DNA of 32,873 nt, taken from positions 1 to 32,873 of the IMG/VR virus record IMGVR_UViG_3300017963_000552; one strand, written 5' to 3'. Numbering within the stretch: the first letter of the stretch is position 1; the number at the start of each line of letters is the position of its first letter. The notes beneath the pieces are model-generated. The model was not told the origin of the DNA, searched no databases, and worked only from the letters and a program-made list of their open reading frames with translations. The position numbers and the translations under genes were made by a program. This document shows positions 1 to 32,873 of this stretch, piece by piece. Source of the stretch: a virus.

Positions 1-15
1 GGTGCCGACGACAGC

Positions 16-396
16 GTGATTGACATGCATCGCTACGCCGCGCACGTGATCCGCGCCAACGAGGAGCTACGCAAGGACTATGACATCATGTGCGAGAGGA
101 ACGATGCCCTCAAGGCAGATCTAGTTGAGCTAACGGCCGAGAATGGAGCCATGAAGGACCACATTGAAACACTCAAGGAGCAAGAGAGCGTCTTGCTCTC
201 CGAAACGGATGCGGCGTTTGACCTGCTGGATCTGTACAAGCAGCAGATCGACAAGCACGAGGAGTTGAAGGCGCTGGCGGTGGAGGCAATGGGCAGTCGC
301 GTGGACGTAGAAATACCAGATCAAGATATGCGATTCGTCATCATACATCGGTCATTAGCCGACGCCCTCGCCGCGTGGCTTGAGGAGAACAAGTGA
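16..396 (+). CDS. Coiled-coil hypothetical protein, possibly 5'-truncated
   Basis: The 126-residue product from GTG at 16 is charged and rich in Glu, Lys, Leu and Asp. Its first ~85 residues form a heptad-like pattern (ANEELRKDYDIM, then MKDHIETLKEQ), so I read it as mainly an alpha-helical coiled coil. No enzyme motif is seen. The frame stays open to base 1 and there is no Shine-Dalgarno sequence before GTG 16 or ATG 25, so the true start may lie outside the window. Its last bases overlap the next start (GTG 393) in a GTGA arrangement, which implies translational coupling. Small coiled-coil proteins like this are common in phage early operons. Function unknown. Confidence 0.6.
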   Translation: MIDMHRYAAHVIRANEELRKDYDIMCERNDALKADLVELTAENGAMKDHIETLKEQESVLLSETDAAFDLLDLYKQQIDKHEELKALAVEAMGSRVDVEIPDQDMRFVIIHRSLADALAAWLEENK

Positions 397-1010
397 GACT
401 CGCGGTCTGGTCGCTCGCCCTGACGTGCGCATCGTGTGCTGCATGTAAGATGATCGCGCCAAGTCAGCGCGCGTACGACGTCGCCACATCAGCCGCTTGG
501 CGCCAGGTGGCGCCTCAAGCGCCCGAGCGGCCCCACACGTCCACGGCGGAAGCTGGTGCCCCAAGGATCGGCCTGCGGCGAGTGCGCACGATCACGGCTA
601 CCGTGAGCGCATACACGGTCCATGACGACCCGGGATACGGCCGGTGGTACGCGAGCGTGAATTTTCTTCCCGGCGGCAGGCGCTACGATCAGGCCAAGCC
701 GTACCCGAGGTCCGAGTGCCGCCCTGCGCGCGACCACTACACGATCGCGGTGCCCACGCGGTTCAAGGCGTACCACGAGGCGCGGGCCTGGAACGGTCGG
801 TACTGGGGGCATCGGTATTTCTTCCACGTGCCGGGCTACAACGGCATCAGCCGCAGCAAGCTGCACCGCTACTTGTCGGTGCCGCGCGACCGGTGCCTTG
901 GCTCGCGCTGGGACGTACTGATGACCGGATGGAACGCCCGTCAGAGGGCTTTGGAGTGGGGGGTCAAGACAGTGAAAATCGAAGTCTGGGAGGTGGTATA
1001 TGGCAAGTGA
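393..1010 (+). CDS. Exported 3D-domain-like protein; candidate wall-active enzyme
   Basis: This 205-residue protein begins with a hydrophobic, Cys/Ala-rich segment (residues 2-18) that looks like an export signal, although no clean lipobox is visible. The region after residue 65 follows the layout of 3D-domain (MltA/RpfB-type double-psi beta-barrel) proteins. A strand 'TITATVSAYT' opens it, then comes an 'AVPTRF' strand and a 'VPGYNG' turn. It closes with 'RWDVLMTGWNARQRALEWG' followed by 'KTVKIEVWEV', which matches the family's ending (riDvy...A..wG...v.V.v). The usual DTGG catalytic segment is not recognisable and is replaced by a Cys/Arg-rich stretch. It could be a divergent lytic transglycosylase acting on peptidoglycan, or an inactive relative. 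The following rusA gene starts inside its last codons. Confidence 0.6.
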   Translation: MRLAVWSLALTCASCAACKMIAPSQRAYDVATSAAWRQVAPQAPERPHTSTAEAGAPRIGLRRVRTITATVSAYTVHDDPGYGRWYASVNFLPGGRRYDQAKPYPRSECRPARDHYTIAVPTRFKAYHEARAWNGRYWGHRYFFHVPGYNGISRSKLHRYLSVPRDRCLGSRWDVLMTGWNARQRALEWGVKTVKIEVWEVVYGK

Positions 1011-1455
1011 CCGAGAGGTGTGCTTTTTCGTGCCCGGCGATCCGCGCGCCAAAGGGTCGATGAAAACCTTCCGCACCAAGTCGGGCGTGAACATCACGAA
1101 CGACAACCCGAAAACGAAGCCGTGGCAGATCATGGTCGGACAGACAGCCGCGGACAATTGGAGCGGTCCGCCATGCCGAGGGGCGATAGACTTGGCGCTG
1201 ACGTTCTACTTCAGCCGTCCGAAAGGTCACTTCGGGACCGGGCGCAACGCAGGGGTGGTCAAGGATTCTGCACCCGACTACCCCATGAAAAAGCACTACG
1301 ACATCGACAAGCTGGCGAGGTGCGTCCTTGACGCGCTCTCGGGGATAGTGTACGTGGACGACTGCCAGGTGGTGGTTTGTCCGTTGTGGAAGTTCTGGGC
1401 GCCTCAAGACTCCGGGCCGGGCGTCCACGTCACCATAAGGCCCTTGGAGGAGTAG
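1000..1455 (+). CDS. rusA: RusA-family Holliday junction resolvase
   Basis: RusA enzymes are small metal-dependent nucleases that cut Holliday junctions and branched DNA during phage recombination or before packaging. The 151-residue product has the family layout: an N-terminal strand with 'PGDPRAKGS' (residues 12-20), then the catalytic core 'YDIDKLARCVLDALSG' (100-115) and 'VYVDDCQVV' (117-125). Asp101, Asp103 and Asp120/121 fit the metal-binding carboxylates of the family. Length is slightly above the ~120 residues of E. coli RusA. It starts at ATG 1000 inside the end of the upstream gene, so it is probably translated by coupling. Recombination functions also occur in the operon at 24337-26333. 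Confidence 0.88.
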   Translation: MASDREVCFFVPGDPRAKGSMKTFRTKSGVNITNDNPKTKPWQIMVGQTAADNWSGPPCRGAIDLALTFYFSRPKGHFGTGRNAGVVKDSAPDYPMKKHYDIDKLARCVLDALSGIVYVDDCQVVVCPLWKFWAPQDSGPGVHVTIRPLEE

Positions 1456-1464
1456 GGGGAGATC

Positions 1465-1737
1465 ATGTCGGAGAAGGTGCGTTACGAGTGGGCGGCCGGG
1501 GAAGTCAATCGCGGCGACGACGGCGAGATCGTCGGCATCACGGTCTACAAGGGCGGGTTCGAGAACGCGGCCAAGGCCGAGGCGTGGATTCGGAAAAACA
1601 GCAAGATGCTCAGTGAGGACGAGGGGGCCACGGCCGTGTCTGCCGTCAAGGTGCGCGACGGCCTGACGACGCGCAAGGTGCAGGTCACTCGCGAGGAGAT
1701 CGTGCGCGTGTCGAGCATGGGGCAGGGCGATGGGTGA
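1465..1737 (+). CDS. Hypothetical phage protein, 90 aa
   Basis: ATG 1465 is preceded by 'AGGAGTAGGGGGAGATC', giving a strong ribosome binding site. The acidic 90-residue product has no motif I can name. It has a beta-rich N-terminal half ('VRYEWAAGEVNRGDDGEIV', 'GITVYKGGF') and a helical 'ENAAKAEAWIRKN' segment. The Gln/Val-rich tail (residues 65-90) may form a small beta hairpin. It lies between rusA and two small genes in the same operon and overlaps the next start by 8 nt. Function unknown. Confidence 0.7.
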   Translation: MSEKVRYEWAAGEVNRGDDGEIVGITVYKGGFENAAKAEAWIRKNSKMLSEDEGATAVSAVKVRDGLTTRKVQVTREEIVRVSSMGQGDG

Positions 1738-1849
1738 AGTGGTGTTCGACCACTGCTGGGAGCTGATATTCGTGGGCGTGATGATGCTCGCGTTCGTGGC
1801 CTGCGCGCTCAAGTGGCGACCTGGCCGGCCGATGGAGGAGGATGACTGA
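1730..1849 (+). CDS. Small single-pass membrane protein, 39 aa
   Basis: A 39-residue frame runs from ATG 1730, overlapping the end of the previous gene by 8 nt, to TGA 1847-1849. That stop overlaps the next ATG as TGATG. Residues 12-27 are hydrophobic (LIFVGVMMLAFVACAL) and are followed by a basic KWRPGR patch, which suggests one transmembrane helix with a cytoplasmic C-terminus. 'GGGGCAGGGCG' upstream is only a moderate ribosome binding site. The tight overlaps on both sides are the main reason to believe it. The role is unknown; it might be a superinfection-exclusion or membrane-modifying peptide, but nothing in the sequence shows that. Confidence 0.55.
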   Translation: MGEVVFDHCWELIFVGVMMLAFVACALKWRPGRPMEEDD

Positions 1850-2340
1850 TGGAACCGAAACCGCCCGTTGTCGAGGATGTGCCCAAGCACTGCAAGTCCT
1901 GCAAGAGCGGGAACGTGATGCTGGTAGTGGCGCGGTCGCCGAAAGAGGATGACAAGTGGCACGTCGAGTGTTTGAAGTGCGGTGCCGAGGGAGCGCCGTT
2001 CTGCACGGCTACTGGCGCCGTGGACTTGTGGAACGACCCTGAGCAGCCCGAGGCCGACCCCCTCAAGCCGTGCCCTGTCTGTGGGCACTATGCGCTCGTG
2101 AAAGAGCACGAGGGCTGGTTCGTAGCCTGTCCGGCCTGCATCATCCAGACGGCGAAATACGGTCGTGCAAAACCTGCGCGTGCCGCGTGGAACAAGCTGA
2201 AAAGGGCGGATAGCCGTGTGCGCGAGGCGTATGTGGAGTGCGCCGACATGATCGAGAGCTACGGCGAGTGCTTCACGCCCGAAGCCGCAGCCACCAGAAT
2301 CCGTGATCACGCCAAGCGCGTGTTGGGGGACTCCGAATGA
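1849..2340 (+). CDS. Tandem Lar-like zinc-ribbon protein (restriction alleviation family)
   Basis: The 163-residue product carries two copies of the Lar/Ral-like zinc-ribbon pattern. Copy one (about residues 13-65) is 'HCKSCKSGN', then 'VECLKCGAEG', ending 'GAVDLWN'. Copy two (about 72-125) is 'LKPCPVCGH', then 'VACPACI', ending 'ARAAWNKL'. Each gives CxxC...CxxC for one zinc and ends with the AW/LWN signature of the family. The prophage protein Ral/Lar modulates host type I restriction, and many phage homologues are annotated only by this fold. The C-terminal ~40 residues are helical. It starts by TGATG coupling and is the last clear gene before the transcription boundary at 2414-2549. Confidence 0.72.
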   Translation: MEPKPPVVEDVPKHCKSCKSGNVMLVVARSPKEDDKWHVECLKCGAEGAPFCTATGAVDLWNDPEQPEADPLKPCPVCGHYALVKEHEGWFVACPACIIQTAKYGRAKPARAAWNKLKRADSRVREAYVECADMIESYGECFTPEAAATRIRDHAKRVLGDSE

Positions 2341-2413
2341 AAGTCGTCACCCGAGTGACCTACAGTTCAGAATACCGTCTCTCGCCAACGAAACGCCACC
2401 ACAATCGCACCAA

Positions 2414-2448
2414 GGCCGTAGGGGGCACCCATGACACCCCCTGCGGCC
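2414..2448 (+). terminator. Strong hairpin ending the left operon
   Basis: Bases 2414-2425 pair with 2437-2448 in an unbroken 12-bp stem (one G-U pair), closing an 11-nt loop. Only a weak pyrimidine run (CCTTTCT) follows, so it is not a textbook intrinsic terminator, but stability and position fit one. It lies just after the Lar-like gene and 72 nt before the late promoter. The 3' half belongs to an element repeated after the virion operon. Confidence 0.6.
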
Positions 2449-2465
2449 GCGTGCCTTTCTCGGGC
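2432..2465 (+). repeat. Two-copy boundary element, copy 1
   Basis: TGACACCCCCTG (2432-2443), a 13-nt spacer, then TTCTCGGGC (2457-2465). The same two blocks with the same 13-nt spacing recur at 22770-22803. In both copies the first block is the right arm of a strong hairpin. The copies sit just before and just after the virion gene block. Confidence 0.7.
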
Positions 2466-2499
2466 ATCCTACGCGCTCTCACGCCATAGTCCGTCATTC

Positions 2500-2512
2500 T
2501 GACAAATTGTCA
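2500..2512. promoter_or_regulatory. Perfect 13-bp palindrome, candidate operator
   Basis: TGACAAATTGTCA is a perfect inverted repeat centred 14 nt upstream of the -35 box of the late promoter. GTCATT also occurs as a direct repeat at 2493-2498 and 2509-2514. The position suits an activator or repressor controlling virion genes. The XRE-type protein at 23768-23989 is one candidate binder, by inference only. Confidence 0.5.
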
Positions 2513-2519
2513 TTTTGGC

Positions 2520-2549
2520 TTGACAGTACGCGCCAGAGTGTGGCATATT
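2520..2549 (+). promoter_or_regulatory. Sigma70-type promoter for the virion operon
   Basis: TTGACA (2520-2525) is a consensus -35 box. The -10 is CATATT (2544-2549, 18-nt spacer) or GCATAT (2543-2548, 17-nt spacer). Transcription would start near 2556, about 50 nt before the terminase gene. It lies right after the hairpin at 2414-2448. Confidence 0.65.
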
Positions 2550-2606
2550 CCAACATAGAGGCCCGAAGCAGGCACCAGGCCAACAGGTCGCAACAGGAAA
2601 ACCGCG

Positions 2607-3008
2607 CTGGCACTCGAAGATATCAAGCCCTATCAGTTCAAAAAAGGCCAGTCAGGCAACCCATCTGGTAGGCCCAAGGGCACCGTATCCATCGTCGCCC
2701 TCGTTCGCAAGAAGCTCAGAAAGAAGATACCCGGCGACCCGGGCGACCGGACGTTCGCCGAGGGCATCAGCGACAGGCTGTTGCAGATGGCGCTCTCGGG
2801 CAAGGACGTCACGCCGATCAAGGAGCTGATCGACCGCATCGACGGCAAGGCCCTTCAGCGCGTCGAGACGGCGCCGGCCGAGACGACCCCCCTCGACCTG
2901 AGCAAGCTGACGGACGAGGAGCTGGAGAAATTGGCGGGCATCGTGGACAAGGCCACGCCGGAGAACGCGCCGAACCAGACGGCCGACCAGGACGAGGACT
3001 ACGACTGA
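2607..3008 (+). CDS. Terminase small subunit-like protein (DUF5681-type N-terminus), CTG start
   Basis: The N-terminal half carries 'FKKGQSGNPSGRPKG', the signature of DUF5681-type phage proteins that sit at the small-terminase position and are presumed to help recognise DNA for packaging. The frame has an in-frame TAG at 2556. No ATG, GTG or TTG occurs between it and the signature; the first standard start codons (TTG 2775, ATG 2781) would remove the whole domain. I therefore place the start at CTG 2607, preceded by AGGAAA six nt upstream, giving 133 residues. An acidic tail (about 95-133) follows. It is the first gene after the late promoter and overlaps the next gene as TGATG. The large terminase is four genes downstream. 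Confidence 0.72.
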   Translation: MALEDIKPYQFKKGQSGNPSGRPKGTVSIVALVRKKLRKKIPGDPGDRTFAEGISDRLLQMALSGKDVTPIKELIDRIDGKALQRVETAPAETTPLDLSKLTDEELEKLAGIVDKATPENAPNQTADQDEDYD

Positions 3009-3100
3009 TGCCGTTTGTTGAGGTGCTGGCGATCCTACTGGCCGGGTTCATACTCGGCGTGGTGGTGGGGTTCTGCATCGGGACGCGAGCGGGAATCTGA
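3008..3100 (+). CDS. Tiny single-pass membrane protein, 30 aa
   Basis: A 30-residue frame from ATG 3008 (TGATG overlap with the terminase gene) to TGA 3098-3100. Residues 3-25 are almost wholly hydrophobic (FVEVLAILLAGFILGVVVGF), giving one transmembrane helix with GxxxG-like spacing, and it ends with CIGTRAG. The coupled start and clean membrane helix support a real gene. Function unknown. Confidence 0.55.
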   Translation: MPFVEVLAILLAGFILGVVVGFCIGTRAGI

Positions 3101-3123
3101 CAAAGGACGGGAGGAGGACGGAC

Positions 3124-3480
3124 ATGGCGACGAAAAAGAAGGCGACCAAGAAGGCGGCCACAAAGAAAAAGGCCGCGGCCAAGAAGGCCCCGCGCAAGCG
3201 GAAGCCGGCCGAGTCAAAGCCGGCGGCCCCGGCCGAGACTAAGGTCGAGACTGCGGCAGAGGAAAGGGCCCGAATCTTGGTCCCGCACTACCTGGACACC
3301 AAGACCGGCGAGCAGGTCGAGGCGTTCCAGCACACGGGGCCCGCGGTCAAGATGGGCAAGCTGCCCGCTATCCATGTGGTCAGGGACGGCGACTTCGTGG
3401 TGCAAGACCCAAAGACCGGCAAGGTCGGCCGATACGACGCTGCGACGTTCGCGGCGCGCTTTGAGAAGCTGGAGGACTGA
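3124..3480 (+). CDS. Lys/Ala-rich histone H1-like protein with C-terminal phage domain
   Basis: The first ~45 of 118 residues are almost only Lys, Ala, Thr, Arg and Pro (KKKATKKAATKKKAAAKK, then APRKRKPAE), like histone H1 or bacterial HU tails, which suggests binding to DNA or another polyanion. Residues ~75-118 form a compact domain with 'VVRDGDFVVQDPKTGKVG' and 'DAATFAARFEKLED'. This GD(F/W)(V/I)V...F...Y/F pattern is common in small phage structural-region proteins and recurs in the gene at 4554-4799. SD 'GGGAGGACGGAC' precedes ATG 3124. It may accompany packaged DNA; this is inference. Confidence 0.65.
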   Translation: MATKKKATKKAATKKKAAAKKAPRKRKPAESKPAAPAETKVETAAEERARILVPHYLDTKTGEQVEAFQHTGPAVKMGKLPAIHVVRDGDFVVQDPKTGKVGRYDAATFAARFEKLED

Positions 3481-3482
3481 GC

Positions 3483-4289
3483 ATGGTAAGCCCGAGCAAC
3501 GCGAACGCGGTACTGGACCGCATGGAGAACCTGGGCGAGTACGCGCGGAATGCCGTGCTTTACGGCACCGAGGACATCGACTACGCCTACTGCACCGGGG
3601 TCAACTTGGCCGTCGCGGCTACGTTCGAGGACATCTGGAACGGCGGCGGCGACTACACGCCCAACAGCGGGGCCGCCGAACTGCTGTCGATTTCCTCCAG
3701 CGAGGACACGGACAAGGGCAAGAACGTCACTGTGACCGGTCTGGACGCCGACGGCTACTACCAGACCGTGACTCAGGCGCTGGACGCGACCGACGCCGAG
3801 ACAGAGGAGCCGATTCCGACACTGACGTGGACCGCGATAAACCGGATGACGTTTGACGACTCGGCCGACCCGGATGGCACCGTCTGGCTCTACAAGACCG
3901 GCTCGGCGATCACGAACGGCGTGCCGGACAGCATGGCCAATGCGCGCAGCTCGGCGGGCCCGGGGCTCAACCGGACCACGAACTGCTTTTACGCGATCCC
4001 TGCGGACAAGACCGGCCTCTTGGTCTACGCGAAGTTCGGCACGAGCGGAGCGGCTGTGCTCGGCAATGAGGCGTCTCTCGGCTACATCTACGTCAAGGAA
4101 TCCGGGAGCAACTGGCGGTCGATTCAGTCCGCGCTGGCGATCGTTGGCCACGGCAATCCTGAAATGCCGCTGCCTGGCGGAATCAAGCTGCCGGCCAGCT
4201 CCCAGGTGAAGCTGCGGGCTTCCGGTGGTGCATCGAACTCCATCATCGCCGGTAACATGTTCCTTCTGCTATTCCCGAACGTGGACTGA
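3483..4289 (+). CDS. Putative virion structural protein
   Basis: A 268-residue Gly/Thr/Asp-rich protein with few charged clusters, as in beta-rich virion proteins. It follows a pattern I recognise from tailed-phage structural proteins: 'FEDIWNGGGDYT', then 'VTVTGLDADGYYQTVTQAL' (ordered oxidised-strand layout), 'FYAIPADKTGLLVYAKFG', and late 'SSQVKLRASGGASNS'. Such proteins lie in head or neck gene clusters and are detected in particles, but their exact place is unclear. SD GGAGG at 3472-3476 precedes ATG 3483. It overlaps the next gene as TGATG. Confidence 0.6.
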   Translation: MVSPSNANAVLDRMENLGEYARNAVLYGTEDIDYAYCTGVNLAVAATFEDIWNGGGDYTPNSGAAELLSISSSEDTDKGKNVTVTGLDADGYYQTVTQALDATDAETEEPIPTLTWTAINRMTFDDSADPDGTVWLYKTGSAITNGVPDSMANARSSAGPGLNRTTNCFYAIPADKTGLLVYAKFGTSGAAVLGNEASLGYIYVKESGSNWRSIQSALAIVGHGNPEMPLPGGIKLPASSQVKLRASGGASNSIIAGNMFLLLFPNVD

Positions 4290-4552
4290 TGCCCGGACTG
4301 CTGGCCTCCATCGGAGCGTGGAACAAGGTGGGCGACGTGCCATCGGCCAAGGTCGTGGCCTTCACGGACTACGATCCAGCGGCCAACATCAGCCCCTGCG
4401 AATGCGGGCATCCGATCGGCAAGCACGGGTGGATAGCGCGCACGCCGAATGCCAAGAACGTCTGGGACAAGTGCTTCGGGCACATCGTGTGCCCGGGCGA
4501 CGACATCACGAACGACGGGGCGCACGCCCCCAAGCCGATCAAGGGGAGCTGA
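4289..4552 (+). CDS. Hypothetical Cys/His-containing protein, 87 aa
   Basis: Starts by TGATG coupling. The 87-residue product contains 'CECGHPIGKH' (about residues 36-45) and later 'KCFGHIVCPGD', so four Cys and several His could bind one metal ion. There is no match to a named family that I can assert. It lies in the terminase-proximal block with other small genes, which often encode packaging accessory or unexplained virion proteins. Confidence 0.6.
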   Translation: MPGLLASIGAWNKVGDVPSAKVVAFTDYDPAANISPCECGHPIGKHGWIARTPNAKNVWDKCFGHIVCPGDDITNDGAHAPKPIKGS

Positions 4553-4553
4553 C

Positions 4554-4799
4554 ATGCCCGAGCTGGTATCCGCATCGAACAAAGACTACGAGGCCAAGCT
4601 CAAGCGACAGGTCAAGGCGCGCCAGTTTGATGCCGCGACGGACGTGGATTCAATCGTGAGCTACAACGTGAACGTAGGAACCGTAGAGGAGCCCATGATC
4701 ATCCGGCTCGCCGACGGTGACTGGATAGTGACCGAGGGTGGCTCCACGCAGGTGATGAGCGACACGGAGTTCAAGTCGCAGTATTCGGAGAAGCCCTGA
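4554..4799 (+). CDS. Small phage protein with GDW-IV-type domain
   Basis: 81 residues from ATG 4554, preceded by AAGGGGAG. The N-terminal half is helical ('YEAKLKRQVKARQFDA'). The C-terminal half, 'RLADGDWIVTEGG' followed by 'VMSDTEFKSQY', matches the small domain also present at the end of the 3124-3480 product (RDGDFVVQDP...ATFAARFE). The two genes flank the putative structural protein, which suggests an old domain duplication. Function unknown. Confidence 0.6.
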   Translation: MPELVSASNKDYEAKLKRQVKARQFDAATDVDSIVSYNVNVGTVEEPMIIRLADGDWIVTEGGSTQVMSDTEFKSQYSEKP

Positions 4800-4800
4800 C

Positions 4801-5007
4801 GTGACCACAAGGCAGGTACAGGCCATGAAGAAACTCGCCATAGCCATTGAAGATGCGGTGGAAGTGGCGCGGATTGACGGCTTGGCCGTGTCTGTGGACA
4901 TGACGCTCGGTGTCTCTGACTTTGGGCCTCGGACGCAGGAGTGTGCAGCGATCGACCACGACGGGAGCGCGGACATCCGCGTGCACGTGTTCAAGGAGTC
5001 GGCCTGA
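4801..5007 (+). CDS. Hypothetical protein, 68 aa
   Basis: Starts at GTG 4801, one base after the previous stop, with GGAG at 4785-4788. Residues 5-27 form an amphipathic helix (QVQAMKKLAIAIEDAVEVAR). The rest looks beta-rich ('VSVDMTLGV', 'ADIRVHVFKE'). No family recognised. Its stop overlaps the ATG of the large terminase (TGATG), so the two are translationally coupled. Confidence 0.6.
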   Translation: MTTRQVQAMKKLAIAIEDAVEVARIDGLAVSVDMTLGVSDFGPRTQECAAIDHDGSADIRVHVFKESA

Positions 5008-6494
5008 TGGTGCTACTCGCGGCTCCTCCCGTGATCACACGGAACGACGTGGTGTACGAGAAGTGCCGCCGCAGTCTCGGCGAATTCCACCGCCGCTCTT
5101 GGGCCGAGTGCTTCGAGAAGGGGAGGCCCCTTATCGAGTCGTGGCACGATGACTGCATCTGCGAGCACCTTCAGGCGGTGACTGACGGCGAGATTCAGAA
5201 CCTGATCATCGGCGTGCCGCCGCGCACTGGAAAATCGAGCCGGGTTGCCGTGAGCTGGCAGCCTTGGTGTTGGATACATGACCCCACCTCGCGCTGGATC
5301 TTCGGAAGCCACTCTGACGACTACGCGACCCGAGACAACGTACGGGCCCGAGATTTGATCAAGTCCGACTGGTACCGGCGGGGGTGGGGGCATTTATTCC
5401 AGCTCACCAAGGAGCTTGAAACGCGGTTCTGGAACGACCAGGCCGGGCAGCGGTTCGCCGTGGGTGTCCGCGGTGGGGCCACTGGTGAGGGCGGTGACTA
5501 CATCGTGATCGACGACCCGCACAACGTCCAGCAGGCAGACAGCGAGGCGCACAGGGCGTCCGTGATCCGCTGGTATCGCGAGACGATGAGTACGCGCCTC
5601 AACGATAGGTCGACGAGCCGCAGGGTTATCATCATGCAGCGCGTACACGAGGGCGACCTGGTGGGCTGGCTGGAGAAGCAGAACGGCGACGGCCCGGCGT
5701 ACACCAAGCTCGTCCTCCCGATGGAGTCGGAAAAGCGGACGGTGATTCGGATGCCCAAGAGCGGGCGCGAAGTGCTGCGCGAGGAGGGCGACCTTCTTTG
5801 CCCCAAGCGATTCGACGAGGAAGCGGTGCGACAGATGCGGGTGGAGATGGGCCCGCGAGCGTACGCTGCGCAGTGCCAGCAGAGGCCGAGCCCGGAGGGT
5901 GGCGGCCTGATCCACGTGGGCAAGTTCCGGTTCTACAAGGAGCTGCCGAATTTCGATCGCGTGGTCCAGTGCTGGGACACGGCGGCCAAGAAGAAAGAAA
6001 CAAACGACTGGTCGGTCGGCATGTGTTGGGGCGTGTGCGACCAGGGCTACTTCGCGATCGATCGCGTGCGCAAGCGGATGCACTTTCCCGAGCTGCGCCA
6101 AAGGGCACAGACGTTTTACGCTGCGCACTGCATCCAGCGCGAGGAGGAAGACGAGGACGGCAAGCCGCGAGTGGTGATCGTCCGCGATGTCCAGTCGGTG
6201 CTGGTGGAGGACAAGTCTAGCGGCGAGGCGCTGGCCCAGACGTTGGACGAGGAAACGCTTTTGCCGGTGACGGCCATTCAGGTCAACACGGACAAGGTGG
6301 CGCGCACCAACATCTGGACCCCGCTATTGGAGGCCGGAAAGGTGTTTCTTCCTGAGGGCGCCGATTGGATCGAGGAGTACCTGCGAGAAATGGAGGTGTT
6401 CCCTGATGGGGCGCACGACGACCAGGTGGACTGCACGTCCCTTGGCCTGACGTATCTGAAAACCCAGCAGAGTGCTGGATTGCGGCTGAGGTGA
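5007..6494 (+). CDS. terL: Terminase large subunit (packaging ATPase/nuclease)
   Basis: TerL powers DNA into the prohead and cuts the concatemer. This 495-residue product has the full two-domain layout. Walker A is 'GVPPRTGKSS' (69-78), Walker B is 'YIVIDDP' (165-171), and a coupling-motif region 'RVIIMQRVHEGDLVGWL' follows. The RNase H-like nuclease domain begins with 'CWDTAAKKKETNDWSVG', then 'VLVEDKSSGEALAQ' and a closing 'GAHDDQVDCTSLGLTYL', which carry the metal-binding Asp/Glu residues. I use ATG 5007 (TGATG overlap) rather than in-frame codons upstream, which would run through the previous gene. The portal gene follows 4 nt after its stop. Confidence 0.95.
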   Translation: MVLLAAPPVITRNDVVYEKCRRSLGEFHRRSWAECFEKGRPLIESWHDDCICEHLQAVTDGEIQNLIIGVPPRTGKSSRVAVSWQPWCWIHDPTSRWIFGSHSDDYATRDNVRARDLIKSDWYRRGWGHLFQLTKELETRFWNDQAGQRFAVGVRGGATGEGGDYIVIDDPHNVQQADSEAHRASVIRWYRETMSTRLNDRSTSRRVIIMQRVHEGDLVGWLEKQNGDGPAYTKLVLPMESEKRTVIRMPKSGREVLREEGDLLCPKRFDEEAVRQMRVEMGPRAYAAQCQQRPSPEGGGLIHVGKFRFYKELPNFDRVVQCWDTAAKKKETNDWSVGMCWGVCDQGYFAIDRVRKRMHFPELRQRAQTFYAAHCIQREEEDEDGKPRVVIVRDVQSVLVEDKSSGEALAQTLDEETLLPVTAIQVNTDKVARTNIWTPLLEAGKVFLPEGADWIEEYLREMEVFPDGAHDDQVDCTSLGLTYLKTQQSAGLRLR

Positions 6495-6498
6495 AGCA

Positions 6499-8619
6499 AT
6501 GGGCATGATGAGCGCACTGCGGCGGATGTTCGGACCGAAAGGCCTGAAGTATGGTGTCGTGCTGCGCGAGGGCGACCGACAGCCGCGCTGGACGCCGGAC
6601 AACTACCAGCAGTTGGCCAAGGAGGGTTACGAGCAGAATGTGTACGTGTTCAGGTCGATTGATCTGGTGGCCGTGAACGGTGCGCGAATTCCGTGGACGC
6701 TCTTTCGGGTCGGCCGTGACGGCGAGCCCACCGAGATCAAGAGCCATCCGCTGCTGACCCTGCTTCAGAAGCCCAACGCGCTGAACAGCAAGGCGCCATT
6801 TTTCGAGAACGTGATCGGCTACCGGCAGCTCGATGGCAACAGCTACATTCGCAAGATCAAGGCCAACCAGAACGCCAAGCAGAGCGAGCTATGGACGCTT
6901 CGGCCTGACCTTGTTCGCGTGGTCCCGGGAACGAGGGCCGAGCCCGTCTGCGGCTACCTTTACGGGAGGCCCGGAAGCGAGGATTTCTTAGAACCAGACG
7001 AGGTGCTGCACTGGCGGACGTTCCACCCGCTCAATGATTTCTTCGGCCTTTCTCCGATTCGCGTGGCGGCACGTTCGGTGGATCAGTCGAACGCGGCCAG
7101 CGCCTGGAATACGGCCATGCTGCAAAACGGCGCGCGTCCGAGCGGCGTGGTCGAGGTGGACGGAACGATGACGGACCAGGCGTTCAGCCGGTGGAAAGCC
7201 GACCTGAAAAAGAAATACACCGGCGAGGCCAATGCAGGGGAGCCGATGCTGCTTGAGGGCGGCGGCACATGGAAGCAGCTCTCCCTTTCCCCGGTGGACA
7301 TGGACTACCTCAAGTCGCAGAACCTGACGGCGAAGCAAATCGCGCTGGTGTTCAACGTGCCCCCCGAAATGATCGGCGATCCGGAGGTAAAGCAGTTCGC
7401 GAACCACAAGGAAGCGCGCAAGGCACTCTACGAGGACAACATCGTGCCCCTGATGGAGAACCTGCGCGACGAGCTGAACATGTGGCTGACGCCGGACTTC
7501 GGGCCAGACCTCTATCTCGACCTCGACTTGGAGCAGGTTCCGGCGCTGCGCGAGGACCGCGACAGCAAGTGGCAGAGGGCGCAGCAGTCGACGTTCCTCA
7601 CGACGAACGAGAAGCGGGCCCTGGTGGGCTTGGAGGACATCGGGCCTGAGGGCGACGAGATTCTAGTGCCGATGAACGTTGTGCCCATTGATTTCGTGGT
7701 GGGTTCAGGCGGGAGCACGGCCGATCAAGCATCGAAGCGTGGGCCCGGGCCGGATGTCGGGAAATCCGACGATTTGGAGTCGGTCCTGGCGTTCGGCCTT
7801 GACACCGAGGAGCAGAAGGCCCAGCACTGGAAAACGATGGACCGGCGACGCGAGCTGCTGGCCAAGCAGGTGCAGTCAAAGGTCGAGAGCACGTTCGACG
7901 GCGAGCGGCGGAAGGTCAAGGCCGCCATGGCCTCTGTGAAGGCCCCTGAGCTGCTCGAGGACGCCGCGGCGAATGCGGTGGTAGGCAATGCCCCTTCGTG
8001 GACCGAGATGTACGAGAAGGGCATCTACGGGCCTGTGGCAGACAACCTGGCCACCGACGTGTTCCGCGGCCTCAAGCGTCAGGCCGGGGCACGCGAGGTC
8101 AAGCAGGACGACCTGGAGGGCGCGAGGGCCATTTGGGGCGCCCAGATTGCCGAGTACGTCAACTCCAACCTTGCGGCGAGGGTGACGGGGGTACTCGACA
8201 CGACGCGGAAGCAGATCGCGCGTATCATTCAGAACGGCATCGACGAGGGCTTGGGCGCTGCCGAAATCAAGCGCCAGGTCGACGGCCTGTACTTGGAGCA
8301 GATCATTCCGAACCGCTCGGCCGTGATCGCGCGCACCGAGACGATCGCGGCGTCGAATCTTGGCAGTCAGCTCGGCGCCAAGGCGGTCGGAATGCCGCTT
8401 GACAAGGAATGGATCAGCACCAAGGACGGCCGGGTGCGCGGGCTTGAGCCGGGCGACGAGTTTGACCACCGCGAATCAACGATCAGCAGCGTGGACATCG
8501 ACGAGCCGTACACCGTGAGCGGCCAGCAGATGATGTTCCCGGGAGATTCAAGCAAGGGCGCATCGGCCGGCAACACGGTCAACTGTCGATGCACAGAGGG
8601 CTACAGGGTGAGGAGATAG
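6499..8619 (+). CDS. Portal protein fused to MuF-like head morphogenesis domain
   Basis: The first ~400 of 706 residues are an HK97-type portal: 'ENVYVFRSIDLVAVNG'-like start, 'PLLTLLQKPN', 'YGRPGSEDFLEPDEVLHWR', 'SQNLTAKQIALVFNVPPEM', then 'NHKEARKALYEDNIVPLME'. The portal ring is the DNA entry point and docking site for terminase and tail. The C-terminal ~260 residues are a MuF-type (SPP1 gp7/Mu gpF) minor head domain: 'RSAVIARTETIAASNLG', 'DKEWISTKDGRVR' and the closing 'NTVNCRCTEGY'. The two are separate genes in SPP1 and Mu; here no stop or start separates them. SD is weak (GAGGTGAAGCA). Confidence 0.93.
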   Translation: MGMMSALRRMFGPKGLKYGVVLREGDRQPRWTPDNYQQLAKEGYEQNVYVFRSIDLVAVNGARIPWTLFRVGRDGEPTEIKSHPLLTLLQKPNALNSKAPFFENVIGYRQLDGNSYIRKIKANQNAKQSELWTLRPDLVRVVPGTRAEPVCGYLYGRPGSEDFLEPDEVLHWRTFHPLNDFFGLSPIRVAARSVDQSNAASAWNTAMLQNGARPSGVVEVDGTMTDQAFSRWKADLKKKYTGEANAGEPMLLEGGGTWKQLSLSPVDMDYLKSQNLTAKQIALVFNVPPEMIGDPEVKQFANHKEARKALYEDNIVPLMENLRDELNMWLTPDFGPDLYLDLDLEQVPALREDRDSKWQRAQQSTFLTTNEKRALVGLEDIGPEGDEILVPMNVVPIDFVVGSGGSTADQASKRGPGPDVGKSDDLESVLAFGLDTEEQKAQHWKTMDRRRELLAKQVQSKVESTFDGERRKVKAAMASVKAPELLEDAAANAVVGNAPSWTEMYEKGIYGPVADNLATDVFRGLKRQAGAREVKQDDLEGARAIWGAQIAEYVNSNLAARVTGVLDTTRKQIARIIQNGIDEGLGAAEIKRQVDGLYLEQIIPNRSAVIARTETIAASNLGSQLGAKAVGMPLDKEWISTKDGRVRGLEPGDEFDHRESTISSVDIDEPYTVSGQQMMFPGDSSKGASAGNTVNCRCTEGYRVRR

Positions 8620-8621
8620 GA

Positions 8622-9758
8622 ATGGAGCCGAAGCGCAACGAGAACCTGCACATCGAAATCAAGCAGGAAGACATCTCGGAGGACGGATCGTTTACGGGCT
8701 ATCTGGCCGTGTTCGACAACGTGGACTCGTGGGGGGACGCGATTCAAAAGGGAGCGTTCAAGAAGACGCTGCGCGAGCGCAAGCAGTTCACGCTGTTTTA
8801 TCAGCACGACTACGACAAGCCCATTGGCAAGTTCACCGGCAAGGAGGACGGCCACGGGCTACTGATCGACGCCGAGCTAAACCTGGACCTTCCGCTGGCG
8901 CAGGAGGTGCACTCGAACCTGAAGAAGAGCATTCTCAACGGGCTGTCGATCGGCTTCGATTCGGTCAAGTGGCTGCTCGATAAGGGCGTCCGTCTGCTGA
9001 AAGAGGTGAAGCTGTGGGAAGGGTCGGTCGTGTCCTTTCCCGCAAACGAGCTTGCTCTCGTGACGTCGGTCAAGTCGGTGGTGCCATACCAAGACCTTCC
9101 TCTGGCCGACACGGCCCGGGAATGGGATTCGGCCGCGGCAAAGAAGCGCGTGCTGGCATGGGCTGGCGACGACCTGGACGAGGCGTCGGTGCAGCGCAAG
9201 TATCAGCGTGGGTTCGTATGGTACGACCGGGAGGCAGCCGACACGCTCGCTGCCTACAAGCTGCCCATTACTGACGTGATCGACGGCACGCTTACGGCTG
9301 TGCCCAAGGGCGTGTTCGCCGCGGCTGCGGCAGTGCAGGGCGCACGTGGTGGCGTCGACATTCCAGAATCGGACATGGCCCGGGTGCGCTCGCACCTGAG
9401 CCGGTACTATAAGAAGCTCGACATGACGGCCCCCTGGGACAAGGGCGGCATCGTGGCCGAGAAGCTGGTGGAAATCATCGGTGTGGCCGAGGTCATCAAG
9501 CAGTCCGACGATCCTGCCGGCTGTGTGGACCTTGAGCTGCTGGATCACGCTGCGCAGTCACTTACGGCGCTGCACAAGAGGATCAAGGCCACAGACGGGC
9601 CGGGGGAAGGTGACGATCCCCACCCGCCTGCCGAGCCCGGTCCCTCTGGTGATGGCGATAGCGAAGACGACGGCGGCGAGCAGGAGAAGGCGGCCCAGGA
9701 TTTGCTGGGCCGGGTCAATGCGTTTCTGAAGGAGAAGCGGGAGATAACCAATGGATGA
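8622..9758 (+). CDS. HK97-like prohead protease with long C-terminal extension
   Basis: Residues ~8-165 match the S78 prohead protease: 'GYLAVFDNVDSWGD', 'LFYQHDYDKPIGK' and 'LNGLSIGFDS'. His62 and Ser109 fit the catalytic residues. The enzyme matures the capsid by cleaving the scaffold domain of the capsid protein. The protein is 378 residues, almost twice the catalytic core. The extension contains a conserved-looking module ('RVLAWAGDD', 'RGFVWYDREAADTLAAYKLP', 'QGARGGVDIP') seen on some phage proteases, and an acidic Pro/Gly-rich tail that may act as an internal scaffold. Start ATG 8622 is preceded by AGGAGATAGGA. The end overlaps the capsid gene by 8 nt. Confidence 0.88.
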   Translation: MEPKRNENLHIEIKQEDISEDGSFTGYLAVFDNVDSWGDAIQKGAFKKTLRERKQFTLFYQHDYDKPIGKFTGKEDGHGLLIDAELNLDLPLAQEVHSNLKKSILNGLSIGFDSVKWLLDKGVRLLKEVKLWEGSVVSFPANELALVTSVKSVVPYQDLPLADTAREWDSAAAKKRVLAWAGDDLDEASVQRKYQRGFVWYDREAADTLAAYKLPITDVIDGTLTAVPKGVFAAAAAVQGARGGVDIPESDMARVRSHLSRYYKKLDMTAPWDKGGIVAEKLVEIIGVAEVIKQSDDPAGCVDLELLDHAAQSLTALHKRIKATDGPGEGDDPHPPAEPGPSGDGDSEDDGGEQEKAAQDLLGRVNAFLKEKREITNG

Positions 9759-10899
9759 AATCAAGACCATTGAGGAACTCGGTCGCGCATTCGAGCAGTT
9801 CAAAGAGGTGAACGAAAAGCTTGAAAAGCAGGTCGAGGAGAAGGGCGCCGAGCTGGGCCAGACGCGCGAGCATCTGGAGCGGCTTAACGGCCAGATCGAG
9901 GAGCTTCAGGTGAAGCTGAAGCGTCCGGCTCAGCATGGGGCCGATGGCCACGAGCTGTCGCAGGACGATGCTGAGAGAAAGTCCGCGTTCTGGGACTTCG
10001 CGCGCAAGGGCGACCGTATGTCGCCGGAAAGCGCCAAGGCGCTGCAAACCGACAAAGACCCGAACGGTGGGTACGTGATGAGCCCCGCCACGCGGGAACC
10101 GCTCGTGCGGAAGCTGATCGAGACGTCGCCGATTCGCCAGCTGGCAACGGTGTACTCGATTTCCACGGGCGACGCAGTCGAGATTCCGGTCGAGGGGTCC
10201 ACGGACTTTTCGGCGAGCTGGGTCGGTGAGCGCGGGTCGCGTAGTGAGACAACGGCCGGCACCTTCAAGATGGAGGTGGTGCCCACTCACGAGATGTACG
10301 CCAACCCGTTCGTGACCCAGAAGATGATCGACGACGCGCAGTTTGACATGGAAGCGTACGTGATGGACCGCCTCGGGATTCGCTTCGGCGTGAGCGAGGG
10401 CACCGCGTTCGTCACCGGTTCCGGCGTGAATCAGCCGGAAGGCATCCTGACGGACTCGAACGTCACCTCGGTGAACAGCGGTGCGGCTTCTGACCTGACG
10501 GCCGACGGCCTCATCCAGCTGTACTACGAGGGCGTGGCCGATCCGTACGCCAAGAACGGTTCTTGGCTGGCCAAGCGCGCCACGGTGGGCCGTATCCGTC
10601 GTCTCAAGGACGGCGCCGGCCAGTACCTGTGGCAGCCCGGTCTGGCGCAGGGTTCCCCGGACATGATCCTCGGGCGCCCGGTGTACGAGGCCGTGGACAT
10701 GCCCGCCATTGCGTCCGACGCCTACCCGGTAGTGTTCGGCGACATCCGTGCCGGGTATGTGATCGTGGACCGTACCGACATCCGGCTGAATCGTGACCCG
10801 TACACGAACAAGCCGAACGTCGAGATGTACACGACCAAGCGTGTTGGTGGCCAGGTCGTTCTGGCCGAGGCGATCGCCAAGCAGAAGTGCTCGACGTAA
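9751..10899 (+). CDS. HK97-fold major capsid protein
   Basis: 382 residues. The first ~60 are a Glu/Lys/Gln-rich coiled coil (FEQFKEVNEKLEKQVEEKG), the delta scaffold domain that the protease is expected to remove. The rest has the family landmarks: 'DPNGGYVMSPATREPLVRKL', 'SPIRQLATVYS', 'EIPVEGSTDFSASWVGE', 'GSGVNQPEGIL', 'GSWLAKRATVGRIRRLKD' and 'PVVFGDIRAGYVIVDR'. It would assemble the icosahedral shell. Position after portal and protease is canonical. The overlap with the protease gene suggests coupled translation, although a capsid protein must be made in large excess. Confidence 0.95.
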   Translation: MDEIKTIEELGRAFEQFKEVNEKLEKQVEEKGAELGQTREHLERLNGQIEELQVKLKRPAQHGADGHELSQDDAERKSAFWDFARKGDRMSPESAKALQTDKDPNGGYVMSPATREPLVRKLIETSPIRQLATVYSISTGDAVEIPVEGSTDFSASWVGERGSRSETTAGTFKMEVVPTHEMYANPFVTQKMIDDAQFDMEAYVMDRLGIRFGVSEGTAFVTGSGVNQPEGILTDSNVTSVNSGAASDLTADGLIQLYYEGVADPYAKNGSWLAKRATVGRIRRLKDGAGQYLWQPGLAQGSPDMILGRPVYEAVDMPAIASDAYPVVFGDIRAGYVIVDRTDIRLNRDPYTNKPNVEMYTTKRVGGQVVLAEAIAKQKCST

Positions 10900-10911
10900 G
10901 GGGGTGAACTG

Positions 10912-11991
10912 ATGGCGAATACCTCCAACTATCTGGAACAGGGCGGAGCCCGGACGGTCATCGGGGGCAGCCTCGATGTGGTATCGGGTGGCGACCTGGA
11001 CATCGAGTCCGGAGGTGCTTTCAAGATCGCCGGGGTGCAGGTCACGGCATCGGCTGCCCAGCTGAACGCCGTGTCAAGTATCCTGACGGTGGCGAACAAG
11101 ACCGGGGCGGAGCTGACCAAGGGCACGCTGGTATATATCAGCGGGTACGACGCGACGCTCGATGCCCCTACGGTCACGAAGTCCGACGCGGACGACGGCA
11201 CCAAGAAGGCGCAATACGTGGTGACGGCGGCGATTGCCAACAACGCCACGGGCACGGTGGACGACAAGTGCGTCGTCACCGGGCTGAACACCAACTCCTA
11301 TACGGTCGGGGACCAGCTCTACGAGAGCGGCACGGCCGGAGCGTTCACCGACACTGCCCCGACTGCGGCCGATGACGACCGCATCAAGGTTGGCGTGGTC
11401 AAGGTCAAGAGCGCGACCGTGGGAGAGGTGTATTTCGACATCGGCGGCTACGTGGACAGTGAACGCTACCTGAACTCGGTCACGGCTGGAACGGCCGCGG
11501 CGAGCCAGGCGGTGGTGCTGGACGCGAACAAGCACGTGGATGAGGTCAACACGGCCAGCCTGAAGCTCGGAGCTTCGGGGTCCACGGTAGCGGTGACGTC
11601 GACTGCGGCCGAGCTGAATACCGTTGACGGGAAAGCGGCTGGCTGCACGTACACGATCGGAGCGGAAGCGGCCAACGTCATCAACTGCGGTTTCCAGATC
11701 GAGGATGCCGCCGGCGGTGACCTGGCCGAGCGGGCGTGTCTGTTTGCCTATCTGTCGGACGATGCCAACGGCGACTCGATCGCCGCGTCGGCGCCGGACG
11801 GCGGTGTGGCCGTGGGCACGGATGGTCTGGCCATTCCGGTGGTCACGAGCAAGGCGTGGATGCTGACCTGCGAATCGGACGGCAACATCGATCTGGACAT
11901 CACGGAGTCGGGAGCGGCAACGTGGTACATGATCCTGGTGCTGCCGAATGGCGAGCTGGTGGCGTCTGCGGCCATCACCTTTGCCGCATGA
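10912..11991 (+). CDS. Probable head decoration or head fibre protein
   Basis: A Thr/Ala/Gly/Asp-rich 359-residue protein, just after the capsid gene and behind a strong SD (AAGGGGGTGAACTG). Residues ~40-190 contain a beta-rich domain ('LTKGTLVYISGYDA' and 'VGDQLYESGTAGAFTDTA') resembling decoration and head-fibre modules. Two copies of the phage fibre motif are visible: 'ASAAQLNAVSS' near the start and 'TSTAAELNTVDG' near residue 230. The last ~120 residues form a further beta domain. It probably sits on the capsid surface; whether it is a cement protein or a fibre is not decided by sequence. Confidence 0.7.
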   Translation: MANTSNYLEQGGARTVIGGSLDVVSGGDLDIESGGAFKIAGVQVTASAAQLNAVSSILTVANKTGAELTKGTLVYISGYDATLDAPTVTKSDADDGTKKAQYVVTAAIANNATGTVDDKCVVTGLNTNSYTVGDQLYESGTAGAFTDTAPTAADDDRIKVGVVKVKSATVGEVYFDIGGYVDSERYLNSVTAGTAAASQAVVLDANKHVDEVNTASLKLGASGSTVAVTSTAAELNTVDGKAAGCTYTIGAEAANVINCGFQIEDAAGGDLAERACLFAYLSDDANGDSIAASAPDGGVAVGTDGLAIPVVTSKAWMLTCESDGNIDLDITESGAATWYMILVLPNGELVASAAITFAA

Positions 11992-12007
11992 TGAAAGGAG
12001 ATAACGA

Positions 12008-12445
12008 ATGGCGGTGAAAGACCTTCACGACAATGTCCAGGCCAACGTGGCGCTGAAGATTCAGCAGATCGCGACGGACACCACGACCAGTGGTGAGGAC
12101 ATCGACAGAAGCGGTTTTGAGAGCGTGGAATTTCTGCTGTTCATCGGCACCCTGACCGACGGCGACTACGCGCCGAACATTCAGGAGGCTGACGACGACG
12201 GGGCCGGTTCGCCGGACACGTACTCGAACGTGGCCGCTGCCGACATGATCGGCACCGAGGCGGGCGCGACGTTCGACGCGGACACGGACGACGACACGAT
12301 CGGCAAGATCGGCTACATCGGCACCAAGAAGTGGGTGCGGATGCAGATTGTCTCGACCAACACGTCGAGCGGCGCGTATTTGGGTGGCGTTGCCCTGCTG
12401 GGCGATGCGCGCCACCTGCCCAAGAGCACTCAGGTGACGACCTGA
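12008..12445 (+). CDS. Probable head structural protein, 145 aa
   Basis: 145 acidic residues, preceded by an ideal AAGGAGATAACGA ribosome binding site. The 'SGFESVEFLLFIGTLTDGD' segment with 'KIGYIGTKKWVRMQIV' matches a type of small beta-rich protein often found after capsid and decoration genes in siphophages. No catalytic motif is present. The strong SD and its place before a terminator suggest high expression with the capsid and decoration proteins. Probable minor decoration or stabilising protein. Confidence 0.65.
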   Translation: MAVKDLHDNVQANVALKIQQIATDTTTSGEDIDRSGFESVEFLLFIGTLTDGDYAPNIQEADDDGAGSPDTYSNVAAADMIGTEAGATFDADTDDDTIGKIGYIGTKKWVRMQIVSTNTSSGAYLGGVALLGDARHLPKSTQVTT

Positions 12446-12459
12446 GGGTGAGTTACTTG

Positions 12460-12490
12460 CCGGGGGGGCTTCGGCCCCCTCGGCCTTTTC
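12460..12490 (+). terminator. Intrinsic terminator with UUCG loop inside the virion operon
   Basis: A 10-bp GC-rich stem (12460-12469 with 12474-12483, one G-U) closes a TTCG tetraloop and is followed by CCTTTTC. An overlapping alternative hairpin, 12481-12486 with 12493-12498, covers part of the GGAGG ribosome binding site (12491-12495) of the next gene. The site lies between capsid/decoration genes and connectors, so it probably acts as a partial terminator. Confidence 0.8.
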
Positions 12491-12500
12491 GGAGGCCGTG

Positions 12501-13163
12501 ATGAGCTACAAGGATACGATCTGGGGCGCTGGCGATGGGCTGTCTGGTTCTAAGCGTGCTGTGGGCTGGGATAATGCCCATCGCGCGCGTAGGACCACTG
12601 ACGCGACCGTGGAGCCGATCACGAGCGCACAGGTCAAGCTCTATGCGCGGATCGACACGTCAGATGATGATGCTCTCGTCACCAGCCTGATCACGGCGGC
12701 GAGGCGCGCTGCCGAGGACTACTCGAATCGCGCCTTCATCACACAGACCTGGACCATGTACCTCGACACGTACCCGGATACGGACTACATCGAGCTTCCG
12801 AGGCCGTACCTTCAGAGCACGAGCTTTGCGATTAGCTCGTTCGACGAGGACGACACGGAAACGACGTTCAGCTCGGACAACTACATCATCAGCACGAACA
12901 GCCTTCCGGGGCGTGTGACACTGCGCAAGGATAACGTGTGGCCGAGCGACCTACGGGCCGCTGACGGCATCAAGATCGTGTGGAAGTGCGGGTGGGGAGC
13001 GAGCGCGGACAACGTGCCGGATGACGTCAAGACGGCCGTGAAGCTGATTTTCAACGAGATGTACCAGCACAGACTGGACGCTGACTTCAACGCGACCATG
13101 AGCGAGCAGGTGCCGTACGCATCGCGTGCGATCCTCAACAGCTACAGGGTGCCGAACATATGA
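12501..13163 (+). CDS. Head-tail connector protein (HK97 gp6-like)
   Basis: A 220-residue protein of the phage QLRG/gp6-like connector family, which forms a ring below the portal. Evidence: 'EPITSAQVKLYARIDTSDDD', 'LITAARRAAEDYSNRAFITQ', 'YIELPRPYLQSTSFAI' and 'VPDDVKTAVKLIFNEMYQHR'. These give an N-terminal helix bundle followed by a beta domain, as in gp6 homologues. Start is ATG 12501, five nt after GGAGG; the preceding GTG 12498 is less likely. It overlaps the next gene by 4 nt. Confidence 0.85.
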   Translation: MSYKDTIWGAGDGLSGSKRAVGWDNAHRARRTTDATVEPITSAQVKLYARIDTSDDDALVTSLITAARRAAEDYSNRAFITQTWTMYLDTYPDTDYIELPRPYLQSTSFAISSFDEDDTETTFSSDNYIISTNSLPGRVTLRKDNVWPSDLRAADGIKIVWKCGWGASADNVPDDVKTAVKLIFNEMYQHRLDADFNATMSEQVPYASRAILNSYRVPNI

Positions 13164-13522
13164 GCATCCGAGATGTGACACTCAGGCCGGGCGAGCTTCG
13201 GCACCGGATCACGTTCCTGACGTTGACCAAGACGCCGGACGCTGGCGGCGGTCGCGCCGTGGTGGAGCATACCGAGTTCACGGTGTGGGCCGACATTCGG
13301 CCAGCGAGTAGGAACGAGGTGTTTGAGGGCGAGCAGGTGCGGGGGACGGTTACCCACGACGTGCTGATCCGCGACTCGTCGGAGGTTCAGGCGCTGAACC
13401 TTGTGGAGTGCCGAATCAGCTTCGACACGAGTCGTCGGTTTGAGGTGCTTGCAGTGGCACGACCGGCCGAGCGAGGGGCGCTGGTGAGACTACGTTGCCG
13501 CGAGGTGCCGTACGATGGGTGA
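13160..13522 (+). CDS. Head closure / head-tail joining protein
   Basis: The 120-residue product follows the phage head-tail joining pattern (SPP1 gp16 type): 'PGELRHRITFLTL', 'VWADIRPASRNEVFEGEQ', 'THDVLIRDS' and 'RRFEVLAVARPAERG'. This protein caps the filled head and gives the tail attachment site. It is translationally coupled on both sides (4-nt and 8-nt overlaps) and in the order expected after the connector. Confidence 0.82.
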   Translation: MSIRDVTLRPGELRHRITFLTLTKTPDAGGGRAVVEHTEFTVWADIRPASRNEVFEGEQVRGTVTHDVLIRDSSEVQALNLVECRISFDTSRRFEVLAVARPAERGALVRLRCREVPYDG

Positions 13523-13973
13523 TCGGATAACGCTACGGGTACGAGGGGCGACGACGGTCGCCAAGAAGCTGAAGCTCATGGACCGTCTCACGGGTGCCCG
13601 TGTGCGCTCTCAGGTCAACGAGAGCGCCATCAACATCCAGAGGGAGGCCAAGCGCAAGGCCAATTTCGATGGCGGACTTGAGGGCACAGGGCGCTCTTAT
13701 GGGCTCTTGAAGGCGTCCATCCAGGTCAAGGAGTTCTTTCGCGGGCTTGCTGCGCAGATCGGGCCCACGGTCCGATACGGGGCATTCGTGGAGTTCGGCA
13801 CTGGACGTAGAGGTGCCGGGCATCCGCACCCGAAGCTGCCGGGCGGATACAGGCACGGGCAGAAGGCCGGAATGGCCGCGCAGCCGTACCTGACTCCAGC
13901 GTATGAGGAGGAGCTGCCGAAATACCTTGAGGGGATCGAGGTGGCCGTGAAGAAAAGCGCAAGGGGTAAGTGA
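13515..13973 (+). CDS. HK97 gp10-like neck/tail completion protein
   Basis: 152 basic residues in the HK97 gp10 pattern: N-terminal 'RVRGATTVAKKLKLMDR', a helix 'VNESAINIQREAKRKA', then 'TVRYGAFVEFGTGRRG' and 'AAQPYLTPAYEEELPKYLE'. The 'YGAFVEFGTG...PYLTPA' combination is typical of this family. It is thought to help complete the neck or tail. It overlaps both neighbours (8 nt before, 1 nt after as TGATG). Confidence 0.85.
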   Translation: MGDRITLRVRGATTVAKKLKLMDRLTGARVRSQVNESAINIQREAKRKANFDGGLEGTGRSYGLLKASIQVKEFFRGLAAQIGPTVRYGAFVEFGTGRRGAGHPHPKLPGGYRHGQKAGMAAQPYLTPAYEEELPKYLEGIEVAVKKSARGK

Positions 13974-14398
13974 TGGCCACGGCGAAGCTCGCTGATTGGG
14001 AGGTACAGAAGGCGGTCCGTACGCTGCTGACCGGCGACACCGAAGTGACTGACCGCGTGCAGGGCATCTACGACGACGTACCGCAGAACGAGGCGCTTCC
14101 CTACATCACGATCGGGGACATCAGTTCGAGTTCGTTTCGAACGCATTCGCGTTTTGGGCAGATGCTGGCTCTTGAGGTGAACATCTGGTCTGACTATGAG
14201 GGCAACTACGAAGCCCTCGACATTGCCGAGGAGGTAAACCGACTGCTGGGCGACGTGACTGGTATCAGCGTTGGTGACCACGACTTCATCGCGAGCTGGT
14301 TTATGGGGTCCGCAAGGACCGTGGAAATGGACGATGAGGACAGGAAGCTGTACCGCATCGCCCTGCGTTATCGTATCGGCTTGCACGATACGGTGTAA
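13973..14398 (+). CDS. Tail completion/terminator protein (DUF3168-like)
   Basis: 141 residues with the DUF3168 tail-terminator layout: 'EVQKAVRTLLTGDTEVTDRV', 'IYDDVPQNEALPYITIGD', 'MLALEVNIWSDYEGNYEAL', 'AEEVNRLLGD' and 'YRIALRYRI'. Such proteins form a ring that ends tail-tube polymerisation and joins tail to head. ATG 13973 overlaps the previous stop; GTG 13970 in the same frame is an alternative only one codon longer. Confidence 0.82.
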   Translation: MATAKLADWEVQKAVRTLLTGDTEVTDRVQGIYDDVPQNEALPYITIGDISSSSFRTHSRFGQMLALEVNIWSDYEGNYEALDIAEEVNRLLGDVTGISVGDHDFIASWFMGSARTVEMDDEDRKLYRIALRYRIGLHDTV

Positions 14399-14412
14399 CC
14401 AAGGAGGCAAAC

Positions 14413-14763
14413 ATGGCTGCGGGAACGACCATCACAGCTCAGACCGGCTCGCTGTTTGGCGGGGACGAGCTGACGATGACCGCGGTGGACGACACCAACG
14501 GCAACAAGATTCTCATTGACGACAAGACCATCATTGTCGTGGAATCGAGTGGCGCTGCGGTAACGGCCACCCTCAACAGCGTTGCCGATTTGAACGAGCG
14601 TACCGGGGACATCACGGTGACCCTGGACTCGGGAGAGATCGGCTACCTGTACCCGAGCAGGCCGGCGGCATTTCGTCAAAAAACGGGCGACAATGCCGGG
14701 TATGCTCTCGTCACCTTTTCGGCTGGCACCATGACCATTGGTGCCTTCCGGTACCGCGTGTAG
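14413..14763 (+). CDS. Small virion-region protein, 116 aa
   Basis: 116 residues behind a very good SD (AAGGAGGCAAAC). The sequence is Thr/Gly/Asp-rich and beta-like throughout ('ILIDDKTIIVVES', 'GDITVTLDSGEIGYLYP', 'AGTMTIGAFRYRV'), with no charge clusters and no membrane segment. It lies between tail terminator and tail tube genes. The SD strength and composition suggest a structural component made in quantity. I do not recognise the family. Confidence 0.6.
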   Translation: MAAGTTITAQTGSLFGGDELTMTAVDDTNGNKILIDDKTIIVVESSGAAVTATLNSVADLNERTGDITVTLDSGEIGYLYPSRPAAFRQKTGDNAGYALVTFSAGTMTIGAFRYRV

Positions 14764-14773
14764 GGGGTGACAC

Positions 14774-15193
14774 ATGTCTGAGAACGCAATCGCTGGTTTC
14801 AATGGTATCCTTTACGTCGATGTGGGCGGGACGCAGACCAAGGTCGCGGATATTCGCGAGGTCTCGATTTCCATTTCGCACGACGCTTTCGAGTCGACCA
14901 GCCACGACGATTCTGGCTGGCGCGCTTTCATCACTGGACGCAGGTCGTTCACGATGAGCGCGGAGCAGCTGTACATCACGGGAGATGCGGCACAGGAGGT
15001 GCTGATCGACCGTGTGCTGGACGGCGCCAAGTTCGATTTTGAGCTTCGGCCGTACGATTCGTCCGGCGAGCGGGAGCTGTCCGGTGGGTGCTACATCACC
15101 AGCTGGGAGCTGTCGTCGCCGAACGATGACGTGATGGCCGTCTCGGTCGAAATGCAGGGGTCGCTGACCCTGAGCGATGGCACCGTCACGTAG
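14774..15193 (+). CDS. Major tail (tube) protein
   Basis: 139 residues, beta-rich, in the pattern of TP901-1-type tail tube proteins: 'GFNGILYVDVGG', 'DIREVSISISHDAFESTSHD', 'ITGRRSFTMSAEQLY' and 'ELSGGCYITSWELSSPNDD' with a final 'VSVEMQGSL'. These subunits stack as hexameric rings to form the tube. It is followed at once by a strong terminator, as expected for an abundant product at the end of a high-expression segment, and then by the tail chaperone genes. Confidence 0.82.
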   Translation: MSENAIAGFNGILYVDVGGTQTKVADIREVSISISHDAFESTSHDDSGWRAFITGRRSFTMSAEQLYITGDAAQEVLIDRVLDGAKFDFELRPYDSSGERELSGGCYITSWELSSPNDDVMAVSVEMQGSLTLSDGTVT

Positions 15194-15204
15194 CGCGTAC
15201 CATC

Positions 15205-15235
15205 GGGGGCGGCCGGGTGGTCGCCCCCACTTTTT
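15205..15235 (+). terminator. Intrinsic terminator after the tail tube gene
   Basis: GGGGGCG (15205-15211) pairs with CGCCCCC (15222-15228); inner pairs can extend the stem to 10 bp with a GGGT loop. AC and five T residues (15231-15235) follow. This is a textbook rho-independent terminator, placed directly before the ribosome binding site of the tail chaperone gene, so read-through must be partial. Confidence 0.9.
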
Positions 15236-15247
15236 AAGGAGATGACG

Positions 15248-15682
15248 ATGGCCGCTGGCGCGAATGTGATCGAGGTCGGGGGGAACAAGTACAAGCTGCG
15301 GTTCGACATGAACGCGCTGTGCGACATCGAGAGGGAACTTCAGTCTGACCTGGCCACGGTGGTGACTGAGCTTCAGGAACTGGTGCAGGACAAGCGGATG
15401 CGGCTGGACCTGGTGCGCGTGCTGCTGTTTGCTGGCATGAAGAAATACAACCGTCGTGCGACCACGATGCTTGCCGGTGACATCATCGAGCGGGCGCTGG
15501 AGGACGACGTTGTTGACTCGGTGATGGAGGGCCTCCTGACAGCGCTTATGTCCTCGGGACTGTTCAAGGCCATGAAGGCCAAGGCTGACGAGGCGCCTGC
15601 TGAGGAGGCCGAGGAGCCGGAGTCGGAAGCGGGCGCCGAGGGAAACGAGATGGAGGCGGACGAGGAGCCGGAGGGCGACTGA
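15248..15682 (+). CDS. Tail assembly chaperone, zero-frame product (G-like)
   Basis: 144 residues from ATG 15248, placed 6 nt after AAGGAG (ATG 15242 is too close to it). The N-terminal part ('YKLRFDMNALCDIERELQ' and 'LDLVRVLLFAGMKKYN') is helical and resembles chaperones that coat the tape measure protein. Residues ~115-144 are an acidic low-complexity tail (AEEAEEPESEAGAEG). The gene contains a GGGAAAC slippery heptamer at 15640-15646, and the -1 frame stays open from there to 16068, so a minority of ribosomes should make a longer G-T fusion, as in lambda. The unshifted product would be the major form. Confidence 0.85.
   Translation: MAAGANVIEVGGNKYKLRFDMNALCDIERELQSDLATVVTELQELVQDKRMRLDLVRVLLFAGMKKYNRRATTMLAGDIIERALEDDVVDSVMEGLLTALMSSGLFKAMKAKADEAPAEEAEEPESEAGAEGNEMEADEEPEGD
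15640..15646 (+). promoter_or_regulatory. -1 programmed frameshift site GGGAAAC
   Basis: In the zero frame the codons read GAG GGA AAC, so the heptamer is G GGA AAC, exactly the X XXY YYZ arrangement. Lambda uses GGGAAAG for its tail chaperone. The -1 frame is open from 15604 to 16068, after a stop at 15601, so the shift window contains this heptamer. A rich GC stretch lies downstream but no defined stimulatory stem was proved. Confidence 0.85.
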
Positions 15683-16068
15683 GAAGCATCCAGACGTGGA
15701 TTGAGGAGATGCTGCCGGTGATGCTGGGCAGGTTGAGCTACACGCCCGCCGAATTCTACGCCATGACCGTGGGGGAGGCCACAGCGGCCATTCAGGGCGC
15801 GCAGGAGGCCCAAGACGACCGCGTGGCGATGCTGGCCCTATCCACCGCCCACCTGAAATCGGTGCACTCCAAGAGGCAACAGGCGGCCTTCAAAGCGGTC
15901 CTGGAGTCGTTCGGCATCCGCAAGGACGGCAAGAGGCGTCGGCGCCAGGCCGGGAGTGGTGAGCGGCAGACGTTCGCGGGGATTTCCACGGTGGAAAAGG
16001 AACTACTGAGGGCCCGGCTGAAGGGCCACGCCAAGAGGCGGAAGGAATCACGTGGCGATCAAGGTTGA
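15646..16068 (+). CDS. Tail assembly chaperone, frameshifted T domain
   Basis: This frame continues the upstream chaperone after a -1 shift at 15646, adding 140 residues to the first 133 for a fusion of about 273. The T part contains 'RLRSIQTWIEEMLPVMLGRL', 'YTPAEFYAMTVGEATAAI' and a Lys/Arg-rich C-terminus (RKDGKRRRRQAG), in keeping with a domain that binds tail tube subunits. ATG 15709 is a possible internal start, but GAGGAG abuts it directly, so it would be a poor one. The T domain overlaps the tape measure start (GTG 16052) by 17 nt. Probably not a separate gene. Confidence 0.8.
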   Translation, partial: RDGGGRGAGGRLRSIQTWIEEMLPVMLGRLSYTPAEFYAMTVGEATAAIQGAQEAQDDRVAMLALSTAHLKSVHSKRQQAAFKAVLESFGIRKDGKRRRRQAGSGERQTFAGISTVEKELLRARLKGHAKRRKESRGDQG

Positions 16069-18211
16069 GTCCATCTTTGTTGAGCTTGGCATTGACCTGA
16101 GCGACTTCCAGAAGGGGCTGTCTCAGGCTGCCAAGAACCTGAGCGGCTTCTCAAAGAAAATGCGCGACGTCGGAAAGGGCCTGACGCTGAAGGTGTCGGC
16201 CCCCCTTGCGGCGCTTGGGGGCTTCGCGCTCAAGGCGTCCGCTGACCTCGAAACGCTGAAGGTTGCTTTCGAGTCGATGACGGGGAGCGCACAGAAGGCG
16301 GCACAGATCGTCAAGGACCTGACCGACTTCACGGCCCGCACTCCGTTTCAGATGGAGGGCGTTGGTGCGTCGGCGAAACAGCTGCTGGCGTTTGGCGTGC
16401 AGTCAGACGACCTCGTGGACACCCTCGGGCTACTCGGCGATATCGCGGCTGGCGCAAACGTCCCGCTGACGGACATGGCGCAGATTTTCGGCAAGGCGCG
16501 CGCCAAGGGCAAGCTGATGACCGAGGAACTACTGCAACTGTCCGAGCGCGGTGTGCCGATCATTGACACGCTGGCCGAGCGGCTGGGCGTCACGAAGCAG
16601 GAAATTTTCGACCTGGCCAGCAAGAGCAAGATCAGCTTCGACCTGATGGTGGAGTCGTTCGAGCAGCTAACCGGTGAGGGCGGCGTGTTCGCAAACCAGA
16701 TGGAAAAGCAGTCGAAGACCTTGGCCGGCCTGTTTTCAACGCTCAAGGACAACGTGATTTTGGCGCTGGCGGCAATCGGCGACGAGCTTGTGGAAACGTT
16801 CGACCTGAAGCAGCTGACGTCCGATCTGATATCCGGCATTCAGGATGTGGTGAAGTGGTTCAAGAACCTTGACCCGGTGACGAAAAAGGTAGCGATCGTG
16901 ATGGCCGCGGTGGCCGCCGCGATAGGGCCGGTGCTGCTTGGTATCGGGCTTTTGATTTCGCCGATTGGGCTTGTGGTGGCAGGGCTAACCCTTATTACGA
17001 CGGCCATTGCCGGAGTCGTAACAGCATGGGACGAGATCGAGGCCGCGATTGTCGGCGTCGGGAAAAAGGTGCTCCAGTTCATGGGGTTCTGGACTGGGCA
17101 AATCGTTGCGTTCTTTGAGAAGCTAATCACAGAGGCCGAGCTGTGGCTCGTCGGAAAACTGACCGGCGTGCTCAACGACATGTTGGGCATGTATAACAGT
17201 GTTCTGGAATTCTTTGGCGCGAATCCGATTGACCTGATCGGCGAGCGGACGATCGAGCGCGCAGAGGCACGACTGGTTTACCTGAACAAGAAGCTCGCGC
17301 AGAGTTTCGACGATTACGCCGACACCACAACCGAGGGCGTGAAGAAGGTCGAAGAGGCATGGAACCCGCTGAAGGTTCTCCCTCAACTTGGCATCGGATT
17401 GAAGCCCGGCGAGGACGTGAGTTCGGCGTTGTCCGGTGCGACCGAGACGTTGCTCGGTTTGGTGGCGCCCGCGATCGACATGGTGCAGTCGAAGTTCCAT
17501 GGCTTTGGTGAGACGGTTACTAGCGTCACGGAGATGGTGCGCGCTGGAATTCGGGCGCAGGTTGAATCATTTGCCGAGTGGACCGGAGTCACCACGACCG
17601 TTCTGGAGGACTTTCAAAACCTGTCGACGAGTGTTTTCCAGACGTTCACGGACGGGATCGGTGCGGCCATTGCCGACACCATCGTATTCGGGAAGTCGCT
17701 CGCGCAGGCGTTGTCTAACCTGCTGCGCAACGTGGCCAAGATGGTCATACAGACGCTGATCAAGATGGCGATTCAGCGCGGCATTGCGGCGGCAATGGGC
17801 ATCACGTCGGCCAAGATTCAGGCGGCTGGAGAGGCCGGGTCGGCAGTGGCGCGGACGTTCCGAAACCAGATGGCGTCGATGTCCGCGGCACCCTTCCCCA
17901 CGAACCTGACCGCACCGGCCGTGGCCGGAAAGATGGCGGCGATCACCGCTGGCGGCGGTGGCGCTGTCGCTGCTGCCCTTGGGGGCGGCCTTCCCGGGCT
18001 GGCAAAGGGTGGCATTGTGACGCGGCCTACCTTGGCTGTGATCGGTGAGGCGGGCCCGGAGGTCGTGGCGCCGCTGGAGAAGGCCAACCGAATGATGGGG
18101 CCGACGCAGCAAACGATCATCACGAACCTTGACGGGCGCGAGGTGGCACGGACGGTTGTCGAGCACATGCCCGACGTGATCGAGGTCGACCTTGGGCTAC
18201 AGTCGGAGTGA
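16052..18211 (+). CDS. Tail tape measure protein
   Basis: The tape measure sets tail length and is carried in the tube. This 719-residue protein starts at GTG 16052 after GGAAGGA. Residues ~60-200 are a tape-measure domain: 'DLETLKVAFESMTGSAQKAA', 'FTARTPFQMEGVGASAKQLL', 'MTEELLQLSERGVPIIDTLA'. Hydrophobic segments occur at ~285-330 (VAIVMAAVAAAIGPVLLGIG). The end has the common 'LAKGGIVTRPTLAVIGEAGP' module. At about 0.15 nm per residue this predicts a tail of roughly 105-110 nm. It is the longest gene of the window and follows the chaperone, as usual. Confidence 0.93.
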   Translation: MAIKVESIFVELGIDLSDFQKGLSQAAKNLSGFSKKMRDVGKGLTLKVSAPLAALGGFALKASADLETLKVAFESMTGSAQKAAQIVKDLTDFTARTPFQMEGVGASAKQLLAFGVQSDDLVDTLGLLGDIAAGANVPLTDMAQIFGKARAKGKLMTEELLQLSERGVPIIDTLAERLGVTKQEIFDLASKSKISFDLMVESFEQLTGEGGVFANQMEKQSKTLAGLFSTLKDNVILALAAIGDELVETFDLKQLTSDLISGIQDVVKWFKNLDPVTKKVAIVMAAVAAAIGPVLLGIGLLISPIGLVVAGLTLITTAIAGVVTAWDEIEAAIVGVGKKVLQFMGFWTGQIVAFFEKLITEAELWLVGKLTGVLNDMLGMYNSVLEFFGANPIDLIGERTIERAEARLVYLNKKLAQSFDDYADTTTEGVKKVEEAWNPLKVLPQLGIGLKPGEDVSSALSGATETLLGLVAPAIDMVQSKFHGFGETVTSVTEMVRAGIRAQVESFAEWTGVTTTVLEDFQNLSTSVFQTFTDGIGAAIADTIVFGKSLAQALSNLLRNVAKMVIQTLIKMAIQRGIAAAMGITSAKIQAAGEAGSAVARTFRNQMASMSAAPFPTNLTAPAVAGKMAAITAGGGGAVAAALGGGLPGLAKGGIVTRPTLAVIGEAGPEVVAPLEKANRMMGPTQQTIITNLDGREVARTVVEHMPDVIEVDLGLQSE

Positions 18212-18214
18212 CCG

Positions 18215-19720
18215 ATGGCCGAGACGGTGACCCTCTACATCGACAGCGTTGACCAGACGGCGCGCCTGATCGTGAACACGCTCCAGGTCAACATGCGGCT
18301 TGAGCAGCGGACGACGGCCAAGTTTAGGTTGAAAGAGGAGGGCCCTCAGCCTTACTCGTACGAGCCGCCGTTCGGCGAGGACGTGGAAATCTACCAGGGG
18401 TCCACCAAGGTGTTCGCGGGGGTTGTCAAGGACGTGAGCGACAACGAACCGGTGAAAGACTCCATCAAGTTCATGGACGTCGAGTGCGTTTCGTACGACG
18501 AGCTTCTTGACCGGTTCAACGTGGCCAAGATTTACGACGGCTATAAGGCCGGGGAGGTCGTCAAGGACATCCTCGACAACTACTTGCCTGACGAGAGCAT
18601 CGGCCAGACGGGCATCCAGGACGGCCTCGAAATCGAGCGCGCGGTGTTCGCATACCGCAAGGCGTCGGACTGCATCCGCGAGATTGCCGACCTGATCGGG
18701 TTTTCGTGGTACATCGACGTGGACAAGGACTTGCAGTTTTTCGACCGCGCGACGTTCAACGCACCGTGGTCGATTTCCGATGGGTCGAGTAACTACATCA
18801 GCTTGGGCGTGAAGGTTCACGGGAAGGATTACAGGAACAAGCAGCTCGTTCGCGGTGGCAATGACCGGACGACGAGCCGTACTGAGAACTTCACTGGCGA
18901 CGATGAGGGGCAGACTTTCACGCTTGGGTATCCGTGTGCAGAGGAGCCGACCATCACGCTTGACACGGGTGGCGGTGCGGCTTCGCAGACAGTCGGTATC
19001 AGGGGCGTGGACGATCCGGCCGACTTCGACTGGTACTGGAAATCGGAGAGTAGCGAGATCACGCAAAAAGACGCCGACACTCCGATATCCCCTGGTGACG
19101 TGCTGGCTGTGACCTACAGGGGGTACTACCCGATCATCACGCAGCGGACGGACGCGGCGCAGATCGCCGAACGCGCGGCCGTCGAGGGTGGGTCCGGCAT
19201 CTACGAGAACGTGGCAACGGACAGGTCCATTGAGTCTGGCGAGTTCGCCGAGCAAAAGGCCGAGGGACTGCTACGACGGTTCGGCTCGGAGGTGCCCGTG
19301 ACGGTCAACATCGTGACCGACAACGACGGGCTGATGCCTGGACAGCTTCTGTTCATTGACCTACCCGACCGGCACTCATCGCTTGACGCGCAGCAGTTCC
19401 TGATCGACTCGGTGACGTGGCAAGAGGTGGTATTTGACGGGACACATTCCACGTTTCGGTATCGGGTCAAGGCGCTGTCCGGTGAACACCTCGGCGGCTG
19501 GGCGCGGTTCTTTCGCAAGCTACAGGATGCTGGGCGCGTGTTCAACCTGCGCGAGGGTGAGACGCTTCAGCTTCTGAATGCGTCCACGGAGGGGATCGAG
19601 GTCACGGAAACGTACACACAGGCAGATGCTTTGTTCAACGCCAACACTGACGAGTACACCGGATGGCGGTGGGGTTACGCTTGGTGGAACAAGTCATTTT
19701 GGGGAGCGCCCGACCAATGA
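18215..19720 (+). CDS. Tail hub / baseplate protein (gpD/Tal-like)
   Basis: 501 residues. The first ~300 resemble phage hub proteins of the gp27/late-control D kind: 'KFRLKEEGPQPYSYEPPFGE', 'VFAGVVKDVSDNEP', 'VECVSYDELLDRFNVAKIYD', then 'EIADLIGFSWYIDVDKDLQF'. Beta-rich segments follow, with 'NIVTDNDGLMPGQLLFIDLP'. Such proteins form the ring at the tail tip below the tube and the tape measure exit. The C-terminal ~100 residues (about 400-501) are tail-tip specific and not recognised. No peptidase or lysozyme motif is seen. It starts 3 nt after the tape measure stop. Confidence 0.75.
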   Translation: MAETVTLYIDSVDQTARLIVNTLQVNMRLEQRTTAKFRLKEEGPQPYSYEPPFGEDVEIYQGSTKVFAGVVKDVSDNEPVKDSIKFMDVECVSYDELLDRFNVAKIYDGYKAGEVVKDILDNYLPDESIGQTGIQDGLEIERAVFAYRKASDCIREIADLIGFSWYIDVDKDLQFFDRATFNAPWSISDGSSNYISLGVKVHGKDYRNKQLVRGGNDRTTSRTENFTGDDEGQTFTLGYPCAEEPTITLDTGGGAASQTVGIRGVDDPADFDWYWKSESSEITQKDADTPISPGDVLAVTYRGYYPIITQRTDAAQIAERAAVEGGSGIYENVATDRSIESGEFAEQKAEGLLRRFGSEVPVTVNIVTDNDGLMPGQLLFIDLPDRHSSLDAQQFLIDSVTWQEVVFDGTHSTFRYRVKALSGEHLGGWARFFRKLQDAGRVFNLREGETLQLLNASTEGIEVTETYTQADALFNANTDEYTGWRWGYAWWNKSFWGAPDQ

Positions 19721-20184
19721 TGGACGTGGCATTTTCGGAGGACGTGCGGTTGGGCGTCAATGTACGATTCACGGTGCGCTGTGCAAAGACCGGAGCGCTG
19801 AAGCGCCAATGGACGGTGCACAACAAGATCACGGACGACGGGCTGGACACGGTCCGCGACCAGATGGGGAATGCGAACCACGACTGGTCGCACATCGCGA
19901 TCGGTGACGATGCGACCGCGCCGGCTGCTGGCGACACGGCTCTCTACAACGAGGTCGGGCGGTACGAGATCACGAGCATGAGGCGCGACGACAAGACGGT
20001 GGAATACATTCTGTTCCTCGGACAGGATGACGCCAACGGAGAGACGCTTCGCGAGGCGGGGATTTTCAACAATCAGTTCTCTGTCGGCAATCTACTGTCT
20101 CGCGTTCTCGTCAGCCCGGCGATCACCAAGACGGCCGACGTTACCGTGACCATCGAGTGGGAAATCACGATTTCGAGGGCATGA
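19717..20184 (+). CDS. Tail-tip protein, paralogue A
   Basis: 155 residues from ATG 19717 (GGGGAG at 19701-19706). The core 'HNKITDDGLDTVRDQMG', 'HIAIGDDATAPAAGDTAL', 'DDANGETLREAGIF' and 'LLSRVLVSPAITKTADVTV' is repeated with clear similarity in the next gene. The '(Y/H)IA(I/V)G...TAL..E......LREAGIF' pattern is common in tail fibre and tail-collar proteins of siphophages. It probably belongs to the distal tail. The end overlaps the next start by 4 nt. Confidence 0.7.
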   Translation: MMDVAFSEDVRLGVNVRFTVRCAKTGALKRQWTVHNKITDDGLDTVRDQMGNANHDWSHIAIGDDATAPAAGDTALYNEVGRYEITSMRRDDKTVEYILFLGQDDANGETLREAGIFNNQFSVGNLLSRVLVSPAITKTADVTVTIEWEITISRA

Positions 20185-20618
20185 TGGGGCTGAACGTACT
20201 CGCCGAGGTGAGATGCGCGACGACCGGCAAGCTGCTGCAGGTGAGTTGCGGCCACAACACGGTGGTGGACACGGGCTTGGAGCTGATCGGTGACGTGATG
20301 CTCGGGCTATCCTTGGCTCCCATGTACATTGCCGTGGGCACCGACAACACGGCCGTGACCACTTCGGACACGGCGTTGGGTACGGAGGTGTTTCGGAACG
20401 TGATCACTCGGCGCAACGGTGCGACCGGGCAGCGAATGATCTACCAGCTCTACCTCGACACGGACGACGCGAACGGCTACACTTTGAGGGAGGGCGGGAT
20501 ATTCGTCGCGTCCTCTGGGGGTGTGATGCTTTCGCGAGTGCTACTGTCGCCGACGATCACGAAAACCGTGGCGGTCACGGCGACGCTCACATGGAAACAC
20601 GATTACGCGGAGGCATAA
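20181..20618 (+). CDS. Tail-tip protein, paralogue B
   Basis: 145 residues from ATG 20181 (GAGGGC upstream, ATGA overlap). It aligns with the preceding gene through 'NTVVDTGLELIGDVM', 'MYIAVGTDNTAVTTSDTALG', 'DDANGYTLREGGIF' and 'MLSRVLLSPTITKTVAVTAT'. The pair is therefore a tandem duplication that has diverged. The copies may form hetero-oligomers or successive rings at the tail end. Function inferred from position and fibre-like composition only. Confidence 0.7.
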   Translation: MMGLNVLAEVRCATTGKLLQVSCGHNTVVDTGLELIGDVMLGLSLAPMYIAVGTDNTAVTTSDTALGTEVFRNVITRRNGATGQRMIYQLYLDTDDANGYTLREGGIFVASSGGVMLSRVLLSPTITKTVAVTATLTWKHDYAEA

Positions 20619-20621
20619 ATT

Positions 20622-21476
20622 ATGGCCACTACAGACGTTACGTCAGACTCCACCGTTTACCCGAGCGAGAACGAGGTCGAAACCGCCGAGTTTGCGGGCT
20701 CGCGTGGCCAGGAATTCTACCACGCCGCCTATTTCGAGGCCGTGTCGGACGGGTTCGTGTCGTCCGGCTGGACTGTGCCGGCCACGCACGGCGACCTGGG
20801 AATCCCCGTAGCTGCTGGCTCTGGAATCATCAAAGGGCGCCGCATCGTGACGGACAGCTCCAACGACGTGACGCTGACCGACAACGCGACCAATCACGTG
20901 TTCATGCAGATCGTTCTCGATGGAAGCAACAACGTCACGACGGTGCAGCTGGTCTCGAACACGTCCGGGACGCCGCCCTCGAATTCGATTTACCTCGCGC
21001 GCGCGGTTACGAGCGGAGGGACCGTCACGGCAGGGGTGAACAACGGAGCGCCGGGCCACATTTACGACACGTCGGTGACCGGAGCGAATCTCCGGCTGTA
21101 TCAGGGAACCGACTATCAGACCGGGATACTGGGTATCGGCGGGGCAGAGACAACGCTCGCGACTGTCGTCATCGCGGCGGCCACGCTGAAGAACGGGACG
21201 GTAACCCAGCCGTATGTTCACTGTGACGGCGATTTCTACATGAACACGGGAGCTGCAGGTACTGTGACGGTACGCATCCGGTCGAACGGCGTCCTGCAGG
21301 AATCGCGAGCATTCGCTCCCCCATTCGCCGACACGGAACGCTACATCAGGATCCGATCGCGGTTTCAGGTCGACCATTTCGTGTCGACCACGGTCACGCT
21401 GACTGCCCAGACAGCCGGTGCCGGTGGAGTGTGGAGCGCGAAATTTCGCGATTTGACGGTCTGGGAAATCAACTGA
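20622..21476 (+). CDS. Putative tail fibre / receptor-binding protein
   Basis: 284 residues, Thr/Ser/Gly-rich. The N-terminal ~140 residues ('SENEVETAEFAGSRGQEFYH', 'AAGSGIIKGRRIVTDS', 'SIYLARAVTSGGTVT') resemble tail-fibre attachment and baseplate-proximal beta domains with a short 'NHVFMQIVLDG' strand set. The C-terminal ~100 residues are a separate beta domain ('VHCDGDFYMNTGAAGTVTVR') that could bind the host surface. It is the last clear virion gene before the membrane proteins. Receptor binding is inferred from order and composition. Confidence 0.6.
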   Translation: MATTDVTSDSTVYPSENEVETAEFAGSRGQEFYHAAYFEAVSDGFVSSGWTVPATHGDLGIPVAAGSGIIKGRRIVTDSSNDVTLTDNATNHVFMQIVLDGSNNVTTVQLVSNTSGTPPSNSIYLARAVTSGGTVTAGVNNGAPGHIYDTSVTGANLRLYQGTDYQTGILGIGGAETTLATVVIAAATLKNGTVTQPYVHCDGDFYMNTGAAGTVTVRIRSNGVLQESRAFAPPFADTERYIRIRSRFQVDHFVSTTVTLTAQTAGAGGVWSAKFRDLTVWEIN

Positions 21477-21491
21477 GAAAGGAGGAGCGGC

Positions 21492-21698
21492 ATGTGGGCG
21501 AACATCAAGAAGTGGCTGGCGAGCAAGAAGGTGAAGGCGGCCATCATCGGCGCGGTGGCGTCGGCGTTGTGTCGGTGGGGCCTCGATGAGGCCATTGCGC
21601 AGGATGTGGCGATGATCGTCGCTGGCCTGTTTGGCGTGTACGTGCTTGGGCAGTCGTACGCGGATGGCAAGAGCGGCGGCGAGACGGCGACGAAATGA
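21492..21698 (+). CDS. Small holin-like membrane protein, 68 aa
   Basis: 68 residues behind a strong SD (AAAGGAGGAGCGGC). The layout is a basic amphipathic N-terminus (IKKWLASKKVKA), a hydrophobic segment (AAIIGAVASALCRW), then a second one (DVAMIVAGLFGVYVLGQSYA) ending in a 'GQSYADG' turn. This pattern is common in small phage membrane proteins placed after tail genes and often called holins. Its position and two possible membrane segments fit a holin, but no experiment-like signature proves it. Confidence 0.55.
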   Translation: MWANIKKWLASKKVKAAIIGAVASALCRWGLDEAIAQDVAMIVAGLFGVYVLGQSYADGKSGGETATK

Positions 21699-22387
21699 AA
21701 CGGCGGCGCCTACTTCTCCTCCTCTGCCTTGCAGTAGCTGGCTGTACGTCCGTTTCCTTGGCGCGCAGGCAGGCCGCGTCCAATGCCGTGGCCGGTGCCG
21801 AAGCCATCGAGAGTGCCACAACTCCCCCCGTGAGCACTGTCGCCGCTGGCGTCAAGGATAACATCCATGCGGCCATGGTAGGGGAGGAGTTGCCGCCACC
21901 GCAGATTCCGGTGCAGGAGGTGATCCCCAGAGCTGACGAGTACCGCGAGGAAGCGGCGAAGCTGCGGGCGACGATCAAGCGCATCGGGTTCTGGGCCAAG
22001 CTGGGTGCGGCCGTCGCCGGGCTCGGTCTGCTGGCGGCTCGGTTCGTCCCGGGTCCGTGGGGCAAGGTCGGGGTGTGGGCCCTGAAGCAGTACAGCCCCA
22101 AGATCAGGGAGATCGACGAGAAGGCGCAGGACCACGCGAAGCAGGTGCAGTTACTGTTCGAAACGATCCGATCGGTCGAGGCCGGCCGCGAGGCGCTGAA
22201 GGAACTCGACCAGCGGTTTTTGACTGAGGAGGTGGTGGCGACCATCCGTCGCCATTCAGGGGGTGAGGCCGAGAACATGGAGCAGTTCATGGCCTGGGTA
22301 CTTGAAACGGTCCAGTCCGAGGCAGGGGTGCAGGACCAGATCGCGGCCTTGAGAAAGGCCGTTCTCGGAGGGGCCGATGAGCAATGA
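21695..22387 (+). CDS. Lipoprotein with internal membrane segment, spanin-position
   Basis: 230 residues. The first 17 form a lipoprotein signal: MKRRR, a Leu-rich core and the lipobox 'VAGC' with Cys17 as lipidation site. A hydrophobic segment lies near residues 107-123 (AKLGAAVAGLGLLAARF), and long charged helices follow (EIDEKAQDHAKQVQLLFETI). An outer-membrane lipoprotein with helices beside a holin-like gene and a membrane coiled-coil gene suggests a role in lysis of a Gram-negative envelope. Spanin function is inference; it is longer than usual o-spanins. It starts by ATGA coupling. Confidence 0.6.
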   Translation: MKRRRLLLLLCLAVAGCTSVSLARRQAASNAVAGAEAIESATTPPVSTVAAGVKDNIHAAMVGEELPPPQIPVQEVIPRADEYREEAAKLRATIKRIGFWAKLGAAVAGLGLLAARFVPGPWGKVGVWALKQYSPKIREIDEKAQDHAKQVQLLFETIRSVEAGREALKELDQRFLTEEVVATIRRHSGGEAENMEQFMAWVLETVQSEAGVQDQIAALRKAVLGGADEQ

Positions 22388-22709
22388 ACATCCGATTCCG
22401 AAGTTCGACGACGCGGAGCATCAGCAGTTGGCCACGCTGGTGGTGCTGGAAAACGAGCGCACCCGCAAGCGGCAGATCGAGGTGGCCGCAGATATCCGGA
22501 CATCTTTCCACGAGGCGATCCGCGAGCAGGACCGGAAGTGCGAGTCCCGGGCGTCGGGGCTCCACGCTCGGGTGAACCAGGCCGAGTCCGACATCGTAAC
22601 GGTGGACAACCGGATCGGGCACGCCAAGGCCTGGGCCCGGGGCGCGTTCTGGGCCGCCACCCTGATCTTCGGCGGGATTGGGTTCGCGCTCGGCCTCATA
22701 TTCTCCTGA
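22377..22709 (+). CDS. Coiled-coil protein with C-terminal membrane anchor
   Basis: 110 residues. Residues ~15-85 are charged helix ('QQLATLVVLENERTRKRQIE', then 'VNQAESDIVTVDNRIGHAK'), and the last ~20 are a transmembrane helix (FWAATLIFGGIGFALGLIFS) ending at the C-terminus. This tail-anchored coiled coil resembles small XhlA-like phage membrane proteins found beside holins. It overlaps the lipoprotein gene by 11 nt and is the last gene of the virion operon. A lysis-related role is likely by context only. Confidence 0.6.
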   Translation: MSNEHPIPKFDDAEHQQLATLVVLENERTRKRQIEVAADIRTSFHEAIREQDRKCESRASGLHARVNQAESDIVTVDNRIGHAKAWARGAFWAATLIFGGIGFALGLIFS

Positions 22710-22752
22710 GCCGCTGCGTCGCGGCCGTCAATGGGCCAAATCGTGCACGGGG

Positions 22753-22783
22753 CCCTGGGGGTCGACACTTGACACCCCCTGGG
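22753..22783 (+). terminator. Hairpin at the end of the virion operon
   Basis: CCCTGGGGGT (22753-22762) pairs with ACCCCCTGGG (22774-22783), 9 of 10 pairs, one T-T mismatch, with an 11-nt loop. No T-run follows. The hairpin has the same kind of sequence and the same downstream block as the one at 2414-2448. Confidence 0.6.
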
Positions 22784-22803
22784 CGCCCAAGCCGTTCTCG
22801 GGC
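22770..22803 (+). repeat. Two-copy boundary element, copy 2
   Basis: TGACACCCCCTG (22770-22781), 13 nt, then TTCTCGGGC (22795-22803): block sequences and spacing identical to copy 1 at 2432-2465, while the spacer differs. Both copies follow the last gene of an operon. Confidence 0.7.
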
Positions 22804-22895
22804 CTCTCAGGCGGCCTGCACATTGTGTCGCGATTTGTTGTCGGACAAAAATTCCTTCTGTCCGCCGCCATGTGCACACGCGCGGTGTGCGCCGA

Positions 22896-22923
22896 CCGGT
22901 CCGACCGGACATCCTTTCTTGTT
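22896..22923 (+). terminator. Possible second terminator in the late/early gap
   Basis: CCGGTC (22896-22901), one base, then GACCGG (22903-22908) is a perfect 13-bp palindrome. A shorter GTCC/GGAC hairpin overlaps it, followed by the T-rich ATCCTTTCTTGTTC. It may end late transcripts, or the palindrome may be a protein site. Other inverted repeats in this gap are 22842-22847 with 22859-22864 and 22874-22879 with 22885-22890. I see no gene in 22710-23023. Confidence 0.4.
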
Positions 22924-22966
22924 CAATAATCGGCCACGGCCGCCGAAAGTCATACAATAGCACACG

Positions 22967-22995
22967 TTGCGTTATATGACGCGCTGCGTTATACT
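22967..22995 (+). promoter_or_regulatory. Early promoter with overlapping direct repeats
   Basis: TTGCGT (22967-22972) and TATACT (22990-22995) are separated by 17 nt, a good sigma70 arrangement about 30 nt upstream of the first early gene. TGCGTTATA occurs twice, at 22968-22976 and 22985-22993, 17 nt apart and overlapping the -35 and -10 boxes. The repeats could be sites for a regulator such as the XRE-type protein of this operon. Confidence 0.7.
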
Positions 22996-23023
22996 TCGGT
23001 AACTTCAGAGGAGGGCCCCTGCG

Positions 23024-23251
23024 ATGATCGAGTGCGAAGTGAGCGCGGACATGGGGACGTTCACGGCGGCCAATGACGTGGACTACCGGGATCGGTACGC
23101 CGACGAGATGGAGCTGGTGTGCGGCTTGTGTCACCAGGTGTGGCGGTCGCCTATGGATCGCCAGTACTGCCCCGGGTGCGAGGACGAAATAGAGTGGGCG
23201 CTGGCGAACGGCATGACGCTGGAGGAGATTGGGCTGGGGGAAACGTGGTGA
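23024..23251 (+). CDS. Small zinc-ribbon protein, 75 aa
   Basis: 75 residues after a strong SD (GAGGAGGG at 23008-23015). 'CGLCHQVWRSP' and 'YCPGCEDEIEWA' give two CxxC pairs 18 residues apart, a single zinc ribbon. The acidic N- and C-termini have no other motif. It is the first gene of the early operon, a position typical for host-takeover or regulatory proteins. Function unknown. Confidence 0.7.
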   Translation: MIECEVSADMGTFTAANDVDYRDRYADEMELVCGLCHQVWRSPMDRQYCPGCEDEIEWALANGMTLEEIGLGETW

Positions 23252-23475
23252 GCGACCACACCGAACGCCGAACGATCTACAGCGTGGAAGGCGACCCGAT
23301 CGACGCCTTCATGCGGAAGCACGAGCGCATGGAGAAGCTGGCGATGGAGGCGTCCGCCGCCTTCACGGCCTGGGACGCGGCGAAAAGACGCAAGGGGCAC
23401 GACATTGACCTGCTGTACCGGCAGTTCGTGTCGGCAATGGACGACCTGCACGATTTTCTGGAGGGGATCGAGTGA
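23248..23475 (+). CDS. Hypothetical helical protein, 75 aa
   Basis: Starts at GTG 23248, overlapping the previous stop as GTGA; 75 residues. It is almost entirely helical and charged, with 'DAFMRKHERMEKLAMEASAA' and 'LYRQFVSAMDDLHDFLEGIE'. No motif recognised. Embedded in a run of coupled small early genes. Confidence 0.65.
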   Translation: MSDHTERRTIYSVEGDPIDAFMRKHERMEKLAMEASAAFTAWDAAKRRKGHDIDLLYRQFVSAMDDLHDFLEGIE

Positions 23476-23771
23476 AAACGGCGAAATTTGTGAGGCAAAT
23501 TGAGGGATGGCAAGGGGACGCGCGGCTGTACAGACTGAGCGATCCGATGGCATGGGAGAAGTGGACTTCTGACGACGGGGTGAGCAAGAACGAAGCGAAC
23601 CACGTCATCGTGAGTGCAGTCGTCGCGCTGTACAGCGGGCCCGAAACATACATTTTCCCGGCGGATTCAGACGGAAACTGTCTCGACTTTGGCGAGCTGA
23701 CTGGCTCTTTTCGCGGTTCACTTGACCATGCGGCCGCGCTGGAAGACGCTGGTTACGAGGTTGCGACGTGA
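23472..23771 (+). CDS. Conserved phage protein of unknown function, 99 aa
   Basis: 99 residues from GTG 23472 (GTGA overlap). The central 'HVIVSAVVALYSGPETYIFP' with 'GNCLDFGELTGSF' and a closing 'DHAAALEDAGYEV' is a pattern I know from small phage early proteins without assigned function. It looks like a compact alpha/beta domain. It precedes the XRE regulator and overlaps it by 4 nt. Confidence 0.65.
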   Translation: MKTAKFVRQIEGWQGDARLYRLSDPMAWEKWTSDDGVSKNEANHVIVSAVVALYSGPETYIFPADSDGNCLDFGELTGSFRGSLDHAAALEDAGYEVAT

Positions 23772-23989
23772 CTGACGCGGTGCACATCTACATCCGGGCC
23801 TGGCGCAAGCGGGCCGGGATCAGCAAGGCCGACCTCGCGCGTGAGTGCAAGGTCGAGTGGAACACGGTTCACCGATGGGAGAGCGGTCGATCGCACCCGA
23901 AGCCCGAGCACATGCGGGCGGTGGCGATCGCGCTGGACACGACGGTGCCCAGCCTGTACGCGATGCCGGAGGGCGATCATGACCATTGA
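23768..23989 (+). CDS. XRE-family helix-turn-helix regulator
   Basis: 73 residues from GTG 23768. The HTH fits the Cro/CI-XRE fold: 'IRAWRKRAGISKADLARECK' (helices 1-2) and 'VEWNTVHRWESGRSHPKPEH' (recognition helix and turn), then 'AVAIALDTTVPSLY'. There is no dimerisation or peptidase domain, so it is Cro-sized. It probably controls the early promoter at 22967-22995 or the late promoter near 2520, both of which have repeated or palindromic sites beside them. No integrase is present, so it need not indicate lysogeny. Confidence 0.8.
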   Translation: MTDAVHIYIRAWRKRAGISKADLARECKVEWNTVHRWESGRSHPKPEHMRAVAIALDTTVPSLYAMPEGDHDH

Positions 23990-24122
23990 CCAGTGGTGGG
24001 CCGAGGCAAGTGATGCCGAGCGGAATGCGCTGGTGGCGGAGAAGGTGATGGACTGCGCCGGGAATCGGCGCAAGCGGGAACTCGCCGCCCTCAAGGCGCT
24101 GGGCGTGGAGGTGCCGGGATGA
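23979..24122 (+). CDS. Small phage protein, 47 aa
   Basis: 47 residues from ATG 23979, inside the end of the HTH gene. 'IDQWWAEASDAERNALVAEKVMD' resembles short phage proteins with an 'ER..LVAE.VMG' helix. The rest is a basic helix with 'NRRKRELAALKALG'. The overlap on both sides supports translation. Function unknown. Confidence 0.5.
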   Translation: MTIDQWWAEASDAERNALVAEKVMDCAGNRRKRELAALKALGVEVPG

Positions 24123-24340
24123 GTAGCGCCGAGATATTCATGCGTCGGACTCCGCGTGATCCTTGGGAGCTATGGGCGATTCGACAGGGTACGCGGGCCG
24201 ACATCCGAGACAGCGCGGAACGCCTGGTTGTGGACATGGTGATCGAGGAGGGCTTGCGTGCGCCGGCAGCGCGCATAGGGCACGGTCAGGCCATCACGCG
24301 GCGCAAGGTAGCGCATCGCATCGAGGAGGCGAGGGCATGA
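24119..24340 (+). CDS. Hypothetical basic protein, 73 aa
   Basis: ATG 24119 overlaps the previous stop (ATGA). The 73-residue product is Arg-rich (13 Arg) and helical, with 'DIRDSAERLVVDMVIEEGLR' and 'RRKVAHRIEEARA'. It might bind nucleic acid, but no known domain is visible. It overlaps the following nuclease gene by 4 nt, so the two may work together. Confidence 0.55.
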   Translation: MSSAEIFMRRTPRDPWELWAIRQGTRADIRDSAERLVVDMVIEEGLRAPAARIGHGQAITRRKVAHRIEEARA

Positions 24341-25308
24341 GTGTGGACATCGGCGACATCGAGGCCATCCAGATACCGGAGCCGTTCGGCCTATCGCATA
24401 GCGGCGGTAGCGGCTTTCGCATCGGCACGGTGTACGAGTGCCCACGCAAGGCCGCGCTGACCCTACTCGGCTGGACCACAAAGCGGACAGCGTTCTACTT
24501 TGCGTTCGGCACCTTGATCCACCGTCACGCCTTCCGGCCGTACTTGGGCGACGGCGACGTGGACCCGAAAGCGGCGAGGGCCGAGACACAAGACATGGTG
24601 GACACAGAAAAGGCGGTGTCGGCGACCTACGTCGGCATTGACGGCAAAGAGCACACCGAGACGCAAGACATCGCTGTGAAGGCGTCTGACCGCGCCGAGG
24701 CGCCCGTGGTGGCCTCCAACATGATGACGGTATGGAGTGAGGGCCGGTATCCCGATGTGGACGTGACGGCATGCGAGGAGCGCGTGAGGTCACCTGTGCG
24801 CGATCCGGACACAGGGGGGGAGCCAGAGGAGTTCCAGGCGTTCCGAGTGCTCGGGCGTCTCGACATGGTACTGCGCCGTGGCGACGTCTGGGCCGTGCGC
24901 GACTTCAAGACCGCGCGCAGCAAGCTCAAGGCCGAGTGGTTCTCGAATCTCGACTACCACCGCCAGCTCTCGCTCTACCGCTACGCATGGGCGAGCGTGC
25001 GCGGCGAGATCGTGAACGACGTTGGCGCCTACCAGATGACCAAGCACAAGACGCTGAAGGCCGTCCGCGAGAATTCTGGCGAAGTGATCCTTGCGAAGCC
25101 GCTCAGATTCCGGACAATCTACGACGAGGTGACAGGGGCAATCAGACGATTGAGAGAGTGTGAGCGGACCGGGGTGTGGCCCTGCAATCCGTTCTCCTGC
25201 GCGGGCAAGTTTGGGGAACCTTGCCCGTTCATGCCGTTGTGTTGGGCGGACCAGTACGACGATCCGAACGAATGGAAAAAGACCTTGAGGAGAAGGGGGG
25301 AGCCTTGA
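24337..25308 (+). CDS. PD-(D/E)XK nuclease with Cas4/AddB-like cysteines
   Basis: 323 residues. The N-terminus has 'YECPRKAALTLLGW', the RecB-family first Cys and helix, and 'FGTLIHRHAF' with the conserved His. The catalytic core is 'GRLDMVLRRGDVWAVRDFKT': Asp, then D-(F)K. 'DYHRQLSLYRYAW' is the usual QxxxY helix. The end, 'CNPFSCAGKFGEPCPFMPLC', supplies several Cys which with the first could hold a 4Fe-4S cluster as in Cas4/AddB. Such enzymes resect DNA ends for recombination. The next gene, probably its partner, overlaps it as TTGA. Confidence 0.82.
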   Translation: MSVDIGDIEAIQIPEPFGLSHSGGSGFRIGTVYECPRKAALTLLGWTTKRTAFYFAFGTLIHRHAFRPYLGDGDVDPKAARAETQDMVDTEKAVSATYVGIDGKEHTETQDIAVKASDRAEAPVVASNMMTVWSEGRYPDVDVTACEERVRSPVRDPDTGGEPEEFQAFRVLGRLDMVLRRGDVWAVRDFKTARSKLKAEWFSNLDYHRQLSLYRYAWASVRGEIVNDVGAYQMTKHKTLKAVRENSGEVILAKPLRFRTIYDEVTGAIRRLRECERTGVWPCNPFSCAGKFGEPCPFMPLCWADQYDDPNEWKKTLRRRGEP

Positions 25309-26333
25309 CTGACGGGAAGGAAATGGAACTGCGGGAGGGCGACGACTTCGCGCCGGTCCCGGCGGACGATACGCGGATGCAGGTGGAGGCGGCAAAAGAG
25401 ATCGAGGCGGCCTGCATCCTCGCCAAGAAGTTCGAGCGCGACGAGCAGCGCGCGTTCGTCAAGATCATGAACGCATGTGATCGCTACGGCTTCGCGGAGA
25501 ACGCCCTGTACTCGTTCCCGCGTGGCGGGACGAAGGTAGAAGGGCCGTCGATTCAGATGGCCCGGACGCTGGCGCAGGCGTGGGGTAACGTGCGGTGGGG
25601 CACGGAGGTGGTCAGCGATACGCCGAGCACCCGGAAGATTCGTGTCTGGGCCTGGGATATGGAAACGAACACCCGGGTATCGGCCGAGGACGAGTTCGCC
25701 AAGAAGGTCTGGCGCCGAGGCAAGGGCTGGGTCGATATCCTGTTCGACGAGAACGGCAGCGACGATGAGCGGACCCTGCGCGAGCTGACCTACCGCAAGG
25801 CCAGCCTGATCCTGCGCGGGTGCCTTCTCCAGCTCATCCCGCCAGACTACGTTGAGGCGGCCGTGAAGGCGTGTGAGGCGACCCTGCGGCGTGGGCCCGA
25901 CAAGGAGGGTGGCTCCCACGAGGACCGCGTGAGGGCGCTTCTGACGGCCTTCTCGCGGGTCGGTGTGTCCAAGGACATGATCGAGAAGCGGCTGCGGCAC
26001 AAGCTGGAGGCCCTGAGCCCACTTGAGGTGGCCGAGCTTCGCAAGGTCTACAAGTCCATCGAGGACGGCCAGGCCACGGTATCTGAGCACTTCCCGAGCG
26101 TGGAGCTGACGAGCGAGCCCGAAGCGCCGCCGGCGGACGACACGATGGCGGGCGCGCCGAAGACGGCCAAGGAGAAGCTGGTCGCCCGTGTGAACGAGCT
26201 TGCGGACGACAAGGAGATCGGCGACGTTCAGATGGAAGCCATCCTGCAGGAGCAGCTCGACGGCGTGAAGTCGATGGAGCAGTACACAGAGGCCGAGCTG
26301 AAGCGGCTGGTTAAGGCAATCGAGGCAATGTAG
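25305..26333 (+). CDS. Conserved phage protein, possible recombination partner of the nuclease
   Basis: 342 residues from TTG 25305, which overlaps the nuclease stop and has AAGGGGGG just upstream; ATG 25323 is a weaker choice. The core 'QRAFVKIMNACDRYGFAENA', 'YSFPRGGTKVEGPSIQMART', 'VWAWDMETNTRVSAEDEF' and 'TYRKASLILRGCLLQLIPPD' is conserved in many phages and usually left unnamed. Placement directly after a RecB-like nuclease suggests a role in strand annealing or repair, like RecT/Red-beta pairs, but I see no sequence match to those families. The C-terminal ~90 residues are a charged helical tail. Confidence 0.65.
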   Translation: MTDGKEMELREGDDFAPVPADDTRMQVEAAKEIEAACILAKKFERDEQRAFVKIMNACDRYGFAENALYSFPRGGTKVEGPSIQMARTLAQAWGNVRWGTEVVSDTPSTRKIRVWAWDMETNTRVSAEDEFAKKVWRRGKGWVDILFDENGSDDERTLRELTYRKASLILRGCLLQLIPPDYVEAAVKACEATLRRGPDKEGGSHEDRVRALLTAFSRVGVSKDMIEKRLRHKLEALSPLEVAELRKVYKSIEDGQATVSEHFPSVELTSEPEAPPADDTMAGAPKTAKEKLVARVNELADDKEIGDVQMEAILQEQLDGVKSMEQYTEAELKRLVKAIEAM

Positions 26334-26345
26334 GATGACCCACCT

Positions 26346-26409
26346 GGCGCCCGGCCACACCTACGTCTGTCCCTTGCTATCGGCCTACTCTGGCCGTAGG
26401 CTGGGCGCC
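26346..26409 (+). ncRNA. Stem-loop opening the structured intergenic region
   Basis: GGCGCCC (26346-26352) pairs with GGGCGCC (26403-26409), and inside it CCTACG (26360-26365) pairs with CGTAGG (26395-26400). A further small GGCC/GGCC hairpin fits within. The paired arms begin 13 nt after the stop of the upstream gene and end 12 nt before the first tRNA-like module. Confidence 0.55.
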
Positions 26410-26420
26410 TTCTTGAATTT

Positions 26421-26606
26421 GTCCGGGTCGGCATGGTGGGACATGCCCGATACCTCAGCGTACTTGAGGAGCGAAGCCATGGATCGTAAGCCATGGAATC
26501 CGTTGAATGACCATCGAAATTGCCGGGTTAGTGGTCAGCCCTTCGCGGCGACAGGCCGACCGCAAGGGTGCGGAAATGGTGGCCGGTTCGAATCCGGCAC
26601 TCGGAC
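26421..26606 (+). ncRNA. tRNA-like module 1 (about 186 nt)
   Basis: G26421-T26428 pairs with A26599-C26606 in an 8-bp acceptor-like stem (one G-U), including a G-C pair in the G-1:C73 position of tRNAHis. The 3' strand directly follows a perfect T-arm: GCCGG/CCGGC around TTCGAAT (26582-26598). On the 5' side, after CG, is a D-arm-like hairpin GGCATG/CATGCC with loop GTGGGA (26430-26447). Instead of one anticodon arm the interior has several hairpins: CCTCA/TGAGG (7-nt loop, 26453-26469), CCATGG/CCATGG (26477-26496), TGACCA/TGGTCA (26508-26537), and CCGCA/TGCGG (26560-26573). It is preceded by TTGAATTTG (26413-26421). No CCA is encoded. Too long for a tRNA, too short for tmRNA. Confidence 0.55.
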
Positions 26607-26616
26607 TTTTGAATTT

Positions 26617-26731
26617 GTGCGCGGCGGCCGTGGTGGAAGGTGGCGTGTCATGTTCGGTACATGCACACTCCCGCGACCTGCCAAAATCCGGGCGGGTCAA
26701 TAGGGTGCAGGTTCAAATCCTGCCCGCGCAC
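26617..26731 (+). ncRNA. tRNA-like module 2 (about 115 nt)
   Basis: G26617-G26624 pairs perfectly with C26724-C26731 (8 bp, again with G-1:C73). The T-arm GCAGG/CCTGC around TTCAAAT (26707-26723) abuts it. A D-arm-like hairpin follows the 5' strand (GCC/GGC, 26627-26644). Two further hairpins replace the anticodon arm: GTGTCATGT with ACATGCACAC around TCGGT (26645-26668), and GACCTGCC/GGCGGGTC (26675-26698, 8 bp). The same leader TTGAATTTG precedes it (26609-26617). The 5-arm layout and 115-nt length are unlike any standard tRNA. Confidence 0.58.
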
Positions 26732-26804
26732 ACTTTGGATTGGCCGCAGGTCCGGCCGGGATGCGTTCCGGTCGGTGGACAATCCTCCCTGCGGCGCTGG
26801 ATTT

Positions 26805-26866
26805 GGGGCGGTGGTTCGGACAGGCTGGTGTCTGACCGGGGGGCGGTTCGATTCCGTCACGAGCCC
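26805..26866 (+). ncRNA. Possible tRNA-like module 3, minimal form (about 62 nt)
   Basis: The T-arm GGCGG/CCGTC around TTCGATT (26842-26858) is good. A leader like that of the other two, TGGATTTG (26798-26805), precedes it. A hairpin TCGGACA/TGTCTGA with loop GGCTGG (26816-26835) takes the D-arm place. The acceptor-like strands (26805-26812, 26859-26866) pair at only 5 of 8 positions, with an internal 3x3 mismatch, so this module may be degenerate or differently folded. Confidence 0.35.
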
Positions 26867-27033
26867 AGCCGCCCCTCTGTTTTCGACCCCCGACCCGTGG
26901 CAGCGGGTGGTTGGACCGGCACAGTGTCGGTGCGGAGGTGAACGGTGAACCGTGCGTATCAACTGCCGTGATGCGCGTACCGAAGCCGTTTCTGGCGCCG
27001 GGGTGGGGAATCCGGCCGGGGGTCACTTTTCTC
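26867..27033 (+). other. Non-coding structured stretch before the replication promoter
   Basis: I see no convincing gene here. It contains ACCCG/CGGGT around TGGCAG (26893-26908), a 7-bp hairpin ACCGGCA/TGTCGGT around CAG (26915-26931), and the palindrome ACGGT-GA-ACCGT (26942-26953). GGAGG at 26934-26938 precedes an 8-codon frame (GTG 26945), which overlaps another of 26 codons (ATG 26971). Both are too short to claim. Confidence 0.4.
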
Positions 27034-27061
27034 TTGACACGGACGTGGTGACACGTACGAT
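27034..27061 (+). promoter_or_regulatory. Promoter for the replication genes, with inverted repeat
   Basis: TTGACA (27034-27039) and TACGAT (27056-27061) are 16 nt apart. ACGTG (27043-27047) and CACGT (27052-27056) form an inverted repeat inside the spacer, a possible operator. The following 130 nt to the next gene contain only short frames and small hairpins; a 14-codon frame at 27069-27113 lacks a ribosome binding site. Confidence 0.6.
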
Positions 27062-27198
27062 CGCGTGCATGAAAAACGGATACTGCGAGATTCGATGCAA
27101 CCGCATGGACTGACGCCCGCCTCACTCGCGCCCGAGTTATGCCCTCTCGCAGGGGCCCGTTCTCGGCCGGGTGGGGTGGGTCCTTTTGGGAGCAAAAC

Positions 27199-27408
27199 AT
27201 GGGCGTGACTGACGCTGTCGTGATCACGATGGAAGGGACGGATGGGTCGTGTGGCACCTTCATTCTTTCGTGTAACGCTGCCCGTTTCATCGACGAGGAA
27301 AACGGTGTCGAATGGTTCACCGATGTGTCGACGGATGACCTTCGATTGATCTGCCTGTTCACAGAGAGCGAGCTGGACGCCAGCGCGAGTGCCGAGGGCC
27401 AGGGGTAG
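27199..27408 (+). CDS. Hypothetical acidic protein, 69 aa
   Basis: I start at ATG 27199, which has TTTGGGAG six nt upstream, not at ATG 27139 in the same frame, which lacks one. The acidic 69-residue product begins with two beta strands ('DAVVITMEGTDGSCGTFILS') and continues with 'GVEWFTDVSTDDLRLICLFT'. No family recognised. It leads directly to the replisome organizer gene and is probably the first gene of the transcript from 27034. Confidence 0.6.
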   Translation: MGVTDAVVITMEGTDGSCGTFILSCNAARFIDEENGVEWFTDVSTDDLRLICLFTESELDASASAEGQG

Positions 27409-27414
27409 CGTGGG

Positions 27415-28389
27415 GTGGAGCGCGGCTACATCAAGCTGTACCGAAAAGTCGAGGACTCAGCAGTCTGGAGCGAGCCTGAGGCGTTTGACTTTCGGTCGGC
27501 ATGGGTCGACCTGCTGCTGCGGGCGAACCACAGAAAGCGCCGCGCGCTGTTCAGGGGACGCACGATCGTGATCGAACGCGGCCAGGTCTGGACGTCCGAG
27601 AAGAAGCTCGCCGACCGCTGGCGCTGGCACCGCAAGCGAGTACGTCGGTTTCTGAGGGTGCTCGAATTGGAACAGGCCTTGGAACAGGTTTCGGGGCAGC
27701 ACGGAACAATCATAACCATTTGTAATTACGAGACTTATCAAGGCGCCATCGGCAAGCAGGAACAGGACGTGGAACAGGTCCCGGAACAAGCTTGGAACAG
27801 GTCTGGCACACGTCTAAAGAAGGGAAGAAGGTCTTCTTCTGGTTCTGAAGTCCCCTCTGATTCTGAAGATAGTCAGGCTACTGAAGCACAGGAGCAGCAG
27901 CCGAGCCCGGCTGCGCTCGTCGCCAAGATGACCAAGCGGTACACGGATCCTGACCTGATCCGGGAAGTGATCGAGGGCTTCGCGCTGTCCCGCAAGAGCG
28001 GGAAGATGTCGCCGGCCGTGGTGGCCAGGGAGATGGCGAAGTGGGAGAAGTACCCTGTGGCTCGCGTCGAGGAGTGCGCTCGGATCTACACGGACAAGCA
28101 CGCCGACGGTGACAAGGCCGAGGAGTACTTCATGGGCATACTGAGGCGCCAGCGCAAGGATCAGGCCAGCAGCCAAGGCAAGCTGGCGCTCTCAAAGCCC
28201 AACGGCCCGAAGGCCCCGCTGGAGGGCACGCCTGACCAGAACGCGGAGTTTTTGGCCTACGTCGGCACGCTCACCGAGTACGACGAGGACGCGGTGTCGG
28301 CGAAGTACGAGGCCGTGTTCGGCGGGTCGTCGCCGCGCGTCGTGGACGTGTGGGTGGAGAAGCAGGTCAGGGCGAGGGGGAGCACGTGA
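27415..28389 (+). CDS. Phage replisome organizer / replication initiator
   Basis: 324 residues from GTG 27415. The N-terminal ~105 residues match the winged-helix domain of phage replisome organizers: 'GYIKLYRKVEDSAVWSEPEA', 'AWVDLLLRANHRKRR', 'RGQVWTSEKKLADRWRW', 'KRVRRFLRVLELEQALEQV' and 'ITICNYETYQ'. A low-complexity Ser/Gln/Glu linker follows (about 125-165). The C-terminal ~150 residues are helical and DnaD-like in position ('PVARVEECARIYTDKHAD'). Such proteins bind the phage origin and recruit the helicase, which is encoded two genes downstream. The end overlaps the methyltransferase start (GTGA). Confidence 0.82.
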   Translation: MERGYIKLYRKVEDSAVWSEPEAFDFRSAWVDLLLRANHRKRRALFRGRTIVIERGQVWTSEKKLADRWRWHRKRVRRFLRVLELEQALEQVSGQHGTIITICNYETYQGAIGKQEQDVEQVPEQAWNRSGTRLKKGRRSSSGSEVPSDSEDSQATEAQEQQPSPAALVAKMTKRYTDPDLIREVIEGFALSRKSGKMSPAVVAREMAKWEKYPVARVEECARIYTDKHADGDKAEEYFMGILRRQRKDQASSQGKLALSKPNGPKAPLEGTPDQNAEFLAYVGTLTEYDEDAVSAKYEAVFGGSSPRVVDVWVEKQVRARGST

Positions 28390-29069
28390 GCTTGCCGCGG
28401 CCCTACTACGAGCGCGATGGCTGCACGATCTATCACGGAGACTGCCGGGAGATTCTGCCCGAGCTTGAGCCGGTAGACTTGGTGCTGACCGACCCGCCGT
28501 ACAGCGAGAATACGCATAGGCAGTCAAAAAGTAACCGGGCACAGCACGGCGTACAGCACATCTCATTTGCGTCTATCGATGCGATCGGCTTCCGGCATAT
28601 TTGCGAGTTGATACTGGCAAAGGTGCGAGGCTGGGCAGTCTTGACTTGTGACCACAAACACGCGGCTACAATGCTGGAGCACCATTCCTTTGTTCGGCTG
28701 GGCGCTTGGGTAAAGCCGAATCCGATGCCGCAGATAAGTGCGGATCGACCGGGCCAAGGTCATGAAGCAGTCCTGATCCTTCACGGAGGTGCGCGCAAGA
28801 AGGCGTGGAATAGGGGTGGCGGTTCGGCCATATGGGAGTGTCCCGTCATCGACCGGGCGCAAGTACCGACTCAGAAGCCACAGCAACTTGTGCGAAGCCT
28901 ACTGTCTGACTTTGTGACAGATGGAGATGATGTCCTCGACCCGTTCATGGGCTCCGGCACAACGCTGGTAGCCGCCCGTGACTTGGGCCGAAAGTGCATC
29001 GGCATCGAGATCGAGGAAAAGTATTGCGAGATTGCCGCAAAGCGCCTGTCTCAGGGAGTGCTCTTTTGA
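28386..29069 (+). CDS. DNA (N4/N6-amino) methyltransferase, beta class
   Basis: 227 residues from GTG 28386. Motif IV is 'DLVLTDPPYSE' (near residues 30-40), and the AdoMet-binding motif I, 'DPFMGSGTTLVAARDLG', lies close to the C-terminus with 'CIGIEIEEKYCEIAAKRL' after it. The order DPPY first, FxGxG last is that of the beta group (adenine-N6 or cytosine-N4). No restriction partner is nearby, so it probably protects phage DNA or marks it. It lies between replication genes and overlaps the helicase start as TTGA. Confidence 0.88.
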   Translation: MSLPRPYYERDGCTIYHGDCREILPELEPVDLVLTDPPYSENTHRQSKSNRAQHGVQHISFASIDAIGFRHICELILAKVRGWAVLTCDHKHAATMLEHHSFVRLGAWVKPNPMPQISADRPGQGHEAVLILHGGARKKAWNRGGGSAIWECPVIDRAQVPTQKPQQLVRSLLSDFVTDGDDVLDPFMGSGTTLVAARDLGRKCIGIEIEEKYCEIAAKRLSQGVLF

Positions 29070-30379
29070 GCGCCAACGCCACCGAGTGCGAGCAGGCCGT
29101 TCTGTCCCTGGCATCGCGTGACCCTCGATCGCGCCCTCGGATATTCGAGGTGTTCCGGCTGGAGGACTTCCGCGACAAAGGCAACCGCCTGGTGTTCGCG
29201 ACGATGGCGAAGCTCTACCGCGAGCATCGGAAGTTCGACGACGCCGTGCTTTTGGCGGCGTGCCGCAAGCAGGAGCCGGAGAGGGCGCCAGTGATGATCG
29301 CAGACGCCTGTGGTCGACACCAAGGCAGTGCCGAGTCCTTGGCCGACTACGCCGACGTTCTGATCGAGCAGACGGCCATGCGGCGCCTGTCGGCCCTGGC
29401 AGACGGCCTGAAGGCCAAGGCTGCCGACCTCGAGGCCGTGAGTTCCGACCTCGTGGACACCGTGGTGGAGGAGTTGAACGACTACCGGAAGCGGACGAGC
29501 CGCGAGCACAAGGTGACGGCCGAGGAAGTGGCCAAGCGCGTGTTCGAGCGAATCGACCACACAGCACAGAGTGCGGGCGAGTACGCTACCGGGATCAGCG
29601 ACCTGGACAAGATGCTGTTTGTCCGACCAGGGGCGATGGTGGTGGTGGCCGGCCGACCGAGCATGGGCAAGACGAGCTTTGCGAACACGATTAAGCTCGC
29701 GTGGCTGAAGCGCGGCATACCCTGTGTTGACGCGCCAATCGAGACGGGCCCGGAGGAGTCAGCCTCGATGATGGCGTGCAGCATCGGCAAGGTGGACACC
29801 CTCAAGGCCCTGAGCGGCGACATGAACGAGGCCGACTGCCAGCGGTTCATCGTCGGCATGGGGTCGGTCGCATCCTACGACGTGGACTTCTATGACGGGA
29901 GCGAGATTGAGGGGATCGAGGCAATGGCGATGGACATGCACCGCAAGCACGGGAGGTGCGCGGTGTTCGTGGACTTCATTCAGCGCGCCAAGTTTGCCAC
30001 GAAGCCGAAGAACATGAACCGCGAGCAGGAGCTTGGCGAGATGAGCCGACGCCTTGCGGACTTGGCAAAGACGCTCAACGTCCCGGTTGTGGTGCTTTCG
30101 CAGCTCAACCGCGGCGCGGAGTACCGCGAGTCGAAGCGCCCTCGCATGTCGGACCTTCGGGAGTCTGGCGCGATCGAGCAGGACGCGGACGCCGTACTGC
30201 TGCTGTACCGCGACGACTACTACAGCGACGACCAGGAGAATCAGCCGATCACCTCGGATGTGGAGGTGATCATCGGCAAGCAGAAGTACGGGCCGACCGG
30301 GGTGGTGCGGCTCGCGTTTGTGAAGAATCACGCACACTTTTATGGGGGGGCGAAGCCGTGGACCGAGCAGAGGTTTTGA
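29066..30379 (+). CDS. DnaB-like replicative helicase
   Basis: 437 residues from TTG 29066, which overlaps the methyltransferase stop and has GGGAG ~8 nt upstream. The N-terminal domain ('ATECEQAVLSLASRDPRSRP', 'FRDKGNRLVFATMAKLYREH') matches DnaB-N. The RecA-like ATPase has 'GISDLDKMLFVRPGAMVVVA', Walker A 'GRPSMGKTSFA' (about 196-206), Walker B region 'CAVFVDFIQ', 'VPVVVLSQLNRGAEYRESKR' and 'RMSDLRESGAIEQDADAVLL'. It would unwind DNA 5'-3' at the fork. Its position after the replisome organizer is normal. The last codons overlap the next gene. Confidence 0.93.
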   Translation: MSANATECEQAVLSLASRDPRSRPRIFEVFRLEDFRDKGNRLVFATMAKLYREHRKFDDAVLLAACRKQEPERAPVMIADACGRHQGSAESLADYADVLIEQTAMRRLSALADGLKAKAADLEAVSSDLVDTVVEELNDYRKRTSREHKVTAEEVAKRVFERIDHTAQSAGEYATGISDLDKMLFVRPGAMVVVAGRPSMGKTSFANTIKLAWLKRGIPCVDAPIETGPEESASMMACSIGKVDTLKALSGDMNEADCQRFIVGMGSVASYDVDFYDGSEIEGIEAMAMDMHRKHGRCAVFVDFIQRAKFATKPKNMNREQELGEMSRRLADLAKTLNVPVVVLSQLNRGAEYRESKRPRMSDLRESGAIEQDADAVLLLYRDDYYSDDQENQPITSDVEVIIGKQKYGPTGVVRLAFVKNHAHFYGGAKPWTEQRF

Positions 30380-30669
30380 AGTGCAGGCCGGGCCCGCTGA
30401 ACGCACGCGAGGCCGACGCGCTCTGGCGCAGGTACACCGAGGTGCTGAAGGAAGTCCAGCGCCTGAAGCTGCGGCTGGACATGCTGCGCACCGGCGGCTA
30501 CGGTACGCAGCCTGCCATGACCAAGCCGTGCGACGTGTGTGCTGGATCGGGCTTTGTCGAGGTCGGAGGAACAGACAATAGCGGTTTTCCGGCGATGCTT
30601 GAGTGCCTCCGATGCCGCGGCAACGGTCGCCGTGATTCGGCGCGCGACCTGGTGGACCCACGGCGATGA
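30358..30669 (+). CDS. Small protein with DnaJ-type CxxCxGxG zinc finger
   Basis: 103 residues from GTG 30358, 8 nt after GGGGGGG, inside the end of the helicase gene. 'CDVCAGSGFVEV' and 'CLRCRGNGRR' are two CxxCxGxG repeats as in the DnaJ zinc finger, forming one or two zinc sites. The N-terminal helix is charged ('READALWRRYTEVLKEVQRL'). There is no J domain, so it is not a DnaJ. A role in nucleic-acid or protein binding near replication is plausible. Confidence 0.68.
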   Translation: MDRAEVLKCRPGPLNAREADALWRRYTEVLKEVQRLKLRLDMLRTGGYGTQPAMTKPCDVCAGSGFVEVGGTDNSGFPAMLECLRCRGNGRRDSARDLVDPRR

Positions 30670-31043
30670 ACCGGCGCGACGAGGAAAAGACCCCAAAGCG
30701 CCGACGCCAGCGCGGCCGGCGCCATCGGTTCGTGTACTCCGATCCGAAGCTGGAGCAACTATCGCGAGCGAACAAGCTTGGCGGCTTTTTCGAGTTCAAG
30801 ATGGACGAGCAGAGTCGGGCCGAGGTATGGGACTTGGAGTGTAGCCTGAAGCAGGCAAAGGCCCAGGTCGCGACGTATCGACATATGCGTGCACGCGAGA
30901 TTGCGCAGGTCGCAAAGGCGCGAGCGAATGGCAAGTCGTACGCACCGGCTTTGCTCGATGCGACGATTGACATGGCGCAGGCCCAGGTCGACCTGCTGCG
31001 ATCCGCGATCAGAAACGTTCTGGCGAGGGAGGATGACGCATGA
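30666..31043 (+). CDS. Hypothetical basic, helical protein, 125 aa
   Basis: ATG 30666 overlaps the previous stop (ATGA). The first ~25 residues are highly basic (RRDEEKTPKRRRQRGRRHR), so it may bind nucleic acid. From ~50 to the end it is helical with Ala/Gln heptads ('LKQAKAQVATYRHMRAREIA', 'DMAQAQVDLLRSAIRNVLAR'). No named family. Overlaps the next gene by 4 nt. Confidence 0.6.
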   Translation: MNRRDEEKTPKRRRQRGRRHRFVYSDPKLEQLSRANKLGGFFEFKMDEQSRAEVWDLECSLKQAKAQVATYRHMRAREIAQVAKARANGKSYAPALLDATIDMAQAQVDLLRSAIRNVLAREDDA

Positions 31044-31441
31044 CCACCATCGACGACTTCGCCCGGCTGCTCGACGCGGCGACGGATGGGCCGTGGGAAA
31101 TATCTGCGTGTAACGTCGTACACGACTGGGGCAACAGGCTTGCCGTAAAGGATGGGGCCCCAGTTGATCTGCTTTTCCATGCAAGCGACAGGGCATTCCA
31201 GTCTGACGCTGACCTTATCGTGTTCGCCCGCAACCACGGCCCGGCGCTGGTGTCGTTCATGCGGGATGCTGTTGAGGCGTTGGGATTCTACGAAGCCGAC
31301 GAGAACTATGAGCGCGAAACTGCACCGTGCGCGGTTCGCGGGGATATCAAGTATTTCGATACTGTTATTTCTTCCGAAGGCGGAGGGCGCGCCCGCGCCG
31401 TCCTCTCGAAGCACAAGGAGGTCATCGGTGAACGCGATTGA
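31040..31441 (+). CDS. Ead/Ea22-like protein, first tandem copy
   Basis: 133 residues. The opening 'ARLLDAATDGPWEISACN' and the later 'DADLIVFARNHGPALVSFMR' follow the Ead/Ea22-like pattern of phage early accessory proteins ('AA.PGPWE ... FIA.AR..LP.LL'). The end 'GRARAVLSKHKEVIGE' is similar to that of the next gene. Function of the family is unknown. Part of a run of small coupled early genes; its 3' end contains the AAGGAGG ribosome binding site of the next gene. Confidence 0.65.
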   Translation: MTTIDDFARLLDAATDGPWEISACNVVHDWGNRLAVKDGAPVDLLFHASDRAFQSDADLIVFARNHGPALVSFMRDAVEALGFYEADENYERETAPCAVRGDIKYFDTVISSEGGGRARAVLSKHKEVIGERD

Positions 31442-31685
31442 GAAAGCAATCGAGCTAGACAAAGAAGCCCGTGAACAGCAGACTACCGATGCGCTCCGCA
31501 AGTACCAGAACTTCGCGTGTGAGAATCTCCCGGCCCTCGTGGCCTTTGCTCGGGACGCGGTGGAGGCGTTGGAAACCCTAGTCAACCTCGCCCCTGAGCC
31601 GTGGGCGGACGGCGCGTTGGAATGTCTCGACAAGCACCGGGCGGTGATCGGCGCACAAGGCGGGGAGGAGCCAGGCGATGACTGA
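31428..31685 (+). CDS. Ead/Ea22-like protein, short tandem copy
   Basis: 85 residues from GTG 31428, six nt after AAGGAGG (31415-31421). Its 'LPALVAFARDAVEALETL' and 'ALECLDKHRAVIGA' segments repeat those at the end of the previous product ('GPALVSFMRDAVEALGF' and 'RAVLSKHKEVIGE'). The 'GPWE' head of the family is absent, replaced by a charged helix. This is best explained as a partial tandem duplication. Function unknown. Confidence 0.65.
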   Translation: MNAIEKAIELDKEAREQQTTDALRKYQNFACENLPALVAFARDAVEALETLVNLAPEPWADGALECLDKHRAVIGAQGGEEPGDD

Positions 31686-31884
31686 CGCAGGCTGGACCTA
31701 CGGCTGGTGCGTGTGCAGGTTGTGTGGCCACAGGCACATGAGCGTGTGGCCGCTGGCGATACTGGATGAGGATTGCCAAGAGTGCCCGAAGTGCGGGCAC
31801 ATGACGGCGGAACCGGAGAACGACAGCGAGGAACCCTCCGATGCCGCACAAAATTCTGCTGAGGGAGGAGGGGAGGATGGGTAA
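31678..31884 (+). CDS. Small zinc-ribbon protein, 68 aa
   Basis: 68 residues from ATG 31678, overlapping the previous gene by 8 nt. 'CRLCGHRHMSVWPLA' and 'CQECPKCGHMTAEPE' give a CxxC...CxxC zinc ribbon. A Glu/Ser/Gly-rich acidic tail follows. SD GGGGAGGAG lies 11-12 nt upstream. It resembles many phage zinc-ribbon proteins with no assigned role. Confidence 0.65.
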   Translation: MTDAGWTYGWCVCRLCGHRHMSVWPLAILDEDCQECPKCGHMTAEPENDSEEPSDAAQNSAEGGGEDG

Positions 31885-32401
31885 TATGTCTCCACTTCGC
31901 TGGGTCTCCGTATTCGATAAACTACCACCAATGTACGAGACGGTTATCGTTTGCTATAGAGGACTTGGTGACGAAGACCGTGAAGGTACTAGCTGCTGGC
32001 TTGTGGGCGGCGGTCACTTGTTGGAGGGGGGATGGTGTGTCGAAACTGACAGCGAGGAAGATGTGGGGCCATTCCAAGTCTGCGCGTGGATGTATTACCC
32101 GGAGCCGCCACGTATCGCTATGATGCGCAGGACGAGTTTCGTGACGGACAAACTTGTATGGGAGGATCTGGATCTGAACTTTACAGAATTGAATGTCCGC
32201 ACGAAGAATATTCTCTTTGAACTCGGCTGTGAAACATGGGCCGATGTCCTGCGGCTTGAATGGGGGCAGATAGCCGTTCGGCGTGGAATGGGGCCGAAGT
32301 CTATGGCAGACCTTGCAGGGCAGGCCGCATTGCTCGGCACGCCGTTGAAGGGGATGCCCGTCCCTACACCCGAACCAAATGAGAAAGAAAGCGATGCCTA
32401 A
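31877..32401 (+). CDS. DUF551-like domain fused to RNA polymerase alpha-CTD-like domain
   Basis: From ATG 31877 the product is 174 residues; ATG 31886, directly after the previous stop, is nearly as likely (GGGGAGG at 31870-31876). Residues ~5-80 follow the DUF551 pattern: 'PLRWVSVFDKLPPMYETVIV' and 'VCAWMYYPEPP'. Residues ~100-160 resemble the alpha-CTD helix-hairpin-helix of RNA polymerase: 'FTELNVRTKNILFELGC', 'ETWADVLRLEWGQIAVRRGM' and 'GPKSMADLAGQAALLG', matching (L..L.VRT.N.L...GI.T..DL.......L...G.KS..E). The base composition here (31877-32300) is visibly less GC-rich than around it, a sign of separate origin. Confidence 0.65.
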   Translation: MGNMSPLRWVSVFDKLPPMYETVIVCYRGLGDEDREGTSCWLVGGGHLLEGGWCVETDSEEDVGPFQVCAWMYYPEPPRIAMMRRTSFVTDKLVWEDLDLNFTELNVRTKNILFELGCETWADVLRLEWGQIAVRRGMGPKSMADLAGQAALLGTPLKGMPVPTPEPNEKESDA

Positions 32402-32477
32402 CCCCCGCCCGCAGGATGACAGGGAGTTCGTGGGAATGTGGGCAGCGATGTTCTTGCTGAAGGGAGGTGGGGGATGA
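32394..32477 (+). CDS. Possible 27-aa peptide or remnant
   Basis: ATG 32394 lies inside the end of the previous gene and the frame runs to TGA 32475-32477, overlapping the next start. 'QDDREFVGMWAAMFLL' resembles the beginning of the next product ('NDGDREFVEKCAEAVH'), so it may be a decayed copy of that gene's start. No ribosome binding site of quality is seen, and real translation is uncertain. Confidence 0.3.
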   Translation: MPNPRPQDDREFVGMWAAMFLLKGGGG

Positions 32478-32854
32478 ATGATGGAGACCGCGAGTTCGTG
32501 GAGAAGTGTGCCGAAGCCGTCCACAAGGCGTATTGCAAGCGGCACGAGAAGCGCGAGGGGAGGCCCTACTGGACGGGCGGCGACTACTCGAAACTCGACG
32601 AGGACATGAAGGACGTCGACCGGGACACAGTGCGGGCGGTACTGTTGCTCGTGAACGATGACCGCGACCGCCTGCGCCGTGCTCTCGACGTGGCGGTGGA
32701 GGGAATGGCGTCTGCCGCGGCCGTCTTTGCCGGTGGCGGAACCGCAGGGGAAATGTCTCACGATATCAACGAAGCGCGTTTGAAGATCAAGCGGATCATG
32801 GAGGACAACGGCACGGGGTCGGAGTCCGAGTCAACAGAAGGAGGACAGGAGTGA
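32474..32854 (+). CDS. Hypothetical early protein, 126 aa (RyR-like pattern)
   Basis: ATG 32474 follows AGGGAGGTGGGGG. The N-terminal half, 'DREFVEKCAEAVHKAYCKRH', 'REGRPYWTGGDYSKLDEDMK' and 'VDRDTVRAVLLLV', resembles the short RyR-like domain of phage proteins (helix, '..W..L.E..K..NR..A..'), which is only a tentative match. The rest is helical with a Gly/Ser/Glu-rich tail. It overlaps the next start as GTGA. An upstream in-frame ATG (32438) would add 12 residues without a good SD. Confidence 0.55.
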   Translation: MNDGDREFVEKCAEAVHKAYCKRHEKREGRPYWTGGDYSKLDEDMKDVDRDTVRAVLLLVNDDRDRLRRALDVAVEGMASAAAVFAGGGTAGEMSHDINEARLKIKRIMEDNGTGSESESTEGGQE

Positions 32855-32873
32855 GTAAGCCGGAAGTGATCAA
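32851..32873 (+). CDS. Start of a gene cut by the right edge
   Basis: GTG 32851 overlaps the previous stop and is preceded by AGGAGGACAGGA, a strong ribosome binding site. Only 'MSKPEVI' is visible. Nothing can be said about the product. Confidence 0.5.

Follow-up and report, generated by a model that had tools for sequence, protein, structure and literature searches.

A phage array of stem-closed RNA modules, two with a tRNA-like outer shell and no anticodon arm, between recT-like and DnaD-like genes

The DNA analysed here, the window, is the 32,873-base IMG/VR virus record G000 (GC 62%), a siphovirus-like fragment of an uncultivated phage. A PHROG search revealed terminase, portal, capsid and tape-measure genes, together with a replication block of recT-like, DnaD-like, methyltransferase and DnaB-like genes. 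A Lar-like restriction-alleviation protein (phrog_599) is encoded at 1849-2340. The array lies between the recT-like gene, whose reading frame stops 12 nt before the first module and whose best phage relatives are 30-39% identical (some annotated RecT-like), and the DnaD-like gene. Since a separate sigma-70-like promoter sequence at 27034-27061 lies ahead of the downstream genes, the array is probably located at the end of the upstream (recT) transcription unit. Codon periodicity is absent from the array region and the third-position GC bias of the flanking genes is missing there; the region is therefore non-coding. The features are as follows.

25176-26333, + strand: recT-like gene (phrog_3657), directly upstream of the array; PHROG match 3e-67
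26346-26409, + strand: module m0, stem-closed (GGCGCCC/GGGCGCC), without T-arm; local fold z = -4.2
26410-26420, + strand: spacer 1, TTCTTGAATTT; the next G is G-1 of m1
26421-26606, + strand: module m1, tRNA-shell module of 186 nt; 8-bp acceptor GTCCGGGT/ACTCGGAC with one G-T pair, G-1:C73, multi-hairpin interior
26430-26447, + strand: D-arm-like hairpin of m1, GGCATG-GTGGGA-CATGCC; pair probability 0.65-1.0
26582-26598, + strand: T-arm of m1, GCCGG-TTCGAAT-CCGGC, 5 bp perfect; probability 0.54 in isolated m1
26607-26616, + strand: spacer 2, TTTTGAATTT
26617-26731, + strand: module m2, tRNA-shell module of 115 nt; 8-bp acceptor GTGCGCGG/CCGCGCAC, all Watson-Crick, G-1:C73; z = -3.3
26645-26668, + strand: hairpin of m2 at the place of the anticodon arm, GTGTCATGTTCGGTACATGCACAC; not a valid anticodon arm
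26675-26698, + strand: long variable-arm-like hairpin of m2, GACCTGCC/GGCGGGTC; probability about 1
26707-26723, + strand: T-arm of m2, GCAGG-TTCAAAT-CCTGC, 5 bp perfect; probability about 1
26732-26742, + strand: spacer 3, ACTTTGGATTG
26743-26795, + strand: module m2b, stem-closed (GCCGCAGG/CCTGCGGC) with an inner 10-bp hairpin, without T-arm; stem probability about 1 in every context
26796-26804, + strand: spacer 4, GCTGGATTT
26805-26875, + strand: module m3, stem GGGGCGG/CCGCCCC, containing a T-arm motif (26842-26858); then TCTGTTTT, a possible terminator
27034-27061, + strand: sigma-70-like promoter TTGACA-16-TACGAT, 10 of 12 consensus positions, ahead of the downstream replication genes
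27415-28389, + strand: DnaD-like helicase loader gene, downstream of the array; PHROG match 2.5e-31

Five stem-closed modules (m0, m1, m2, m2b and m3) are thus separated by four spacers, which are the sole AT-rich stretches of the array. Spacer copies with two or fewer mismatches to TTTGGATTTG are found on the + strand at 26412, 26608, 26734 and 26796. At this stringency 11 sites match on both strands of the window, and these four lie on one strand within 395 nt, exactly at module borders. The initial annotation had described three tRNA-like modules with a common leader. The leader was confirmed, as TTGAATTTG is present in the window only at 26413 and 26609, each time ending on the G that opens the acceptor stem, and two extra stem-closed modules without a T-arm (26346-26409 and 26743-26795) and two extra spacer copies were added to it. 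The tRNA likeness held for m1 and m2 but not for m3, whose T-arm has a folding probability of 0.03 and is therefore not counted as tRNA-like; its outer stem is 10 nt away from the T-arm. Neither m0 nor m2b is tRNA-like.

Three GGTTCRANYCC T-arm motifs (26585, 26710 and 26845) are present in the window and none elsewhere in it, in agreement with the three T-arms originally proposed. In a strict shell search, we required a 5-bp T-stem closed by G-C, a TTCRANN loop, an abutting 7-nt strand and its complement 60-260 nt upstream. Exactly two matches, m1 and m2, were obtained in the window, and none in 200 dinucleotide-preserving shuffles. In both modules a G-C pair before the acceptor brings it to 8 bp, so that the 8-bp stems abutting the T-arms (modules of 186 and 115 nt) and the G-1:C73 pairs predicted from the first inspection are all present. 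The D-arm-like hairpin assigned to every module is clear in m1 (GGCATG/CATGCC), weak in m2 and absent from m3. CCA is not encoded in the modules. The spacer, acceptor and D-region of m1 and m2 are alike beyond 300 shuffles and their interiors are not alike; m1 and m2 are a common shell with different contents. The RNA array with its two tRNA-shell modules is real and statistically secure.

The two shells differ in how they fold. In m2, the acceptor, T-arm and variable-arm-like helices had a probability of about 1 in every folding context, apart from the innermost acceptor pair (0.32). When m1 was folded alone, the acceptor probability was near 1 and that of the T-arm about 0.54. Over the whole array, a global fold is more stable than the modular one by about 10 kcal/mol and out-competes the m1 shell; m1 would therefore need to fold as it is made, or to be cut.

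The array was originally thought to be neither tRNA, tmRNA nor any named phage RNA, and the scans agree. ARAGORN called no tRNA and no tmRNA in the window, and no Rfam family, including tmRNA (RF00023), GOLLD and ROOL, was matched in it at curated cut-offs. At lax cut-offs, tRNA-Sec and mascRNA were the best sub-threshold matches of the array (15-18 bits vs cut-offs of 42-47), and the others were unrelated chance families. The tRNA covariance model (RF00005) reached at best 17.2 bits in the window, against the 29 bits required. The 7-bp acceptor abutting a 5-bp T-stem with a TTCRANY loop, as in this family, was found in m1 and m2 and not in m3, and the 5-bp anticodon stem with a 7-nt loop, U33 and purine 37 was found in neither m1 nor m2. 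No anticodon arm was detected in these two modules under strict or relaxed rules, nor a split arm flanking a removable insert, a test that does detect the arm in a tRNA-Leu used as control. The proposed absence of a single anticodon arm was therefore upheld for m1 and m2, and the description as tRNA mimics, not ordinary tRNAs, applies to these two and is not supported for m3.

Several known RNAs resemble the modules in part. Bacterial tRNA-Sec, the best sub-threshold Rfam clan match of the array, and allo-tRNAs share with m1 and m2 an 8-bp acceptor on a 5-bp T-stem (13 bp) and a long variable arm. However, the modules have no anticodon arm, carry C73 and score 15-18 bits where 47 are required; in the tRNA-Sec test (RF01852, at least 47 bits with a UCA anticodon) the scores were 17.8 and 15.1 bits. 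Like tRNA-His and the minihelix substrates of HisRS, m1 and m2 have a G-1:C73 pair on a 13-bp acceptor/T stack, although they possess neither a GUG anticodon nor an encoded CCA and their interior is expanded. The clustering, the short AT-rich spacers and the likely common processing recall the phage tRNA arrays of mycobacteriophages and T4-like phages, from which the array differs in having modules without a decoding arm, with interiors as long as about 135 nt, that ARAGORN and Rfam do not see. The mascRNA (the MALAT1 3' tRNA-like RNA) is likewise a tRNA-shaped, non-decoding element at a transcript 3' end, cut by RNase P and RNase Z, but it is eukaryotic and not homologous, and m3 scored only 18.6 bits. 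GOLLD and ROOL are also structured RNAs of phages and occur next to tRNA genes, but neither has a match in the window at gathering score, and both were rejected for the modules, as was tmRNA, for which there was neither a model match nor an ARAGORN call. Bacterial Y RNAs (YrlA) are non-coding RNAs with a tRNA-like T-arm domain, in which the domain order is permuted, the T-arm preceding the acceptor 5' strand, and which have a Ro60-binding stem. In the present array, by contrast, each module is bracketed by its acceptor strands as in an ordinary tRNA, with the 5' strand upstream of its own T-arm, and there is no Rfam match; a YrlA-type permutation was therefore rejected.

What m1 and m2 do carry is the shell for tRNA-maturing enzymes (the 13-bp acceptor/T-arm stack, the T-loop and G-1:C73). 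With this outer shell and no anticodon arm, they probably undergo tRNA-like maturation without decoding. Our preferred reading, which we put forward tentatively, is that the array may give rise to non-decoding tRNA-like RNAs (m1 and m2) that are cut from the recT-side transcript and occupy tRNA-binding host proteins. The transcript would enter the array from the recT side, an RNase E-type enzyme would cut the single-stranded spacers and RNase P would cut at the G-1 junctions, leaving stable non-decoding tRNA-like RNAs. The RNase E core, RN|WUU (PMC5222698), is present in all four spacers, and nine of the ten RN|WUU sites of the array are located in or beside spacers, a clustering that is partly compositional because the spacers are the sole AT-rich stretches. 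RNase P accepts RNAs presenting an acceptor/T-arm stack (PMC4919913), and HisRS charges 13-bp minihelices with G-1:C73 (PMC9976931); the ideas of a HisRS decoy and of RNase P cleavage would both be consistent with these published minimal substrates. A course from spacer cutting through RNase P trimming to a stable non-decoding RNA would likewise follow from established enzymology. RNase E and a G-1:C73-type HisRS may, however, be absent from the host.

The liberated RNAs would occupy host proteins that hold tRNAs by the elbow or the acceptor end, with HisRS as the best-fitting candidate. It is known that phage tRNAs counteract defences that cleave tRNAs (PMC11555353, PMC10264068), but the tRNAs concerned are decoding ones. 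Because an anticodon change abolished rescue by a phage tRNA (PMC11555353), modules that have no anticodon are unlikely to act as decoys for anticodon nucleases, and competition for proteins that bind the elbow or the acceptor is a better guess, although a guess all the same. Should these RNAs be made, phages would possess tRNA-shaped molecules that escape the standard tRNA finders and are unable to decode. Some phage tRNA genes would then be decoys or scaffolds instead of decoders, which touches on the question of why phages carry tRNA genes, and a simple scan, a T-arm abutting a distant acceptor partner, would be available for finding the class.

The main rival, a serious one even if we consider it somewhat unlikely, is that the modules are relics of a former phage tRNA array, now in decay, whose anticodon and variable regions have been broken up by insertions or rearrangement. 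Phages readily gain and lose tRNA genes, odd tRNA-like fragments are present on other phage contigs, and m3 and the modules without a T-arm resemble progressive loss. However, every one of the 16 acceptor pairs and 10 T-stem pairs of m1 and m2 is intact (one is G-T), no anticodon-arm halves are left flanking an insert, and the four spacers are still near-identical.

It is also conceivable, at a distinctly low probability, that the modules serve only as processing punctuation or 3'-end protection, defining and stabilising recT-side mRNA ends, and that the liberated RNAs have no function in trans. The position of the array between the recT frame and the separate downstream promoter, the RNase E-type cores in the spacers and the GC-rich stem of m3 followed by TCTGTTTT fit such a role, and tRNA-shaped ends define and stabilise transcripts elsewhere. 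A single hairpin would do for this purpose, however, and two elaborate G-1:C73 modules are left unexplained.

That the modules are unusual but translation-competent tRNAs, either class-II-like with enlarged anticodon and variable arms or carrying small spliced introns, is quite improbable. Although m2 follows the class-II order (acceptor, D, hairpin, long variable arm, T48, T-arm), its sole anticodon-like loop (TTCGGTA) has a pyrimidine at position 37, and the strict, relaxed and split-arm tests were negative in both modules. When introns were allowed, ARAGORN called m1 as tRNA-Ala(GGC) with a 95-nt intron; this call was rejected since its anticodon stem is mismatched.

Chance folding in a GC-rich intergenic region is very improbable: high GC does favour stable folds, and several other 116-nt windows reach z <= -3, but none of the 200 shuffles yielded even one such shell and the four spacers fall at module borders. 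Copies of tRNA 3' ends are common in phage att sites, yet an attP-type integration site built of such ends is equally hard to credit here, since the acceptors and T-stems differ among the three copies, m1 and m2 have full 5' acceptor strands, and no integrase is among the scanned proteins of the window, the record being a fragment.

Relatives of the array were sought by protein and by DNA pattern. The recT protein queries returned only relatives of 46% identity or less, and the DnaD and DnaB queries no close relatives. In IMG/VR and GTDB genomes, the spacer, T-arm and D-region patterns hit nothing beyond chance matches and ordinary tRNA clusters, and BLAST of the array against phages gave only 28-35-base scraps, several of them in tRNA genes. 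No close relative was thus found by these searches, which does not imply uniqueness, as the collections may omit near-identical records.

The structural scan was then applied to all fetched phage loci (numbered L), most of which had been fetched with the T-arm pattern, so that prevalence cannot be read from it. Of 55 ARAGORN-negative T-arms in the window and these loci, six have an 8-bp acceptor at 95-260 nt, where 0.86 were expected from permuted acceptor strands. Two of the six are m1 and m2 themselves. Two others, still included in this count, were rejected as clean expanded shells, L034 because it is a duplicate of a tRNA 3' end and L071 because it has an anticodon arm. This leaves L016 and L040. 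The wider proposition, that some phages encode enlarged tRNA-shell RNAs that do not decode, are matured by the tRNA enzymes of the host and bear unrelated structured cargo on one common shell, and that those described here are HisRS-type (G-1:C73) mimics sequestering, or charged by, a host tRNA-binding protein, is in our view doubtful.

Among distant recT relatives, odd tRNA shells are present at L219:4701-4838 (138 nt, with a tRNA-Leu-like D-arm) and L237:5827-5908. Directly after another recT relative, L003:6056-6179 is an RNA-like element of ~125 nt with a closing stem of 9-10 bp (GGGCAGTGG/CCACTGCCC), hairpins and a poor T-loop. A recT-linked tRNA-like element common to the recT relatives was rejected, since only these three of about 16 records have one and they share no sequence homology.

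Other unusual elements were encountered in the fetched loci. L047:1-516 is a ROOL RNA (244.7 bits), followed at 765-890 by a 126-nt expanded tRNA-like element that passes the tRNA cut-off (34 bits) and is not called by ARAGORN. In a tRNA cluster, the 82-nt element L067:375-456 scores 47.4 bits with the full-length tmRNA model (RF00023; cut-off 47) although it lacks the mRNA and pseudoknot domain altogether; of this phage tmRNA only the tRNA-like domain is left. In L253-L254 (record G006, about 39520-39700), a tRNA-Leu(UAG)-like 5' half (GGGGGAC...CTGTTTTTAGGAAACAG) lies downstream of the matching 3' half (...GGTTCGAATCC...GTCCCCC), as if circularly permuted or rearranged, and three copies of GTTGTTATAG are nearby. 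Finally, L027:11908-12015 and L032:11235-11342 contain a perfect tRNA T-arm and acceptor 3' strand within an apparent protein-coding frame, which is lytic-transglycosylase-like by eye; this element is possibly an att-type tRNA copy.
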